From an uncultured Cryomorphaceae bacterium (GTDB lineage Bacteria; Bacteroidota; Bacteroidia; Flavobacteriales; Schleiferiaceae): a stretch of DNA of 64,000 nt. The notes beneath the pieces were generated by a model that saw only the letters and a list, made by a program, of their open reading frames with translations, made no database searches and was not told the origin of the DNA. The translations under genes were made by a program, and so were the position numbers. The stretch lies in the NCBI GenBank assembly GCA_937120475.1, contig CAKZJV010000007.1, forward strand, positions 124,001 through 188,000, read 5' to 3'. This document shows, piece by piece, positions 1 through 64,000 of this stretch. Every line of letters starts with the position of its first letter. The first letter of the stretch is position 1.

Positions 1-353
1 AGAAGTTGGGGCGTTTGGCCGATGCTAAAAATGCAGCCATGAAAGCAGCCTCCCTACGCAAAGGATGGGGAGATCCATACATCGTACTGGCCACTATTTA
101 CGCTCAGGCTGACGGTACTTGTGGTGCCAATGTTTTCGAAAAGAAGGCGGTATATTGGGCGGCTATCGATAAATTACAGTATGCCCGCAGTATTGATGGT
201 GATGTGAGTGGTAAGGCCAATAAACTGATCAGTTTGTACAAGCAGCAGTTGCCCGACAAAGGAGTAAGCTTCCAGTTGGGTCACGAGCAAGGTGAAAAAT
301 TCACCCTTGGCTGTTGGATCGGTGAAACGGTTACCGCGGACTGGAATATATGA
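1..353 (+). CDS. C-terminal end of a TPR-type protein (5' part outside the window)
   Basis: The reading frame is open from the first bases, so this is the last ~117 residues of a longer protein. The visible part begins with an Ala-rich helical repeat (residues like LADAKNAAMKAASL) followed by a tetratricopeptide-like helix pair, and ends in a short non-repeat tail with GCWIGETVTADW. In Bacteroidota a TPR protein with this ending often sits directly before lptC; this is recalled family context, not something the window proves. Its stop overlaps the lptC start in an ATGA, so the two are translationally coupled. Role unknown, probably periplasmic or envelope-associated. Confidence 0.6.
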   Translation, partial: KLGRLADAKNAAMKAASLRKGWGDPYIVLATIYAQADGTCGANVFEKKAVYWAAIDKLQYARSIDGDVSGKANKLISLYKQQLPDKGVSFQLGHEQGEKFTLGCWIGETVTADWNI

Positions 354-919
354 TCGCCTTTCAAATAATCTTAAAAAGGAGCATAGCGGTTTTAACCGCT
401 ATGCTTTTTTTATACGCTTGCGAAAACGACATCAACGAGGTTAAAGACCTTACCCAGGATGAAAAGATTCCCCTGGAAGTTCAGGAAAACCTGGAGCTGG
501 TGTACTCGGACAGCAGTTTTATGAAGATGGAACTAAAAGCTCCACTGGCAGAAAACTACCCACAGCTTGAAGAGCCGGAGATGGTGTTTTCCGAGGGCAT
601 TAAAGTGCGTTTTTTTGATAGCTATGGCCAGGAAGATTCAAGGCTGAGGGCCAATCACGCCATTTACTACTCGGGAAAACGCTTCTGGCATGCACAAGGA
701 GATGTGGTAGTGGTAAATAAAAAGGGTGAGCAACTCAATACCGAAGAACTTTTTTGGGATGAGAAAAAGGAAGTTATTTATTCCGAAGTGTTTGTAAAGA
801 TCACCACCCAGGACGAGATAATTATGGGTGAAGGTTTTGAAGCTGATCAAAATTTTACTAATTATACCATATCAAAAGTAACCGGTCAAATTACCATTGA
901 GGATGATGAAGATCTTTAA
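350..919 (+). CDS. lptC: LPS export ABC transporter periplasmic protein LptC
   Basis: This is an LptC-family protein, which takes lipopolysaccharide from the inner membrane LptBFG extractor and passes it to the periplasmic LptA bridge. The N-terminus has a hydrophobic stretch ending in a lipobox (LYAC, Cys24), so the protein is predicted to be a lipoprotein, as is usual for LptC in Bacteroidota. The rest is the beta-rich LptC/OstA-like fold, with patterns such as GIKVRFFDSYGQ and LRANHAIYY that fit the repeated strands of the beta-jellyroll. The length (189 aa) is normal. The start overlaps the upstream TPR gene by 4 nt, and the end overlaps the next small gene. No lptA, lptB or lptFG is visible in the window. 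Confidence 0.85.
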   Translation: MIAFQIILKRSIAVLTAMLFLYACENDINEVKDLTQDEKIPLEVQENLELVYSDSSFMKMELKAPLAENYPQLEEPEMVFSEGIKVRFFDSYGQEDSRLRANHAIYYSGKRFWHAQGDVVVVNKKGEQLNTEELFWDEKKEVIYSEVFVKITTQDEIIMGEGFEADQNFTNYTISKVTGQITIEDDEDL

Positions 920-1112
920 AATTGTGGAAGTAGCCTGGATTGTAGTAGCGGTAATTTCAGGTTTAGAGCTTATCCGCCTTTGGGGTAGTGGCCAGGTAAA
1001 ATTCTGGTACTTCCTGGGTTTTATGGTAGTGGCCATTTTTATGTTCTTTTTCCGGAGGAGGCAGCGACAACGCATGGAACGCTATAAGCGGGAGCATCCC
1101 AAGGAGCAATGA
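903..1112 (+). CDS. small two-helix membrane protein, conserved neighbour of lptC
   Basis: A protein of about 69 residues with two hydrophobic helices (roughly residues 7-21 and 34-49), then a very basic tail rich in Arg and Lys (FFRRRQRQRMERYKRE). The tail should lie in the cytoplasm by the positive-inside rule. An upstream in-frame TTG at 897 exists, but ATG codons at 903 and 906 are more likely starts. The gene overlaps lptC by ~17 nt and shares an ATGA with the next gene, so it is clearly inside a coupled operon. I do not recognise the family. The position suggests an accessory envelope protein, which is inference. Confidence 0.65.
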   Translation: MMKIFKIVEVAWIVVAVISGLELIRLWGSGQVKFWYFLGFMVVAIFMFFFRRRQRQRMERYKREHPKEQ

Positions 1113-2365
1113 GTATAGTTGGCTACATCCTGCTTTCCATTCTTTTTTCGGCCTTTTTTTCGGGTATAGAAATAGCTTTTGTTTCCTCCAACAAGTTTCA
1201 CATTGAAATTGAAAACAAAAAGGGAAACTTTGCCTATCAGGTGATCAGTTTCCTGGTGAAAAACCCTTCCCGCTTTATAGCCTCTATGCTGGTGGGTAAT
1301 AATATAGCTCTTGTACTTTACGGCATATTTATGCCCGACCTTTTGGATCCGCTTTTGGGAGGATTGGGCAACGAGTACGCACTGCTGCTGGCCCAAACCG
1401 TGCTTTCCACCATCATAATACTGGTTATTGCGGAGTTTTTGCCCAAAGCGGTTTTCAATACACACTCTACCAGGCTTCTGGAGATTTTTGCGGTGCCCAG
1501 CTCCTTTTTCTACTTTCTGTTTTACCCGGTGGTAAGCCTTATGATGGGCATCAGTAATTTTGTAATGCGGTACATACTGCGCACCAAAACCGATGAGTCA
1601 CAGCATGTTTTTGACCGGGTTGATCTCGATAATTATATCCGTGAACGCACCGATAGTTCGGGCAATACCGAAGAAGAAGAAGACCCGGAGATTCAAATAT
1701 TCAGAAATGCCCTGGAATTCAAAGAGATAAAAGCCCGCGAGTTTATGGTGCCCAGAACGGAGATGGTGGCCATGGACGTAAGCCAGGGCATTAAGGATTT
1801 AAAAGCTGGTTTTATGGAATCCAGCCTTTCCAAAATTTTGATCTATAAAGGCTCGGTAGATAATATCATCGGCTACACCCATAGTTTTGAGCTTTTTAAA
1901 AAACCCAAAAACATCCGTTCTATCCTACGGCCGGTGAGCTTTATTCCGGAAAGTATGCCCGCCAATGAAATATTGAACCTGCTCATTCGCGAGAGGCGCA
2001 GTATTGCCGTGGTTTTAGATGAGTTCGGGGGTACTTCGGGCCTGGTAACGGTAGAGGATGTGGTAGAAGAGCTCTTTGGTGAAATTGACGATGAGCACGA
2101 TGTGGAAGAACTGGTGGAAAAGCGCATTGCTGAAAATGAATACCGCTTTTCCGCGCGCCAGGAAATAGACTACCTCAATGAAAAATATGATCTGAAACTG
2201 CCTGAATCGGAGAATTTCTCCACCTTGGGCGGATTGATTATCGGCCACCTGGAAAGCATACCCGAAGAAGGGCAGAAGGTACAGATTGAGTCCTTCCTCT
2301 TTTCCATTGAAGAAGTAACCAATTCTAAAATAGGAGAGGTAAAGCTTAAGATCATTATGGACTAA
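1109..2365 (+). CDS. CNNM/CBS/CorC_HlyC-domain membrane protein (hemolysin-like family)
   Basis: Domain order is clear: an N-terminal DUF21/CNNM transmembrane domain (about residues 1-160, with the glycine/asparagine-containing helix ASMLVGNNIALVLYG), a CBS-domain pair (about 205-330, starting near EFMVPRTEMVAMD and ending near GLVTVEDVVEELFGEI), and a CorC_HlyC C-terminal domain (about 335-418). Family members are Mg2+ or other divalent-cation exporters; the old name hemolysin is misleading. GldE of gliding bacteria belongs to the same family, but no gldD is adjacent, so I do not use that name. It overlaps the upstream small gene by 4 nt and precedes the PpiD-like foldase gene, the usual Bacteroidota order. 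Confidence 0.85.
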   Translation: MSIVGYILLSILFSAFFSGIEIAFVSSNKFHIEIENKKGNFAYQVISFLVKNPSRFIASMLVGNNIALVLYGIFMPDLLDPLLGGLGNEYALLLAQTVLSTIIILVIAEFLPKAVFNTHSTRLLEIFAVPSSFFYFLFYPVVSLMMGISNFVMRYILRTKTDESQHVFDRVDLDNYIRERTDSSGNTEEEEDPEIQIFRNALEFKEIKAREFMVPRTEMVAMDVSQGIKDLKAGFMESSLSKILIYKGSVDNIIGYTHSFELFKKPKNIRSILRPVSFIPESMPANEILNLLIRERRSIAVVLDEFGGTSGLVTVEDVVEELFGEIDDEHDVEELVEKRIAENEYRFSARQEIDYLNEKYDLKLPESENFSTLGGLIIGHLESIPEEGQKVQIESFLFSIEEVTNSKIGEVKLKIIMD

Positions 2366-2435
2366 AAGGCCTGATCAGTAATTGACAAGGCTAAATAATA
2401 CGCATACCGGCAGGTAATTTTTTCGCTGACAATTG

Positions 2436-2443
2436 TATATTCG
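2436..2443 (+). promoter_or_regulatory. possible -7 promoter element for the PpiD-like gene
   Basis: TATATTCG differs at one base from the Bacteroidota -7 consensus TAnnTTTG and lies 28 nt before the start codon, in the only gap (106 nt) of this gene cluster. I see no good -33 TTTG at the usual 19-21 nt spacing, so support is weak. Confidence 0.3.
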
Positions 2444-2471
2444 CAACCTTAAAATTTAAAGAAGAAGATAG

Positions 2472-4637
2472 ATGGCGACTTTAGAGCGTATCAGGCAACG
2501 TTCAGGATTATTGATCATAATTATCGGCTTAGCCATGTTAGCCTTTATCCTAACGGATCTCCTGGGCTCAGGAAGCTCCATTTTAAGGGGTAACGCTGGC
2601 GTAGTAGGTAAAGTGAACGGCCGCACCATACAAATCCAGGATTTTAGCCAGAGGATGGAAGAGTATGAAGCCGCATTGCGTGCTCAGAACCAACAGCAAC
2701 GTCCACAAAACTTCACCCGTAAGCAATTGGCAGACGGTGTGTGGGATCAAATCCTGCAGGAAGAGATAATGGGGGAACAGTACAAGGAAATGGGCTTTAC
2801 CGTTACTTCCAAGGAGTTGTATGATCGCCTGAAGTCTAACCCCAACGTACAATCGGCTCCTGCTTTCCAGGACCAGGTAAACGGGGGTTTCAGCGATGCG
2901 CTCTTCAAGCAGTACATCAATAATCTTAGAGATCAGCGGTTGAACGACCCGCAAATAGCCGAAGCTTATCAACAGTGGCTGGACTTTGAAGAAGGCACGG
3001 AAAAGGCCGCTTTGAATCAAAAATATACTTCCGCCCTACAAAAAGGTTTGTACACACCCGCCAGGTTAGCCCAATTGGAATACATGCGGAATAACGCTTC
3101 TTCTACCGCCAACTTCCTGGCGATGGAATACGCGAGTGTTTCCGACTCTACCATTGAACTTACCGAAGCCGATTACAAGAATTATTACAAAGAGAATAAG
3201 GAGGACTTTAAATCTGAAGAATCACGCAGTATTGAATTCGTGAACTTCCGTATTGAGCCCTCACAAGCCGATCGTGATGAAGTAACCGGAGAGTTGAAAG
3301 CCTTTCTGGCTCCGCAGTACAAGTCTAACGATACCATTCCAGCTTTCTCCAATGCTGAAAATGATTCCTTGTATGCAGCCGAACGTTCGGATTTACCCGT
3401 AGCCGGACTGTACTATCGCAAGAGTAATTTACCTTCTGGTGTGGACACCACAATTTTTGACCAACCGGTGGGCTACGTAAAAGGCCCTTATGAAGATGGC
3501 AGCTATTACCGGCTTACCAAAGTTTCCGCTTATAAGAACCTTCCCGACTCGGTAAATGCGCGTCATATCCTCATCACCTTTAACAATGGCCAGAATGGAG
3601 CCGAGCGTTCTTACGAAGACGCAAAGAGCCTGGCCGACAGTCTTCTTAATGTGGTGAAAGCCGATTCCACCCAGTTTAGTGGGTTGGCCGCTCAGTACTC
3701 TGACGATCCCGGATCGGGAAGCAATGGAGGTAATCTGGGTTGGTTTGACGACCGTACGATGGTAAGACCTTTTTCCGAGTTCTGCTTTCACAATGAGAAA
3801 GGAGATATTGGAAATGTACCCAGCCAGTTTGGTTTTCATATTATTCAAATCCTTGATCAGAAAGGAAGCAGCAGGACGGTTAAACTGACCAGCATATCAA
3901 GAGAATTAGCCGCCAGCGAACAGACTTATGATGAAGCCTACAACGAAGCAAGCTCTTTTGCCGCTCAGGTGAATAACGTGGAAAGCTTTAGTGCCAAGGC
4001 CGAAGAAATGGGTTACAGCCCCAGGCCTATTACCAACCTGAAGCCTTTTGACGAAAGTATTCCTGGTTTAGGCACTAACCGCGAAATTGTGAAATGGGCG
4101 CATGATGAGGAAAGCTCGGTGGGCGATATCCAGGTGTTTAACAATAATAATAACTCTTACGTGGTGGTAATTCTTACCGAAGCACAGGCCGATGGTTATG
4201 CTTCGCTGGAGAGTGTTAAGGAGAGGATTGAGCCTTTGGTGATCAAGAAGAAGAAGGCGGATCAGTTCAAAGAAAAATTTAAAGCGGCCATGGGTGAAGG
4301 TAAAGACCTGAATGCCGTAGCTCAGGCTTTGAATTTAGAAGTGAAAAACCAGGTGTCCAATTTTGCCGGAGCTTCTATTAGTGGTTACGGCCGTGAGCCT
4401 AAGGTGGTGGGTATCATCAGCGGCCTGCCGGTGAACGAAATTTCCGAGCCTATTGAAGGCGAACGGGCTGTTTACCTGGTTCAGGTAACCAACCGGGTAG
4501 ATGCTAACGAATTGCCGGATTACCAGGCTCAGCAAAGCCAGTCCACCAACGCCAGCCGTTCCAATGTTCCCGGTAAGCTTTTCCTTTCCTTGAAGGAGGG
4601 TGCCAAGATTAAAGATCGCAGAGCGGAATTCTACTAG
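2472..4637 (+). CDS. PpiD/SurA-like membrane-anchored peptidyl-prolyl isomerase
   Basis: A 721-residue envelope foldase. One N-terminal transmembrane helix (residues 12-30, LLIIIIGLAMLAFILTDLL) is followed by a SurA_N-like chaperone region (about 40-250) with the typical opening GVVGKVNGRTI. Next comes one recognisable parvulin domain at about 360-460 (ARHILI at its start, GGNLGWF, then FGFHIIQI at its end). A second, degenerate C-terminal domain precedes residue 721. This is the PpiD layout: periplasmic, tethered to the inner membrane, helping outer-membrane and secreted proteins fold. It follows the CNNM gene after a 106-nt gap that may hold its own promoter and is followed by a strong terminator. 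Naming it ppiD is reasonable, but orthology to E. coli PpiD is not provable here. Confidence 0.88.
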   Translation: MATLERIRQRSGLLIIIIGLAMLAFILTDLLGSGSSILRGNAGVVGKVNGRTIQIQDFSQRMEEYEAALRAQNQQQRPQNFTRKQLADGVWDQILQEEIMGEQYKEMGFTVTSKELYDRLKSNPNVQSAPAFQDQVNGGFSDALFKQYINNLRDQRLNDPQIAEAYQQWLDFEEGTEKAALNQKYTSALQKGLYTPARLAQLEYMRNNASSTANFLAMEYASVSDSTIELTEADYKNYYKENKEDFKSEESRSIEFVNFRIEPSQADRDEVTGELKAFLAPQYKSNDTIPAFSNAENDSLYAAERSDLPVAGLYYRKSNLPSGVDTTIFDQPVGYVKGPYEDGSYYRLTKVSAYKNLPDSVNARHILITFNNGQNGAERSYEDAKSLADSLLNVVKADSTQFSGLAAQYSDDPGSGSNGGNLGWFDDRTMVRPFSEFCFHNEKGDIGNVPSQFGFHIIQILDQKGSSRTVKLTSISRELAASEQTYDEAYNEASSFAAQVNNVESFSAKAEEMGYSPRPITNLKPFDESIPGLGTNREIVKWAHDEESSVGDIQVFNNNNNSYVVVILTEAQADGYASLESVKERIEPLVIKKKKADQFKEKFKAAMGEGKDLNAVAQALNLEVKNQVSNFAGASISGYGREPKVVGIISGLPVNEISEPIEGERAVYLVQVTNRVDANELPDYQAQQSQSTNASRSNVPGKLFLSLKEGAKIKDRRAEFY

Positions 4638-4660
4638 GAGAATAAGACATTAACTTACCA

Positions 4661-4690
4661 GGGCCCTTCATTTTTGAAGGGCCTTTTTTG
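4661..4690 (+). terminator. rho-independent terminator after the PpiD-like gene
   Basis: Perfect 9-bp stem (ggcccttca at 4662-4670 with tgaagggcc at 4675-4683), a TTTT loop and a run of six T directly after it. It separates the plus-strand foldase gene from the convergent rodA. The minus-strand side lacks a T run, so it works mainly for the plus strand. Confidence 0.9.
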
Positions 4691-4694
4691 TTAG

Positions 4695-5954
4695 TTAGAG
4701 TATCTGGAGCCGGTAAGCATCCAGCTTAATGAAAATAAATAGTAATACGGTGAAACCCCACAAGGACGACCCACCATAACTAAAAAAGGGAAGTGGGATA
4801 CCGATAACGGGAGCCAGGCCAATAGTCATGGCTATATTTACCGCAAAATGAAAGAAGAGAATGGATACCACGCAGTACCCATAAACCCTTGAAAAAAGGG
4901 ATTTTTGCCGCTCAGCCACCTGTACCAGCCGGAAGAACAATACCACGAATAACAGTATCAGTACAGAGCTGCCGATAAAACCCCATTCTTCACCTACGGT
5001 GCAAAAAATAAAGTCCGTACTCTGTTCGGGTACAAAATCGAATTTGGTTTGAGTGCCCTGTAGAAAACCTTTCCCCTGCAGGCCACCGGAGCCTATGGCA
5101 ATCATGGACTGGTTAGTGTTGTAACCGATGCCTTTAGGGTCATGCGCCTTACCGAGTAGTATATTGATACGGTTTCGGTGACGGTCTTCTAAAACATTAT
5201 TAAAAGCATAATCTACACTGTAGCTGAACATTATAGCTACGGATAACAGGGCCAGAATGCGCCAGTAAAAGCCTTTTGCCTTTCGGGTGATAATTATTAC
5301 CAAAATCGAGATCACACTTAGCCCGATAACAATGGATAGTTTATCGAATACGAGGCTGAGAATGAACAAAACCGCCAAACTCAGCCCCAGGAAAATATAA
5401 TTGCCGGAAAGCCCTTCGCGGTAAAGTACTAAGAGCAGGGCGGAATATACCAGGGCCGATCCCGGGTCAGGTTGGGGAATAATGAGTAAGGCAGGTACGA
5501 AAATGAAGAGTAAGGCACTTACGCGATGCCCCCAGCGTTTCATGGAGATATTATCGGAACTTATGTAACGGGCCAGGGCCAGGGAGGTGGCAAACTTGGC
5601 AAATTCAGAGGGTTGCAGGCTGAAGCTGCCTATGGCAAACCAGGAACGGGCACCGGCCACTTCCTTTCCGAAAAGGAGAACTCCCAGCAAACTCAATAAA
5701 CTAATAAAATAAATGGGGTAGGCCAGGGCCTGAAATACCTTTCCATCGGTGAAAAGGATAATAACCACTAAAAAAAGGGAGGACAGTATCCAGATCAATT
5801 GACGGCCGTATTCCTGGCTCATATCGAAAATACTGCTGTTTTCCTCGTTAAACACGGCCGCATAAATGTTGCCCCAACCCATAAGTACCAGCAAGATGTA
5901 GAGGAGCACCAAAAACCAGTCGATATTAGCGAAAATGCTGCGGTTCTCTCTCAT
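4695..5954 (-). CDS. rodA: RodA, SEDS-family peptidoglycan glycosyltransferase
   Basis: A polytopic SEDS protein of 419 aa that polymerises lipid II glycan strands during cell elongation, in complex with PBP2. Some ten hydrophobic helices fill the sequence. Family signatures are present: FSLQPSEFAKFA, an Arg-rich loop DRHRNRI, GSGGLQGKG, FVPEQSTDFIF with the catalytic-region Asp, EEWGFIG, and the C-terminal FFSYGGSS. It is the last gene of the purH-mre operon, overlaps mrdA by 4 nt, and ends next to the convergent terminator at 4661-4690. Confidence 0.95.
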   Translation of the reverse strand: MRENRSIFANIDWFLVLLYILLVLMGWGNIYAAVFNEENSSIFDMSQEYGRQLIWILSSLFLVVIILFTDGKVFQALAYPIYFISLLSLLGVLLFGKEVAGARSWFAIGSFSLQPSEFAKFATSLALARYISSDNISMKRWGHRVSALLFIFVPALLIIPQPDPGSALVYSALLLVLYREGLSGNYIFLGLSLAVLFILSLVFDKLSIVIGLSVISILVIIITRKAKGFYWRILALLSVAIMFSYSVDYAFNNVLEDRHRNRINILLGKAHDPKGIGYNTNQSMIAIGSGGLQGKGFLQGTQTKFDFVPEQSTDFIFCTVGEEWGFIGSSVLILLFVVLFFRLVQVAERQKSLFSRVYGYCVVSILFFHFAVNIAMTIGLAPVIGIPLPFFSYGGSSLWGFTVLLFIFIKLDAYRLQIL

Positions 5955-7807
5955 GGCAAATTCTGGGTCAGCAGTTTTTTCATCGACTTTTCTTCCACTT
6001 GCTTTTGATATTCTTCCTGCAATGAACCTTCCAGCATCCGTTTCTCCATATCCTTTCGATTCACTTCACCGGTTATATACCTTTCAATCATCAGGCTGGC
6101 AATAGGTGCCGCCCAACGGCTTCCCCAATAACCATTTTCTACTATAATGGCCATAGCTATTTTAGGGTTTTTGCGCGGGGCAAAAGCAATGAAAATAGAA
6201 TGATCCTGGCCATGTGGATTTTCGGCCGTACCGGTTTTACCACACATTTCAATGGAGTCATGGCGGCTGTAGCGGGCGGTTCCCTGTTCAAAAACATCAA
6301 ACATCCCATTAATCACCTCCTCAAAATAAACGCTATCAATGGTTGTGTACTTGGCTTCTACGTAGTTAGGCTCATTAATAGGCTTACCATCTATCTTTTT
6401 AATGATGTGTGGAGTAAAATAATGCCCCCGGTTGGCAATAGTGGCCGTCATATTGGCCATTTGAATGGGCGTTAATAAAAGTTCGCCCTGGCCGATGCCC
6501 AATGAAATGGTACTAACCGCCCGCCAACCTTTATAGCCGAAGGCCTTATCATAATAATCGGCATCGGGAACAAATCCGCGCCTGCCCGTGGGGAGGTCGT
6601 TGTTGAGGAATTGCCCCAGGCCAAAACTGGAAAGGTGGGCTTTCCAGGCATTCATGCCCTCCTGGGCCGTGGGATACTTTTCAATAATGGACTTAAAAAC
6701 ATTACAGTAGTAGTTGTTGCAGGATTTACTGATGCTGGTACGTAAGGCAATAGGGTAGTTGGTACCACAGTGGCAAGCCACGTGTAAACGCCCGTATCGA
6801 AACCCATGGTGGCAGGTATAAGTAGTACTGGGTTTGAGGGTACCCTCCTGCAATCCTACCAGGGCATTTATAACCTTAAATGGAGATCCGGGTGGGTACT
6901 CAGCTAAAAGGCCACGGTCATAAAGCGGTTTGCTGATACTGTCCAGGTAAAGCTGGTTGTAATTTCGGGTACGGTCGCGGCCCACCATGAGTTGGGGGTC
7001 GTAATTTGGGCTGGTTACCAAAGCCAGTATCTCCCCAGTGGAAGGCTCAATAGCCACAATACTCCCTCTTTTATTGGCCATTAAAGCCTCACCGTAGCGT
7101 TGTAATTCTATATCCACCGTACTGGTTATGTCCTTACCCGGAGAGGGCAAGGTATCATAAGTTCCGTTGGAAAACGAACCCTTAACCCGGTTGTGTACAT
7201 CTACCAGTTTATACTGAACCCCGGCTTTGCCCCGCAGTACATCTTCATAGGACTTTTCAATACCGGTAATACCCACCAGGTCGCCTTTTCTGTAATCGGG
7301 ATTACTGGCCAGAAAGCGATCGGAAGCCTCACCGATGAAACCGAGAACATTGGCACCCGAGTGGTAAGGGTAATCCCTTAAAATTCTCTTTTGCGGGTAA
7401 AATCCAGGGAATTCATGCAGTTTTTCCTGGAAGTACGCATATTGCTCCTTGCTGATTTGTTTAATAAAAGTGGAGGGTTTGATCCGCGAATAGTTGCGGG
7501 CTTTTTCCAGCCGTTCCTTAAAATCGGTTAAGGATATATTCACTAACTGGCAAAAAAGACTGGTATCAATATTCTTTACCTGCATGGGGGTTACCATGAG
7601 GTCGTAAGCCGATTGGTTACCGACCAGCAGCTTTTGGTTGCGATCGTAAATAAAGCCCCGGCCAGGATATACCTTTTCAATACGGATTACATTGTTGGCC
7701 GCAGAAAGTTTGAAATCGTCCCGGATTACCTGGATGTAGAAAAGACGCGCCATAAAGATGAGCGCGAGAGAAATAAAGAAAAAGAAAAAAAGGTATTTAC
7801 GTTCCAT
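5951..7807 (-). CDS. mrdA: penicillin-binding protein 2 (elongasome transpeptidase)
   Basis: Class B PBP, the transpeptidase that crosslinks lateral-wall peptidoglycan with RodA. It has one N-terminal transmembrane anchor (residues 5-24), a PBP dimerisation/pedestal domain (about 40-220) and a transpeptidase domain with all three active-site motifs: SPFK (Ser308 is the nucleophile, Lys311), SCN in SKSCNNYYC, and KTGTA near residue 535. The length of 618 aa is normal for PBP2. It lies 3 nt after mreD and overlaps rodA by 4 nt, matching the mreCD-mrdA-rodA order found across rod-shaped bacteria. Confidence 0.95.
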   Translation of the reverse strand: MERKYLFFFFFISLALIFMARLFYIQVIRDDFKLSAANNVIRIEKVYPGRGFIYDRNQKLLVGNQSAYDLMVTPMQVKNIDTSLFCQLVNISLTDFKERLEKARNYSRIKPSTFIKQISKEQYAYFQEKLHEFPGFYPQKRILRDYPYHSGANVLGFIGEASDRFLASNPDYRKGDLVGITGIEKSYEDVLRGKAGVQYKLVDVHNRVKGSFSNGTYDTLPSPGKDITSTVDIELQRYGEALMANKRGSIVAIEPSTGEILALVTSPNYDPQLMVGRDRTRNYNQLYLDSISKPLYDRGLLAEYPPGSPFKVINALVGLQEGTLKPSTTYTCHHGFRYGRLHVACHCGTNYPIALRTSISKSCNNYYCNVFKSIIEKYPTAQEGMNAWKAHLSSFGLGQFLNNDLPTGRRGFVPDADYYDKAFGYKGWRAVSTISLGIGQGELLLTPIQMANMTATIANRGHYFTPHIIKKIDGKPINEPNYVEAKYTTIDSVYFEEVINGMFDVFEQGTARYSRHDSIEMCGKTGTAENPHGQDHSIFIAFAPRKNPKIAMAIIVENGYWGSRWAAPIASLMIERYITGEVNRKDMEKRMLEGSLQEEYQKQVEEKSMKKLLTQNLP

Positions 7808-7810
7808 TGA

Positions 7811-8317
7811 TCAATTCCGCCTCCTGAAGTTCCATAACTGTACGATCAATACAAAAATAAGGGTAAACAGAGAGCTGTAAAGGGTACGCACTAAAACTAT
7901 TCCAATGTCACTCCAGCGGAAAGATTCCAACATAAACAGGGTGAAATGGTGAATAAGAATGGCGAAAATGGTATAGATGAGCATACTTGGCAATCCAAAG
8001 CTACTGATGTCCAAATCTTCCAGCGTAGAGGCCTGCCTGCGTACCACCAGCCGTAAAAAGGCGGGTCTGAAGTAGGCCAATACTACACTGGCGGAGGCAT
8101 GTACTCCACCGCTGTTTTCAAAAAGATCCACACCTAGTCCCAGTAGAAAGGCAATGATAAGAAGATATCCACGTGAGGTTTCAGCCGGTAAGTATAGTAA
8201 GAATAGGATGTACACGTAGGGATTCATGTACCCTAAAAAGGCAATATGGTTAAATACCAAAACCTGCAACAAAATGGCTACAATAAAATAAAATCCATAT
8301 TTTAAAGTGTCCATCAT
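7811..8317 (-). CDS. mreD: rod shape-determining protein MreD
   Basis: A 168-residue integral membrane protein with five or so hydrophobic helices, very short loops, and a polar end (VQLWNFRRRN). The sequence of MreD is poorly conserved, so the call rests on length, hydropathy and its place between mreC (4-nt overlap) and mrdA. MreD bridges MreC and PBP2/RodA in the elongasome. A conserved-looking patch FLLGLGVDLFENSGGVHA matches the Asp/Gly-rich loop common to MreD proteins. Confidence 0.88.
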   Translation of the reverse strand: MMDTLKYGFYFIVAILLQVLVFNHIAFLGYMNPYVYILFLLYLPAETSRGYLLIIAFLLGLGVDLFENSGGVHASASVVLAYFRPAFLRLVVRRQASTLEDLDISSFGLPSMLIYTIFAILIHHFTLFMLESFRWSDIGIVLVRTLYSSLFTLIFVLIVQLWNFRRRN

Positions 8318-9150
8318 GGGGTGGAATCAGTATTTAACTGCTCTAATTGCTGGCGCTCCAGTTTCATCTTGTCCTTAATAATGTACACTTGTTCCAGTGA
8401 TGAAAAATCGGTGGATAACCGGAGGCGCACTTCGTAAAAATTCTGATCTTCCTGTAACCTAAGGGTATCTACCGTACCGATGAGAATGCCCGCAGGAAAG
8501 GTGAGGGAGCGCGAGTCGGTAACCACTGTGTCGTTTCTGTTTACCTTAGCATGCCGGGGAATATCCGATAAGGTGATGTAGCGATAATCCTGCTTTTTCC
8601 AGCTTACCGGACCAAAAAAACGTTGTTTTTCAAACTTGCCGCTTACCGAAATCCCCGGATTGATCAAGGGAATTACCGTGGAGAAGTGATCGCTCACATT
8701 TTTAACAATGCCTACCGCTCCCTGCGGACTAATAACGCCCATCTCTTCTTCTACACCATGTAAGCGGCCACGGTTCAGGGTAAGAAAGTTTCTTGCTTTG
8801 CGAAAACTGGAGTTTATTACGTTGGCCTTCAGGTAGGTGTATTGTATTTGATAGACAGTATCTTCGGTTTGCGAAGTGTTTTGGGTAATGGGAAAATAAG
8901 CATCGGGCGAAAGGGAGCGCAGGCGGGCATTTTCCTCTGAAAGCCTCTGGTTCTGGTGTTCCAGGTCCAGGTACTGGGTGTAATCGCTATAAACCTCTAA
9001 AATATGTCCGCTTGCTAAGGCTGATGAATCTAAGATGGAAGAGCGTTGAAAGCTTCTGCTTCTATAGATCAACACGAAAGCCACCAACTGCAATGCCAGA
9101 AAAAGCAGGAATATGCGTTTTCCATAAAGAAAAGCCAGCAAGTAGCGCAT
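8314..9150 (-). CDS. mreC: rod shape-determining protein MreC
   Basis: MreC, 278 aa: a single N-terminal transmembrane helix (about residues 10-28), a short periplasmic coiled coil (about 58-80, LDLEHQNQRLSEENARLRSL), then the two-barrel beta domain that contacts PBP2. The motif NFLTLNRGRLHGVEEEMGVI and the phrase GAVGIVKNVSDHFSTV are the usual MreC landmarks. It lies 9 nt after mreB and overlaps mreD. It links the cytoplasmic MreB filament to the periplasmic wall enzymes. Confidence 0.93.
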   Translation of the reverse strand: MRYLLAFLYGKRIFLLFLALQLVAFVLIYRSRSFQRSSILDSSALASGHILEVYSDYTQYLDLEHQNQRLSEENARLRSLSPDAYFPITQNTSQTEDTVYQIQYTYLKANVINSSFRKARNFLTLNRGRLHGVEEEMGVISPQGAVGIVKNVSDHFSTVIPLINPGISVSGKFEKQRFFGPVSWKKQDYRYITLSDIPRHAKVNRNDTVVTDSRSLTFPAGILIGTVDTLRLQEDQNFYEVRLRLSTDFSSLEQVYIIKDKMKLERQQLEQLNTDSTP

Positions 9151-9159
9151 TCGATGTTT

Positions 9160-10185
9160 TTACTTCATTAAAAAGTTGAATTTACCGATATTTTTCAAGG
9201 CAATTCCCGTTCCTCTTACCACCGCACGAAGAGGATCTTCCGCCACGTAAACCGGCAAATCCGTTTTCATGGAAACCCGCTTATCCAGCCCACGGAGCAT
9301 GGAGCCTCCACCGGCCATGTAAATACCGCTGTTGTAAATATCGGCTGCCAATTCAGGCGGGGTCATGGACAAAGCTTCCATAATAGCATCTTCAATGCGC
9401 ATTATGGACTTATCCAGTGCCTTGCTGATTTCCTTATAAGTTACAATGATCTGCTTGGGCTTACCGGTAAGCAGGTCCCGTCCCTGTACCGGCATATCAT
9501 CCGGCTCGTTGTCCAGCGAATCGAGGGCGGAACCAATCTGTATTTTAATTTCTTCAGCGGTGCGCTCACCAACATACAGGTTGTGCTGAGTGCGCATGTA
9601 GTAGCTGATATCGTTGGTAAATACATCACCGGCCACTTTGATGGACTTATCGGCTACAATTCCACCCAGGGCCAAAACTGCAATTTCAGTGGTTCCTCCC
9701 CCTATGTCGATAATCATGTTTCCCTTGGGCTCCTGTACATCCACCCCGGTACCAATGGCGGCCGCCATTGGCTCGTGAATAAGATATACCTCACGGGCTC
9801 CGGCATGCTCAGCTGAGTCACGCACCGCTCTTTTTTCTACTTCGGTAATTCCCGAGGGGATGCAGATTACCATTCGCAATACCGGGGGTATAAGCCGACC
9901 TTTGAGGCTGGGAATACTTTTGATCATTTCGCGGATCATCGCTTCCGAGGCCTCAAAGTCTGCAATAACCCCATCCTTCAATGGACGAATGGTTTTTATA
10001 TTCTCGTGGGTTTTACCGTGCATCTGGCGCGCCTGGTGCCCTACGGCAATAATTTTATTGGTAGAACGATCTTTAGCTACAATGGAGGGCGCATCCACCA
10101 CCACCTTATCGTTGTGAATAATCAGGGTATTGGCCGTGCCCAGGTCAATCGCTATGTCTTCCCTGAAAAAATCAAATAATCCCAT
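9160..10185 (-). CDS. mreB: actin-like rod shape protein MreB
   Basis: Bacterial actin that directs the elongasome around the cell. The 341 residues hold the complete actin-fold ATPase: phosphate-1 motif IDLGTANT near residue 14, phosphate-2 motif MIIDIGGGTTEIAV near 160, and the adenosine motif GGGSML near 291. The typical MreB opening GLFDFF is present, which forms the amphipathic membrane contact in many species. The gene lies 6 nt after purH in the same operon, so purH and mreB are probably transcribed together. Confidence 0.97.
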   Translation of the reverse strand: MGLFDFFREDIAIDLGTANTLIIHNDKVVVDAPSIVAKDRSTNKIIAVGHQARQMHGKTHENIKTIRPLKDGVIADFEASEAMIREMIKSIPSLKGRLIPPVLRMVICIPSGITEVEKRAVRDSAEHAGAREVYLIHEPMAAAIGTGVDVQEPKGNMIIDIGGGTTEIAVLALGGIVADKSIKVAGDVFTNDISYYMRTQHNLYVGERTAEEIKIQIGSALDSLDNEPDDMPVQGRDLLTGKPKQIIVTYKEISKALDKSIMRIEDAIMEALSMTPPELAADIYNSGIYMAGGGSMLRGLDKRVSMKTDLPVYVAEDPLRAVVRGTGIALKNIGKFNFLMK

Positions 10186-10191
10186 TTCGTA

Positions 10192-11703
10192 TTAATGTTT
10201 AAAATGACGCGTTCCGGTAAATACCATAGCCATGTTCTGATCATCGCAATAGTCAATGGACAATTGGTCTTTTACCGAACCTCCCGGTTGAATAACGGTA
10301 TTGATGCCTTCCGCATGAGCAATTTCTACACAATCGGGAAAGGGAAAGAAAGCGTCCGATGCCATTACCGCACCGTTCAGATCAAAATTAAAGGCTTTGG
10401 CTTTAACAATGGCTTGTTTTAGGGCATCAACCCTTGAAGTTTGACCGGTACCGCTGGCCAAAAGCTGTTTGTTTTTGGCTAAAACGATGGTATTGGACTT
10501 GGTGTTTTTACAAATTTTAGAAGCAAAGGCCAGGTCGGTAATTTCATCGGCATCAGGTTGACGTGAGGTTTGGGTTTTCATGTCTTCCGTGCGGTCCGTA
10601 ACAAAATCACGATCCTGTACCAGTACTCCGTTCAATAAACTCCGGAATTGCTGAGCGGGTGTTTCAAAGTTTTTGAGAACCAGGATAATGCGGTTTTTCT
10701 TTTGCCGCAGTACTTCCAGGGCCTTTTCGGAATAGGAGGGAGCTATCACAATCTCAAAAAAGAGCTTATTCATCTCCTCTGCCGTATCACCATCAATTTC
10801 AGTATTGGCGATAATCACTCCCCCGAAGGCTGAAACCGGATCGCCCGCCAAGGCGTCTTTCCAGGCTTCCAGCAGGTTTTGGCGGGAGGCTACCCCGCAG
10901 GCATTGTTATGTTTCAGAATGGCCAGGGTAGTTTCATCAAATTCGCGGATAAGGGAAACGGCTGCATCAGCATCCAGCAGGTTGTTATAGGAAAGCTCCT
11001 TACCGTGCAATTGCTCGAAAACATCGTTAATGTTTCCATAATACGAACCTTTCTGATGGGGGTTTTCACCGTACCGGAGTACTTTTTCAGGACCAAAGTT
11101 CAGGTTGAAATAAGTGTTTCCGGAAAGGTAATTTTCAATGGCGCGGTCATAAGCCGATGAAATACTGAAGGCGCGTGCCGCGAAGGCCTTACGATCATCC
11201 AGGCTCGGCCCACCCTTTTCCAAAACCTGCAAAGCGGTTTGGTAGTCATTGCGGGAAGGGATAATCCAAACGTCCTGGTAATTTTTAGCGGCCGCCCGTA
11301 TCAATGAAATACCACCGATATCGATTTTCTCAATAATATCCTGGTGATCGGCACCGCTGGCCAGGGTTTCTTCAAAAGGGTAAAGGTCCACCACCACTAC
11401 ATCGATGGAGGGGATTTCGTATTCCGACATTTCCTCGGCATCATTTTCCAACTCCCTGCGGCCCAATATTCCACCAAATACTTTGGGGTGTAAAGTTTTT
11501 ACCCGTCCGCCCAGGATGCTGGGGTAGCCGGTAAGATCTTCAACCGCCTGCACGGAATAACCCAGGTTTTCAATAAAAGAGCGGGTACCTCCCGTAGAAA
11601 GAAGCTTAAATCCTTTGTTGGTCAAGGATTTAACTAAATCTTCCAAACCATCTTTATAAAAAACTGAAATAAGAGCGTAGGGCTGTTGGGGTTGTTGCGG
11701 CAT
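10192..11703 (-). CDS. purH: bifunctional IMP cyclohydrolase / AICAR formyltransferase PurH
   Basis: Catalyses the last two steps of de novo IMP synthesis. The N-terminal MGS-like cyclohydrolase domain (about residues 1-150) shows LLSTGGTRSFIENLG and GRVKTLHPKVFGGIL. The AICAR transformylase domain (about 150-503) shows LRYGENPHQKG, LKHNNACGVAS and the terminal VFTGTRHFKH. Length 503 aa is close to the family norm. It is the first gene of the run into mreB. A near-consensus -7 element (TAAATTCG, minus strand, 11728-11721) lies about 18 nt before its start. The purH-mreB junction is typical of this phylum. Confidence 0.96.
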   Translation of the reverse strand: MPQQPQQPYALISVFYKDGLEDLVKSLTNKGFKLLSTGGTRSFIENLGYSVQAVEDLTGYPSILGGRVKTLHPKVFGGILGRRELENDAEEMSEYEIPSIDVVVVDLYPFEETLASGADHQDIIEKIDIGGISLIRAAAKNYQDVWIIPSRNDYQTALQVLEKGGPSLDDRKAFAARAFSISSAYDRAIENYLSGNTYFNLNFGPEKVLRYGENPHQKGSYYGNINDVFEQLHGKELSYNNLLDADAAVSLIREFDETTLAILKHNNACGVASRQNLLEAWKDALAGDPVSAFGGVIIANTEIDGDTAEEMNKLFFEIVIAPSYSEKALEVLRQKKNRIILVLKNFETPAQQFRSLLNGVLVQDRDFVTDRTEDMKTQTSRQPDADEITDLAFASKICKNTKSNTIVLAKNKQLLASGTGQTSRVDALKQAIVKAKAFNFDLNGAVMASDAFFPFPDCVEIAHAEGINTVIQPGGSVKDQLSIDYCDDQNMAMVFTGTRHFKH

Positions 11704-11799
11704 CGAGAAAATTTAAGCCGCGAATTTAGTGATTTTATAGGCTTCATACCTATAGGAGGCCTTTATTTTACAGTATCTTTACCCTTTTGAAAGTTACCC

Positions 11800-13047
11800 A
11801 TGATCTTCTTCCGGATTTTTAAGGAAAGTTTTTACTTCGCTTTGCACGCCCTGGCGGTTAATAAGCTAAGAACCATTCTCAGCCTTTTGGGAGTTACCAT
11901 CGGAATTTTTACCATTATCACCGTTTTCACGGTGGTGGATTCACTGGAAAGCAGCATCAGGGAAGGAATTTCGGAGCTGGGAAGTAATGTGATCTATATT
12001 CAAAAAATGCCCTGGGGTGCTGAAGGAGGAGAGTACAAGTGGTGGAAGTATTTTCAAAGGCCGGAACCCGCCTATCGCGAACTTCAATTATTGCAGAAAA
12101 GGGTGGGATCGGCCAGTGCCATGGCTTTTGCCTTTGATATAAGGGCTACATTAAAGTATTCGGGAAACAGCGTGGATAATACCATTGTGATTCCGGCTTC
12201 GCACGAGTATTACGATATCTGGCCTTATGACTTCCAGGATGGACGTTATTTTTCAGAGTTGGAGTCCAAATCCGGGGCCCCTATTGCCGTTATCGGATCG
12301 GATATTGCCGAAGGCCTGTTTGGTTACCAAAACGCAGTAGGCAAGGAAATAAAGGTACTGGGACGTAAGGTAAAGGTGATCGGGGTTTTTGAAAAGCAGG
12401 GAAAAAGCCTGGTAGGTGCCAATGTGGATGAAACGATGTTGATACCCATGAATTTTGCCCGCACCCTGATGAATGTGAATAACCAGGAAAACGCTTTTAT
12501 AATGGCGGCCGCCCGGCCGGGGGTTGAAATGAGTGCCATGAAGGACGAGCTGCGCGGGGTTATGCGGTCCATCCGAAGGTTAAAACCCAAAGCAGATGAC
12601 AACTTCGCCCTGAATGAAATTTCGGTGATATCCAACGGACTGGATATGATGTTTAAAATAATAGGCGGTGCGGGAGCGGTAATCGGTGGTTTTAGCATAC
12701 TGGTAGGTGGTTTTGGTATTGCCAATATCATGTTTGTCAGCGTTCGGGAGCGTACCAACCAGATCGGTATTCAAAAGAGCCTGGGAGCTAAAAACTATTT
12801 TATCTTACTACAGTTCCTGCTGGAGTCGGTAGTGTTATGCCTGGTAGGAGGTACCATTGGTTTGTTGGCGGTTTTCCTGCTGGTTAGCTTGTTGGGCGGG
12901 AGTATCAATTTTTCGCTGGCTCTAACCTTCGGTAATATTATCTGGGGTTTGGGTATTAGCGTGGTTATCGGGGTTATTTCGGGCTTTGTTCCCGCCAGGG
13001 TTGCGTCACGCTTAAACCCTATCGATGCCATTCGTTCCGGTCAGTGA
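11800..13047 (+). CDS. MacB/FtsX-type ABC transporter permease
   Basis: Inner-membrane permease of the type VII (MacB-like) ABC exporters, 415 aa. One transmembrane helix near the N-terminus (about 20-44, KLRTILSLLGVTIGIFTIIT) is followed by a periplasmic MacB_PCD domain (about 45-270), and then by a C-terminal FtsX domain with three helices (about 285-405). These carry the typical RERTNQIGIQKSLGAKNYF and PARVASRLNPIDAIR. No ATPase gene is adjacent, so its partner must be encoded elsewhere. A weak -7 element TATCTTTA lies at 11774-11781. Its 3' end overlaps the convergent GAF gene by 7 nt. The exported substrate is unknown. Confidence 0.88.
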   Translation: MIFFRIFKESFYFALHALAVNKLRTILSLLGVTIGIFTIITVFTVVDSLESSIREGISELGSNVIYIQKMPWGAEGGEYKWWKYFQRPEPAYRELQLLQKRVGSASAMAFAFDIRATLKYSGNSVDNTIVIPASHEYYDIWPYDFQDGRYFSELESKSGAPIAVIGSDIAEGLFGYQNAVGKEIKVLGRKVKVIGVFEKQGKSLVGANVDETMLIPMNFARTLMNVNNQENAFIMAAARPGVEMSAMKDELRGVMRSIRRLKPKADDNFALNEISVISNGLDMMFKIIGGAGAVIGGFSILVGGFGIANIMFVSVRERTNQIGIQKSLGAKNYFILLQFLLESVVLCLVGGTIGLLAVFLLVSLLGGSINFSLALTFGNIIWGLGISVVIGVISGFVPARVASRLNPIDAIRSGQ

Positions 13048-13526
13048 TCCGAGGGGAAGAAATTTTCGAACTCCAGTTGACTGCCGTAAGTTCTGGCTAA
13101 AAGGCTACACACCTCCTTTAAAAACTTTTCATCCGCTTCGGTAAAGGCATTCACCTGGTCACTGTCAATATCCAGTTGGGCCACCAATCCGTCACCTACG
13201 TAAAGGGGTACCACAATTTCCGAGCGTACATCTACACTACAGGCTATGTAATTGTCTTCTTCTTCCACATTTTCGGCCAGGTAGGTTTCGCCTGAAACGG
13301 CCACCTGACCACAAATTCCCTTACCGAAGGGGATAATGTTATGATCGGTAGGTTTACCGGAGTAGGGGCCCAAGTGCAGTTGTTTTTTGCGGTGGTTCAT
13401 AAAATAGAAGCCTACCCAGGTGTAGTGGGGCACCTTTTGTTGAAGTAAGCCACAAATTTCTCCTAAGCTTTCATGTATTGTTTCAGAAAGTAGGGAAGGG
13501 ATGGTTTTAAGTAATGTTGTTTCCAT
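13041..13526 (-). CDS. GAF-domain protein related to free methionine-(R)-sulfoxide reductase
   Basis: A 161-aa single GAF domain of the fRMsr type. The hallmark pieces are WVGFYF, LHLGPYSGKPT, IPFGKGICGQVA, the IACS motif, SEIVVPL and QLDIDS. fRMsr enzymes use three conserved cysteines, spaced 10 and 24 residues apart. Here Cys72 and Cys96 keep the 24-residue spacing, but the position 10 residues before Cys72 is His62, not Cys. The nucleophile (the Cys96 equivalent) is kept, so the protein may still be a reductase with altered recycling, or may only bind a ligand. It is transcribed from just after a terminator and ends inside the convergent permease gene. Confidence 0.82.
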   Translation of the reverse strand: METTLLKTIPSLLSETIHESLGEICGLLQQKVPHYTWVGFYFMNHRKKQLHLGPYSGKPTDHNIIPFGKGICGQVAVSGETYLAENVEEEDNYIACSVDVRSEIVVPLYVGDGLVAQLDIDSDQVNAFTEADEKFLKEVCSLLARTYGSQLEFENFFPSDH

Positions 13527-13560
13527 AAAAAAGCGGTTCCCAAAAATAGGAACCGCTTTT
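13527..13560 (-). terminator. rho-independent terminator of the T9SS cargo gene 13582-15300
   Basis: Perfect 10-bp stem (aagcggttcc at 13531-13540 with ggaaccgctt at 13549-13558) with an 8-nt loop. Read on the minus strand it ends in a T run and lies just 22 nt after the cargo gene's stop. The start codon of the next gene follows immediately, so that gene needs its own promoter or depends on readthrough. Confidence 0.85.
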
Positions 13561-13581
13561 GAATTTATAATTAGAATTGAA

Positions 13582-15300
13582 TTATTCCACCATCAGTTTT
13601 TCAATAACACGGTTGTTCAGGCGTAACAGGTAAACCCCGGATTTTAAAACATGTCTCACCATAGCTTCTTGTTCTCCACCGCGTAAAGTTTCACTTTGCA
13701 ATAGTTTACCGTTTAACGAAATTATCTCTAGCTTTACCTGTGGGGTGTTTTTGTAACTGCTTAGATTCAGTTTAAATGTACCGGAGTTGGGGTTAGGATA
13801 GAGAATAGAATTACTTTCTTGGAACTCTTGCAAAGAAGGTTTTTGTATGGTTGAAGTAGAGGTACCAGGAGGAGCAATGCGAGCCGAGATAAGTGTAGTA
13901 TCCACGTAGAAAAAAGGTGTATCAGCTTCGGTACAGATATTCTTGCTTATGAGATTGAGAAATTCTTCATCAGATTTCTCAAACGTTTCAAATTCAATTT
14001 CCTTTTCGTAGGATACAACTAGTTGGAAATTAGTGGACTTTGAATAAGTGTTAACCGGGACTTGATCAAAAATGCATAGGTCCGGATTGTATGGGTTCAT
14101 TATGAAAATTTCGGGAACATCCCTGTTTTGTGAACCTTTGGTAAATGGTACATCTGCTATTCCAACCAGCCCAATCTCACTGTCGTAATAAAACTCTCTC
14201 TTTATACCGCCATGATCGTCCAATGGAACATGTAACCAGGAATGTTTTACGTTTCCATTTGAAGCAAATACAATTACGGCAATCTGGTAATAATTATTGG
14301 GCGGGCTTCCTGGAGCTGCTTGTGTATTACCAATGAGGATGATATCATCAGAGTTTCCAGGTATAACATCCCATACATAAAGTTTTTTTCCATTTATGTC
14401 AATATCCTTTGACCAAACATTGTTAAGTGAATTCTCTAATCTGGTGATCCGAGCTATTGAATCAGTGTTACCGGCCATAATGAGGTCATCAGTTTCCGCA
14501 TCAAAGTAATTTGTGAAATAGTGAACCGATGAATTATCCAGGTAAAAGTTGGAGGTTGAGAGGCTGGGGTCAAAGATGTGTACCGTACTTTGATCATGGT
14601 TTGAAGCACCTGAGTAATTTGATACTCCGACTGCTGCAAATACTTCACTGAAAGTGGAATAAGCAAAATCATCCACCGCATTATATTTTCTGTATTCTCC
14701 AAAAGGAATAGAGGAGGTGCCGAAGAACTTTAACTGTGCTATCGTGCCAGATAAAGTCAATTGGGTGATGAGATGAAATGTAGAAGCCCAGTAACTACCG
14801 GGCCCTCCATATGTCCCTTGGTAAGTTTGGGTCAGGTATATACTGCCATCTACGATATTAATTCTAACAATGTCATCAAAATTTTGGGTACTATCAGAAT
14901 CATAAGTATGAGCCCAATTTACCTGTCCACTGAGATCCAAGCTGGCTAGGTAAAGGGATTTCTGGTCAAGGGCAGCTACCTGAGCCCCACAAATAAAAAT
15001 CTCACCATCGTAATAGGTAAGGTCGGAAGCATAAATCCCCCATGGCAGCCGGGTTGTGGATAGAGGGCTCCCGAATTTATCGGTAATAATCAGGAACGGG
15101 GCATGAAATATTCCCGATGCACCAAACCTTAAATCATACGTATAGCCCAATATGGCATGATTAGACTGTGGCAAGGCAATGACCTTTTTAGGGTAAATTG
15201 CAAATGAATCACAGTCAAGTGGAATGAGAGCTTTAGCAAGTTGTGTTTGAGCATTGGTTAAAAACGGTAAAAGGCAGAGTAGAAAGAGAAATTGTCGCAT
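13582..15300 (-). CDS. secreted protein with type A T9SS sorting domain
   Basis: A 572-aa cargo of the type IX secretion system. It has a Sec signal peptide (MRQFLFLLCLLPFLTNA, cut before QTQ), a long middle region of repeated short beta-strand units that look like a propeller or delta-60/SBBP-type repeats, and a C-terminal type A sorting domain (about 498-572). The sorting domain shows LYPNPNSGTFKLN, LEIISLNGKLLQSE and SGVYLLRLNN. I cannot assign an enzymatic activity. The gene is monocistronic with its own terminator. Its base composition is lower in GC than the neighbouring housekeeping genes, in line with other variable cargo genes in this window. Confidence 0.85.
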   Translation of the reverse strand: MRQFLFLLCLLPFLTNAQTQLAKALIPLDCDSFAIYPKKVIALPQSNHAILGYTYDLRFGASGIFHAPFLIITDKFGSPLSTTRLPWGIYASDLTYYDGEIFICGAQVAALDQKSLYLASLDLSGQVNWAHTYDSDSTQNFDDIVRINIVDGSIYLTQTYQGTYGGPGSYWASTFHLITQLTLSGTIAQLKFFGTSSIPFGEYRKYNAVDDFAYSTFSEVFAAVGVSNYSGASNHDQSTVHIFDPSLSTSNFYLDNSSVHYFTNYFDAETDDLIMAGNTDSIARITRLENSLNNVWSKDIDINGKKLYVWDVIPGNSDDIILIGNTQAAPGSPPNNYYQIAVIVFASNGNVKHSWLHVPLDDHGGIKREFYYDSEIGLVGIADVPFTKGSQNRDVPEIFIMNPYNPDLCIFDQVPVNTYSKSTNFQLVVSYEKEIEFETFEKSDEEFLNLISKNICTEADTPFFYVDTTLISARIAPPGTSTSTIQKPSLQEFQESNSILYPNPNSGTFKLNLSSYKNTPQVKLEIISLNGKLLQSETLRGGEQEAMVRHVLKSGVYLLRLNNRVIEKLMVE

Positions 15301-15427
15301 GTTTTATGAATTAAGGTTAAAACCCTAAATGTAGTAAAATCCTTTCTATTTAAACGTTAAGTTGCTGAAAATGTATGGTTAAGAAATGAGTGCTAAATCG
15401 TTATTTAGGTGTATTAAAATTTGGTAA

Positions 15428-15793
15428 TTAATGGATAAGGGCCCTCAGATGGGGAAAAAAAATGATTAATCCGATCACACCGGAAAATAAGGAAACTATG
15501 AGGACGGCTCCCGCAGCAACGTCTTTAACTAATCCGGCCTGCTTGTTCCAATCAGGTGAAATGAGGTCGGTTAACCTTTCTAAAGCGGAGTTAAGCGCTT
15601 CCATACCCAGTACCAGGGCACAACACAATAGAAGCACGCACCACTCCAGTCGGCTCACCTCCAGCAGAAAAGCCAGTGCGTTTACTAAAACACTGGAAAT
15701 TAAATGAATACGAGCGTGATTTTCCTTCGAGAAAAGTATTAACCCCCGGCTGGCGTCTTTGAAGGATTTTATACGTAATATTAGGTATGGCAT
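15428..15793 (-). CDS. dgkA: DgkA-type diacylglycerol / undecaprenol kinase
   Basis: A 121-aa integral membrane kinase with three transmembrane helices. Family motifs are intact: FSKENHARIHL at residues 21-31 (amphipathic N-terminal helix), MEALNSALERLTD at 64-76 carrying the catalytic Glu and Asn, and KDVAAGAVLI at 89-98. Proteobacterial DgkA phosphorylates diacylglycerol; Gram-positive homologues phosphorylate undecaprenol, and for Bacteroidota the substrate is not settled. It stands alone between two T9SS cargo genes. A perfect -7 element lies 33 nt upstream. Confidence 0.88.
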   Translation of the reverse strand: MPYLILRIKSFKDASRGLILFSKENHARIHLISSVLVNALAFLLEVSRLEWCVLLLCCALVLGMEALNSALERLTDLISPDWNKQAGLVKDVAAGAVLIVSLFSGVIGLIIFFPHLRALIH

Positions 15794-15825
15794 GTCTTTT
15801 ACAGTATTTCAAAAGGATAAAAATC

Positions 15826-15833
15826 CAAAAATA
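15826..15833 (-). promoter_or_regulatory. -7 promoter element for the DgkA-type kinase gene
   Basis: TATTTTTG on the minus strand matches the Bacteroidota -7 consensus TAnnTTTG exactly and lies 33 nt before the start codon at 15793. No clear TTTG or TTG box is found at 19-21 nt spacing, so the -33 half is not supported. Confidence 0.4.
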
Positions 15834-15953
15834 GCCGAAAGGGAATACTTAGACTTTAACTAACTGGTGTTCATAAATCATTGCGGTTATGAATATCCTG
15901 ATTTCAAGAATGTTTAAATTGCGCTGCAAAGATTACCCTACAAACTAAATTCT

Positions 15954-18845
15954 ATGATGAAAAGATTACACCTTCTTGGCCTGTTGCTCCTTTTGGTAGG
16001 GCTGAGTTTTAACGAATTGAGGGGACAAACGATTAATTTTACTACCCCACCATGGTCAACAGACCCTACGAACCCTGTAACTATTTGTCAATGCGATACT
16101 TTTGACATTCGCCCACCTAACAATACATCAATCAGTCATCAACGGGCTTTGCGATATTTTCTAAATCAAAACTTTAACCCGAACACGGAATTCTTCTTTG
16201 AATTTGCTGCTGGAGGTAATTTCCTTAATGCTGATACGCTTGAAGTAATTGATATAGTAAGGGTTGATGCCGGAAATGTGTACATACCGGATACTTTTTC
16301 GGGTCCAGCGCAACACTCGGCTTCAATTATAATTCCTTGTAATGCTACCTTGGGTTCTACATCGTTGAGAATAAGAAATTCAAACGGAACTATCAGTGAT
16401 ACCCTTTACTTTCTGGTAAATAGAATTCCTGACCCTACGCGAATTAAAAGCGTCATTGGAGGTTTCCCTAATCCCTATACCGTTGCTCTTAATGATTGGG
16501 GTTTTTGTGAAGGGGATTCTGTCATTTTAGAAGCCGAACAACAAACCGGTGCTAACTACCAATGGTTGAGAAACGGGGTGCCTATAGTTGGGGAAACGGA
16601 CACGATTTACGTGGTAAGAAGTTCGGGAATTTATGGGCTAAGAGTTGATCTTGGTGCTTGTTCAAGGGAATCCAGAGATACACTGATCAACGCCTTTAAA
16701 CCACCAACAAATATTGAGTTTATACCTAGTGCCAGGGCTTTTCAAATCGATAATCCGGATATTACCAATGTTTCGCGTGATGACTCGATCATGTTTTGTG
16801 AAAATGTTACGGTAACACTGGAGGCACCAATCCCGCCTCCACCTGGAGTTACCTTTTCGTATCAATGGTTAACCGATACGATTGACCCCAATAGTGGTAA
16901 CCCGGTTTTCTTTCCGGTGGATACTGTTTCGGCCGGTTTTCCCCGTTCAGACACCAGCCAAACGGTGGTTATCGATAGCAGCCTGATCTCCTTCAGAGGT
17001 GGTGTGGCCAACATTTACCTGGCCGTAGATGATGGCTTTTGTGTTGATACTTCCGACTTTCCCATCATACTATTTATGGATAGCGTACCTGAAACCAGGG
17101 TAGCCAATCGCTTATGGGCAGGTGGTGCTTTATTACCATCGGCATTCAACTCTGATGTATGTATGAAAGAAGATTCGTTGCAGTTGATATCTTCTTACGT
17201 AGCACCGAATATTCGCTATCAGTGGCAACGCTCCCTCAACGGTACTTCCTGGACTAATTTACCCAGTACCAGTAACCCGGATGAGGTAGGTACCCAAAGA
17301 GTTTTGGAAGTGGATACCGGTTATAACCCTAAACCAACACCCACCATTACCTATTACCGCTTACGCACCACTACGGTAACTCCGTTTAATGGCGATGTGG
17401 TATGCAGCTATACATCGGATAGTGTAAGGGTAAGGTGGTTGCCCGATTACCGGATTGAGGTGACTCCCGGCCAACCGCAGGCTACCTTTATTGCTCCTGA
17501 CACTGTAAGCCTTTGCGCCATTGACAGTGTACAAATAAGGGGACCGATAAGCCCCAACTCTTTTACCTTACCTTACGATTACTCCTGGTTTAAGGATACC
17601 GTGAATGCCATAGGGCAAACCGTAAAAACCCCTACCGGGCCCAACGATACCCTTCGCGCTCTTACGGTGGATCAAAGTGGTTCTTATTACATAGTTTTTG
17701 ATGATGGTATATGTATAGATACTTCCCGCGCCATTTACGTGTATGTGGATACGATACCCCGCACCAATTTGGTATCCAGGCCTTTTGCCGGTATTCCTCC
17801 GAAGCCCGACCCCTTCGACCGTTGTTTGTATGACTCCGTACAAATTACGGCTACCGATACGGTAATACCGGGATGGGATTATCAATGGCAGCAATATATT
17901 GATGGTACCATCGGTTGGATTGACCTGGCAGCCGATACCAACCCGTCTATTGTAGTAGATACCAGCTATACTCCAATACGTGATACCATGTATTTCCGTT
18001 TGGTGATCAATTACACCAACCGTTTTGGTTTGCCCGGTTGCGAATTTATTTCGGACAGCGTTCAGGTACGCTTTTATGAATTGCCCGAAGTAACCTTTTT
18101 CCCGAGCGATTCCGTAGGACTCTGTAGTGGAGAAGATGTAAGGGTAGTGGCCGAGGGTAACGCTCTGAGCTACCGATGGGCCGATGGACCCTTAGGAGCT
18201 TCGCGGGTATTTACCAATACCGGTACCTATACACTGATAGCGGTGGGTGTTAATAATTGCGAAAAAGAGTACGAGGTAGATATCTATGACATTACGGTGC
18301 AGGCCAATGCAGGTTCCGACCGAACCGTAGTTTCCGGTGAAGAAGTGAACCTCAGTGCTTCCGGAGGAACTTTTTACCGATGGTTTGCCAATAAACCGTT
18401 GGCCTTTAGCAATAATGAATCTCCCAATACGATAGTTGAAAAGGTATTGGAAGACGATGTGCTGGCCGATACGGTTATCGTGTATGTTACAGTTACCGGA
18501 GATGACGGTTGTTCTGATACCGATTCGCTCACCTTAGTAATTAATAGTGCTCGCGGCAAAGACCTGGTACTTCTGGAAAGAGCCTATAACCTGTTTACGC
18601 CCAACGGAGATACCCGAAACGATGTTTGGGATATCACAGATATTGTAAATGAAGCTACCGGGTGTGGCATTGTGATCATGAATCGCTGGGGTTCTACACT
18701 CTACGAAGAAGATGATTTTCAGGGTGTATGGGATGGTACTGACTCCGGTGGTAACCCACTCCCCGATGGTACCTATTATTATATTTTAACCTGTGACGAT
18801 GAAGTACTCCTGAAGAGTGCGGTAACTATAATCAGAAATGAATAA
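15954..18845 (+). CDS. large secreted protein with type B (CHU_C / gliding-associated) T9SS sorting domain
   Basis: A 963-aa surface or secreted protein. Signal peptide is residues 1-24 (MMKRLHLLGLLLLLVGL core). The body contains several Ig-like or PKD-like modules, each with a Tyr-x-Trp core (YQWLRNG, YQWLTDT, YQWQRSL, YSWFKDT, YQWQQYI), and paired cysteines. The C-terminal ~90 residues are a type B sorting domain: NLFTPNGDTRNDVW, IMNRWGSTLYE and DGTYYYIL. Type B cargos typically need a cognate PorP/SprF protein. Here one overlaps the stop codon by 8 nt, a strong sign of a functional pair. Probably an adhesin or surface polymer; the ligand is unknown. The first ~850 bp are more AT-rich than the rest. 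Confidence 0.9.
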   Translation: MMKRLHLLGLLLLLVGLSFNELRGQTINFTTPPWSTDPTNPVTICQCDTFDIRPPNNTSISHQRALRYFLNQNFNPNTEFFFEFAAGGNFLNADTLEVIDIVRVDAGNVYIPDTFSGPAQHSASIIIPCNATLGSTSLRIRNSNGTISDTLYFLVNRIPDPTRIKSVIGGFPNPYTVALNDWGFCEGDSVILEAEQQTGANYQWLRNGVPIVGETDTIYVVRSSGIYGLRVDLGACSRESRDTLINAFKPPTNIEFIPSARAFQIDNPDITNVSRDDSIMFCENVTVTLEAPIPPPPGVTFSYQWLTDTIDPNSGNPVFFPVDTVSAGFPRSDTSQTVVIDSSLISFRGGVANIYLAVDDGFCVDTSDFPIILFMDSVPETRVANRLWAGGALLPSAFNSDVCMKEDSLQLISSYVAPNIRYQWQRSLNGTSWTNLPSTSNPDEVGTQRVLEVDTGYNPKPTPTITYYRLRTTTVTPFNGDVVCSYTSDSVRVRWLPDYRIEVTPGQPQATFIAPDTVSLCAIDSVQIRGPISPNSFTLPYDYSWFKDTVNAIGQTVKTPTGPNDTLRALTVDQSGSYYIVFDDGICIDTSRAIYVYVDTIPRTNLVSRPFAGIPPKPDPFDRCLYDSVQITATDTVIPGWDYQWQQYIDGTIGWIDLAADTNPSIVVDTSYTPIRDTMYFRLVINYTNRFGLPGCEFISDSVQVRFYELPEVTFFPSDSVGLCSGEDVRVVAEGNALSYRWADGPLGASRVFTNTGTYTLIAVGVNNCEKEYEVDIYDITVQANAGSDRTVVSGEEVNLSASGGTFYRWFANKPLAFSNNESPNTIVEKVLEDDVLADTVIVYVTVTGDDGCSDTDSLTLVINSARGKDLVLLERAYNLFTPNGDTRNDVWDITDIVNEATGCGIVIMNRWGSTLYEEDDFQGVWDGTDSGGNPLPDGTYYYILTCDDEVLLKSAVTIIRNE

Positions 18846-20352
18846 GACCTTGACTATGAAAAAGCTAATCCTTTCAATAATCATCTTGGTAGCTGGTCTT
18901 CAGGTTAAGGCACAGCAAATACCACTTTACAGTAATTACTTTTTTACTCCGTATATCTACAACCCGGCCCAGAGCGGTAAGGAAGGTTCCACCGAACTTA
19001 CCCTATTGCACCGCAGGCAGTGGACCGATATACAGGGGGCACCGGAAACCTCGGCTTTGGCCATAAACGGTTCCCTTAACGAAGAGAAGGTAGGGTGGAG
19101 TGTTTACGGATATCGCGATGTAACCGACATCATTTCGCGAGTGGGTATTTACGGTAACTATGCTTACCGGGTAAACCTGGCGGATAATATTACGCTGGCC
19201 TTCGGTTTGGGGGCGGGTTACCTCAATAACCAGATCGATCAGAGTGCTATCCGTGCACGTGATGATGAAGCTATTATTACCGTTACTACCGATAACCGCG
19301 GCAATTTCGACCTGAATGCCGGTATTGATCTTGAGATTGGGAACTTCACCCTGGGTGCTGCGGCACCTCAACTGTTGGGGCAGTCTATCAAATACACTGA
19401 GAACACGGACCGACCGGTGAATTACAGTCTTTTGCGCCATTACGTGGCCACCGCCCGTTATGACTTTCCCTTTGAGGGTGATGACAATGTGCTTTCCCCC
19501 ATGGTTATGGTAAAAGCGGCCAGGAATGTACCTATACAGGTAGATGCCGGTTTACTCTTCAGTTTGAGAAATTTCGGTTATATAGGGGCTATGTACCGTT
19601 CGGAGTATGCCGTAACGGGTAATGTAGGTATTAACCTTACGGAGCAACTTACGCTGGGCTATGCTTACGATTTTTCACTTAGCGATTACTCCGCTGACCT
19701 GGGTACTTCCCACGAGTTTATGCTTACTTATCGCTTTGGTAGCGACAAGAAAAACGAGCGTCTTGAAAACGAGATCAAGCGTTTGAAACAACAGCAGCGC
19801 AGGCAAAAGGATGAAGTGGAGGAAATTGTAAACGAGCGTTTGGAAGAGTTTGAAGATCAATACAAACGGGATATTGAGAAAAAGGTGGATGAAGCCACCC
19901 AGGACGCACAGAACAACCAGAATAACCAGAGCGGTAATGCCACCGGTAATACCAATACCGGCAACACCGGAGGAAATAATACTGGTAACGCCAACAATGG
20001 TAACCCGCGCGGAAACAATACCGACCCTGCTAACAACAACCAGGGTAACTTTAACAACCAGCCCGGTGACGTACCAGGGTTCAATGCAGCCAACCAAGCT
20101 AATAATGTACAACCCGGTTCACAGGGTTATTACGTAACGGCCGGTGTGTTCAGTAGCCAGCAAAACGCTGAGAAAATGGTTCGTAAGCTAGGTAGCCAGG
20201 GCTTGAATGCCCGTTACTTCCAGGATCAGGGTAATTATTACTATTACGTATATCTCCTGAAGTTCAATAATTACCAGCAGGCCGATGCTGCCAAGAGCAG
20301 CGGATTGAATGGGTCTTACTCTGGTGACCTTTGGATTAAGATTGTGGAATAA
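18838..20352 (+). CDS. PorP/SprF-family T9SS outer-membrane protein fused to a SPOR domain
   Basis: A 504-aa fusion. After a signal peptide (MKKLILSIIILVAGLQVKA, from an alternative start at 18856), residues about 25-300 are a PorP/SprF beta-barrel. Its landmark is the opening QIPLYSNYFFTPYIYNPAQSG, and the following strands end in HEFMLTYRFG. Residues about 301-355 form a charged coiled coil. Residues about 358-424 are an Asn/Gly/Thr-rich linker. Residues about 428-504 are a SPOR domain (YYVTAGVFSSQQNAEKMV, then YYYYVYLLKF). PorP/SprF proteins help transport or retain type B cargos; SPOR domains bind peptidoglycan lacking stem peptides. Ordinary PorP proteins are ~300 aa and end after the barrel. 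The gene is coupled to its likely cargo gene upstream. Confidence 0.9.
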   Translation: MNKTLTMKKLILSIIILVAGLQVKAQQIPLYSNYFFTPYIYNPAQSGKEGSTELTLLHRRQWTDIQGAPETSALAINGSLNEEKVGWSVYGYRDVTDIISRVGIYGNYAYRVNLADNITLAFGLGAGYLNNQIDQSAIRARDDEAIITVTTDNRGNFDLNAGIDLEIGNFTLGAAAPQLLGQSIKYTENTDRPVNYSLLRHYVATARYDFPFEGDDNVLSPMVMVKAARNVPIQVDAGLLFSLRNFGYIGAMYRSEYAVTGNVGINLTEQLTLGYAYDFSLSDYSADLGTSHEFMLTYRFGSDKKNERLENEIKRLKQQQRRQKDEVEEIVNERLEEFEDQYKRDIEKKVDEATQDAQNNQNNQSGNATGNTNTGNTGGNNTGNANNGNPRGNNTDPANNNQGNFNNQPGDVPGFNAANQANNVQPGSQGYYVTAGVFSSQQNAEKMVRKLGSQGLNARYFQDQGNYYYYVYLLKFNNYQQADAAKSSGLNGSYSGDLWIKIVE

Positions 20353-20373
20353 CCTTTAGTTAAAAGGATAAAT

Positions 20374-20405
20374 AAAAAAGGAGGCTTGAAAAAGCCTCCT
20401 TTTTT
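20374..20405 (+). terminator. bidirectional rho-independent terminator
   Basis: An 8-bp GC-rich core (ggaggctt at 20380-20387 with aagcctcc at 20392-20399) and GAAA tetraloop, flanked by six A on the left and six T on the right. It serves both the PorP-SPOR gene and the convergent DinB-like gene, whose stop codon lies in the T run. Confidence 0.92.
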
Positions 20406-20994
20406 ATTGTTTGGCACGAATGTCCGCAGCCAGCTTTTGCGCCTGTACGATGTGCCTTTGCGTATGAGCCGTTATAAAACCCAGGGCATCGCCCAGGGGT
20501 AGCTTTATAAAAGGCAAGAGGGTTTTAACGTTTACGGACTGTATGGCCTTATCTTCCATTTTCTCCGCCAGCGCTATCAACTGTTCCATACTCTCAATAA
20601 AATCCTGGAAAACCACCTGAGCTACTAAAACCCGTCCTTTTTTTTGATGGTATAGAGGGTTAATCTTCCTGAAGGTGGGGATTTTCCGGATGTTGCCTTT
20701 TTGGTCCGGTCGCATGGACTGTATGCTTTTTTTGCCTAGCCAGGAGTGCGAAAAGCGATCGTCCGTAGCGTCCGGTGCATTTTCCAAACCCTGCTCAAAC
20801 GACTTTATATAAAAGTAATTGACCAGGTTCAGGTGTTCAAAAACATCAATGATACTCCATTTATTAGCAGCGGAGCGTTGTTCAAGGTCTTCAGGCTCCA
20901 GGTAATAAAACTCCCGGAGCGCATTTCCCTTGTAATTCAGCAACTCACGCCTCAATTCCCGCAGGTAAGAAATTCGGGAAATGATTGTACTCAT
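20404..20994 (-). CDS. DinB/YfiT-like four-helix bundle protein
   Basis: A 196-aa protein of the DinB superfamily. The helical bundle shows the typical metal-ligand histidines: one in the NKWSIIDVFEHLNLVN helix and a pair in the C-terminal AHTQRHIVQAQK helix. The three His pattern is that of metal-dependent thiol (for example bacillithiol) transferases or related hydrolases. Actual substrates of most DinB members are unknown, and the gene is not evidently damage-induced here. It stands alone, facing the PorP-SPOR gene and sharing its terminator. Confidence 0.8.
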   Translation of the reverse strand: MSTIISRISYLRELRRELLNYKGNALREFYYLEPEDLEQRSAANKWSIIDVFEHLNLVNYFYIKSFEQGLENAPDATDDRFSHSWLGKKSIQSMRPDQKGNIRKIPTFRKINPLYHQKKGRVLVAQVVFQDFIESMEQLIALAEKMEDKAIQSVNVKTLLPFIKLPLGDALGFITAHTQRHIVQAQKLAADIRAKQ

Positions 20995-21009
20995 AAAAGT
21001 ATTTTAAAA

Positions 21010-21039
21010 TTGAATATTTTAAATAAAACTCTATATTTG
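21010..21039 (+). promoter_or_regulatory. canonical Bacteroidota promoter (-33/-7) for the NUMOD4-HNH gene
   Basis: TTG at 21010-21012 and a perfect -7 element TATATTTG at 21032-21039 are separated by 19 nt, which fits the Bacteroidota housekeeping promoter. Predicted transcription would begin near 21045, leaving a leader of about 90 nt before the gene start at 21137. This is the best promoter in the window. Confidence 0.65.
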
Positions 21040-21136
21040 TCTAAGTTAAGCCACGAGAAATTAAACAGAAATAACTGATTAGCGTCTTTTTAGCTTTTTC
21101 CAGAAAATAGGCGCGTTAAACAATACTGGCTAAATT

Positions 21137-21709
21137 ATGACTTTTACTGAGAGTGTGCAGGACTATTGCGATGAAGTATGGAGAGTGGTAAAATTCAAGG
21201 ATATCCATCCTGATGAACAATACGAAGTTTCCAACCACGGACGAATCCGTTTATTTAAAAAAGACAAAGGCTGCTGGCGCGTATTGCGAACTGCTAATGT
21301 AGGCGGATACCGTTATTTTTCCTTTAAATCTGCCATTCACTGGAAAGTGCGAAAAACGAAGGCTGTACACCGCTTAGTGGCTAAGGAATTTTGCCGTGAA
21401 GTAGAAGGCGCCAGGTTCGTGATTCACCTGGATTACGATAAATCCAACAACTACCATAAAAACCTGCGTTGGGTAACCCAAAAGGAGCTTACGGAGCATA
21501 ATAAGCGTAATCCCAACGTGCAAAACGCGGTAAGGAAAAATGTGATTACCAATCAAAAGCTTACGGAAACCGATGTAATACGTTTGAAGAAGAAATTACA
21601 ACGAGGCAACAACAAGCTTTATAAACTGGCCAAGGAGTTCGGAATAACCCACACGCAGCTCAACCGCATTCGTAAAGGGGAGAACTGGGCGCATGTGAAG
21701 GTTTCCTGA
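21137..21709 (+). CDS. NUMOD4-HNH protein with C-terminal DNA-binding helix-turn-helix
   Basis: A 190-aa protein built like a homing endonuclease. It has an N-terminal NUMOD4 motif (about 13-60, EVWRVVKFKD then YEVSNHGRIR), an HNH nuclease core (about 80-115: VHRLVAKEFC, then the His97/Asn104/Asn109 stretch ending KNLRWVT), and a C-terminal helix-turn-helix (about 142-186, LTETDVIRLKKKL and ITHTQLNRIRKGENW). Active-site residues look intact. It is not inside an intron, intein or phage; it stands alone between two housekeeping genes with a strong promoter of its own. It may be a free-standing nuclease or a domesticated DNA-binding regulator; I cannot decide which. Confidence 0.85.
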   Translation: MTFTESVQDYCDEVWRVVKFKDIHPDEQYEVSNHGRIRLFKKDKGCWRVLRTANVGGYRYFSFKSAIHWKVRKTKAVHRLVAKEFCREVEGARFVIHLDYDKSNNYHKNLRWVTQKELTEHNKRNPNVQNAVRKNVITNQKLTETDVIRLKKKLQRGNNKLYKLAKEFGITHTQLNRIRKGENWAHVKVS

Positions 21710-21804
21710 TTTAATTCAATTTTTCCCAATTTACTTTTTTAGCAGGTATTTAAACTTTTCTTTTGCGGATTGATTAAGAGATAAATTCCGTAAAAAAATA
21801 GTCC

Positions 21805-23835
21805 ATGAATCCTTTATTGCGTGATTTCGAAACGCCCTTTGAAACCACTCCTTTTAATACTATTTCCGAAGCGCATTTTTTGCCGGCCCTTAAAGAATGT
21901 ATTAAGGTGGCCAGGAGGGAAATACAGGACATTACCGATAACCAAGCCAGTCCCGATTTTGAAAACACCATTGAAGCCATGGAAAATACTGGCGAGTGGG
22001 TGGGGCGAACGGCTGAAATTTTCTTCAACCTGCTTTCGGCCGAAACCAATGATGAATTACAAAAAATTTCGCGCGAGTTTTCACCTATGCTTACCGAGTA
22101 TAGTAATGATATCATGCTGAATGAAAAGCTATTTGAGCGGGTACAACAGGTTTACGAGAAACGCGAAACGGAGAGCTTGAACGAAGAGCAGTCCATGCTT
22201 TTGCACAAAACCTATCGGGGCTTTGTGCGGAACGGAGCTCAGCTTAAAGGTAAAGACCGTGAAAGACTACGTGAAATAGACCGTAAACTGGCGGGCCTCT
22301 CACTGCACTTTGGTGAAAACGTATTGCATGAAACCAACGCCTTCGAACTGGTATTGGAGGAAAAAGACCTGGAAGGTTTACCCGAAAGTATAAAGGAAGC
22401 TGCGGAAGAAACGGCCCGGGAGAAGGGTTTGGAAAACAAATGGGTTTTCACCCTCCAGTACCCCAGTTATGTTCCCTTTATAACCTATTCCAGCCGGAGG
22501 GATTTGAGAGAAAAAATGGTAAAGGCTTTCGGTAGCCGTGCTTTTCAGTCCAATGAGCATGATAACCGGCAAATTGTGCTTGAAATAGCGCGGTTGCGTT
22601 TTGAGCGGGCCCGTTTACTCGGTTTTGAAAGTCATGCCGAGTACATTTTACAGGAACGCATGGCCGAATCTCCGCAAAAGGTAAACTCCTTCCTGCATGA
22701 TTTGCTGGAAGCTGCGCGTCCCGCTGCGCAAAAAGAGGTGGAGGGGCTTACCCGCTACGCCAATGAGTTGGACGGCATTGATCAATTGCAGAAATGGGAC
22801 TTTGCCTTTTACAGCGAAAAATTAAAACAAAAGCTCTATGGGATTGACGATGAAACCCTGAAACCTTACTTCAAACTGGAAGAAGTGATCAGAGGAGCCT
22901 TTGAAGTGGCCCATAAGCTGTACGGCATTTCCTTTAAGGAGCGTGACGATATTCAAAAATATCATAAGGATGTGATCACCTACGAAGTACTGGATGATAA
23001 GGGAGACCACCTGGGAATATTTTATGCCGACTTTTTCCCCCGTAAGGGTAAGCGCAACGGGGCCTGGATGACTTCCTACCGCGGCCAGAAAAAGCTAAAC
23101 GGGGTTGACATTCGTCCACATATCAGCATAGTATGTAACTTTTCAAAGCCCACCCGCACGAAACCCTCGCTGCTTACCTTCAATGAAGTACTGACCTTGT
23201 TTCATGAATTCGGGCATAGCCTGCACGGTATTATGGCCAATGGCCAATACAGCAGCCTTAGCGGAACCAATGTGTATTGGGACTTTGTAGAATTACCTTC
23301 ACAGGTAATGGAAAACTGGTGTTACCAAAAGGAGTGTCTGGACTTGTTTGCCCACCACTATGAAACCAATGAGGCCATTCCCGCTGAGCTGGTGGAAAAA
23401 TTACGCAAGAGTGCCACTTTTATGGAAGGATACGCCACCGTTCGGCAAATAGGACTCGCCACTTTGGATATGGCCTGGCACGCCAAAAACCCACAAAAAA
23501 TAGAAAAGGTAGGCGAGTACGAGGAAGAGGTGCTGAAAGACATGGAACTCTTGCCGTGGATAGCCACCAGCAATACTTCCTGTGGCTTTTCCCACATTTT
23601 CCAGGGAGGTTATTCAGCCGGTTATTACAGTTATAAATGGGCCGAGGTACTGGATGCCGATGCCTTTGAATATTTCCAGGAAAAAGGAATTTTCAATGCC
23701 GAGGTAGCCGGTAAATTCAAAGGACTACTCTCCGCAGGCGGCACGCGCCATCCCGCGGAATTGTATCGTGATTTCCGGGGTAAGGACCCCGACCCGAAAG
23801 CCCTTTTGCGCAGAGCAGGGCTTGTAAAGGTATAA
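21805..23835 (+). CDS. dcp: M3-family zinc metallopeptidase (peptidyl-dipeptidase Dcp / oligopeptidase A type)
   Basis: A 676-aa cytoplasmic thimet-type oligopeptidase that trims peptides released by proteases. The zinc site is HEFGH, with His467, Glu468 and His471, and a third ligand Glu496 in DFVELPSQ. Conserved flanks are GIFYADFFPRKGKR upstream and GYSAGYYSYKWAEVL downstream, as in Dcp/OpdA. No signal peptide is present. The opening NPLLRDFETPFETTPFNTI is typical of Dcp. Length is normal (680-700 for the family). It is followed by a perfect 13-bp hairpin. Dcp rather than OpdA is my preference, but these two subfamilies are hard to separate by eye. Confidence 0.9.
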   Translation: MNPLLRDFETPFETTPFNTISEAHFLPALKECIKVARREIQDITDNQASPDFENTIEAMENTGEWVGRTAEIFFNLLSAETNDELQKISREFSPMLTEYSNDIMLNEKLFERVQQVYEKRETESLNEEQSMLLHKTYRGFVRNGAQLKGKDRERLREIDRKLAGLSLHFGENVLHETNAFELVLEEKDLEGLPESIKEAAEETAREKGLENKWVFTLQYPSYVPFITYSSRRDLREKMVKAFGSRAFQSNEHDNRQIVLEIARLRFERARLLGFESHAEYILQERMAESPQKVNSFLHDLLEAARPAAQKEVEGLTRYANELDGIDQLQKWDFAFYSEKLKQKLYGIDDETLKPYFKLEEVIRGAFEVAHKLYGISFKERDDIQKYHKDVITYEVLDDKGDHLGIFYADFFPRKGKRNGAWMTSYRGQKKLNGVDIRPHISIVCNFSKPTRTKPSLLTFNEVLTLFHEFGHSLHGIMANGQYSSLSGTNVYWDFVELPSQVMENWCYQKECLDLFAHHYETNEAIPAELVEKLRKSATFMEGYATVRQIGLATLDMAWHAKNPQKIEKVGEYEEEVLKDMELLPWIATSNTSCGFSHIFQGGYSAGYYSYKWAEVLDADAFEYFQEKGIFNAEVAGKFKGLLSAGGTRHPAELYRDFRGKDPDPKALLRRAGLVKV

Positions 23836-23843
23836 AACACAAG

Positions 23844-23872
23844 GGCCGGATTCGCTACCAGCGAATCCGGCC
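23844..23872 (+). terminator. perfect 13-bp hairpin after the M3 peptidase gene
   Basis: ggccggattcgct at 23844-23856 pairs without mismatch to agcgaatccggcc at 23860-23872, with a 3-nt loop. It starts 9 nt after the stop. There is no T run, so it may be a transcript-stabilising hairpin rather than a true intrinsic terminator. The rest of the gap to 24086 holds only short GC-rich inverted repeats and no gene. Confidence 0.55.
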
Positions 23873-24086
23873 TATGCCTTAACATTATTCATCAACATCC
23901 AGGCATCGCATGTATCTTAACCGGGAAAATTCGCCTTCCGGGCGAGTTGGGTGTGGATTAAAATAAGGGAACGCAAACGGCCCAGGCATCCCGAGGCCTG
24001 CCCATTTTTGATCCGTATTGCTGCAAAGCCGGGTTTTAGAGTAAACCCACCGTTGAAATGCTTTAATTTGCCCTAGCTACAGCACT

Positions 24087-24848
24087 ATGGTTAAGCCTAA
24101 AAAACATCTCGGCCAGCACTTTTTAAAAGATGAGTCCATTGCGGAAAGAATTGCCGGAATTCTTTCGGGCCAAGGCTATGAGCAGATCATGGAGATTGGT
24201 CCGGGTACGGGTGTGCTTACCCGTTTTTTGCTGCAAAGGCCCGAAGAGCTTTACGTGGTGGAACTGGATTCCGAGTCGGTGGTTTTCCTGGAGCAAAATT
24301 TTCCGCAGTTGCAGCAACACATTCTACCGGCCGATTTTTTGAAACTGGATATCGAAAAGCAAATGGTAAAACCCTTTGCGGTTATAGGAAACTTCCCGTA
24401 CAACATCTCCAGCCAGATTGTATTTAAAATTCTTGAAAACCGCCACCGGATACCGGAGTTTGGAGGGATGTTTCAAAAGGAAGTTGCCGAGCGCATTGTG
24501 GCCGGTCCGGGTAGTAAAACGTACGGCATACTCAGTGTTTTAACCGCAGCCTATTATGAGGGTGAATATCTTTTTACCGTGGAGCCCGGGGTATTTTATC
24601 CCCCGCCCAAAGTGCGGTCCGGGGTAATCCGTTTGAAGCGTAAGGAGAATTACCACTTACCCTGCCATGAAAAAAGCTTTATAAGGGTGGTTAAAAGTGC
24701 GTTTAACCAGCGGAGAAAGACTTTGAGGAATAGCCTTAAATCGCTTAATTTGAGCCTGGAAGCGGTAGAACCGGAACTGCTGAAACTGCGTCCTGAACAA
24801 GTTGACCTGCAAGGGTTTATTCATATCACCAATTGTATTGACCCATGA
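24087..24848 (+). CDS. rsmA: 16S rRNA (adenine(1518)-N6/adenine(1519)-N6)-dimethyltransferase RsmA (KsgA)
   Basis: Dimethylates two adjacent adenines in the 3'-terminal hairpin of 16S rRNA during 30S maturation. Family hallmarks are the start [17 protein letters not shown]-binding motif [14 protein letters not shown], the catalytic motif [14 protein letters not shown], and the C-terminal RNA-binding domain with [12 protein letters not shown]. Length 253 aa is normal. The stop overlaps the mgtE start by 4 nt, making this the first gene of a coupled run extending to 29952. The usual KsgA sequence FQKEVAERI is intact. Confidence 0.96.
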
Positions 24849-26197
24849 GCTTTGAATTAGAACCGGGCTATCTCGAAAAACTGGAAGACGACATTCGCAA
24901 CGGCAAGCTGGAGGACCACCTGGAGGCTATAGAAGACCTTCACTCGGCTGATATTGCTGAGATAGTGGACCAACTTTCGGTGGATGCCGGAAAACAATTG
25001 GTACAGGAGATTGATGAGAGCAAGGCGGCTGAGGTTTTGGTGGAGCTGGACGAAGACCTGCGTGCCAAAATACTCACCGAATATTCCGGGGTGGAAATCG
25101 CCCACGAATTGGTGGAAAACCTGGACTCCGATGACGCAGCCGACCTGATCAACGAGCTTTCTGCAGAAATGCGGAGGGAAGTACTCAACAACATTGAAGA
25201 CCCGGCCCAGGCCAAGGATATTGCCGATCTGCTGGTTTATCCTGAAAATACGGCCGGTGCGCTGATGGGTAAGGAGTTGATAAAAGTCAACAAGAACTGG
25301 AAGGTGATGCGTTGCGTAAAGGAAATGCGCCAGCAAGCCGAAAATGTAGAGCATGTCCATTCCATTTATGTGGTGGACGATCACAATATATTGCTGGGTA
25401 CCCTTTCCTTGAAAAAATTGTTGACCACCTCACTGAAAACACCCATTGAAGAGGTGTATAATAGCAAACTACAAAGTGTAGAGGCCGTAGCCGATGCGGA
25501 GGATGTGGCCAACACCATGCAGAAGTACGACCTGGTGGTAATGCCGGTAGTGGATGCCCTCGGGCACCTGCTGGGGCGTATTACCATTGATGATGTGGTG
25601 GACGTAATCCGTGAAGAAGCTAAGGAAGACTATAACCTGGCCTCGGGTCTTACCGATGAGGTGGAATCCGATGATAATATATGGACCATTACCAAGGCCC
25701 GCCTGCCGTGGCTTTTAATTGGCCTTTTCGGGGGAATTATGGCGGCTTCCGTTATCGGGCGTTATGAAGTGGCGCTGAGTACGCTGCCTAAAATGGCCTT
25801 CTTTATTCCGCTTATTGCAGCCATGGGGGGCAACGTAGGTGTGCAGTCATCGGCTATTGTAGTACAGGCCCTGGCCAGCAAAGCTATTATGGGTAATATG
25901 GGCAACCGTTTACTGAAGGAAATAGGGGTAGCCCTGGTGAATGGCCTTATTTGCGGAGCATTGATTATTGGTGCCGGTTTGTTTTTAGGATATGAAGTAA
26001 GGCTTTGTATGACGGTAGCTATTGCCCTGCTGGCCGTTATCCTGGTGGCGGCCCTGGTAGGCACTTTTGTACCGCTGGTTTTAGACCGGTATAATGTGGA
26101 CCCGGCCTTGGCCACCGGTCCTTTTATTACAACTATGAACGATATCCTGGGCCTGTTCATTTACTTTTCCATTGGTTACGCCCTGCTGGATATTTAA
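24845..26197 (+). CDS. mgtE: magnesium transporter MgtE
   Basis: A 450-aa Mg2+ channel. Domain order: cytoplasmic MgtE_N superhelical domain (about 20-130, rich in [12 protein letters not shown]-type repeats), two CBS domains (about 135-260, with [20 protein letters not shown] and [12 protein letters not shown]), then a connecting helix and five transmembrane helices (about 285-450). The signature [20 protein letters not shown] is in the second helix region, where the ion path lies. The N domain and CBS domains close the channel when cytosolic Mg2+ is high. It overlaps rsmA by 4 nt. No Mg2+ riboswitch can exist between them. Confidence 0.95.
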
Positions 26198-26221
26198 GGA
26201 ATTATCCTGATATTGCTTGCT

Positions 26222-27088
26222 ATGAAATATTCACTTTTGCATCGGTTTGCGGCAGTTGCCATTCTGATGATCTCTTCCTGGTCCGTGCAGGCGCAATTCA
26301 TGGAAACCATTCAAACTGACCGCCCCTGTCAAAGCATAAGTGCATTAACCGTAGGCAAAAACGTTTTGCAATTTCAACAAGGTCTGGATTATGGAAATGC
26401 AAGACTTTATTTTAACGATAACCGGATATCCGAAGCCCAAAGCTGGATTTTCAATAACGTAATCCGCCTGGGCCTTACCGAAAAGTTTGAGATCAACGCT
26501 GCACTGGACTATAGTTTTATTGATATTTCTACGGGCAGTGATTTTGAGCTGGCTGGCGGTACTTCGGATCTTTTTACCGCTTTCGACCTGGGAGCCCGTT
26601 ACAACATACTGGAAGGTACCAACGGTGGCCCCGCCTGGTGCCTGCAAGCAAGGGCCAGCTTTACCGAATTGGTGCAGGAGAACGCTGGAAATAACGTGGA
26701 GATTGGAGTTAAGATTGTAAGCTCACTGGTGCAGTCCCTCAATCGCTACCAATCCGTTACCGTTAACCTGACTACCAATACTTTCGATGACCTGGGCTAT
26801 ACCCTTAATTATGCTTTGAGTATTACTCCCAAATTCGGCTGGATTATTGAAAATTACGGCAATTATATTTTTTCCGGACAATTTGAAGGAAGTGAATTTC
26901 TGACCTATTTCGATACCGGCTTTTGGTATTTGCTGAACAACAATACCCTATTGGACGTACAGGCGGGCTTTGGTAATAACCAGGTAAATAGCATCAACGA
27001 TAACTCCAGTATTATTCTGGTAACCAATGATGTGAAATCCTTTTTTGTGGGAGCGGGTATATCCTGGCGTATTTTAAACAATGGATAG
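26222..27088 (+). CDS. outer-membrane beta-barrel protein (phenol-MetA-like porin family)
   Basis: A secreted beta-rich protein of 288 aa with a signal peptide (ending SVQAQ). The mature start METIQTDRPCQSISALTVG is a variant of the TDRPDxTESPxTV opening seen in a common Bacteroidota transporter/outer-membrane barrel family (Phenol_MetA_deg-like); here Cys replaces the usual Asp. Alternating hydrophobic strands and aromatic girdles run through to the last strand FFVGAGISWRILNNG, typical of a barrel end. An upstream TTG at 26213 is in frame, but ATG 26222 is the better start. It overlaps the mscS-type gene by 8 nt. The cargo is unknown. Confidence 0.75.
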   Translation: MKYSLLHRFAAVAILMISSWSVQAQFMETIQTDRPCQSISALTVGKNVLQFQQGLDYGNARLYFNDNRISEAQSWIFNNVIRLGLTEKFEINAALDYSFIDISTGSDFELAGGTSDLFTAFDLGARYNILEGTNGGPAWCLQARASFTELVQENAGNNVEIGVKIVSSLVQSLNRYQSVTVNLTTNTFDDLGYTLNYALSITPKFGWIIENYGNYIFSGQFEGSEFLTYFDTGFWYLLNNNTLLDVQAGFGNNQVNSINDNSSIILVTNDVKSFFVGAGISWRILNNG

Positions 27089-28721
27089 TTTGAGCAAAAA
27101 AATAGCAGTGCTGCTTCTTTGTGTATTACCCTTTGTACCGGGTAAGGCACAAAACGAATCACCCAGTAAGCAAGCCGAACAGGCCGAAGAACTGGCAGAA
27201 TCCCTGGCGCCCCTGGACTCCAACCAATACCTCAACCGGCAAGGTGTGGTGGTGGATAAGGATACCCTTTTTTACTTATATGACCGTATTGACGGATATA
27301 CACCCACGGTAAGGGCACGCCTGGCTTCACAAAAGATTGACGAACTCCTGCACCGGGATGATTTTGAGGCCGATAGCCTTAGGCTGGAAGCCAATCAGCC
27401 CTATTACCAGATATTTTACGGTAAAGAGTTTGTGCTTAACGTAAGCAAAGTGGATGCCCGCTGGTATGGCAAACCACAGGAAGAAACCGCCAAAGAATAC
27501 CTGAATACCCTCACCAATAAATGCCGTGTGGTTATCTCGGGCCTGGATATCAGGCGCTTACTGGTGCAAATCGGCTTGGCACTGGTGGTTATCTTTTTGA
27601 GCGGCTTTATTATACGTTACGTCAATCGCTTTTTCAAGTTCCTGGCGTTGCGCATAAAAGGCTTAAAAGGGGTACACCTCAAGGGTGTTACCTTCAGGAA
27701 TTATGAGTTCATCAATGAAGACCGCCTCACCAGCATCGTGCTCATTGCCAACAACATTTTGCGGATACTCTTCCTCATCTTCCTGTTTTACCTTACGCTG
27801 CCCATTATCTTCAGTATTTTCCCGTGGACAGAGGGTATCGCCAACACCCTTTTTGCCTATATCCTCGATCCTCTCAAGCGTTTTGTAAAGGCCATTATCG
27901 ATTACATCCCCAATCTTTTTGCCATTGCCATTATTGTTTTTGTGGTGCGCTACATTACCCGGGGTGTTAAATTCCTGGCCAAGGAGGTTCACGAGGGTAA
28001 GCTCACACTCAACAACTTTTATCCGGACTGGGCTTTGCCTACCGCGCGTATCATCAATTTCCTGCTTTACATTTTCATGCTGGTGCTGATATGGCCCTAC
28101 ATTCCCGGCTCGGATAGTGAAGTATTCAAAGGGGTGTCGGTTTTCCTGGGTCTGTTGATTTCGCTCGGATCTTCCTCGGCCATCTCCAACATTATTGCCG
28201 GTTTGGTAATTACCTATATGCGGCCTTTTCGCATTGGCGACCGGGTCAAGATAGGGGAGAGTTCCGGTGATGTGGTGGAGAAAAACCTCTTGGTGACCCG
28301 GTTACGCACCATCAAAAACGAAATGATCACCGTGCCCAACAGTACCGTATTGAACAACAGCAGCGTTAATTATAGCCTTTCGGGAAGATTGGAAGGCCTG
28401 ATTTTGAATACCACCGTTACCATAGGTTATGATGTTCCCTGGCGTAAAGTGCATGAAATGCTTATAGAGGCGGCCTGCTGTACACCCTTTGTAGAGAAAA
28501 CCCCCAAACCCTTTGTATTGCAAACCAGCCTGGATGATTTCTACATTTCGTACCAACTCAACGCCTACACCAAGGAACCCTCCAAGCAAGCTATGATCTA
28601 TTCGGATATGCATGCTTTAATACAGGATATCTTCGCCAAAAATGATGTGGAGATTATGTCGCCCCACTACCGCGCTGAGCGGGAAGGCCCCAGTACCATT
28701 CCGCCAAAAAACGGACAGTGA
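27081..28721 (+). CDS. large MscS-family mechanosensitive channel
   Basis: A 546-aa channel of the MscS superfamily with a signal peptide (residues 1-24, ending GKA), a periplasmic segment (25-150) with NQYLNRQGVVVDKDTLF, then about five transmembrane helices (150-390). The last includes the pore-lining helix GLLISLGSSSAISNIIAG. A cytoplasmic MscS beta and alpha/beta domain follows (about 385-520, MRPFRIGDRVKIGESSGDV, LRTIKNEMITVPNS). These channels open under membrane tension to release solutes during hypo-osmotic shock. It overlaps the genes on both sides, so it belongs to the rsmA run. Confidence 0.9.
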   Translation: MDSLSKKIAVLLLCVLPFVPGKAQNESPSKQAEQAEELAESLAPLDSNQYLNRQGVVVDKDTLFYLYDRIDGYTPTVRARLASQKIDELLHRDDFEADSLRLEANQPYYQIFYGKEFVLNVSKVDARWYGKPQEETAKEYLNTLTNKCRVVISGLDIRRLLVQIGLALVVIFLSGFIIRYVNRFFKFLALRIKGLKGVHLKGVTFRNYEFINEDRLTSIVLIANNILRILFLIFLFYLTLPIIFSIFPWTEGIANTLFAYILDPLKRFVKAIIDYIPNLFAIAIIVFVVRYITRGVKFLAKEVHEGKLTLNNFYPDWALPTARIINFLLYIFMLVLIWPYIPGSDSEVFKGVSVFLGLLISLGSSSAISNIIAGLVITYMRPFRIGDRVKIGESSGDVVEKNLLVTRLRTIKNEMITVPNSTVLNNSSVNYSLSGRLEGLILNTTVTIGYDVPWRKVHEMLIEAACCTPFVEKTPKPFVLQTSLDDFYISYQLNAYTKEPSKQAMIYSDMHALIQDIFAKNDVEIMSPHYRAEREGPSTIPPKNGQ

Positions 28722-29659
28722 AGGTATTGATCCTCGATACCGTGCACCCCTCTTTAATCTCGGGCCTGCGTGAGTTGGGTTTTGAGGTGGATGAGGATTA
28801 TAAGAGCAGTGCTCCCCAGCTGAGGGCGATCCTCCCGAAATATACGGGTTTGGTGATCCGTAGCCGTCTTCCGGTTGACGCTGAATTGCTGTCCCGGGCA
28901 ACGGACCTTAAATTCATTGGGCGGGTAGGGGCAGGCCTTGAAAATATAGATTTGGAAACGGCACACCGTATGGGAATACAAACCCTTAATGCCCCGGAAG
29001 GAAATCGGAATGCGGTAGCCGAGCACGCTTTAGGCATGTTGCTGATGTTGTTCAATAATTTGCGCAGGGCCGATGCGGAAGTACGCAGGGGAATTTGGAA
29101 AAGGGAGGCCAACCGGGGTTTGGAGTTGGAAGGAAAAACCCTGGGTATTATCGGTTACGGCCAAATGGGATCGGCTTTTGCCGAAAAGCTCCGGGCTTTC
29201 GATATGAAAATAATGGCGCACGATAAGTACAAGAAAGGCTTCGGTAGCGAAAAGGTGAGGGAAAGTTCCCTGGAGGAACTACAGGCGCACTGCGATATCA
29301 TCAGCCTTCACCTACCGCAAACCGAGGAGACTTTACATTACGTGGATGAAGAATTTATACGCAGGCTTAAAAAACCGTTCTACCTGGTCAATACAGCGCG
29401 GGGGAAAGTAGTGCAAACCAAAGCTTTAGTGCAGGGTCTGCAGTCGGGAAAGGTGCTAGGAGCCTGCCTCGATGTGCTGGAATATGAAAAAAGCTCTTTT
29501 GAAAATCTCTTTGAGCGGGAAATTCCGGGCGACCTTCAATATCTTTTGCAATCCGATAAGGTGATACTTAGCCCCCATATTGCAGGCTGGTCGCAGGAGT
29601 CCAATGAAAAAATGGCCCGGGTAATTGTGCGTAAAGTAGCAGCATTAAATCTGATATAA
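28718..29659 (+). CDS. D-isomer-specific 2-hydroxyacid dehydrogenase (phosphoglycerate dehydrogenase-like)
   Basis: A 313-aa NAD-dependent dehydrogenase. It starts with GTG overlapping the previous stop (GTGA). The catalytic domain surrounds a Rossmann domain with GKTLGIIGYGQMGSAF (GxGxxG) near residue 148. Active-site residues include Arg228 in NTARGK and the His in SPHIAGWS near the end. The segment GRVGAGLENIDLETAHRMGI is the usual substrate-side loop. The order and length match SerA-like or hydroxypyruvate-type enzymes without a C-terminal ACT domain. The exact substrate is not determinable. The typical annotation in this phylum is phosphoglycerate dehydrogenase. Confidence 0.86.
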   Translation: MKVLILDTVHPSLISGLRELGFEVDEDYKSSAPQLRAILPKYTGLVIRSRLPVDAELLSRATDLKFIGRVGAGLENIDLETAHRMGIQTLNAPEGNRNAVAEHALGMLLMLFNNLRRADAEVRRGIWKREANRGLELEGKTLGIIGYGQMGSAFAEKLRAFDMKIMAHDKYKKGFGSEKVRESSLEELQAHCDIISLHLPQTEETLHYVDEEFIRRLKKPFYLVNTARGKVVQTKALVQGLQSGKVLGACLDVLEYEKSSFENLFEREIPGDLQYLLQSDKVILSPHIAGWSQESNEKMARVIVRKVAALNLI

Positions 29660-29661
29660 TT

Positions 29662-29952
29662 ATGGAGGTAAAACACGTACCGGAAGAAAATGGCGGTGAG
29701 TTTATCATCGAAAAAGAAGGTGAGAAAATAGCCTATATGCACTATACCCTTTTTGGTTCGGGGCGTATGGTGATACAGCATACCGAGGTAGATCGCTCCC
29801 TGCAAGGCACGGGTGCTTCTAAAGAACTTTTAAAGGAAGCGGTGGCCCATGCACGCGCCAATGAGTTAAAGGTATTGCCCATGTGCCCCTTTGCCAAGGC
29901 GGTAATGACCAAAAACCGCGAACAGTACAGTGATATCCTGGTAGGTGTATAG
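29662..29952 (+). CDS. YjdJ-type small GNAT N-acetyltransferase
   Basis: A 96-aa protein of the short GNAT branch (YidJ/YjdJ-type, Acetyltransf_CG). The fold is compressed: a beta sheet IAYMHYTLFG, then the acetyl-CoA pyrophosphate loop in VDRSLQGTGASKELLKEAVAHAR, then VLPMCPFAKAVM. The conserved cysteine and the CPFA motif are typical of this family. The start follows the dehydrogenase stop directly. Substrates for these small acetyltransferases are unknown. It is the last gene of the coupled run starting at rsmA. Confidence 0.85.
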   Translation: MEVKHVPEENGGEFIIEKEGEKIAYMHYTLFGSGRMVIQHTEVDRSLQGTGASKELLKEAVAHARANELKVLPMCPFAKAVMTKNREQYSDILVGV

Positions 29953-29971
29953 AAAAGTAAACCTTGAACCA

Positions 29972-30061
29972 GCCTGCGGCAGACAGGCCTTAAACCCAGA
30001 ACCTTAAACTTTGAACTTGCCTGCGGCAAGCAGGCCTTGAACTTGCCTGCATCAGTCAGGC
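29972..30061. repeat. three copies of a 17-bp palindromic intergenic repeat
   Basis: Units gcctgcggcagacaggc (29972-29988), gcctgcggcaagcaggc (30019-30035) and gcctgcatcagtcaggc (30045-30061) are imperfect palindromes of the same length, separated by AT-rich sequence that itself resembles the pattern aacctt(g/a)aac. No gene lies here. A degenerate relative occurs near 47148. Bacteroidota intergenic regions often carry such CCTGC..GCAGG elements. Confidence 0.7.
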
Positions 30062-30094
30062 CTTCCACCAGGTTATTTCTCGTTAAGTTTGTCT

Positions 30095-31726
30095 ATGCGT
30101 ATTCTTTTCGCCCTTTTCGGCTTTATTTTTTTAGGAGCTTGCTCCAGTCCTCAATCGTATGATGAATCGCAGATATTCCGTTACAACGAGGCAGCGGGTA
30201 TCACTTCGCTAGACCCTGCTTTTGCCCGCAACCAGGCCAACATTTGGGGTGTAAACCAGCTTTTTAACGGCTTGGTACAAATGGATAACGATCTACAGGT
30301 ACGAGCCTGTATTGCCCATAGCTGGGAAATCAGTGATAGTGGTCGCAGTTATACCTTCCACCTGCGTACGGATGTGCTCTTTCACAAAAACCCTTGTTTT
30401 CAATCTCCTGAGCAGCGAAAGCTTACCGCGGAAGATTTTCTCTACAGTTTTGAGCGTTTACGTTCCAGTGACCTCGCGGCACCCGGCAGTTGGGTATTTC
30501 AAAAGGTAGAGGATTTTAAGGTAATTAACGACAGTACCTTCCACATCCGTTTACAGGAAGCATTCCCTCCCTTTTTAGGCATTCTCTCCATGAAATATTG
30601 TTCAGTGGTTCCGCGGGAGGCGGTGGAATACTATGGTGCGGATTTCCGGCAGAATCCGGTAGGGACCGGGCCTTTTTACTTTAAGATATGGGTAGAGAAT
30701 GAAAAGCTGGTATTGAGGAGAAATAACGAATATTTTGAGAATGATGAAACAGGAACTGCCTTACCCTACCTGGAGTCGGTGGCCATTAGCTTTATTCCCG
30801 ATAAGCAGTCGGCCTTTTTAGAGTTTGTAAAGGGTGAACTTGACCTGGTTTCGGGTATTGACGCTTCGTATAAAGATGAGCTACTCACATTTAGTGGAGA
30901 GCTTCAACCGAAGTACCAGGATCGCTTTGCGGTATATCGCCAGCCCTACCTGAATACCGAGTACCTGGCTTTCCTGGTAGATTCCACAGAGGGCAGCGCA
31001 GCCAACCCGGCTTTATTGAATTTGAAGGTAAGGCAGGCCATCAATTACGGTTTTGACCGTAAAAAGATGATGAAGTACCTGCGCAATAACATTGGCACCC
31101 CGGCTATAGGCGGAATGATTCCCAGGGGCTTACAGGCTTACGATCCCGAAAAGATTCCCGGTTACTCCTTTAATCCGGAAAAAGCAGCGCAGCTACTGGT
31201 CGAAGCCGGTTATCCCGGGGGAAAGGGCCTGCCCGAGATAAACCTGCAAACCAATGCTTCCTACCTCGACCTCTGCGAATACATACAGGGCGAATTGACC
31301 TCTTTGGGTATTCGCCTGCAGGTGGAGGTTACGCCACCCTCCACTTTGCGGCAGGCCATTGCCACCTCCAAAGTGCCGTTTTTCAGGGCCAGTTGGATTG
31401 GTGACTACCCCGATGCCGAAAACTACTTGTCCCTTTTCTACTCGCCCAACTGGACACCCGGTGGACCCAACTACTCCCATTTTAAAAACGAGCAGTTCGA
31501 TGAGTGGTACCGCGCAGCCGCTTCACAAACCAACGACAGTCTTCGCGTACGGATGTATCAAAAAATGGACAGCCTGATGATCAGCCAGGCCCCGGTAGTG
31601 CCCTTGTATTACGACCAGGTATTGCGCTTTTACCCCAAAAGTATTGAAGGCCTGCAGGGAAACGCTATGAACATGCTGGATTTGAAGAGGGTTAAAAAAT
31701 CAAAACCCTTGCAGGACTTGAATTAG
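30095..31726 (+). CDS. peptide-type ABC transporter solute-binding lipoprotein (SBP_bac_5)
   Basis: Extracytoplasmic solute-binding protein of the DppA/OppA type, 543 aa. The N-terminus has a signal with lipobox LGAC (from ATG 30095; an upstream TTG at 30089 is less likely). Family features: YNEAAGITSLDPAFARNQ at the mature start, LTAEDFLYSFERL, PVGTGPFYF, VRQAINYGFDRKKMM, and the C-terminal NYSHFKNEQFD. These proteins bind oligopeptides or related nutrients and pass them to a membrane permease. No permease or ATPase genes are adjacent. The gene is preceded by the palindromic repeats and followed by a gene-free 280 nt. Confidence 0.9.
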   Translation: MRILFALFGFIFLGACSSPQSYDESQIFRYNEAAGITSLDPAFARNQANIWGVNQLFNGLVQMDNDLQVRACIAHSWEISDSGRSYTFHLRTDVLFHKNPCFQSPEQRKLTAEDFLYSFERLRSSDLAAPGSWVFQKVEDFKVINDSTFHIRLQEAFPPFLGILSMKYCSVVPREAVEYYGADFRQNPVGTGPFYFKIWVENEKLVLRRNNEYFENDETGTALPYLESVAISFIPDKQSAFLEFVKGELDLVSGIDASYKDELLTFSGELQPKYQDRFAVYRQPYLNTEYLAFLVDSTEGSAANPALLNLKVRQAINYGFDRKKMMKYLRNNIGTPAIGGMIPRGLQAYDPEKIPGYSFNPEKAAQLLVEAGYPGGKGLPEINLQTNASYLDLCEYIQGELTSLGIRLQVEVTPPSTLRQAIATSKVPFFRASWIGDYPDAENYLSLFYSPNWTPGGPNYSHFKNEQFDEWYRAAASQTNDSLRVRMYQKMDSLMISQAPVVPLYYDQVLRFYPKSIEGLQGNAMNMLDLKRVKKSKPLQDLN

Positions 31727-31776
31727 TCCGTACAAAGGTTTTGCAGAGTAGAGAGAGTTTTCTTTTGTTTCAAAAA

Positions 31777-31814
31777 GCAGGTCAGCGCATCTTTTTGGAG
31801 AAGAACTGACCTGC
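31777..31814. other. inverted repeat in the gap after the SBP gene
   Basis: gcaggtcag (31777-31785) pairs with ctgacctgc (31806-31814) across a 20-nt spacer. There is no T run, so terminator function is doubtful. The remainder of the 31727-32006 gap is AT-rich and shows no gene or clear promoter. Confidence 0.3.
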
Positions 31815-32006
31815 GTGTAAACAGCCTTTTCAGCAACTGCATTAATCTTAGATCCCTAACCTAAAAATGAGATCTGGTTAATTGGTTCTCTAAAGTAAGG
31901 ATAAACTTTCAAGTATTTGATTTTGTGAAGGTTAGAAATGGGTGTTTTTTAGTGAAACGCCCGAGATTTTTAGGCATCCTCCCCAAATTTTTAGTGTATG
32001 GAATTT

Positions 32007-33446
32007 TCAGGCCTTTCCAACCAACCTCCGGATGCGGATATTGAAGATGGCAAAGATCAAAGTCATTAAAGGGCTGAGCAGATTGAAGAATGCAAAGGGC
32101 AGGTAAGCCAACGTATTTACCCCCAAAACCCCGCTTTGGTAGGCACCGCAAGTGTTCCATGGAACCAGTACCGAAGTTACCGTACCGCTATCCTCAAGGG
32201 TACGGCTCAGGTTTTCCGGGGCCAGTCCCCGTTTGCGGTACGCATCAGCGTACATACGCCCGGGAACCACAATAGCCAGGTATTGATCGGAGGCCGTTAC
32301 ATTGATCAGCAGGCAGGTACCCATGGTAGTAGCGATGAGTGATGCCGTTTTATGGGCCATTTTCAGCAAAGCTGCACTTATGGTTTCCAAAAAGCCGCAG
32401 GCCTCCATAATACCCCCGAAAACCATAGCCGAGATAATCAGCCAGATGGTGCCCAGCATCCCCGCCATGCCGCCCGAGTTCAGCAATTCCGCCAAAATGG
32501 GGTTTTCAGCCTGGATGGTGACACTTACCGTAAGGGCATTCATAATAAGTTGGTAGGAGGTGGCCCAGTCCAGCGAATTACTCTCACTCATTTGCCGCAG
32601 CAAATCACCCTGGAATATAAAAGCGAATACGGCCCCGGCCAATGTTCCTATGAGGATGGCGGGCAGGGCAGGTACCTTTCGAACAATGAGCAGAATAACA
32701 ATGCCCGGCACCAGGAAAAGCCAGGGCGACAGGTTGAAAATACTATCCAATTCGTTGAGCAGGGGGTTAATGTCGTTTACCTCGCCCCCGGAGTCGAGGC
32801 GTAAACCCAGTATAATAAATAGTATAAGCGTAATGGTGAAGGAGGGCACCGTAGTCCATAGCATGTAACGGATGTGGGTAAAAAGATCGGTACCGGCCAT
32901 AGCGGGGGCCAGGTTGGTGGTGTCGGATAAGGGCGAAATCTTATCCCCGAAATAGGCTCCTGAAATAACGGACCCCGCTACCATAGCCTCCGAAATACCG
33001 ATGGCTTTACCGATACCGATAAGAGCGATACCCACCGTAGCGGAGGTGCTCCAGCTACTGCCGGTGGCCAGGCTCACCAGGGCGCAGATAATAGCCGCTG
33101 CGGGCAGAAAAATCTCCGGGTTAAGAATTTGCAGGCCGTAGTAGATCATGGCCGGAACAATGCCGCTGATCATCCACGATCCGGCCAGTGCACCAATCAT
33201 CAGCAGGATAAGTATGGCATTGGTGGTACTGCTCAGGCTTTTTTCCACACCCCCCAGTATTTCTTCCCAGCCATAGCCCTGGCGGATACCCACCATGGCA
33301 GCCACCGCCCCGGATAACAGGAGTATAAACTGGTTGGAACCGGAAAGGGCATCGTCACCAAATACCCAAATAACGTTTATACTCAGTAAAACTACCAGGA
33401 AAATTACGGGAATGAGGGCGATCCAAAGCCTCGGTTTTGCAGTCAT
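32007..33446 (-). CDS. nhaC: NhaC-family Na+/H+ antiporter
   Basis: A polytopic 479-aa carrier with about eleven transmembrane helices and the NhaC signature pieces: LATGSSWSTSATVGIAL, SGAYFGDKISPLSDTTNLA and the repeat-like DSGTVTSVLVPWNTCGAYQS. It exchanges external protons for cytosolic Na+ (some members use malate/lactate couples), a plausible function for a marine bacterium. It follows maf after a 32-nt gap with no promoter, so it probably ends the long ccm-kdsC run. No terminator hairpin is visible after it. Confidence 0.92.
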   Translation of the reverse strand: MTAKPRLWIALIPVIFLVVLLSINVIWVFGDDALSGSNQFILLLSGAVAAMVGIRQGYGWEEILGGVEKSLSSTTNAILILLMIGALAGSWMISGIVPAMIYYGLQILNPEIFLPAAAIICALVSLATGSSWSTSATVGIALIGIGKAIGISEAMVAGSVISGAYFGDKISPLSDTTNLAPAMAGTDLFTHIRYMLWTTVPSFTITLILFIILGLRLDSGGEVNDINPLLNELDSIFNLSPWLFLVPGIVILLIVRKVPALPAILIGTLAGAVFAFIFQGDLLRQMSESNSLDWATSYQLIMNALTVSVTIQAENPILAELLNSGGMAGMLGTIWLIISAMVFGGIMEACGFLETISAALLKMAHKTASLIATTMGTCLLINVTASDQYLAIVVPGRMYADAYRKRGLAPENLSRTLEDSGTVTSVLVPWNTCGAYQSGVLGVNTLAYLPFAFFNLLSPLMTLIFAIFNIRIRRLVGKA

Positions 33447-33478
33447 AAGCCGGGTTTACAGGCTAAGTTTACGAAGAT

Positions 33479-34066
33479 TTAATGAATTGTGAACAAGGCG
33501 AGCTTTTGGAAGATGAGGTGGGTGGGTAAACCCATTACCGTAAAAAAGGAACCTTCAATGGCCGTTATACCCGTCATGCCGATCCACTCCTGTATGCCGT
33601 AGGCACCGGCTTTGTCATAGGGCTTAAAATTTTGGATGTAGTAGTGGATCTCCGCATCGGTAAGTTCGCGGAAATACACCTTTACCGTATCGCTGAACAC
33701 CTCTTTGCGGTTTTTGGATTGCAGGCAAACGGCCGTGATCACTTCATGCTGCCGTCCTGAAAGTTGACGGATCATCCGATAGGCTTCCTCCGCATCGGCT
33801 GCTTTTTCCAACGACTTTCCGGCACACCATACTACCGTATCGGAGGTGAGTAGTATTTCATCATCAGCTAAAGTGGGCAGCAGGGCATCGGATTTCAGGG
33901 CAGCCAGGTATTCGGCAATGGCTGAGCCCTGCAAATCAGCGGGATAATTTTCGGTTACCGACTGGGTGCGTATTTCAAATTCCAGGCCCATTTTACGCAA
34001 TAACTCCTGCCTGCGGGGAGACTTGGAACCCAATACGAGCTTTTGACCGGGTGGAATAATGTGCAT
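33479..34066 (-). CDS. maf: Maf-family nucleoside triphosphate pyrophosphatase
   Basis: A 195-aa house-cleaning enzyme that hydrolyses non-canonical or methylated nucleotides (dTTP/UTP pyrophosphatase subfamilies). The motif LGSKSPRRQELL at residues 12-23 is intact. Also present are a catalytic Asp in TSDTVVWCAGK, the LSGRQHEVITAVCL segment, and YDKAGAYGIQEWIG near the end. The start overlaps the stop of the UbiA gene by a single base, and nhaC follows closely. The subfamily cannot be assigned from the motif alone. Confidence 0.93.
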   Translation of the reverse strand: MHIIPPGQKLVLGSKSPRRQELLRKMGLEFEIRTQSVTENYPADLQGSAIAEYLAALKSDALLPTLADDEILLTSDTVVWCAGKSLEKAADAEEAYRMIRQLSGRQHEVITAVCLQSKNRKEVFSDTVKVYFRELTDAEIHYYIQNFKPYDKAGAYGIQEWIGMTGITAIEGSFFTVMGLPTHLIFQKLALFTIH

Positions 34067-34986
34067 TAAAAATTCAGCTTTAGGGATAAAGTAAACACTA
34101 CCATGGAAAGGATACCGGTAAGCATGATGAGCTTGGTGAAGGTGCTGGCTTTACGGAAATCCCGGGGGTTTTTAGCTCGCAGCAGCAGGTAGATCAATAC
34201 CAATTGCGGAAGATTTACCAAAAGCGCGATGTACAGGGAGGAGATAAGGTCGCTTTTAAAAAGATAAACATTGTAAAAACCGGTAAAGCTGAGCATAACC
34301 GCTACCAGTATGGCAATAACGTATTTTACCTGGCCGGGGCCCATGATCACGGCCAGGGTACGGTAGCCGTGGCGCGCATCGCCTTTGGAGTCTTCAGCAT
34401 CCTTGATCATTTCACGGATAAAATTGCTCCAGAAAGCGAAAAGTGCATAGGCGCCTACTACTTCCACGGCCGAGCGCACCATAGCCCGGTTATCGCCTTC
34501 AGCGGCCGGAACCAGGTCGAACAAGGCTACCAGGGCCACCGGAAGGGCGGTTAAAAAGGAAACCAGGATATTACCCACCAGCGGACGTTTTTTCAGGTCC
34601 ACCGAGTAAAAGTACAGCAAGGCAATGGCAATGAGGGGGAGCATCCAAAGACCGGGCATACCGGCAGCTTTAGCCACCAGGTAACCCGTAAATAAGGCCA
34701 GTATATTAAAGCCGAAGTAAATTTGCCAGGCCGCCTGATCGGTAAACTGCTTTCCTACCGTTACCCGACCGGGTTTATTGTCACCATCAACACCTACATC
34801 GTAAATATCGTTAATCACGTAGCCACCGGCCGCCAGGCTGATGCTGCACAGTACCCCGTAAAAATATTCCAGGTGATTGAGCACATGCGGAATATTGAGG
34901 CTTTCGGTAATGAAGAAGCGGATGAGGTATTGCACCAGGGCAATCATCAACAAATTGGGCCAGCGAATGAGTTTGAGTAATGCCAT
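34066..34986 (-). CDS. UbiA-family prenyltransferase (geranylgeranylglycerol-phosphate geranylgeranyltransferase-like)
   Basis: A 306-aa membrane prenyltransferase with about nine helices. Both Asp-rich motifs are present: INDIYDVGVDGDNKPGR (first) and IKDAEDSKGDARHGYRT (second, DxxxD). In Bacteroidota the UbiA protein next to maf and a KdsC-like gene is usually annotated as the DGGGP synthase of archaeal-type ether lipid synthesis. Its true substrate in this phylum is not settled; menaquinone-type acceptors are an alternative. It abuts kdsC with no gap and overlaps maf by 1 nt. Confidence 0.85.
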   Translation of the reverse strand: MALLKLIRWPNLLMIALVQYLIRFFITESLNIPHVLNHLEYFYGVLCSISLAAGGYVINDIYDVGVDGDNKPGRVTVGKQFTDQAAWQIYFGFNILALFTGYLVAKAAGMPGLWMLPLIAIALLYFYSVDLKKRPLVGNILVSFLTALPVALVALFDLVPAAEGDNRAMVRSAVEVVGAYALFAFWSNFIREMIKDAEDSKGDARHGYRTLAVIMGPGQVKYVIAILVAVMLSFTGFYNVYLFKSDLISSLYIALLVNLPQLVLIYLLLRAKNPRDFRKASTFTKLIMLTGILSMVVFTLSLKLNF

Positions 34987-35520
34987 TTACCAATGAAAAT
35001 CTTCGGTTAACATCCAGTTGTCCTGTAGCTTTAACGTTTGTTCAATTACATCGCGTACACAGCCTTCACCACCTTTTTTGGGTGAAACATAATCGGCAAT
35101 GGCTTTTATTTCAGGGGCGGCATCGGCCGGTGCTGCCCCTACGCCCGCTGCCTGTACCAGGTGGTAATCGGGAATATCGTCACCCATGTACAACATGTTT
35201 TCGGGCTGCAAACCATCGTGTTCGTAAACTGCCAGCAGATCTTTCCAGGCTTCCGTTTTGTCGCGGGCGTTCATGTAAATATCGGTTAACCCCGCCCGTT
35301 GAAAACTCAGGCGGGCCCGCTCGCAACTACCTCCCGATATCAAGGCTACGATATAGCCCTTTTTAACCGCCAGTTGCAGGGCGTAGCCGTCTTTACTGTT
35401 AAAGTTGCGGATGGGGCGGCCGTCTTCCCCCAAATGAAAAGAGCCGTTGGTGAGCACACCGTCCATATCAAAAACAAAGGCGCGGATAGGGTGCAGGAGT
35501 TCTTTATAGCTTTTACTCAT
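34987..35520 (-). CDS. kdsC: KdsC-type HAD phosphatase (3-deoxy-D-manno-octulosonate-8-phosphate phosphatase)
   Basis: A 177-aa HAD hydrolase without a cap domain. The nucleophile motif is FDMDGVLTNG (Asp18/Asp20). Family-typical RNFNSKDGYALQLA, ALISGGSCERARLSF and the Mg2+ motif MGDDIPDYHLVQAAG follow. KdsC releases phosphate from KDO-8-phosphate in LPS core synthesis and forms a tetramer. It overlaps the DUF2520 gene by 8 nt and abuts the UbiA gene. The set of cell-envelope and heme genes here is a dense co-directional run. Confidence 0.9.
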   Translation of the reverse strand: MSKSYKELLHPIRAFVFDMDGVLTNGSFHLGEDGRPIRNFNSKDGYALQLAVKKGYIVALISGGSCERARLSFQRAGLTDIYMNARDKTEAWKDLLAVYEHDGLQPENMLYMGDDIPDYHLVQAAGVGAAPADAAPEIKAIADYVSPKKGGEGCVRDVIEQTLKLQDNWMLTEDFHW

Positions 35521-36250
35521 GTTTTTTCTGAATACTTTGGGTAATAAGACGGTAAATCTCCGAAACCTGGGGATCTTCTATCATTTTACGATGTGCCGCT
35601 ATGGTGAGCTCGTCATGCCGTACAGCGGGTCCGGTTTGTAAATCCCGGGGTGGCCCGGACGAAAGCCGCTCCACGCTTTGCCTCAGCAGGGGTTTCATCA
35701 TGCTGAAATCCAGCCCGGCCGTTTGCATTTGCTCGTAAGCCAATTGATAAAGGTGGTTTGAAAAGTTCTGTGCCATTACCGCTGCAAGGTGCAAAACCTT
35801 CCGCTGTGCGGAATCTACTTCGTAATAGCCCGCCTTCATACTCAGGCAGAGGCCCTTCAGCAGATCCAAAGTTTCACCATCGCTGGCTTCCAGGCAAAAG
35901 GGGATGGAGGTGAATTCCGGTTCATCACCCTGCGCAAAGCTCATCAGCGGGTACCAGATACCACGACTGCTGTGCTTTGGGGCAATTTCTGTGAGCGGTG
36001 TGGCACCGGATACGTGTACTACCGGGGCTTTGCCCGCAGGAATTTGTTCACTTACTTCAGCAATGGCCTGGTCGCTCACGCATAAAATGTAAAGATCAGT
36101 TTCGTTAGAGGGGATGTCTCCGGGAAAATGCTGGCCGTTACTGCCCCTACGGAAAAGCACTTTCAGGCTATACTGACGGGAGAGCTCCCGCTGCATATAG
36201 CTGCCCAGCTTTCCGTTACCGATAATGGTGATGTGCTTTAATGGAGGCAT
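35513..36250 (-). CDS. Rossmann-fold DUF2520 protein
   Basis: A 245-aa two-domain protein. The N-terminal Rossmann region has HITIIGNGKLGSYM (GxGxxG) and a nucleotide-binding strand LYILCVSDQAI. The C-terminal helical DUF2520 domain (about 120-245) has HLAAVMAQNFSNHLYQLA, and a conserved segment GPAVRHDELTIAAH. DUF2520 proteins resemble short-chain dehydrogenase/ketopantoate-reductase-like enzymes, but no activity is known. The gene lies 34 nt after ccmF and overlaps kdsC. Confidence 0.82.
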   Translation of the reverse strand: MPPLKHITIIGNGKLGSYMQRELSRQYSLKVLFRRGSNGQHFPGDIPSNETDLYILCVSDQAIAEVSEQIPAGKAPVVHVSGATPLTEIAPKHSSRGIWYPLMSFAQGDEPEFTSIPFCLEASDGETLDLLKGLCLSMKAGYYEVDSAQRKVLHLAAVMAQNFSNHLYQLAYEQMQTAGLDFSMMKPLLRQSVERLSSGPPRDLQTGPAVRHDELTIAAHRKMIEDPQVSEIYRLITQSIQKKHE

Positions 36251-36284
36251 CGCTCAAAAATAAGGAAAGCCGCTTTCAAAAGCC

Positions 36285-38705
36285 CTAAGACCGTACCCTT
36301 TGCCATACGGCAATACCGGTACCAATGGCCATTAGTATGCAGCCGGTCCATAAGAGGTTGATCATGGGGAAAACAATGGCCTTTAAAACGATAAAGGGCT
36401 TTTCCTCTTCCCGCACTTCCGTCCAGGCTTTCAAAACGTACAGGCTGCTTTCGGTATTGATGTCTTCCAGGCGAAATTTAAAACCTTGTTCATCCAGGTA
36501 GGCATCCTCATACGAAACCGTGTTTTGTGCCAGGTTATACACCGGCTCCGCAATAAACTCTTCCCCAAAAACATTCAGTACCCTCAGTTTCAGGGTTAGC
36601 CTGATGGTTTCATACTGTTTGGTAGTATCGTTTACCGAAGCGTTTACACGCAGGCTGTCCACTATGATAAAATGATCCTGGTAAATGGCGGTATCGCCCC
36701 GCGCCAGTTCCACCTCCATTTCATCCCGGTAACCATCGTCTGTTGTGGGGTTGAGGTAGGAGGAATAGGTAACGTGGGTATAGATATCGCGGTTCCAGAA
36801 ATGCTCGGTAGAAGGGTTAGGCGTAGGCCCCATATTATCCGACATCTGCAGGAAAGGGCTCAGTTGAAATTCTTTTTGTAACTGATTACTATCCACACGG
36901 CTGTAGTAAGTTACATCGTAAAACTGTTTATCTTTTTCCTCGCGCATACCGTTCCATACCGCCACGTAATTGCCCAGGCGGGTGGAATCTCCGAGTTCGA
37001 GCAGGGCGTGTTCACTGGAGGGCATATCTTCGGAAAGGAATACATCGGTATTGCTGATAATCTTTTGTTTGGCGTTGGAAATTAGGGCCCCGGCTATGAT
37101 AAGCCCAAAACCGATGTGGGCTACTGAACTTCCGGTGAAGTTCATTTTTCCTTTGCCCAGTAAAAGCCAGTAATCCAGGTTACTGGCTACTGCGAATAGC
37201 GAGGCAAACAATAGAATGAGGTAAAGAGGTTGCCTCCAGAAGTCAAAGAAGTAACTCACCAGTAAGGTCAGCAAAACCGAAATAAGGACCGAGCGCATCA
37301 TGCGCCTGAAAAAGATTTTCCCCCCGGTATGTTTGTAATTCAACCATTGCGCCACACCGATGAGCAGGGTAATAACGATGGCAAAAGGCACCTGGAAACT
37401 GTTGTAATGCTCGATGGGATCGAGGGGCGGTGCCATCTTTTTATCGAAAAGAGGCAGCAGGCCTTCCGGGCCGAACAATTGATTGATTACCGGTATGGAG
37501 GTGCTGAAAATGATCTGGAAAGCCGATATAAACAATACCAGGCTTCCGATGAACATCCAGAATTCCTTGGAGCTGAGTTCATCCTCTTTTTTATTGGAGG
37601 GGATTTTCCGGAAATGATAGATGAAAATAGCCAGGGACAGCACCACGAAAAACAGCAAATAGATCAGCAATTGCCCGCTTAGCCCCAGATCGACAAAGGC
37701 ATGTACCGAGGAGTCACCCAAAACCCCGCTACGGGTGAGGAAAGTAGAATATAGGATGAGCAGGAAGCTGACGATCACCATGAAAAAGGCCCAGTGCAAA
37801 CTGCTTTTGCGGTTGCGGTAAATGAGCAGCAAGTGGGCGGCTGCTACCATGGTAATCCACGGAACGAGGGAAGAGTTTTCCACCGGGTCCCAGGCCCAAA
37901 AACCACCGAAACTCAGGGCTTCGTAGGCCCATGCTCCACCCATTAAAATACCGGTACCCAATATCATTACGCTGAAAAAGGCCCAGGGCAAAGCGGTTTT
38001 TACCCAACCGCCATAATCGCGGGTAAATAGTCCGGCAATGGCCAGCGCAAAAGGCGTAAGGGTAGAGGCAAAGCCCAGAAACAAAACCGGAGGGTGAATG
38101 GTCATCCAGTAATTTTGAAGCAGCGGATTGAGGCCGCTACCGTCCATAAAGGCAGGAAATTTTTGGAGGTAATCGCTGACCTGTGTCCAGGGTAAGCCCA
38201 GGTTATCGGGTGTATCACGCAATAGTATGAAGGGGCTGCTGCCGATTTTGAGGTCCCCTACGTAAACGCCCAAAATCATACTGGCCAAAAAGGCCTGTAC
38301 CAGGGCAAATACAATCATCGAGGGGGCTTCCCACTTTTTGGCGGTGTACATCAGTATGGTACCCAGTATTACGTGCCAGAACATCCAGAGTAAGAAGCTG
38401 CCTTCCTGTCCTTCCCAAAAAGCACTGAAAATGTATTCGGAAGGAAGATCCAGCGAAGAGTGCTTCCACACGTAATCGTATTCGAAGTAATGGGCACTCA
38501 TCAGGTAAAAAAGGCAGCCCACTACCGCAAAAACACTGGCGGTATGTACTAAAAAACCGGCTCGTGCCAGTTTGTGATAAGCCTGGCCTTTACCGGCATA
38601 AAAAAGGTAGTAGGCTACAGCACTTATCAGCGCTGAAACCATAGACAGGCTCACAAAAAAACGCCCGGCCTGGCCGGGTAAAAGGTGTTCTCCGATGTAC
38701 TCCAT
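36285..38705 (-). CDS. ccmF: CcmF-type heme lyase for cytochrome c biogenesis
   Basis: An 806-aa polytopic protein that attaches heme to apocytochrome c. The N-terminal part includes SEYIFSAFWEGQEGSFLLW and PVLFLGFAS. The WWD heme-handling domain is GFWAWDPVENSSLVPW. A C-terminal soluble periplasmic segment (about 560-770) precedes the last helix. Size is larger than E. coli CcmF (about 650), as is usual in Bacteroidota. It overlaps ccmE by a single base and follows the ccmB-ccmC-ccmD-ccmE order. Confidence 0.93.
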   Translation of the reverse strand: MEYIGEHLLPGQAGRFFVSLSMVSALISAVAYYLFYAGKGQAYHKLARAGFLVHTASVFAVVGCLFYLMSAHYFEYDYVWKHSSLDLPSEYIFSAFWEGQEGSFLLWMFWHVILGTILMYTAKKWEAPSMIVFALVQAFLASMILGVYVGDLKIGSSPFILLRDTPDNLGLPWTQVSDYLQKFPAFMDGSGLNPLLQNYWMTIHPPVLFLGFASTLTPFALAIAGLFTRDYGGWVKTALPWAFFSVMILGTGILMGGAWAYEALSFGGFWAWDPVENSSLVPWITMVAAAHLLLIYRNRKSSLHWAFFMVIVSFLLILYSTFLTRSGVLGDSSVHAFVDLGLSGQLLIYLLFFVVLSLAIFIYHFRKIPSNKKEDELSSKEFWMFIGSLVLFISAFQIIFSTSIPVINQLFGPEGLLPLFDKKMAPPLDPIEHYNSFQVPFAIVITLLIGVAQWLNYKHTGGKIFFRRMMRSVLISVLLTLLVSYFFDFWRQPLYLILLFASLFAVASNLDYWLLLGKGKMNFTGSSVAHIGFGLIIAGALISNAKQKIISNTDVFLSEDMPSSEHALLELGDSTRLGNYVAVWNGMREEKDKQFYDVTYYSRVDSNQLQKEFQLSPFLQMSDNMGPTPNPSTEHFWNRDIYTHVTYSSYLNPTTDDGYRDEMEVELARGDTAIYQDHFIIVDSLRVNASVNDTTKQYETIRLTLKLRVLNVFGEEFIAEPVYNLAQNTVSYEDAYLDEQGFKFRLEDINTESSLYVLKAWTEVREEEKPFIVLKAIVFPMINLLWTGCILMAIGTGIAVWQRVRS

Positions 38706-39100
38706 TAGTTGTAGGTTTCGTAACCTTCCATTTCGTTGGTTTCATTGTATTTGGAAGGGCACTTCATCAGGATCTCCTGAGCTACAAAGGCACTGTCGGT
38801 GCTGTAACCCTTCATGGTGATCTCTTCACTGCGTTCAAAATCCTGGGGCTTGGGCTGGTGGTAAATTACCTTTTTACGAACCCCTTCTTTATCCACCGCT
38901 CCGAATTCAAAGCGGTTGGCGCGGGCATCGTAATCCATAGCCGCATCGGTATCCAGGTAACCGATAACGGTATAGGTGGTTTTGGGATTGGCGTTGGCTT
39001 CGGCAAAGCCTACGTAGGTGGAGGCATCATTAATAGTAGCCATAATAGCCCCGATGGCTACGGCAATGATCAATATGATAACGATGTGCGAACGTTTCAT
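38705..39100 (-). CDS. ccmE: CcmE-type heme chaperone with a CxxxY heme motif
   Basis: A 131-aa protein with one N-terminal transmembrane helix (about residues 5-23) and an OB-fold periplasmic domain (35-118). CcmE carries heme covalently to CcmF. In E. coli the attachment residue is His in HxxxY. Here the motif is CPSKY, with Cys114 and Tyr118, the CxxxY variant known from some bacteria and archaea. The gene lies between ccmD and ccmF with a single base of overlap. Order and size support CcmE rather than an unrelated OB-fold protein. Confidence 0.9.
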   Translation of the reverse strand: MKRSHIVIILIIAVAIGAIMATINDASTYVGFAEANANPKTTYTVIGYLDTDAAMDYDARANRFEFGAVDKEGVRKKVIYHQPKPQDFERSEEITMKGYSTDSAFVAQEILMKCPSKYNETNEMEGYETYN

Positions 39101-39101
39101 G

Positions 39102-39308
39102 CTACTTTTCTTTTTCCAGTTTTTTCAACTTGCGGTCAATAAGGACCAGGTAAACCACAATCCCGATAAAGATAATGGACAGAATACTTACCACCACATA
39201 GATCTTGCCATTACTGCGCATGGTATCGGCCATTTCTACTTCCTGGCCCTGGGCATGTGCCAACAGGGTGAGGAAAGCTGCAAACAGCGTGAATATTAAC
39301 TTTTTCAT
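39102..39308 (-). CDS. ccmD: CcmD-family small membrane protein
   Basis: A ~68-residue protein with a signal-like hydrophobic N-terminus (MKKLIFTLFAAFLTLLAHA), then a transmembrane helix (about 36-56, YVVVSILSIIFIGIVVYLV) and a basic C-terminus ending KKLEKEK. An upstream ATG at 39326 would add six residues, but the 39308 start begins just after the ccmC stop and gives a cleaner signal sequence. CcmD stabilises the CcmC-CcmE complex. Its place between ccmC and ccmE is the deciding evidence; the sequence itself is short. Confidence 0.75.
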   Translation of the reverse strand: MKKLIFTLFAAFLTLLAHAQGQEVEMADTMRSNGKIYVVVSILSIIFIGIVVYLVLIDRKLKKLEKEK

Positions 39309-39309
39309 T

Positions 39310-39978
39310 TTAATCCAGGTGTTCATTTTTTCTCCAGATGAGTTGGGTGTACCGTAACTTCAGGTTCATAATCCAAATTCCGATGAGGGTCCAGCCGATT
39401 ACGGCCGGGTAAAAAACCAGGCGCATATCGCTGTTGAGGTCATAACCTGAAAAACCGGGATTGCCCCCGTTTCCGGGGTGCAGACTGTCCGTCATACGCG
39501 GTAAAATGCCGATGAAAACAATCATCATTACAAAGGCAAAAATATTATACACGGCCGCCAGGCGGGCCTTCTTTTGCGGATCTTCCACCGAGCCCCGCAG
39601 TACGAAGTAGGCGAGGTAGATGAGCATGGTAACGGCCGTGCCGTTGAGCTTGGGATCATTTACCCAAAAGGCACCCCAGGTAAAACGCGCCCAAATGCTG
39701 CCGGTAACCAGCCCCAGCGTAGCCAGGAACATACCGGTTACGGCCGATTCTTTGGCTTTGAGGTCGCGCAGGCGGGAGTTGTTGGCCAGGTAACCGATGC
39801 TGTAAGAAAGGGAAGCGGTCATCAGAATGATCATCGCAAACCACATGGTTACGTGAAAGTACAATACCCGTATGGTTTCATTGAGAATGGGCAACCGTGG
39901 CACCGGCCCCAAAAATCCTAAAATGATGGTATAGAGTACGAGAACAACGCCTAAAGCCTTCCACCAGTGTGCTTTCAT
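39310..39978 (-). CDS. ccmC: CcmC heme-handling protein
   Basis: A 222-aa polytopic protein with six predicted helices. The WWD-type loop appears as WARFTWGAFWVNDPKLNGT; conserved periplasmic histidines sit in LYFHVTMWFAMI and further toward the C-terminus. CcmC loads heme onto CcmE. It starts 9 nt after ccmB and is followed by ccmD. This is the normal c-type cytochrome maturation system I order. Confidence 0.93.
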   Translation of the reverse strand: MKAHWWKALGVVLVLYTIILGFLGPVPRLPILNETIRVLYFHVTMWFAMIILMTASLSYSIGYLANNSRLRDLKAKESAVTGMFLATLGLVTGSIWARFTWGAFWVNDPKLNGTAVTMLIYLAYFVLRGSVEDPQKKARLAAVYNIFAFVMMIVFIGILPRMTDSLHPGNGGNPGFSGYDLNSDMRLVFYPAVIGWTLIGIWIMNLKLRYTQLIWRKNEHLD

Positions 39979-39987
39979 CGTTTCATT

Positions 39988-40644
39988 TTAATCGCGCCAA
40001 AGGTACGCAAATAAGAGATAAGACAATAGTAAAGATACCAATGCCAATAAGAGGAGTACCATCATCACCGGTGCATTTACACTCCACGAAAATCCGGTAA
40101 GTGCCCTTATACTGGTACGGCTCAGGGCCAAAACCTGCGGGTACAGGAGCGGTATGCTCAAAATAGCAGGTAAGGCGGGGTTATCACCGGCCTTGGCAGC
40201 CAGCCCGGAAACAAAGGTGAGGATGCAGGCAAAACCGGCACTGGCCAGTATCAGCAGTACGATAAACGCCCAGGGATCGGCTACAATGTTGCCCAGTAAA
40301 AAGAGGAAAAGTAAAAAGGTAAACAGGCCGATCACCAAGAGGTAAAAGAAGTTGTAAATGGTTTTACCGATCACCAGTACCTGCGGCCTTACCAGGCTGA
40401 AGTACAATAAAAACCTGCGGTCGGCTTCATTTTGAAAGCTGCGGAAAGCCGCCTGCACGGCCGCGAATATCAGTACGATCCAGTACAGGGCATTCCAGGT
40501 TTCGGAGGAGATTAAACCGTTAAATACCAGGTAACTGAGGTAGGTGGTGGTTAATACATACAGCAATACCGCCAGTATGCTTTGGCGGTGCCGCCACTCC
40601 AGGCTGAAGTTCAGTTTTACGATTTGCAGGATTTGTTGGAACAC
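39988..40644 (-). CDS. ccmB: CcmB heme-exporter-type permease
   Basis: A 218-aa integral membrane protein of the CcmB family with six hydrophobic helices; it shows SLEWRHRQSILAVLLYVL at the N-terminus and LYPQVLALSRTSIRALTG in the middle. The start codon is GTG (40644). In system I, CcmB pairs with the ATPase CcmA, but no ccmA lies in this run or nearby, as in many Bacteroidota genomes where it is located elsewhere. A perfect -7 element lies immediately upstream. Confidence 0.9.
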   Translation of the reverse strand: MFQQILQIVKLNFSLEWRHRQSILAVLLYVLTTTYLSYLVFNGLISSETWNALYWIVLIFAAVQAAFRSFQNEADRRFLLYFSLVRPQVLVIGKTIYNFFYLLVIGLFTFLLFLFLLGNIVADPWAFIVLLILASAGFACILTFVSGLAAKAGDNPALPAILSIPLLYPQVLALSRTSIRALTGFSWSVNAPVMMVLLLLALVSLLLSYLLFAYLWRD

Positions 40645-40648
40645 GGGG

Positions 40649-40656
40649 CAAAGTTA
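40649..40656 (-). promoter_or_regulatory. possible -7 element for the ccm run
   Basis: TAACTTTG on the minus strand matches TAnnTTTG exactly but is only 4 nt from the ccmB GTG start, so transcription would begin at or near the start codon, giving a leaderless message. No -33 box at 19-21 nt is visible; a start further inside ccmB is an alternative. Confidence 0.3.
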
Positions 40657-40771
40657 GGTGACAGCGACCAAAGTAATGTGAAGGATATAACGGATAAGTT
40701 GAAGCCGCACCAGTTCATAATGACCATAACTACCCGCTATTTCAACTTTAATATCTTTTGAGCGGAACGTA

Positions 40772-40857
40772 CGGTCATCCTGAGCGTAGTCGAAGGATGA
40801 CCGGTATCAATCAGGCTTCGACTCCCTGTCCGTCCGGAAGGTGGGTACTCAGCCTGA
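40772..40857. repeat. inverted pair of Bacteroidota intergenic repeat elements
   Basis: Copy 1 is a hairpin with stem cggtcatcc (40772-40780) and ggatgaccg (40795-40803), containing tgagcgtagtcgaa. Copy 2 (about 40811-40860) is the reverse-complement form, bounded by tcaggct (40811-40817) and agcctga (40851-40857), with ~20 nt inserted in its centre. The core GTCATCCTGAGCG..GTCGAAGGA is common between genes in many Bacteroidota. No gene is in this stretch. Confidence 0.65.
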
Positions 40858-40912
40858 CCAATTTTTGGTTTTAACTTCTGGTAAGCTTGCTTGAAAGTCG
40901 GGAAGTACGATC

Positions 40913-41596
40913 TTAGAGTCGCATCATTTTCAAATGCCGGGTTTCTTCACCAATGCGTAGGCGATAGAAGTAAAGCCCCGCCCGTAAGGCGAAGGTTGCA
41001 GTGCGGAAGCGGTGTTCACCCTGGGTAAGCTTTCCGTGGTAAATACGTTGTATTACCCGGCCGTTTAAGTCCAGTAACTCCAGCTCAACGGCCTGCGTTT
41101 CCTTCAGGTATAATTCCAGTTGTTGGTGTTCGCTGACCGGGTTGGGAAAAATGGAAAATTGAAATTGTTCGCCTTTTAACTCGGATATTGAAATATTAGG
41201 GGAAACGGTGAATGACTTAGTGACTATTGCTGAATCTACGGGATTATTTCTGCAAGAATTAGTATCAAAGGCTTTGTAAGCACCAACCTTTAGTAAATAG
41301 TTTCCAGAAGGTAAATATCCTATACTGAAAGTGTCAGTGAGTGTTCTAAAGGCACTTTGAGTTGATAGCCTAACACAGTAATGAATGAAAACAGTATTTC
41401 CAGAAATACTAATACTATCATAAATTTTACCACCATAGTCGTTACTGGTTACTTGTAACCAAATATTTATACTATCATTAATATTTGGCAAGGTTGGAAT
41501 CACCTCGGCTTTGTCAATAGTTATTCTTGGCGTTTGAGCTTTTAAAACATTAAAGACCAGTACTAAGGATAAGATTTTAAATAAATAAATTTTCAT
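40913..41596 (-). CDS. small secreted protein with type A T9SS sorting domain
   Basis: A 227-aa cargo starting from ATG 41596 (an upstream TTG at 41623 is in frame). Signal peptide MKIYLFKILSLVLVFNVLKA, then a ~115-residue Ig-like module with two cysteines, then a type A sorting domain (about 150-227: FSIFPNPVSEHQ, ELLDLNGRVIQR, RAGLYFYRL). The sorting domain resembles that of the adjacent subtilase in phrases such as LLDLNGRVI. The gene follows the subtilase closely and may be transcribed with it. Base composition is split: one line of the N-terminal half counts ~32% GC, one of the sorting part ~60%. Confidence 0.82.
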   Translation of the reverse strand: MKIYLFKILSLVLVFNVLKAQTPRITIDKAEVIPTLPNINDSINIWLQVTSNDYGGKIYDSISISGNTVFIHYCVRLSTQSAFRTLTDTFSIGYLPSGNYLLKVGAYKAFDTNSCRNNPVDSAIVTKSFTVSPNISISELKGEQFQFSIFPNPVSEHQQLELYLKETQAVELELLDLNGRVIQRIYHGKLTQGEHRFRTATFALRAGLYFYRLRIGEETRHLKMMRL

Positions 41597-41636
41597 ATTC
41601 AACGGCTGAAATGAGTATATCAAATGTAGTTTATTT

Positions 41637-44600
41637 TTATAATTTTATTGTTTTCAGGTATTTAACCTGATCGTTTAGTGAAATGCGATAGAGATAAAGA
41701 CCTGCTTTTAAAGTGCTCACATCCACTTCAATTTGCCGGTGATGCCCCGGGTTTTTATCAGTGTAAATTTCCCGGATGACCCGCCCGCTCAGATCAAGTA
41801 AAACTATTTCCAGCGGCTGACCGTCCAGCTTTTCAAGCTTCAGGCTTTGCCATTGAGAAGCGGGGTTGGGAAACAGGCTTATTTTTACCTCCTTCAAGTA
41901 AAGTTTACGGGCCTTGATACTAGGATTCGGTTCGTACAAAATGCTGTAGGCAAATTGGGGATTAACAGTGGCAGTGTCAAAGGGCCACCAGCCCAAGTAA
42001 TTACCACCTTGATCACTTACCCGGTAGACGTAGCCGCGCAGATAGGCGTTGTTCTGATCCAGTGAATCCAGCGTTACTCTTTCGCGAGGCAGGAGGTTAT
42101 TGCTATTATCGTAAAGGGGTAATACATTGGAAGAGCTGGGCCGCGGCCAGGCGGCCACAATGGAATCATGGGCCGCGAGATTATGCTGTACCGTGGCGCG
42201 GATCTCGTAGGCATCTACTTTGTATTCACTGGCCGGGTAATACACCCCATTAGCACCACGAAAACGTTCCGGGGTTTTTACCGCCCTATTACTGCTGTAG
42301 AGGCTGGTAGACAGACTGTAGGGAAAGGCATCGGTACCGTAATGCCGGAGCTTACGGAAAGCGGTATCTACCGCAGCCAGGGCCGCCCCGGCATTGATGC
42401 GGCCGTGCCCGGTGAGGTTATCTACGCCCGGCAGATCGGTATCGGTAGCGGTCATTTGGAGGATGTACTCTACATCTTCGGGAGCCAGGTTGTTGTAGGC
42501 CGGTACCGGCTCGTTGAGGTAACTCATCAGCAGGCCGGCCAGACCGGCTGCGTAAGGGGTAGAGGCAGAAGTGCCTAAGAAGGATTGATATAAATCGTTA
42601 GGGATAGTTGTTACTACTAATTTACCCACACCGGGTGCAGCAATGTCAACACCTTGTCCATAACTTGAATAAGCTGCAAAATTCCCAGATGTATCTGTAG
42701 CACTAATACAGAGAATCCAACTTTCATCAAGAGTGGCTGGATATTCATCAAAGGCGTTGCCATGATTACCTCTAGCAGCAACAAAAGTGACTTTAGCCCG
42801 GTTGGCAAAATGCACAGATTCTCGTAGTAAGGTAATATTTGTATCATTGAAAATTGACAGTGGAGGTATTGAATGACTATTTTGATTTATACCCCAACTA
42901 TGATTGGCAATATGCAATCCAAAACCATAGGGCAAGGTACTTGAGTCAATAGCGGATTCAACAATGGCTTCTGCGATATAATTGAAAACACTACCATTTG
43001 GTTGAGGTAATATTCTATGACTATACAATGATACACCTATACTGCCAATAGAATCGTTTCCCCCGGCCACCCCGGCTATACCGATATTATTGTTACGGAT
43101 GGCGCCCAAAACACCGGCACACTGGGTACCGTGCCCACCTGGATCACCCGGTCCGGAATTCATGGGTACGTTGTTTAAATGATCCCAGCCGTCCACTACT
43201 TTGGAGTTCAGGCGGCCGCCAAAATCTTCGTGGGCGTAATCGATACCGGTATCGAACACCCCGGCTTTTATGTAGGGCTGTCCGGCCGTATAGTCCCAGG
43301 CCGGCTCAATGTTAATGGAGGAGTTGGGGTAGGTGGTATTGGGGTACAGGGCGTACTGATCAGGATACAAAGTATCGTTAGCGGTGGCCGAAGGCTGGGC
43401 CACGTAATTACCGTGGGCGTATTTTACCAGCGGGAAGAGGCTATTGAGGGAGTCGGCTACATGGGTAACGTCCAAACCGGCCGGGAAGGTAAGTACGAAG
43501 GTGGCCCAAAAGGGCGGTATGGGAATGGTTTCCCCCAGGCGCGATAGGGTATGGGTGTGTTCGGTTTTGAGGTGGCGGAATATTTTGAGAACGGTAATGT
43601 TACAGCTGCCCCCGGAGCCACACAGTGGCCCTAGTTTCTGCTGGATGCTGTCCACCACTTCCGCTTTCAGGAAATAGGAGAGCTCCCCGAATTCGGCTTC
43701 TTTGCCAGCCGTATTATCTACCGCGCCCCGCTTTACCAATGAAGTATCAAAGCGTACAATCAGTTCGTTTTTGGAAAATACCGGCTCACCCTGTGCGGTA
43801 TAAACCAAAGCGGTATCGCGCTGAAAAAAGGAATATTTGAGGGTTACCCATTGGGGAGCACCGGCTGAATTGGAGGTGCGGCCACTTACGTAAATATCAT
43901 CGTCTATTTGCTGGATGGAGGAGGGGTACTCTATACTGCGGTCGGTATTTTCCCAGTTTTTCATCCACTGCAGTTCACCTTCGGTGGTGAACTGTGCGGT
44001 TACTATATTGCTGTTACTGCCATCGGAGGTATAGCCCACTACATTCACCACCTCGTTGTGCATTATCTGCAGGTCGGTAATTTCGGCCAACGGTTTGGTT
44101 TCGTCCGGCCAAAGGGTTTGCTCCCACACCAGGCTTCCCCGGTCGTCAAATTTGAGCAGCAAAAATTTACGGATGCCCGGTTCGGGCTCCTGCCAGCCGC
44201 CTACGTACAGGTTGCCGTCATCGTCAAGGCCCAGGGCATTGCTGCCCTCGTTGTAGCGATCATAAACGCTTACCCATTGGCTTTGCAGGGTAGAGTCGAG
44301 CTTCAGCAACTTAATGTCATGGTCGCTTCCGTTATCGTCAATACCCGTAATGTAATAGTTCTTATAGGGGTCTTTTACCAGGTCTTTGGGTTTACGGATA
44401 TCCGTTTCATCGGACGATTCGCGGTTAACAGCCGTTTGCTGGCCCAGGTGATTGTATGAAAGGGTGGTATAATCCCAAATGCCCAGGGTGTCTTCACTGC
44501 CCCCGGTTACCGTTATTTCCTCCCCGGAACCGGATACCACTATATCCGCCCCAATGTCCAGGTGCTGGTTGTAATCGTAACGGGTGGCCCATTGCAGGTT

Positions 44601-45146
44601 TCCGGAACCATTGTATTTAAGAGTTATACAATCCAGCCCGGTGCTGAGCCCCTCGCTGGCACCGGTAATATATACGTTACCGCTGTTGTCGATAGCCATT
44701 TCCACCGGGTAATCCGCTCCACCCGTGGCATCATAAGGGGCTACCCAAATAAAATTCCCCTGATGGTCAAACTTTAGTAGAACGATGTCGAAAATACTGT
44801 CGTTGCTGTACTGGCTGGCTCCGGCTACGTAAACGTTTTGGTTGCCATCGGTGATAACGGCCGCCCCGTAGTCCGACTTTCCTTTCGGTCCGTTCCAGTT
44901 GCGTTGCCAGGTAATTTGGCCGTTTTCGTCAAGCTTGGTTACCAGTATATTGGCGTGCTGACCGCTTACCAGGGTGTTTCCGGCCGTGATGAGGTTGCCG
45001 TAGCCATCGGTGGTGCTGGCCAGCCATTCTATACTGTCCGGGGCACTGTGATTTTTCACCCATTCTCTATTCACATAGGTTTGGGAAAGAAGATGCAAAG
45101 GAACCAGAGGAAAGATGAGAAGTATGAGGTAGCGGAAAAGTCGCAT
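41637..45146 (-). CDS. T9SS-secreted S8 subtilisin-family serine protease with N-terminal propeller
   Basis: A 1169-aa secreted protease. Signal peptide (1-22), SBBP-type beta-propeller repeats (about 30-430; many DxxGNxxxTG-like turns such as DNSGNVYITGASE), a pro-like region (about 440-600), the S8 catalytic domain (about 600-900), then a linker and type A sorting domain (about 1085-1169, LFPNPASQ and KAGLYLYRI). The triad is Asp632 (FDTGIDY), His672 (GGHGTQCAG) and Ser860 (LGTSASTPYAAG). The oxyanion Asn is in ARGNHGN. All are intact, so the protease should be active. A ~480-bp stretch encoding the region between His672 and Ser860 is much more AT-rich than its flanks. Confidence 0.9.
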   Translation of the reverse strand: MRLFRYLILLIFPLVPLHLLSQTYVNREWVKNHSAPDSIEWLASTTDGYGNLITAGNTLVSGQHANILVTKLDENGQITWQRNWNGPKGKSDYGAAVITDGNQNVYVAGASQYSNDSIFDIVLLKFDHQGNFIWVAPYDATGGADYPVEMAIDNSGNVYITGASEGLSTGLDCITLKYNGSGNLQWATRYDYNQHLDIGADIVVSGSGEEITVTGGSEDTLGIWDYTTLSYNHLGQQTAVNRESSDETDIRKPKDLVKDPYKNYYITGIDDNGSDHDIKLLKLDSTLQSQWVSVYDRYNEGSNALGLDDDGNLYVGGWQEPEPGIRKFLLLKFDDRGSLVWEQTLWPDETKPLAEITDLQIMHNEVVNVVGYTSDGSNSNIVTAQFTTEGELQWMKNWENTDRSIEYPSSIQQIDDDIYVSGRTSNSAGAPQWVTLKYSFFQRDTALVYTAQGEPVFSKNELIVRFDTSLVKRGAVDNTAGKEAEFGELSYFLKAEVVDSIQQKLGPLCGSGGSCNITVLKIFRHLKTEHTHTLSRLGETIPIPPFWATFVLTFPAGLDVTHVADSLNSLFPLVKYAHGNYVAQPSATANDTLYPDQYALYPNTTYPNSSINIEPAWDYTAGQPYIKAGVFDTGIDYAHEDFGGRLNSKVVDGWDHLNNVPMNSGPGDPGGHGTQCAGVLGAIRNNNIGIAGVAGGNDSIGSIGVSLYSHRILPQPNGSVFNYIAEAIVESAIDSSTLPYGFGLHIANHSWGINQNSHSIPPLSIFNDTNITLLRESVHFANRAKVTFVAARGNHGNAFDEYPATLDESWILCISATDTSGNFAAYSSYGQGVDIAAPGVGKLVVTTIPNDLYQSFLGTSASTPYAAGLAGLLMSYLNEPVPAYNNLAPEDVEYILQMTATDTDLPGVDNLTGHGRINAGAALAAVDTAFRKLRHYGTDAFPYSLSTSLYSSNRAVKTPERFRGANGVYYPASEYKVDAYEIRATVQHNLAAHDSIVAAWPRPSSSNVLPLYDNSNNLLPRERVTLDSLDQNNAYLRGYVYRVSDQGGNYLGWWPFDTATVNPQFAYSILYEPNPSIKARKLYLKEVKISLFPNPASQWQSLKLEKLDGQPLEIVLLDLSGRVIREIYTDKNPGHHRQIEVDVSTLKAGLYLYRISLNDQVKYLKTIKL

Positions 45147-45460
45147 AGAAGATTTGGTTTGGTTGATCTAAACTGGTCAACACAAACCTATCGAAAAAAA
45201 TCGTATAAAACTAATATTCACTTAAGGATATTGGGTAATTACTTATTTTGAAACAGGAATTCATCATTATTATGGATTATTTTAAAATATCCATAGTAGA
45301 TTTTAGAAATAACAACATTTCAGGCGATACGGAGAATTGGGCCGCACGTTCCGGGTGCGTGAAGTAGGGCCTTACAAGCTTGTTTTGGTTTTTTTCCAAC
45401 ACGCGGCCCTGCCTTCAAACATTTTTCTCATTTTTGGTTTATTACCTAAAAGCTTCCATA
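45147..45460. other. gene-free divergent region between subtilase and glutathione peroxidase
   Basis: 314 nt with no supported gene. It holds the -7 element for the subtilase (45183-45190) and AT-rich sequence. It also has a GC-rich block about 45339-45409: a small hairpin cgcac/gtgcg around 45344-45360, and an outer inverted repeat gggccgc (45339-45345) / gcggccc (45403-45409). Near the gpx start, CATTTTTG is a one-mismatch -7 element. Confidence 0.6.
45183..45190 (-). promoter_or_regulatory. -7 promoter element for the subtilase gene
   Basis: TAGGTTTG on the minus strand matches TAnnTTTG exactly, 37 nt before the start codon at 45146. The -33 half has a T-rich stretch (TTTT) at 16-17 nt, so only the -7 half is convincing. 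Confidence 0.45.
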
Positions 45461-46054
45461 ATGATTCAAAAAGTCAGTGTATTTTTAATGGTGCTGCTCC
45501 TGGCAGCCTGCCAATCCAAAGAGCCCGCAAAAAAGGAAATGGCTTCAAACTTAAACTCTACCGAAAGCAAAATGAAAACCTTGCACAACTATCAATCGCA
45601 AACCCTGGCCGGAGAAGATTTTGATTTTTCAAGCCTGGCCGGAAAGCGGGTATTGATTGTAAATACGGCCAGCGAATGTGGTTATACTCCGCAGTATAAA
45701 CAATTGCAGGAGCTGTACGAAACCTATGGGGACGGTGATTTTGAAATCATCGGTTTTCCTTCCAATGACTTTGGCGGGCAGGAACCCGGTACCAACGATG
45801 AGATTGCCCAATTTTGCCAGCAAAATTACGGGGTAAGCTTTCCCATGATGGCGAAAACCCCGGTGAAGGGAGAGGCACAACATCCCGTTTATGAATGGCT
45901 TACCCAAAAGTCGCTCAACGGCCGGGAAACCGTGGAGGTAAAGTGGAACTTCAACAAATTCCTGGTTAATGAAAAGGGAGAGTGGGTAGCCTATTATCCC
46001 TCGGCCACCTCACCCCTCGATGAAAAGATTGTAGCCTTTGCGGAAGGTCGTTAG
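45461..46054 (+). CDS. glutathione-peroxidase-family lipoprotein
   Basis: A 197-aa thiol peroxidase. From ATG 45461 it has a lipobox LLAAC (Cys17), so it is probably an envelope lipoprotein; longer starts upstream run through untranslated-looking sequence. The catalytic site has Cys73 in NTASECGYTPQY instead of selenocysteine, the Gln in FPSNDFGGQEPG, and the Trp/Asn of VKWNFNKFLV. The missing second motif cysteine at the usual resolving position means it may use thioredoxin with another cysteine, or work as a 1-Cys enzyme. It ends with a strong terminator. Confidence 0.9.
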   Translation: MIQKVSVFLMVLLLAACQSKEPAKKEMASNLNSTESKMKTLHNYQSQTLAGEDFDFSSLAGKRVLIVNTASECGYTPQYKQLQELYETYGDGDFEIIGFPSNDFGGQEPGTNDEIAQFCQQNYGVSFPMMAKTPVKGEAQHPVYEWLTQKSLNGRETVEVKWNFNKFLVNEKGEWVAYYPSATSPLDEKIVAFAEGR

Positions 46055-46081
46055 AAGGAAAAAAATGGGGTTACGATATAC

Positions 46082-46114
46082 AAAAAGGGCAGCCCACGGG
46101 CTGCCCTTTTTTTT
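46082..46114 (+). terminator. bidirectional rho-independent terminator
   Basis: Stem gggcagcc (46087-46094) with ggctgccc (46099-46106), flanked by five A on the left and eight T on the right. It lies 28 nt after the peroxidase stop and close to the convergent 10-Cys gene's stop at 46128. Confidence 0.9.
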
Positions 46115-46127
46115 AGGATGGATTGTA

Positions 46128-46538
46128 CTAGAAAATATCCAGTGTGGTGGGTGATGAAAAGTTAATGGTGTAAGGCCCGCAACCGGCACAATGTCCCGGT
46201 GAGCTAACCGAATTGGGCAAACCGAAACAGTTGGTGGGGTTGGGAGCGGCCACAGCCAGGGGCCGGCCACAAGGATCGCAGGAATCTATGGAAGGATATA
46301 CTATAGCGCGATCCCAAAACCAATCGGGGTTACAGGGATTAACCGTTACCGAAGCACCAGGACCGGGCGGTACGCATACCTTAACCGCACATTGGTCATT
46401 GCAATCGTCTTGCTCATTGTACAGCACCACTACGTAGGCGCAATTGGTGTTGTTGGAAATGGTGAGGGGTGCTGATTGTGCAAGCACATAAGAAGCTCCT
46501 GCCAACAGCAGGAAACAGCTAAAGATTAATTTTTTCAT
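46128..46538 (-). CDS. secreted 10-cysteine protein, second copy of a tandem pair
   Basis: A 136-aa protein: signal peptide (MKKLIFSCFLLLAGASYVLA), then a mature domain of ~115 residues with ten cysteines spread evenly, and the hydrophobic C-terminus NFSSPTTLDIF. It matches the upstream copy at all ten cysteines and in the blocks PNPTNC, WDRA and GPYT.NFSSPTTLDIF. No T9SS sorting domain is present, so it probably stays in the periplasm or leaves by another route. Disulphide-rich, likely stable; function unknown. I do not recognise the family. Its start is 12 nt after the stop of the paired gene. Confidence 0.75.
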   Translation of the reverse strand: MKKLIFSCFLLLAGASYVLAQSAPLTISNNTNCAYVVVLYNEQDDCNDQCAVKVCVPPGPGASVTVNPCNPDWFWDRAIVYPSIDSCDPCGRPLAVAAPNPTNCFGLPNSVSSPGHCAGCGPYTINFSSPTTLDIF

Positions 46539-46550
46539 AAGTAGTAGAGT

Positions 46551-46949
46551 TTAAAAAATGTCTAATGTAGTTGGACTGGAAAAGTTGGCCGTGTAAGGTC
46601 CGCAGGCGCAGTGGTTGCTGCTTACCGCGGTGGGTAAACCCAAACAATTGGTAGGATTGGGCGCGGCCACGAAGATGGTACCGTTTGGACAATCCTGACA
46701 ATCGTCAGTGGTGGGAGTAATGAGCGCCCGGTCCCAATACCAGTTGGAATTACAAGGGGCGATCACCGTAGTTCCGGGCAAAACGCAAATGGCGGTGGTG
46801 GAACAGGTATTGTCACAAGCATCGTCAGAATTAATCAATTGCACTAAAAAAGCGCAGCTTGTGGAGTTGGTAACCGTAACGGGACTGGACTGTGCGAACA
46901 CAACCGTGCCTGCCAGCATAAAAAAGCAGGCGAGAATCACTTTTTTCAT
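46551..46949 (-). CDS. secreted 10-cysteine protein, first copy of a tandem pair
   Basis: A 132-aa paralogue of the following gene, with the same layout: signal peptide (MKKVILACFFMLAGTVVFA), ten cysteines in the mature part, WYWDRALI, PNPTNCLGLP, and the identical end NFSSPTTLDIF. Both genes share the untranslated leader pattern TAAACTCTACTA directly before the start codon, so the duplicated unit includes the leader. This suggests recent duplication and co-expression. Function unknown; not T9SS-type. Confidence 0.75.
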   Translation of the reverse strand: MKKVILACFFMLAGTVVFAQSSPVTVTNSTSCAFLVQLINSDDACDNTCSTTAICVLPGTTVIAPCNSNWYWDRALITPTTDDCQDCPNGTIFVAAPNPTNCLGLPTAVSSNHCACGPYTANFSSPTTLDIF

Positions 46950-47056
46950 AATAGTAGAGTTTAAATGTTACTCAATATTAAGAAAAAAATCGCGATTTTC
47001 CTTCTAACCGACTGATTTAAATTAAGTTATTTGGTGGATGCCGGATGGGAGAGGTT

Positions 47057-47170
47057 AGGTGCGAGATATTAGAAGTTGGACGTTAGAAATCAGATGTTAG
47101 AGCATCGGTGTTAAATTCAAAATTTAAAACCTTAACACTTTCAACTGGCTTGCGGCCGGCCGGTTTGAAA
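47057..47170. repeat. short-repeat region between purT and the 10-Cys genes
   Basis: Contains imperfect repeats of the hexamer gttaga spaced ~11-15 nt (about 47076-47104), followed by AT-rich text similar to the region around 30000, and a GC-rich palindrome-like cttgcggccggccgg (about 47149-47163) resembling the CCTGCGGC repeat at 29972. No gene is visible. Confidence 0.45.
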
Positions 47171-48340
47171 TCATGATCCCACTTTTACAGCAGCGGCAAT
47201 AGCACTGGCACGCTTGCGCAACTCATCCATGGGCGCATCTACCGCACCGTAAGCCAGAGCCACTCCCATCCTGCGGTAGGGCCGGGTAGTGGGTTTGCCA
47301 AAAATACGGATGTCGCTTTGCGGGTATTGCAAGGCTTTTTCGAGTCCTTCGTAATGCGGGGTGTCTTTGCTTTCGGCTGCAGCCAGTATAACGGCCGAAA
47401 CAGCTGCTCTTTCCAAAGTTATTTCCGGTATGGGAAGTCCCAGTATGGCACGGGCATGAAGTTCGAATTCACTCAGGTTTTGCGTGCGAGCCAGGGTAAC
47501 CATACCCGTATCGTGCGGGCGGGGTGAGAGCTCAGAAAAATACACTCCTCCATTCCCCAAAAAGAATTCGATACCCCAGATTCCGGCACCGCCCAAAGCC
47601 GCGGTAACCTTGCTGGCCATGTGTTGTGCTTCGGCCAGGTGTTGATCGGATATAGCACAGGGTTGCCAGCTTTCCTGGTAATCTCCTCTTTCCTGGCGGT
47701 GACCGATGGGCGGACAAAACAGGGTAGGGCCGTTCTTTTGGGTGACGGTAAGCAGCGTAATCTCAGTATTAAAATCTATAAACTCCTCTATGATTACTTC
47801 CTGTAAATCGCCCCGGCTGCCATCGAGGGCGTATTGCCAGCTTTTGTCAATATCGGCTTCGGTTTTAATAACCGACTGGCCCTTGCCGGAAGAGGACATC
47901 AAAGGCTTTACCACGCAAGGCATACCTACCTCGGCTACGGCCGATTTAAAATCAGGCAGGTTATCCGCATACCGGTATTTGGCAGTTTTTAAGCCCAATT
48001 CCTGAGCAGCCAGGTCGCGGATCAGTTTGCGGTTCATGGTATAATTGGCCGCCCGGGCACTGGGCACTACAGTAATTCCCTGCTTCTCATAATCGTAAAA
48101 TCGTCCGGTACGGATGCTTTCCACTTCCGGTACTACCAATTTAGGTTGGTGTTTATCGATCACCGCATCCAGTTGTTTACCATCCAGCATATTCAAAACC
48201 TCAAATTCATCCGCCACCTGCATAGCCGGGGCACCGGCATAATTATCACAGGCCACTACATATTGCCCCAATCTTTTAAGGGCTATTGCCAGTTCTTTAC
48301 CGAGTTCCCCCGAGCCGAGGAGTACAATTTTTTGAGACAT
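47171..48340 (-). CDS. purT: formate-dependent phosphoribosylglycinamide formyltransferase PurT
   Basis: ATP-grasp enzyme of purine synthesis that formylates GAR using formate and ATP, an alternative to the PurN folate route. The 389-aa CDS starts at 48340 ([18 protein letters not shown] follows); the longer in-frame extension to 48409 lacks family similarity. The ATP-grasp region (about 110-310) shows [32 protein letters not shown] and [17 protein letters not shown]. The N-terminal PreATP-grasp and C-terminal domain [15 protein letters not shown] complete the enzyme. It is monocistronic. Confidence 0.95.
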
Positions 48341-48441
48341 GGAACGATTTTTTAGGGAAGCGAAGTTAGGAATTGATCGTGTGGCAAAACCAGGGTTTTC
48401 AATTATCAAGTTTTAGTTTTGCAGCGGCAAACCCATAATTC

Positions 48442-48840
48442 ATGAAAAAAGACATTCATTTTCCCAAAGTAACCGATGTAAAGGTAGCTATCGGCAAACG
48501 CATTGATGAAAAGGGAGAAAGTGATTTTTACGTATATGTCATCAACAACAAACCTACCGACCTCAATAACGTAATGGTAGTTTCCAACGGTACCGAAAAC
48601 CAGGACGGTGGAGGGCGTAAAACATCTACCCTGCGGCACTTTATCGAGCATTTGCCCAAACACAGCTCAGCGCGGGTTGAACGGATAAGCCCCGAGGTAT
48701 TCGGATTTTACAATACATTTTGGGTAAGTTTTTATATTGGACGTGAATTATTCGACCGGAAGTTTTCCATTGCTCCTTTTTCGGAATGGGAGCTGGAAAA
48801 TATACCGGAATTGGGACTGCAAGGAAAAATCAATGATTAA
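48442..48840 (+). CDS. conserved Bacteroidota protein of unknown function
   Basis: A 132-aa, mostly beta-structured cytosolic protein without signal or membrane helix. It has the start KKDIHFPKVTDVKVAI, a middle NNVMVVSNGTENQDGGGRKTSTLRH, and later FYNTFWVSFYIGRELFDRKF. I recall similar sequences in flavobacteria that carry a misleading phenylalanyl-tRNA synthetase label; nothing here supports that label. The stop overlaps the start of the next gene by 8 nt, giving a coupled trio with a secreted protein and csaA. Confidence 0.7.
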   Translation: MKKDIHFPKVTDVKVAIGKRIDEKGESDFYVYVINNKPTDLNNVMVVSNGTENQDGGGRKTSTLRHFIEHLPKHSSARVERISPEVFGFYNTFWVSFYIGRELFDRKFSIAPFSEWELENIPELGLQGKIND

Positions 48841-49537
48841 GATGAAAAAAACGGTTTTAGGACTGGTATTACTATCACTTAGTAGCCAGGCATTTGCACA
48901 GTTCGAAGCGGGAGATACCGCTTATTCCGCTTCCTATTTTATGGGGATGGAGGGTAGTGGAGAGCAGAAATCCTGTAAAGACCTGGAGGTGGAAGTGAAG
49001 ATTGAGAAGAACATTCCCAAGTGGGTTCGTAATCAGGCCCTTAAGGACCTTTCTGTGTACCTGAAGCCAGCCGATATCCAGGAGTACCCCCCTGAAGCGG
49101 AGTTGTTTAAGGTGTGCGAAGGTTGGTTAACCACCAAACGCAGTCTTATGGCCGAGGTGCTGTACCATGTTCCCGGGGAGCGAATGTCAATAGTATTTTA
49201 CCTGGATGAAAAGAATTGCTGCGATAGTAAAAAGACCATGAAACGCGCCTATACCTATAATGTAAACCTTGCCGATAACTCCTTTTACGATCTGGCGACT
49301 TATTACCAAAAGCATAAACGTGCCATAGATGCCGAGGTGATGAGTAAGGTGCGCAGGCGTTATTCAGAAAACTGGTCGCGGAAGTACATCAATATGATTT
49401 CTCTTGAAGATAAGGCACCGGTAGGTTTTGACGATCGGGGCTTTTTAGTGTTTTCCGTATCCACGATTAAGGATAAGGAGCACGTACCCTGGATTGTGGC
49501 TTACGACCGTTTACCCGCAGCTTTGCCCTGGAAATGA
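48833..49537 (+). CDS. secreted protein of unknown function
   Basis: A 234-aa protein with a signal peptide (KKTVLGLVLLSLSSQAFAQ). The start at 48833 overlaps the upstream stop; ATG 48842 is an alternative. The mature region contains a lysine-rich start (CKDLEVEVKIEKNIPKWVRN) and three cysteines, and the end is SVSTIKDKEHVPWIVAYD. No sorting domain or known fold is visible. It overlaps csaA by 4 nt, so the trio is probably co-translated. Function unknown. Confidence 0.65.
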   Translation: MIKMKKTVLGLVLLSLSSQAFAQFEAGDTAYSASYFMGMEGSGEQKSCKDLEVEVKIEKNIPKWVRNQALKDLSVYLKPADIQEYPPEAELFKVCEGWLTTKRSLMAEVLYHVPGERMSIVFYLDEKNCCDSKKTMKRAYTYNVNLADNSFYDLATYYQKHKRAIDAEVMSKVRRRYSENWSRKYINMISLEDKAPVGFDDRGFLVFSVSTIKDKEHVPWIVAYDRLPAALPWK

Positions 49538-49863
49538 TTGACTGGGCTGATTTCGAAAAGGTTGAAATAAGGGTAGGGACCGTAATCAGAGCAGAGGAAT
49601 TTCCCGAAGCCCGCAAACCGGCCTACAAATTATGGATCGACTTTGGCGAGCACGGTACGCTCAAAACCTCGGCCCAGGTAACCCGGTTATACCACCGGAG
49701 TGATTTGATCGGTAAGCAATTGGTGGCCGTGGTAAACTTTCCACCCAAACAAATTGCCAACTTTATGAGTGAGTGCCTGGTTTTAGGTGCCCTGGGCGAG
49801 CACGGAGAAGTTTCGCTCTTAAGCCTGCTCAGTAGGGCTAGAAACGGTTCGAGGGTGCTTTAA
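49534..49863 (+). CDS. csaA: CsaA-type tRNA-binding domain protein
   Basis: A 109-aa single tRNA-binding OB domain. Landmarks: WADFEKVEIRVGTVIRAEEF at the start, SAQVTRLYHRSDLIGKQLVAVVNF in the middle, and the end ARNGSRV. CsaA has been described as a tRNA-binding, chaperone-like protein linked to protein export in other bacteria. It is coupled to a secreted protein by a 4-nt overlap. The C-terminal replacement of the usual VxxxPERPVPNG-type end by LLSRARNGSRV is a mild divergence. Confidence 0.88.
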   Translation: MIDWADFEKVEIRVGTVIRAEEFPEARKPAYKLWIDFGEHGTLKTSAQVTRLYHRSDLIGKQLVAVVNFPPKQIANFMSECLVLGALGEHGEVSLLSLLSRARNGSRVL

Positions 49864-49908
49864 TACAGTTTTAGGTTTTCTTTAACACGCACCACGCCCC
49901 AAAGCTTC

Positions 49909-49916
49909 TAAATTTG
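49909..49916 (+). promoter_or_regulatory. -7 promoter element for the CBM9-like cargo gene
   Basis: TAAATTTG matches TAnnTTTG exactly, 15 nt before the start codon at 49931. No clear -33 box is present; transcription would start close to the ATG. Confidence 0.42.
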
Positions 49917-49930
49917 GAGAAAGGCCTGTT

Positions 49931-50791
49931 ATGAAATTAAAAGCTATCCTCACCTTCACGGCTTTATGCTGCTTTTCACATCTCTTTGCACAAATTAAAA
50001 TTCCCATTGGCCCGGTAATAACGGTGGATGGAAGTCTTACTTCAGCCGAATGGACAGCCAGCGATACCGTAGTTATTATGGCTCCCGGGGGCAATGTAGA
50101 GGTGCTGTATCAACATGACTTCAACGCCTTGAACCTGGCCTTTACCGGTGTCATGGAAAGTGGGGGTACACCCCGTTTTCCGGAAGTGTTGATCGATACG
50201 CAAAACGACCGGGCCACCGGTTTTCAGGCTGACGATTGGTGGTTTCACGTTTCAGGTACCGATTGCGAATACCAGGGTCAGTACGGAAATTACGATAGCT
50301 GCGAAACGGTTCGCCCCAACTGGACGGCCGTTCCTAATTTCACGGCCTCCCTACCCAACGTGGATACGGTGGAAATAAGGATTCCTCTCAGTACCCTTTC
50401 TATTAATTCCAATGATACCATTGGAGCAAGTTTCCTGATGAACAACTTCATGAGTTGGAACCACTGGCCCACCATGGCTGCCCGGCAGAATCCCTCCACC
50501 TGGCAACCCATGTATTTTTCCAATAGCTTACGGGCCCGTGGTTATGAATCGCCTTTTTACGAAGTTTATCCAAACCCGGCTGACGACTTTGTTTGTGTTG
50601 AAGGGGTGAAGGCGGCTCACACCATATCCCTTTACAGTGTTTTGGGAAAGAAGGTACTGGAAAGCGAGCCAGGGTTGCCCGGACAAACCACCCGTTTGGC
50701 AGTACACCATTTACCGGAGGGTATTTACATTCTGCAGGTGGATATAAGGGGGCAGCCCCATAAAAGATTAGTGCGGGTGAGGCACCTGTGA
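49931..50791 (+). CDS. T9SS cargo with a CBM9-like domain
   Basis: A 286-aa secreted protein: signal peptide (1-20), then a CBM9-like/DUF1083-type beta-sandwich (about 22-195) beginning with VITVDGSLTSAEW, which is typical of carbohydrate-binding family 9-like domains, and a type A sorting domain (about 212-286, VYPNPADDF, ISLYSVLGKKVL, EGIYILQVD). Conserved tryptophans (DDWWFHVSG) may line a ligand site. No catalytic domain is present, so it may bind sugar or haem-like ligands at the surface. The ligand is not known. Confidence 0.82.
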   Translation: MKLKAILTFTALCCFSHLFAQIKIPIGPVITVDGSLTSAEWTASDTVVIMAPGGNVEVLYQHDFNALNLAFTGVMESGGTPRFPEVLIDTQNDRATGFQADDWWFHVSGTDCEYQGQYGNYDSCETVRPNWTAVPNFTASLPNVDTVEIRIPLSTLSINSNDTIGASFLMNNFMSWNHWPTMAARQNPSTWQPMYFSNSLRARGYESPFYEVYPNPADDFVCVEGVKAAHTISLYSVLGKKVLESEPGLPGQTTRLAVHHLPEGIYILQVDIRGQPHKRLVRVRHL

Positions 50792-50831
50792 TCGCTTCTT
50801 TTTCGGTATTTTCACCACTAAACACCGCACT

Positions 50832-51203
50832 ATGAAAAATGCCATTCAATGGTTCGAGATACCGGTAAACGATCTCGAAAGAGCTAAGCAATTTTACAGT
50901 CAATTGCTGGCTATAGAAATGCAGGATTTTAAAATGGAGCAACTTCAGATGGTGCTATTTCCGGTAGAGGAGGGTACGGTAGGCGGAGCTTTGTGCTACC
51001 ACTCCGAATTTTACAAGCCCAGTCATGAAGGACCGTTGGTTTATCTGAACGCCAATCCCGATATGTCACCGGCCTTGGAACGCCTGGAAGGTTTGGGAGG
51101 GCAACTGATTCAACCCAAAACACTTATCCGCGAAGACCTGGGTTATATGGCTCTCATACAGGATACGGAGGGTAACCGGGTGGCGCTGATGTCGCAGAGT
51201 TAG
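50832..51203 (+). CDS. VOC-family (glyoxalase/bleomycin resistance-like) protein
   Basis: A 123-aa VOC fold: two beta-alpha-beta-beta-beta modules, starting with the common opening NAIQWFEIPVNDLERAKQFY and including LVYLNANPDM and MALIQDTEGNRVALMS. VOC proteins are metal-dependent isomerases, dioxygenases or binding proteins; this short group is common and usually unassigned. It precedes an EcsC gene on the same strand by 25 nt. Confidence 0.85.
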   Translation: MKNAIQWFEIPVNDLERAKQFYSQLLAIEMQDFKMEQLQMVLFPVEEGTVGGALCYHSEFYKPSHEGPLVYLNANPDMSPALERLEGLGGQLIQPKTLIREDLGYMALIQDTEGNRVALMSQS

Positions 51204-51228
51204 GCATTGGTTTTGATATTTTCAGCCT

Positions 51229-51849
51229 ATGAAAAAGAAGTTGGAACTGGAGGGGTGGACGAACAAGGTGTATGAACTGGTAACCAACGTACCGGAGCCA
51301 AAGTTAGCGGGCAAACCCTCTGATGAAGTTTTCGTAAAAAGCCTGATAAGGCAGTCGGCCGTTAAAAGCAGTTCGGTTTCGGCAGCTCTTTCCATCCCGG
51401 GTGGGGTAGCAGGGGTGCTTTCCGTGCTACCTGATGTGTATTCCGTTTGGCGCATACAGGCCCAAATGATCAGTAATATTGCAGCGGCCTATGGAAAAAA
51501 CAATCTTTTAAGCCGGGAGCAAATGCTGTGGTGTATGTTCCGCCAAATGGGGGTGGGCCTGATTAAGGAACTGGTGATTCAACAGGGAGGCCGTTACCTG
51601 GTACAGCATTATGGCAAAAAAAATCTGCTGAGCCTCATTCAGAAGCTGGGTGTTAAAATAGCCCACCAACAAAGTGCACGGATGGCGGGGCGGGTATTGC
51701 CCGTTATCGGTTCCCTGTCGGCCGGAGCCCTCACTTATTACGATACACAACGGGTGGGTAAAAACGCCATGCAGTTATACTCCAGGGATATTCTCTTTCT
51801 TCCCCCCGCCTCAGGATTGGCTGAAGCAGGGGAGTTTGAAGAATTTTAA
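51229..51849 (+). CDS. EcsC-family protein
   Basis: A 206-aa protein of the EcsC family, mostly helical, with hydrophobic helices around 60-80 and 155-175 that can lie at the membrane. Family-like pieces: IPGGVAGVLSVLPDVYSVWRIQAQM and GRVLPVIGSLSAGALTYYDTQRVG. EcsC-domain proteins are widespread, with no defined function; the name comes from the ABC-transporter operon of Bacillus. The gene is convergent with a large membrane protein gene (16 nt gap). Confidence 0.82.
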   Translation: MKKKLELEGWTNKVYELVTNVPEPKLAGKPSDEVFVKSLIRQSAVKSSSVSAALSIPGGVAGVLSVLPDVYSVWRIQAQMISNIAAAYGKNNLLSREQMLWCMFRQMGVGLIKELVIQQGGRYLVQHYGKKNLLSLIQKLGVKIAHQQSARMAGRVLPVIGSLSAGALTYYDTQRVGKNAMQLYSRDILFLPPASGLAEAGEFEEF

Positions 51850-51864
51850 ATCGCACGTATTCGG

Positions 51865-53142
51865 TCAGGCGGTTTGGGTGGCCGAACCGGAATTCGAGTC
51901 TTTACCTTCTCCGGGTTTGGAGCCGGTACTGCGGATATTGATTACTTTTTTCAGCATATCGAACCAAAAGGGCGCACCCAGCGTAATGGCCATAGCCGTT
52001 ATAAACCAGCCCACGGCCTTTTGAAAGCTTAGCTGATTCCATACCGAATGCAGAATTTTACCCACATTACCCCAGAAGTTATTCCAGCCTTCCGAAAACC
52101 ATTTCAGGAAACCGATGTCTTCAGCCGGCTTGAACTTTTTCCAGTCGGGTAATCGCCATCCCATACCCAGGATCTCCTTTGCCTGGTACAATTCATCGGT
52201 TACCAACTCATGAATGTAATTCTGTATAGAATCCACTACGGCCGGGCTGGCTTCTTTAAAAGGCTTCACACCACTTGAGGACGTGCTATTACTGCCACCG
52301 GCCGCTGTAATTGGATTGTTGCTTCCTCCGGCCGCGCCAGCGGAACTTGCTACGGGCTGCTTGTTGTTACCGGCATTTAACAGGGTGTCGTTTCCAACCG
52401 GTGATGGGCTTTGGGAGGCCGGTTTGGTGCGCTCTTTCACGTAATTTTCAGCCAGTTGTACAATTTGCATACGGGCTTCGGGGTCATTGGCCAGTTTGTC
52501 GGCAATACTGAATGTATCGGCATCGGTTACTACACTCACCACCAGTCCTAAAATGAGTAAAATTCGCTGTACATAGCGCTTGTACCAGCCGGAAGCTCTT
52601 TGCATCATATCCTCGTACCATTGCTGTAAAAGCTGATCCAGCTTATCCACTTTGCCATCGGCCTCTTTAATAAAGGTCAGGAGTGCGGTGCGGGTAGGGC
52701 CTTCCGGCATTTTGGCCCGCACCTGGTCGGAAAGTTCCTGAAAATCTCTTTTGGCGGTATCCGGGGCATCCAGCAGGTCCATAAGGATCTTTGAAAAATT
52801 CGCCTTGTTGAGGTAGGACGGCCGTTTGCTTTTTTCACTACTACCCCTGCCGGTGTGATTCCTGGCAAATTTGATCACCAACGGGTGTTCATAGAAACGT
52901 ACGCCCAGGTCTTCGGCCTCACTATCCTTCGCAGCCAGGTCATTTTTCCGTTGCTTTTTAGGATGAAGATTGGGATCGAAGTTATCGCTTAGCATGGTGC
53001 GTATAGCCGTATAAAGGATTTTACCGCGCTTGGAGAGATAGGTCATGATCAACTCGTTGATACTGGAAACCAAAAGGCTAAGTAGCAGGTAAATCATGAT
53101 CAGGCCGATCACGATATCCAGGAATTCTGATCCGAAAAACAT
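51865..53142 (-). CDS. unknown membrane protein with long disordered linker
   Basis: A 425-aa protein with a hydrophobic N-terminal helix (about 8-30), a charged cytoplasmic region (35-185), a second helix near 192-207, a linker rich in Ala, Gly, Ser and Asn (about 245-300) and a C-terminal part with a helix around 367-385. I cannot place it in a family, although proteins with this opening (FLDIVIGLIMIYLLLSLLVSS) occur across bacteria as unknown membrane proteins. It is divergent from mdh and convergent with the EcsC gene. Confidence 0.7.
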   Translation of the reverse strand: MFFGSEFLDIVIGLIMIYLLLSLLVSSINELIMTYLSKRGKILYTAIRTMLSDNFDPNLHPKKQRKNDLAAKDSEAEDLGVRFYEHPLVIKFARNHTGRGSSEKSKRPSYLNKANFSKILMDLLDAPDTAKRDFQELSDQVRAKMPEGPTRTALLTFIKEADGKVDKLDQLLQQWYEDMMQRASGWYKRYVQRILLILGLVVSVVTDADTFSIADKLANDPEARMQIVQLAENYVKERTKPASQSPSPVGNDTLLNAGNNKQPVASSAGAAGGSNNPITAAGGSNSTSSSGVKPFKEASPAVVDSIQNYIHELVTDELYQAKEILGMGWRLPDWKKFKPAEDIGFLKWFSEGWNNFWGNVGKILHSVWNQLSFQKAVGWFITAMAITLGAPFWFDMLKKVINIRSTGSKPGEGKDSNSGSATQTA

Positions 53143-53322
53143 AGTTTAAAGTTTGGTTGTGAATAGTTTGGGTATTAAAATTAAACATTCAGGGCCTTTA
53201 AATTCCGGTCTTCACTAAAATGAATAGGCGTTTTACTAAAAAAATGAGAACATTTAACCGGCTATCTTGAACCTCCGGTCCATTATACCGTATTATTCTT
53301 ATCAGAATTAAGGTCAGAGTTT

Positions 53323-53330
53323 TACCTTTG
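53323..53330 (+). promoter_or_regulatory. -7 promoter element for malate dehydrogenase
   Basis: TACCTTTG matches TAnnTTTG exactly, 41 nt before the mdh start. The -33 half is not clear. The leader after it has no hairpin. Confidence 0.48.
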
Positions 53331-53371
53331 GCCTCCAAAATGATTTCAAAATCCAAAATCAATACAACAGA

Positions 53372-54310
53372 ATGAAAATCACCGTAGTAGGTGCCGGTAA
53401 CGTAGGTGCCACCTGTGCAGATGCCTGTGCACGCCAGGAATTAGCGAATGAAGTGGTTTTAGTGGATATCAAAGAAGGCCTGGCCGAGGGTAAATCCCTG
53501 GACATGTGGGAAACATCACCCATCAGCCTTTACGATACCCGCATAACCGGATCTACCAACGATTACAGTAAAACGGCCGGTTCGGACGTAGTGGTAATCA
53601 CTTCCGGCCTGCCGCGTAAACCTGGAATGAGCCGTGATGACCTGATCAGCACCAACGCTAAAATTGTAAAATCGGTTACCGAGAACGTTATTCAGCATTC
53701 TCCCGAAGCTATCGTTATTGTAGTTTCCAATCCTCTGGATGTAATGTGCTACACCGCTTACCTGGCTACCGGAAAAAAGAACAAGAATAAAGTAATCGGT
53801 ATGGCGGGTATCCTGGATACGGCCCGTTACCGTTCTTTCCTGGCTTTGGAGCTGAACTGCTCGCCTAAGGATATACAGGCTGTATTGATGGGTGGTCATG
53901 GTGATACCATGGTTCCCTTACCGCGCTACACTACCGTTAGCGGTATTCCTGTTACCGAACTGGTAGCTGCGGATAAACTCGATGCCATTATTGAACGTAC
54001 CAAGAAAGGTGGCGGTGAGTTAGTGAACCTCATGGGTACATCGGCCTGGTATGCACCGGGTACCGCTGCTGCTCAAATGGTGGAAGCCATTGTGCGCGAT
54101 CAAAAACGTATTTTCCCTTGCTGCGCCTGGCTGGAAGGTGAATATGGACTGAACGATATTTACCTGGGTGTACCGGTAAAACTGGGTAAGGAAGGTATCG
54201 AAGAGATCATTGAACTCGATCTTACTGATGATGAGAAAGCATTGGTAAACGATTCGGCCGAGCACGTACGTGAAGTAATGAAGGTACTGGACGGTATGGA
54301 TTTATTTTAA
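53372..54310 (+). CDS. mdh: malate dehydrogenase
   Basis: NAD-dependent TCA-cycle malate dehydrogenase of the LDH-like bacterial type, 312 aa. N-terminal Rossmann domain VVGAGNVGATCADACA (GxGxxG), substrate-binding Arg residues in GLPRKPGMSRDDL, VSNPLDVM, the active-site pair in GILDTARYRS and GGHGDTMVPL (catalytic His), and a normal C-terminus. Single-copy-looking, with its own promoter and terminator. It provides oxaloacetate for the aerobic lifestyle implied by the ccm genes. Confidence 0.97.
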   Translation: MKITVVGAGNVGATCADACARQELANEVVLVDIKEGLAEGKSLDMWETSPISLYDTRITGSTNDYSKTAGSDVVVITSGLPRKPGMSRDDLISTNAKIVKSVTENVIQHSPEAIVIVVSNPLDVMCYTAYLATGKKNKNKVIGMAGILDTARYRSFLALELNCSPKDIQAVLMGGHGDTMVPLPRYTTVSGIPVTELVAADKLDAIIERTKKGGGELVNLMGTSAWYAPGTAAAQMVEAIVRDQKRIFPCCAWLEGEYGLNDIYLGVPVKLGKEGIEEIIELDLTDDEKALVNDSAEHVREVMKVLDGMDLF

Positions 54311-54335
54311 GTACCCGTTATTATTGAAATAGAAT

Positions 54336-54360
54336 AAGCCCCGCTCGTGCGGGGCTTTCT
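54336..54360 (+). terminator. rho-independent terminator after mdh
   Basis: Stem aagccccgc (54336-54344) with gcggggctt (54349-54357) and TCGT loop, then TTTCTTTT. It ends the mdh transcript 26 nt after its stop. Confidence 0.88.
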
Positions 54361-54411
54361 TTTGATACGTACATTTGAACTCCTGCACCTGAATTGCTGT
54401 TTATCAAGGAT

Positions 54412-54780
54412 ATGGGTAAGCAAATACTTAAAAAAGGAATAAAAACACTGGGAAAAACCCGTATAGTGCGTCCCTTTGAAACCAAGGAAAATATCATACT
54501 GCGCGACTTTCTGGCCCTGGAGCGTACCACCCTGGCCAACGAGAGAACCCTCTTTTCCTACATCCGCACCAGCCTGTACCTCATTTTGGGAGGTATTGCC
54601 CTTATCCAACTGGAGGAGTTCGCTAACTTAATCTGGGCCGGGTACCTGGCCTTTGGAATTAGTGTTTTTTTACTGGTGTACGGGGCGGTTCGCTACCTGG
54701 TACTGCGGCATAAGCTCCAGAAATTTTACGATACAATAGACTTGCCTGAGGTTGCTAAAGAGGATAAAAAACCGGAATAA
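54412..54780 (+). CDS. DUF202 (YidH-like) membrane protein
   Basis: A 122-aa protein with two to three transmembrane helices and the DUF202 core DFLALERTTLANERTLFSYIRTSL. It begins at ATG 54412; the in-frame TTG at 54394 is less likely. DUF202 proteins are inner-membrane proteins of unknown function. The gene lies just after the mdh terminator and overlaps the 3' end of the convergent SLC13 transporter gene by 26 nt. Confidence 0.85.
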   Translation: MGKQILKKGIKTLGKTRIVRPFETKENIILRDFLALERTTLANERTLFSYIRTSLYLILGGIALIQLEEFANLIWAGYLAFGISVFLLVYGAVRYLVLRHKLQKFYDTIDLPEVAKEDKKPE

Positions 54781-56551
54781 GAAAGGTGGCCAGTATCCAC
54801 AATAACAGGTTTAAAGGCGTTCCTATACGCGTAAAATCCCGGAATTTATAATCACCTGCGCTATAAACCATAGTATTGGTCTGGTAACCGATGGGCGTCA
54901 TGAAACTGGCACTTCCGGCAAAGGTTATGGCCAGCAAAAAGGGCAAGGCATCAGCTCCCATTGCCGATGAAATGGAAATGGCAATAGGGGCAAGCAGCGC
55001 GGCAGCCGCGTTGTTGGACATAATTTCGGTGAGAAACGAAGTGGTAAGGTACAATGCCGATATCATAACCACCGGCCCGAAACGGGTGCCGATATAATCC
55101 GTTAGCAAATTGGCAATTTCGGCCGATACCCCGCTTTTGGTCATCGCCTCACCAAGGCTCAAAGCTCCGGCCAATAAAATGATCACCTTCCAGTCAATCG
55201 CATTGTAAGCTTCGTTCATGGTGGTAACCCTCATGAATAAAAGTACGGCTATAGCACAAATAGAGCCCACCATTATAGGTACAATGTTCAAGGTAGCCAG
55301 GGAAATGGTAATGGCAATTACCGCACTTACCGTGGCCAGTTGACTTTTCTTTACTTTTTTAAGGCCACTTTCGCGCATGGAAAGGAAGGGCGCCTGGAAG
55401 GAGTTAATGGCACGGGAAAGCATCTCGTAGCCCTTCTCATTGGTTTGGAGCAGTAAAATATCTCCGGCCCTTAAATAAACCTGGTCCAGGTTTTCAAACT
55501 TTTGCTTGCCCCTTTGGCGTATGGCCAGCACTTGTGAATTGTACCTGCGGAAAAACTCGCGGGAGTTGAGGGATTTGTCGCGCAACTCGGAATTGGGAAG
55601 TATCACAATCTCCACCAGCGTGGTTTCCTCTTCCGGGAAACGTTTATCCGCTAAGGCTTCCGTAAGGCTGAGGGCTTCATTTTGAAGAATACTCTTCATT
55701 TTGTTCATTTCCCCCTGTACCAGTAATACGTCATCCTTTCTCAGCTCAAACTCCCGGGTGGGATTTTTGTAAATACGGTCTTCCCGTAATACTTGTATCA
55801 CTCCTACTTCCAAACCATCTTTACGGAAAATATTGCGGATGGTCAGCTCTTCCCCGTCCTCAGTTTTATCCTTAGTAACTTTTATTTCAGTAGTGTAATT
55901 CTTGATCTGGTCGGCATTGCGTATTTCCAGCACTTCTTTATTAGCCGGGATCATTTTTTTACCAACTATTAAGATGTAAGTAATACCGGCCGCAAAAAAC
56001 ACCAGGCCGAGTGGAGCCATTAGGAACATGGAAAAGGGTTCCTGGCCGTTTTCTACGGCTATACTGCTTACCAACAGGTTGGTACTGGTACCTATGAGGG
56101 TGCAGGAGCCGCCCAGTATAGCCCCGAATGATAGTGGGATAAGATATTTACTGGAGGGGGTTTTGGTTTTGCGGGCCGAATTGGAAATTATAGGGATAAA
56201 AGTAGCCACCACCGGTGTATTGTTGATGAAGGCAGAAATACTGCCCACTATACTCATAATGCCGAAAAGAGCGGTATGATAACCGGCCCGCATGAGCCTG
56301 GTCATTAAGGGGGCCACACTTTCCACTATACCTGTTTGTATGAGGCAGTTACTGAGAATGAACATGGCCGCTACCGTTACCGTAGCAGTATTGGCAAAAC
56401 CGCCAACTCCCTCCTCAGGGGTTAAAACACCACTAACTACCAGTACCCCAATAATAGCCAGGGCTACGTGGTCAACCGTAAAATACTCGGTAGCAAACAG
56501 CACAAAAGCTACTACAATTACCGCAATTGTTACATACGCATCATACCCCAT
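54755..56551 (-). CDS. SLC13-family permease with two TrkA-C (RCK_C) domains
   Basis: A 598-aa transporter for dicarboxylates, sulfate or similar anions with Na+. Membrane part N (about 1-190) and C (about 390-598) flank a cytoplasmic insert of two RCK_C domains (about 205-290 and 300-385, such as GLEVGVIQVLREDRIY and LNSREFFRRYNSQVLAI). Signatures include FINNTPVVATFIPI, GGSCTLIGTSTNLLV and SNNAAAALLAPIA with SxNxA-type turns. The substrate is not determinable. It follows the BASS transporter gene in the same direction after 41 nt. Confidence 0.9.
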   Translation of the reverse strand: MGYDAYVTIAVIVVAFVLFATEYFTVDHVALAIIGVLVVSGVLTPEEGVGGFANTATVTVAAMFILSNCLIQTGIVESVAPLMTRLMRAGYHTALFGIMSIVGSISAFINNTPVVATFIPIISNSARKTKTPSSKYLIPLSFGAILGGSCTLIGTSTNLLVSSIAVENGQEPFSMFLMAPLGLVFFAAGITYILIVGKKMIPANKEVLEIRNADQIKNYTTEIKVTKDKTEDGEELTIRNIFRKDGLEVGVIQVLREDRIYKNPTREFELRKDDVLLVQGEMNKMKSILQNEALSLTEALADKRFPEEETTLVEIVILPNSELRDKSLNSREFFRRYNSQVLAIRQRGKQKFENLDQVYLRAGDILLLQTNEKGYEMLSRAINSFQAPFLSMRESGLKKVKKSQLATVSAVIAITISLATLNIVPIMVGSICAIAVLLFMRVTTMNEAYNAIDWKVIILLAGALSLGEAMTKSGVSAEIANLLTDYIGTRFGPVVMISALYLTTSFLTEIMSNNAAAALLAPIAISISSAMGADALPFLLAITFAGSASFMTPIGYQTNTMVYSAGDYKFRDFTRIGTPLNLLLWILATFLIPVFYPL

Positions 56552-56592
56552 TGACTTATAAAATAGCGTTTAATAATAAAGGTTCAAAACAC

Positions 56593-57510
56593 TTAATTTT
56601 CTTCCTCATCCGGAGCCGTTTTTTTTAGCAGAAAAGCGATTAACCAGGTGGTAACAAAAGAAGTTCCGCTGTAGAGAACAGCCACTAGCGACATTTGATC
56701 ATTTTCAAGCAGGTTGTTGGCAATAAAAATAGCCAGGGCACTATTCTGCAAACCCATTTCAATGGCTATGGTATAACGTCCCCGATGGGTAATGCCCAGC
56801 GGTTGAGTGCTGAAATAGCCTATCAGCATAGTACCCACATTGAGGATGATACCGGGAAAGATGAGATGGTAGTCTCTTTCAAAGTCAAAATTTCCACCTC
56901 CCTCTTCCGACAAGGAAATCAGGATAAAAATCAACAGCAGAAGCGTCATTAAGATATAACGCATCGGTCCTTTTACCGCCTCGATAAATTTTTTTGGGCC
57001 TTTTTCATTGAGCGTCATACCGGCCATTACGGGTAGTATTACCGTCCATAACATATTCACCAGTATTTTTCCGAAGGAAAGATCAATGCCATGAGTACTG
57101 CCTAAAAAAAGGTGGGTGGCCAGGTTTACAATAACCGGAATGGTGAGCACGATCAAAAAACTGTTGAAGGCGGTAAGCGAAACCGATAAGGCTATGCGCC
57201 CCCGAAGCAGATAGGTGACCAGATTGGAGGCTGTGCCCCCCGGACAGGCCGCTATTAGTATGAAACCTGCCTTATACACATTTTCCATGGGCCAGAACCA
57301 AACGATAACAAAGGCGGTGAGTGGCAATACCAGCATTTGAAGAACCAGACCGGTAACAATAGCTTTAGGTTTCCGGAAAACCCGGGTGAAATTGCTAACC
57401 TTTAGATTAAGCCCGATCCCAAACATTATCAGGGCGATACCAATGGGTACAATGTAATCGATCAGTTCAGACATGAATGAAGTAAGTTGAAGCCATAAAC
57501 CCCAATTCAT
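56593..57510 (-). CDS. bile acid:sodium symporter (BASS) family transporter
   Basis: A 305-aa BASS-type carrier with ~9-10 helices. Family marks: IALIMFGIGLNLKVSNF, ILIAACPGGTASNLVTYL (the Pro-Gly-Gly discontinuous helix region) and EMGLQNSALAIFIAN, where the Glu and Asn help bind Na+. Bacterial BASS proteins carry organic acids or pantoate-like substrates. It overlaps the glycosyltransferase start region by 4 nt. The four minus-strand genes from the photolyase onward run in one direction. Confidence 0.9.
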   Translation of the reverse strand: MNWGLWLQLTSFMSELIDYIVPIGIALIMFGIGLNLKVSNFTRVFRKPKAIVTGLVLQMLVLPLTAFVIVWFWPMENVYKAGFILIAACPGGTASNLVTYLLRGRIALSVSLTAFNSFLIVLTIPVIVNLATHLFLGSTHGIDLSFGKILVNMLWTVILPVMAGMTLNEKGPKKFIEAVKGPMRYILMTLLLLIFILISLSEEGGGNFDFERDYHLIFPGIILNVGTMLIGYFSTQPLGITHRGRYTIAIEMGLQNSALAIFIANNLLENDQMSLVAVLYSGTSFVTTWLIAFLLKKTAPDEEEN

Positions 57511-58568
57511 GCTTCTTGTTTCAGGATATTCCGGTATAAGGTACAGTAGTCATTTATGCAGGACGACCAGCTAAAGCGGGCGGCATACTGTTGCAGATTT
57601 TTACGGTGCTGAAGTGTATTACTTTCAAATTCCGCCAGGTTTTTTTCCAGTACACCGGCCATTGCCTCCGGTGTTAATTCGGGCCAATAGTAGGCGAGTT
57701 TACCGCCTACTTCGGGCAAACTGGCCTCGGTACTTAAAAAAACCGGTGCACCGGCCATCATGGCTTCAATAACCGGTAAACCAAAACCTTCGGCCAGGGA
57801 GGGAAATAAAAAGGCCCGACAGTTTTTATAGAGGGCGTATTTTTCGCGATTATCCACCCGGCCGGGCAGGATAACCCGTTCCTCCAGCTTCCAATCACGG
57901 ATGGCGGCCACTATTTCACGGCCATAGGAGGTTTCATGATTTCCGGCTAAAACCAGCTTGTGATCCGGAAAATAATTCAGAAGTGGTAGCAATACCTTGA
58001 AATTCTTTTTGGCGGAAAATATCCCGATGGAAAAGAAATAGGGCGAACCACTCACGTAAGGCGGAACCCCGGTATCCGGGTATTCCTCCAGGTAAACCCC
58101 ATTGGGAATAATTACCGGTTTTTTACCCTTTAAGTCCAGGTGTTTGGCCATTTGTTCAGCCGTATAATGCGAGATGGTACTCAGGTACTGGGCCCGGTTT
58201 ACGTTTTTCTGCAACTGCTTTAAATAGCCTTGCGCCTTGCTCTGGTTTTTCTCACTCAAAAAATTCAGATCGTGTACAGTGAGCAGCCACGGTGTTTTGC
58301 CATTGGGTTTGTGAGAAGGAAACTGCTGGAGGCTATGCCAAAGATCATAGGTAGCTGACCATGAAGGTACATATCGCTTTTGCAGGGAAACATGGCGGTA
58401 CTTAAAGCCGGGCTGTGGTTTCACACCATCTTTACGGGGTGTTAAAAAAGTAAATTCCAGGTCTTCCGTTGCCTGCTGCTGCAAATATTGATGAAAACGG
58501 TAGCTGAACTCCCCCAGTCCCGAATGCCGGTTCTTGATTTTATAAAGATCTACCAGAATGGAATGCAT
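57507..58568 (-). CDS. GT4-family glycosyltransferase
   Basis: A 353-aa GT-B fold glycosyltransferase from ATG 58568 (a TTG at 58589 is in frame upstream). Signatures: HSGLGEFSYRF near the start, TVHDLNF, the UDP-sugar region GRVDNREKYALYKNCRAFLFPS, and EGFGLPVIEAMMAGAPV, which holds the nucleotide-binding Glu. The donor and acceptor are unknown. It overlaps the BASS gene by 4 nt and follows the CryPro photolyase by 44 nt. No other polysaccharide genes are near, so its product is not identifiable. Confidence 0.88.
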   Translation of the reverse strand: MHSILVDLYKIKNRHSGLGEFSYRFHQYLQQQATEDLEFTFLTPRKDGVKPQPGFKYRHVSLQKRYVPSWSATYDLWHSLQQFPSHKPNGKTPWLLTVHDLNFLSEKNQSKAQGYLKQLQKNVNRAQYLSTISHYTAEQMAKHLDLKGKKPVIIPNGVYLEEYPDTGVPPYVSGSPYFFSIGIFSAKKNFKVLLPLLNYFPDHKLVLAGNHETSYGREIVAAIRDWKLEERVILPGRVDNREKYALYKNCRAFLFPSLAEGFGLPVIEAMMAGAPVFLSTEASLPEVGGKLAYYWPELTPEAMAGVLEKNLAEFESNTLQHRKNLQQYAARFSWSSCINDYCTLYRNILKQEA

Positions 58569-58612
58569 ACCGCTGCTTAAAACCGCCAAAATAACTAATC
58601 CGGCTCAGAGCT

Positions 58613-60106
58613 TTAAACGTAGCTCACTTTTTCAATCCACTCTTCCGCAGCTTTAAAAATGCGCTCTTTCCGGTCGGCATTCATTTTATCGAGGGAGCTT
58701 ACCATCATGCTCATCCTTTGGTTTTTGGCAAAGGTCTTTCGTTTGCGGTCAATAAAGCGCCAGTAAAGACCATCTACCACATCGCACCAGTCCCCCTTTT
58801 GGTAATTGCTCATTTTAAGGATGTAGTTGCTACCACCGATGTAGGGTTTGGTGGCGAAAATACCGCCCTCGGCAAACTGGCTCATTCCAAAAACATTGGG
58901 TGCCATAACCCAATCAGCACTGTCTATGTACATTTCCATAAACCACTTGTACACCTCCTGCGGGTGTAAACCGGTAGTGAGCATAATATTGCCGAGTATC
59001 ATCAGCCGCTCGATGTGATGGGTATAGGCGTGCTTTTGCACTTTTCGGATGCTGTCGTCCAGGGGAGGGATGCCGGTAGAGCCCTCATACCAGCAGTCCT
59101 TCATTTTTCGCTGGTGATGGAAGTAATTTTTATCCAGTTCAAAGTTGTGGTAAATACCCCGCATAAATTCGCGCCAGCCTATAATTTGCCGCACTATGCC
59201 TTCTACGCTGGGGTAATGGGTATTATTTTCCCGGTAGTATTCAATAATCCGGTCGGTTAATTCATCCGGGGTGATGAGCCCCATATTGAGGTAGGGTGAA
59301 AGTACCGAGTGAAACAAAAAAGCTTCGTCCTTATCAATGGCATCTTCATAAGGTCCGAAATCTTCGAACCGTTCTTTCAAAAAAGTATTCACCCTTTGTA
59401 AAGCTGATCTTCGGGTGGTGCTCCAGTTGAAATTTTCCGTTTCACCGGGGTGATCGGCAAAAAGCTGATTCACCAGTTTAATAACCTCCTGGTCATGATC
59501 AGTAAGAGCGGACTGAACACGGTCAGGAATATTGATATTTTTCGGAAGCTTTTGGCGGTTTTCAGCATCAAAACTCCACTTCCCTTTTAAAGGCTCCCCC
59601 GAAGAGGTAAGCAACAAGCCCAACTTCTTGCGTTGCTCCTTGTAAAAGGTTTGCATGAAGGGTTTTTTATGCGCTTTTAAATAATTGTCAAAGTCTTTTT
59701 TCGAAGTAACAAAACCGGGGGAATCCACCACTTCCAACTCCAGCTTGTGTTTTTTACAAAACTGGCGGATACGCTGGTCCATAAAGGCATCCTCAATATC
59801 GTAGGTTACCAGTTTTTTTAGGGAGCTATACTGCTCCAGGGTATGTTCCAGCTTTTCTTCATAGGACTGATCACGGTTTTGGGCACTGAGGCGGTGGTAA
59901 ACCAACTTGTGTTTTTCACTTAAGGCATCGGCATGACTGCGCATAGCACTGAGGAAAAGCACGAGCTTATGCTTATGATATTTGAAATGGGTGCATAGCC
60001 CGGCATCTTCAGCCATAAAAAAAAGAGTACGATCATCCGCCTGTAGTCGTTCATGATCCGGGAATAAACAATGCCCCATTACAAGGGCTATTTTTTGATA
60101 AGCCAT
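58613..60106 (-). CDS. CryPro-type (photolyase-related) protein without FeS-cluster cysteines
   Basis: A 497-aa photolyase-superfamily protein of the group called FeS-BCP/CryPro. Typical landmarks are MGHCLFPDH, VTYDIEDAFMD, HAYTHHIERLMILGNIML, DWVMAPNVFGMSQFAEGG and DGLYWRFIDR. In the founding enzymes an iron-sulfur cluster is held by four Cys. Here the C-terminal region has just one (about Cys441, in KGDWCDVV), and the position of the first ligand reads GIPPLDD instead of a Cys. So the cluster is probably absent. It may be a (6-4) photolyase or blue-light sensor. ATG 60106 is chosen over a TTG at 60112. It is divergent from DUF2256-cry-DASH. Confidence 0.85.
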   Translation of the reverse strand: MAYQKIALVMGHCLFPDHERLQADDRTLFFMAEDAGLCTHFKYHKHKLVLFLSAMRSHADALSEKHKLVYHRLSAQNRDQSYEEKLEHTLEQYSSLKKLVTYDIEDAFMDQRIRQFCKKHKLELEVVDSPGFVTSKKDFDNYLKAHKKPFMQTFYKEQRKKLGLLLTSSGEPLKGKWSFDAENRQKLPKNINIPDRVQSALTDHDQEVIKLVNQLFADHPGETENFNWSTTRRSALQRVNTFLKERFEDFGPYEDAIDKDEAFLFHSVLSPYLNMGLITPDELTDRIIEYYRENNTHYPSVEGIVRQIIGWREFMRGIYHNFELDKNYFHHQRKMKDCWYEGSTGIPPLDDSIRKVQKHAYTHHIERLMILGNIMLTTGLHPQEVYKWFMEMYIDSADWVMAPNVFGMSQFAEGGIFATKPYIGGSNYILKMSNYQKGDWCDVVDGLYWRFIDRKRKTFAKNQRMSMMVSSLDKMNADRKERIFKAAEEWIEKVSYV

Positions 60107-60145
60107 GCTCAATAAACCAAACCGGTGTGCCGGTGTTTACAGCCT

Positions 60146-60286
60146 ATGCTTAAACAACACCTCCCCGAAAAGATTTGCCCGGTGTGCCAAAGGCCTTTCA
60201 GGTGGCGCAAAAAATGGGAAAAAAACTGGGATGAGGTGAAATATTGCAGTGAACGCTGCCGAAGGTCAAAAAATAAGAGTGAATGA
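60146..60286 (+). CDS. DUF2256 zinc-ribbon mini-protein
   Basis: A 46-aa protein too short for normal gene finding, yet certain from its sequence: two CxxC-type pairs (CPVCQRPF and CSERCRRS) hold a zinc, around a [14 protein letters not shown] helix. It lies directly before cry-DASH with its stop overlapping that start (ATGA). DUF2256 genes very often neighbour photolyase/cryptochrome genes, so a role with the photolyase is likely, but no function is established. It is 39 bp from the divergent CryPro start; that gap holds the direct repeat ccggtgtgccggtg. Confidence 0.9.
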
Positions 60287-61545
60287 GAATTGCCATTTGG
60301 TTCAGGAATGACTTACGCGTGAAAGATCACCAGGTGCTTTTTGAAGCTTGCCAAAAAGCAGATGAAGTGGTGCCTTTTTATTGCTTCGATGATCATTATT
60401 ACCAAACTGCTTCACTCGGTTTCCCCAAAATCGGTCCCCACCGGGCACGCTTTATTAAAGAAAGCGTAGAAAACCTGCATGCCAAATTAAAGGCGAAGGG
60501 TGGTGGTTTGGTTGTTCGCCAGGGCAATACCGCCTCCGAATTGCAAAAGCTGCATGAGCAGTTTCCTTTGGATGCTATTTATTTTACTGAGGAGACTACT
60601 AAAGAGGAAAAAGACCTTGAAAAAAAGGTGGCTGACCTTAAAATTCCGCTCCAAAGTTTTGAAAACCAGGCATTGTATTCCGTATCTAAGTTGCCTTTTG
60701 CGATAGAGGATATGCCCTGGGTTTTTACCGAATTCAGAAAGGCGGTTGAAAAACAATGTGAAGTAAGTGCACCCACTCCCGAGCCGGAAGCTATCCATGT
60801 TCCGGAGAATTTGCACTTCGGTAAAATTCCCGATCTACCCGAACTTGGACTGGAATACCCCGACAAAGATCAAAGGGCGGTACTCGATTTTAAAGGTGGG
60901 GAAGAGGCAGCCTGGGAACGTTTACAGCATTATTTCTGGCAAACGGATCAGATCAGCACGTATAAAGAAACGCGAAACGGGATGATCGGTGCGGATTACA
61001 GTTCCAAATTTTCACCCTGGCTGGCACAGGGTTGTATCAGCCCGGTAAGTATTTACCATGAGCTCAAACACTATGAAAAGCAACGAACTAAAAATCAATC
61101 CACCTATTGGTTGTTTTTCGAGTTACTGTGGCGTGACTTTTTTCGCTTTACGGCTCGTAAAGAGCAAGGCCATTTTTTCCGGGTAGATAAGGACGTGCGG
61201 ATATCCATCGATGAACGTTTTGAAAAGTGGTGCCGGGGCGAAACCGGGCAGGACTTTATAGATGGGCACATGAAGGAGTTATGGCATACGGGTTTTATGA
61301 GTAATCGTGGTCGTCAAAATGTGGCCAGCTACCTGGTAAACGACCTGGAACAGCACTGGTATGCCGGGGCACAATGGTTTGAATCGCGCCTGATCGATTA
61401 TGACGTTTGCAGTAACTATGGCAATTGGGCCTACGTTGTCGGAGTGGGGCACGACCCCCGAAAAGACCGTTACTTTAATCCCGAATCACAGGCCGGGCGA
61501 TACGATCCTGATGGAAAGCACGCCCAGCTGTGGAATACAGATTAG
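60283..61545 (+). CDS. cryptochrome DASH / DNA photolyase
   Basis: A 420-aa flavin photolyase of the cry-DASH type. The N-terminal alpha/beta domain (about 1-130) holds the antenna-binding opening [14 protein letters not shown] and [12 protein letters not shown]. The C-terminal FAD domain shows [60 protein letters not shown] and [14 protein letters not shown]. Cry-DASH enzymes repair cyclobutane pyrimidine dimers, mainly in single-stranded DNA, using blue light. It is coupled to the DUF2256 gene and followed after 27 nt by a hybrid sensor kinase. Confidence 0.95.
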
Positions 61546-61572
61546 CCGTAATTTTATCACTTTTAACAGCAA

Positions 61573-64000
61573 ATGAGTAATCCCGGTTCCGGAAATACAA
61601 TAGCCAAGGTGGTGGTCATCCTCATTCTTACATTGGGGGTGCTGGGTGCCATCAGCTATTTTAGTTTTAAGAGTTACCGGGAGTTTACGCAGGCGGTGGA
61701 TTCGCTATCGCAAAAATCGGGTGAAGAAGGGCTTTCCAAAAAAATACTGGCCGACCTGGGTGAACTGGAAGGTTACTCCAGGGCCTACTCACTTACCAAC
61801 AGTGAAAATGATTTTTCGCGCTACCTGGATAAAGCCCGAAAAATGCAGCGGGATATCGATCAACTATACATTCAAAGTGCAGGAAGTAATTACCGCAGGG
61901 AGGTGGATACCCTGCGTAGCCTGTTTAAGTTGAAAATCAGGAGCTTTGAAGAGTTTATCACGGTAAAGAACAGCGGGCGTTTTGACCAACCGAGCCGGGA
62001 TGCGCTACACCTGCTGGCTCAAACGGACAGTACTTTTCTGGCGGATAGCCTTTTGCTGCCCCGGCAGGAGGTGGTTACCACCACGGTAACCGAACCTATT
62101 GCTTCCAAAAAGCCGAAAGAAGAGAAAAAGAGTTGGTTGGGGAGGATATTCAGTGGTAAAGACGATAAGAATGCCAAAGACTCGATACGCAACCGGGTTA
62201 CCCAGGAAACCGTGGTGAGTTACGATAGTACGTACTTTGAAAAAGTGGACACCCTGCTTAGTTCGGTCAAGACTGCACTGGCCAGGGCGGAGAGGATGCG
62301 CCAGCGACAGGAAAAGGAGCTTAGCCAGCAAGAAATGGAGTTGCTGAAGAATGACTTCCGGGTGATCGATAAGTTACGCACGGTCATTCTGAAAATCAAT
62401 CAGTTGGAACGATCTAATGCCAACGAAAAGAAAGGCCGCACCCTGGATATCGCCCGTTCATCCTTTAGCAGTGTTATAATCTTTGCCCTGTGCGGTGGCT
62501 TGCTGGCCATGGTGCTGGTTTACCTGGTTATCAACGATATATTAAGGGAGCGGAACCTGAAAAGTAAACTGGCCGTGGCCAAGGGAGAGGCGGAACGCCT
62601 GGCCCACGTAAAGGAAGAGTTTTTAGCCAATATGAGCCACGAAATCCGCACTCCGCTCAATTCCATCATCGGTTTTTCAGAACAACTGCATGAAACCGGA
62701 TTATCCGAGCTACAGAAGGAAAAACTGGAGAACGTTAGGCGTAGCAGTGACCACTTGCTCATATTGGTGAACGACATTCTCGATTTTTCCAAGATTGAGT
62801 CCGGAAAATTACGACTGGAGAGTATCGGCTTCAGGGTGCAGGATGTGATTAAAGACAGTTTGCATACCCTGAGCCACCAAGCGCAGAATAAAGGCCTGGA
62901 GTTGCGGCAGCACATTGATCCCAGCTTGAAAAAGAGTCTTCTTAAAGGTGACCCGGCCCGGCTCAAACAAATACTCATCAACCTGGCCGGTAACGGGGTA
63001 AAGTTCACGGAAACCGGTTATGTAAAGATCAGTGCCTACCATGAGCCCATGAGGGATGAAAATTACCGGGTGCGATTTGAAGTGGAAGACACTGGCAAAG
63101 GCATCGAAAAGGATAAGCAACTAACTATTTTCGAGGATTTTAGTCAGGAAGATAATACCATCAGCCGTAAATTCGGGGGTACCGGTTTAGGGCTAAGCAT
63201 CAGCCGTAAGCTGATCGAGCTGCAGGGCGGGCGCATTTTTGTGCAAAGCGAGCCCGGAGAGGGGGCGGTTTTCAGCTTTGTGCTGGAATACCCACCAGCC
63301 GATACGGATGAATACAATCATAAATTTAATCCTGAAAATGTGGATATAGACCTGGGTGGAAAATCGTTGTTGCTGATTGATGACGATACCATGAACCATA
63401 TTTTGCTGAAGCCCTCCTTTGAACGGTGGAACTTAAAACTTACCTCCGCCTACGATGGTGAAGAAGGGCTGCGGATGGCGGCTGCCCAAAAATTTGATTT
63501 TATACTGCTCGACCTGCAAATGCCGGGTATGAGTGGTTGGCAGGTCGTTGAAAACATCCGGGCTAATGAAGGGCCTAACCAGCATTCTAAAATTGTGCTA
63601 TGCACCGCCAATGCAATGGTCAAAAAAACCTCGGGCGCACAAACGGAGCAACTGGATGCCACCCTGCTTAAGCCATTTAAGGAGTTCGAGGTGGCTACCC
63701 TGCTGGCGGGCTTTGCCGGAATGGAAAATGAAGATAAGCAGGCGGAATCCAATACCTACACCCTCAACAATTTCAAAACCTTTGCTAATAATGACAATGC
63801 CTTGCTTACCCAATTCCTAGAGTCCTTTATTGAAAGTAATGAAGAGAGCCTGAAACTCCTGGAAAGCTATTTTAAGGAAGGAAATTACCCTAAGGTTGGA
63901 GATACTGCCCACAAAATGAAGAACACCTTCGGGCAGTTAGAAGCCAGGGCGGTTATGAAACATCTCATGGAACTGGAAAAGCTGGTGGATGCCAACCAGC
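61573..64000 (+). CDS. hybrid sensor histidine kinase/response regulator (3' end beyond window)
   Basis: At least 809 residues, open to the window end. TM1 is about residues 11-32, a periplasmic sensor (33-295) with an unfamiliar helical and coiled-coil content, and TM2 about 297-320. Then HisKA with His356 (NMSHEIRTPLNS), HATPase with ILINLAGNGVKF, EDTGKGIEKD and FGGTGLGLSI, a receiver domain with Asp647 (LLDLQMPGMSG), and an HPt domain with His780 (AHKMKNTFG), which is cut off at 64000. It is 27 nt after cry-DASH on the same strand, so it may be co-transcribed. The signal it senses is unknown. Confidence 0.93.
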   Translation, partial: MSNPGSGNTIAKVVVILILTLGVLGAISYFSFKSYREFTQAVDSLSQKSGEEGLSKKILADLGELEGYSRAYSLTNSENDFSRYLDKARKMQRDIDQLYIQSAGSNYRREVDTLRSLFKLKIRSFEEFITVKNSGRFDQPSRDALHLLAQTDSTFLADSLLLPRQEVVTTTVTEPIASKKPKEEKKSWLGRIFSGKDDKNAKDSIRNRVTQETVVSYDSTYFEKVDTLLSSVKTALARAERMRQRQEKELSQQEMELLKNDFRVIDKLRTVILKINQLERSNANEKKGRTLDIARSSFSSVIIFALCGGLLAMVLVYLVINDILRERNLKSKLAVAKGEAERLAHVKEEFLANMSHEIRTPLNSIIGFSEQLHETGLSELQKEKLENVRRSSDHLLILVNDILDFSKIESGKLRLESIGFRVQDVIKDSLHTLSHQAQNKGLELRQHIDPSLKKSLLKGDPARLKQILINLAGNGVKFTETGYVKISAYHEPMRDENYRVRFEVEDTGKGIEKDKQLTIFEDFSQEDNTISRKFGGTGLGLSISRKLIELQGGRIFVQSEPGEGAVFSFVLEYPPADTDEYNHKFNPENVDIDLGGKSLLLIDDDTMNHILLKPSFERWNLKLTSAYDGEEGLRMAAAQKFDFILLDLQMPGMSGWQVVENIRANEGPNQHSKIVLCTANAMVKKTSGAQTEQLDATLLKPFKEFEVATLLAGFAGMENEDKQAESNTYTLNNFKTFANNDNALLTQFLESFIESNEESLKLLESYFKEGNYPKVGDTAHKMKNTFGQLEARAVMKHLMELEKLVDANQ

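Follow-up and report, generated by a model that had tools for sequence, protein, structure and literature searches.

The window analyzed here is a stretch of 64,000 nucleotides from the genome of an uncultured Cryomorphaceae bacterium (contig CAKZJV010000007.1), and all positions below are counted from its first letter. Two neighboring genes of the forward strand form the locus. The upstream gene (15954..18845, +) encodes a presumed dedicated T9SS type B cargo of 963 amino acids, the C-terminal end of which is matched by CHU_C of Pfam (E 6.9e-20) and by TIGR04131 (E 3.1e-15, 56.1 bits against a cut-off of 35). These matches bear out the proposal, made in an initial annotation, that a type B cargo gene lies directly upstream; its sorting domain occupies residues 879–961 (18588..18836, +). 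The downstream gene (18838..20352, +) encodes a PorP/SprF–SPOR protein, here called the shuttle for its presumed function, which is 504 amino acids long when read from the first ATG, although the conserved start is probably Met7 at 18856.

The choice of start codon determines how the two genes meet. With the first ATG the shuttle gene overlaps the cargo gene, as had been described initially, and does so by 8 nt, whereas a start at Met7 leaves a gap of 10 nt. Met7 is nearly invariant among the aligned relatives (alignment A1), and the closest relative, L009, likewise has a 10-nt gap between its cargo and shuttle genes. Because the conserved start is Met7, the 8-nt overlap is no evidence of translational coupling, and coupling through it was dropped from consideration. 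Visual inspection of the sequence and of alignment A1 places a signal peptide from Met7 up to an invariant QQ (18856..18912, +). The open reading frame downstream of the shuttle gene lies on the opposite strand.

The source genome is 3.65 Mb in size. Among named records, the closest one found was the MAG Owenweeksia sp. EAC74, with 78% identity across the shuttle protein. A scan of genome contigs for related loci found two relatives. The window's genome contains five PorPs, of which only the shuttle has a long open frame (506 versus 328–370). Among the others, L038 is a plain PorP placed between a CHU_C-type cargo and a TPR–PD40–OmpA gene of the PorE type (Pfam); a PorE-type gene thus follows the barrel gene at L038, while at the window locus a tail is carried on the barrel itself. 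At L039, the PorP is followed by FGE-sulfatase-type (GldK-like), GldL, GldM, and GldN genes (Pfam). The PorP of L040 adjoins an FGE-sulfatase-type gene, which we take from its position to be GldJ-like, a C25 peptidase (PorU-like), and PorV (Pfam), and that of L041 lies downstream of a large cargo, judged by sequence. The genome also encodes a second protein of barrel–coil–SPOR appearance, L182, which is not a PorP and whose outer-membrane barrel was judged by eye.

Architecture of the Shuttle Protein

The shuttle consists of four parts in the order in which the initial annotation had placed them, and that layout is upheld by Pfam, TIGR03519, residue composition, and a weak structural model. 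The PorP/SprF beta-barrel spans residues 26–302 (18913..19743, +). Pfam PorP_SprF (PF11751) matches residues 24–298 with an E-value of 2.3e-62 (211.4 bits against a cut-off of 22.3), TIGR03519 matches residues 7–300 (1.5e-66, 224.9 bits against 90.55), and the PorP profile is matched along its full length by the shuttle barrel. The barrel is followed by a charged helix (residues 307–357; 19756..19908, +) that resembles a coiled coil by eye; charged residues make up 58% of residues 303–357. The linker, residues 358–426 (19909..20115, +), is predicted to be disordered and is rich in Asn, Gly, and Thr, which account for 62% of its 69 residues versus 23% in the barrel. The SPOR domain (residues 428–504; 20119..20349, +) closes the chain.

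The full-length model, which was built from three sequences and has a low mean pLDDT of 50, contains 14 strands between residues 50 and 301 and a helix at 307–360; after a disordered region, it shows the SPOR domain as far as its fifth element. The pLDDT is below 50 over residues 357–439. A sequence search of the PDB with the whole shuttle protein gave a best match of only E 0.078.

The SPOR Domain

Residues 428–487 of the shuttle score 32.7 bits with Pfam SPOR (PF05036; E 9.8e-08), above the cut-off of 21. The domain modeled alone is predicted to have the order strand-helix-strand-strand-helix-strand, at a low mean pLDDT of 64; this order would agree with the beta-alpha-beta-beta-alpha-beta topology of the SPOR family. 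A fold search with this low-confidence model gave the SPOR domain of CwlC (1x60) as the best PDB match (E 2.4e-03). PII-like ferredoxin folds came next, from 1.5e-02 on, and some of these slightly exceeded it in TM-score. The same CwlC domain was the best match, at 1.5e-08, when a profile of 28 tails was compared with PDB sequences.

A Gln in strand beta-1 is reported to contact the glycan in RlpA (Q270), and its counterparts in FtsN (Q251) and DamX (Q351) matter for septal localization (PMC6895207). This Gln, a feature of the studied SPOR members and not a Pfam criterion, was absent from all 95 PorP–SPOR tails compared (92 distinct), which have Val (63), Thr (20), or Ile (12) at the site. Three other SPOR matches in the window's genome, L179, L182, and L183, also have Ile there by eye, while L184 has Gln; replacement of the Gln may therefore be usual within the group, as far as these sequences indicate. 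A Trp of strand beta-4 is kept in all 89 PorP–SPOR tails aligned at that site, and a key Trp of DamX likewise lies in beta-4 (PMC6895207).

Conservation of Shuttle and Cargo in the Family

A search with the complete shuttle protein matched both barrel and SPOR parts in 56 of the 60 genomes of the family, and shuttles matched in one piece are 45–79% identical to the window protein. The two parts lie on different contigs in G017, G032, and G046 and in two frames in G049. No shuttle was found in G005, G020 (a genome only 70% complete), G036, and G059.

A type B gene lies directly upstream of the shuttle gene in all 31 family loci examined, a set in which L008 is the window and L006 and L009 come from the same MAG. 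In the 30 readable loci, the distance between the two genes ranges from −8 to +33 nt; in L037, it is −47, and the frame there holds a stop and is cut short. The cargo has some match at E 1e-10 in 59 of the 60 genomes, a few of them in the sorting domain only. In the genomes where no shuttle was found, the cargo is represented by a weak match in G005 (2.1e-11), a weak match to the sorting domain only in G020 (3.2e-12), a 462-aa piece in G036, and none in G059. Shuttle and cargo genes are thus nearly co-absent within the family.

Tailed PorPs Beyond the Family

An order-level search found further fusions in family codes f2, f5, and f12 (Pfam). In a phylum search in which three candidates were scored per genome, 36 of 395 genomes matched, and four long frames outside the order, two with SPOR and two with OmpA, gave the first sign of a wider spread. 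A class search with a profile of 32 fused proteins then matched 226 of 295 genomes. The best 150 rows were used for loci, and those with frames of at least 400 were taken; rows of 390 and 393 and shorter were omitted. Tails were typed with profiles built in this analysis. The 148 PorP frames in L038–L178 comprise 64 with SPOR, 14 with OmpA, one with both, 15 with other extensions, and 54 that are plain.

Pfam confirmed all 15 OmpA-typed tails and, at E 4e-4, which is about its cut-off for SPOR, 39 of the 65 SPOR-typed ones, the remaining 26 being typed by the profile of this analysis alone; a stricter recount was therefore made. PorPs with a SPOR or OmpA tail (hereafter PG-tailed) are present in at least 51 class genomes out of 295, the window's genome excluded, and in 42 when a SPOR match to the first profile is required at E 1e-8 or better. 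SPOR tails are distributed over 23 family codes (19 at the strict cut-off) and OmpA tails over 9. The initial statement that PorP/SprF proteins usually end at the barrel was too strong, and the idea that the fusion is a rarity was given up in view of the phylum and class searches. TPR repeats were also matched in 7 of the 65 SPOR-typed proteins. L106, at 1250 amino acids, carries an OmpA domain together with a weak SPOR match.

A type B cargo gene lies upstream in 73 of the 77 PG-tailed loci for which at least 400 nt of upstream sequence is present, and TIGR04131 matched all 73 of these cargos on recheck. No cargo gene was found upstream in L043 (f12), L064, L112, and L131, all of which have enough upstream sequence. 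For PorP/SprF genes in general, a type B gene next door is usual but not obligatory. Together with the 31 of 31 loci of the family, the count of 73 of 77 lends strong support to a dedicated cargo pair.

A different tail was found in L108, where a GldN domain lies C-terminal to the barrel (PF19841, 1.3e-09). Among the 36 genomes of its genus, seven full-length matches occur in five genomes, and four further loci of that genus also have a GldN tail (Pfam). In all five GldN-tailed loci examined, a type B domain ends 46–142 nt upstream. GldN is described as a component of the T9SS ring or track (PMC12635249).

Anchor Genes, Cysteines, and the Barrel Tree

PG-tailed and plain PorPs differ in the gene that follows them. 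The plain sample was made up of 40 chosen loci (28 sampled at roughly one row in four, 9 selected manually from lower rows, and 3 from the family itself) and 14 frames that came along with loci taken for other reasons. A PorE-like next gene was found in none of the 71 PG-tailed loci with at least 1000 nt of downstream sequence, a count that a PorE truncated at the end of a stretch could escape if little of it remains, and in none of 57 at the strict SPOR cut-off. It follows the barrel gene in 11 of 20 plain PorPs with a cargo gene and in 1 of 34 without one. By genus, the numbers are 0 of 35 for PG-tailed and 10 of 16 for plain cargo-linked PorPs. The Fisher p-values of 3.5e-09 (11/20 versus 0/71) and 6.3e-07 (by genus) both ignore descent. 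A comparison corrected for descent could draw on just three independent pairs (p 1, no power), so the contrast may reflect shared descent.

A Cys occurs in the last 30 residues of 1 of 79 PG-tailed proteins, 2 of 20 plain PorPs with cargo, and 29 of 34 plain PorPs without cargo. Among the 30 readable shuttles of the family, two have a cysteine in the signal peptide (residue 12), and there are no others. The tail cysteines of SprF are reported to bond to GldK (PMC12635249). Because the mature window shuttle has no cysteine, an SprF-like disulfide to GldK is excluded, and the protein is not tied to GldK in the manner reported for SprF.

A quick tree was calculated from the barrels alone, tails excluded, with 140 of 155 barrels after 15 near-copies had been dropped. 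In this tree, 75 of 77 PG-tailed barrels fall in one clade of 78 (support 89, not starred), the other three rows of which bear other extensions; the GldN-tailed barrels, all of one genus, belong to the same clade as the SPOR-tailed ones. A second clade (support 92) contains 13 plain barrels, of which 12 have a cargo gene and 12 a PorE, and a third (support 95) contains 30 plain barrels without cargo. The presence or absence of a PG tail requires 5 changes on the tree. For SPOR versus OmpA, the best tree requires at least 6 across 76 PG-tailed barrels. Many of the internal branches have weak support (44 of 137 open), and the sampling favors query-like barrels. This interchange suggests that what is kept seems to be a wall-binding type of domain rather than one particular domain.

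Proposed Mechanism and Alternatives

The reading that we favor, at a probability of about 0.68, is that the window protein serves as a dedicated shuttle for a T9SS type B cargo and brings along a built-in wall anchor; we infer its shuttle activity, the periplasmic side of its tail, its wall binding, and a static cargo. The barrel would receive the 963-aa cargo, the product of the adjoining upstream gene, from the T9SS translocon and would hold it on the surface through the cargo's C-terminal domain. The C-terminus of the barrel would face the periplasm, where the charged helix and the flexible linker would let the SPOR domain reach the peptidoglycan and thereby keep the complex from moving. 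The role of PorP and that of PorE, the separate OmpA-type anchor, would then be merged in one chain. Self-anchoring, the core of the initial proposal, is supported indirectly at the level of sequence by the lack of PorE-like next genes in 71 PG-tailed loci, the interchange of SPOR and OmpA in one clade, and the tail devoid of cysteine; the missing glycan-contact Gln and the tie of the PorE contrast to descent weigh on the other side.

The Gln also bears on what the SPOR domain might recognize. The SPOR domains that have been studied recognize denuded glycan, which is concentrated in the septal ring (PMC6895207), and with a SPOR domain retained in 56 of 60 family genomes one may ask whether the shuttle binds stem-less glycan at division sites only, which would enrich the cargo at the septum or new poles instead of tethering it everywhere. 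We consider this improbable, as the canonical contact Gln is missing from 95 of 95 tails and SPOR is swapped with OmpA-type domains inside the same barrel clade. We know of no OmpA domain that is septum-specific. The absence of the Gln would suit a domain that binds a protein, such as a component of the T9SS, of the track, or a wall enzyme, instead of glycan, and so would the replacement of SPOR by GldN on barrels of the same clade in one genus and the presence of TPR repeats, which are usually docking modules, in 7 of 65 SPOR-typed proteins. Such docking is nevertheless unlikely, given that the commonest other identified tail is OmpA (14 loci and the one with both), which is a peptidoglycan-binding family. 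The beta-4 Trp kept in 89 of 89 aligned tails, with its key counterpart in DamX (PMC6895207), argues against it as well. A mainly structural role, in which the protein would act like OmpA as a tether between outer membrane and wall with cargo handling secondary or lost, finds some encouragement in L182, the non-PorP protein of the same genome that looks like barrel, coil, and SPOR (barrel by eye). It is very unlikely in view of the type B cargo genes paired with tailed PorPs in many families, the near co-absence of shuttle and cargo in the family, and the match of the PorP profile over its whole length.

The built-in wall anchor may also be one instance of something wider. That a shuttle is fused to a domain of a wall-binding type, and that OmpA and GldN fusions turn up in the same barrel clade, suggests that the tail sets the destination of the cargo, the form observed in the window being one of several exchangeable periplasmic tails. 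We tentatively propose, as a possible but on balance doubtful generalization, that the interchangeable periplasmic tail of PorP/SprF shuttles is an address deciding where a type B protein goes: SPOR and OmpA tails would pin it to the wall, GldN and cysteine tails would connect it with the moving T9SS ring or the gliding track, and plain tails would depend on a separate PorE. Evolution would have swapped these addresses on one barrel scaffold, and the window gene would be the SPOR version. Within such a scheme, SPOR tails would perhaps pin the cargo at glycan stripped during division.

Comparison with Known Systems

The surface retention of type B T9SS proteins, static versus mobile, is under active study. 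A literature search over the listed titles and abstract openings of freely accessible papers found no published description of a SPOR- or OmpA-tailed PorP. In the available text of four T9SS papers (PMC12635249, PMC9143113, PMC10202324, and PMC10994853), a word search gave no mention of SPOR; that of a fifth (PMC12618676) contains two words starting with "spor", and the one seen in context is a sporulation reference. The SPOR-tailed subfamily, with its 23 family codes (19 strict), is thus unmentioned in the available parts of the T9SS papers examined, and a widespread subfamily of tailed PorPs with exchangeable periplasmic tails is, as far as searched, undescribed.

The architecture of the tail recalls FtsN, DamX, and RlpA, in which a small SPOR domain likewise follows a disordered linker. 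Those proteins are held by a membrane helix or a lipid anchor (PMC6895207), whereas the window protein has a beta-barrel and lacks the contact Gln. In F. johnsoniae SprF, too, a PorP/SprF barrel is extended by a C-terminal tail in the periplasm, and this tail determines what the cargo is attached to, as the tail of the window shuttle is proposed to do. SprF, however, has a short tail with a Cys-Xaa-Cys motif that is bonded to GldK, and it travels along the gliding track (PMC12635249), unlike the window shuttle with its long, SPOR-ended tail free of cysteine.

In P. gingivalis, the PorP–PorE–PG1035 complex is thought to be anchored to the wall (PMC9143113). In both cases, a PorP barrel would hold a type B cargo while another domain provides the link to peptidoglycan. 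The anchor of P. gingivalis is a separate OmpA-type lipoprotein (PMC9143113), and that of the window is a SPOR domain fused to the barrel, with no separate TPR/propeller/OmpA lipoprotein gene beside it as in the PorE arrangement. In F. johnsoniae, five operons are reported to combine PorE-like, type B, and SprF-like genes, and a static, wall-anchored type B cargo has been proposed for them (PMC12618676), as we propose for the window. Those operons comprise three genes with an unfused anchor, whereas the window accommodates the same presumed functions in two genes, with the anchor fused to the barrel.

Composite and Alternative Tails of PorP Barrels

A GldN domain is fused to the PorP barrel at locus L108 (2767-4146, minus strand) and at loci L186-L189, and a type B domain terminates shortly upstream of each of these GldN-tailed genes. 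In the one genus searched, full-length matches to the GldN-tailed PorP numbered seven and were found in five of 36 genomes. TPR repeat families were also matched by 7/65 of the PorPs whose tails had been assigned to SPOR by our profiles (alignment A5), so that some of these tails contain a TPR stretch in addition to their SPOR end. A PorP of 1250 aa at L106 (812-4564, minus strand) bears an OmpA domain, and its C-terminal end gives a weak SPOR match of 18.2 bits against a cut-off of 21.

In one family-level group (f80), the PorPs at L060, L061, L124, L129, L130, L133, and L135-L137 carry tails of about 100-140 residues. Scans of three of these tails (L060, L061, and L124) against Pfam gave no hit; a cargo gene lies immediately upstream of the f80 PorPs. 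Two PorP genes stand in tandem at each of L075 and L098, the SPOR-tailed gene first and a long-tailed gene second. The second tail at L075 has at best a weak CarboxypepD_reg likeness (E 0.0035, below the cut-off), and that at L098 is long and gave no match.

Other Proteins of the Window and Its Genome

The genome of the window encodes a second protein with the apparent layout of outer-membrane barrel, coiled coil and SPOR (L182, C7 near 1592634), which is not a PorP and whose barrel and coil were assigned by eye. Within the window, the minus-strand gene at 13582-15300 encodes an apparently secreted protein of 572 aa, the last 80 residues of which resemble, by eye, a T9SS type A sorting domain.

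C-Terminal Cysteines in Plain PorPs without Cargo

Cysteines are present within the last 30 residues of 29 of the 34 plain PorPs, those lacking a long tail, that have no cargo (examples are L040, L145, L154, L158, L160-L162, L171, L172, L174, and L175), with -16 and -4 as frequent positions. Those bearing C-terminal cysteines may constitute a second class of disulfide-linked barrels. In SprF of Flavobacterium johnsoniae, the tail cysteines bonded to GldK have a Cys-Xaa-Cys spacing (PMC12635249), whereas the spacing in the cargo-less plain PorPs is different, often -16/-4.
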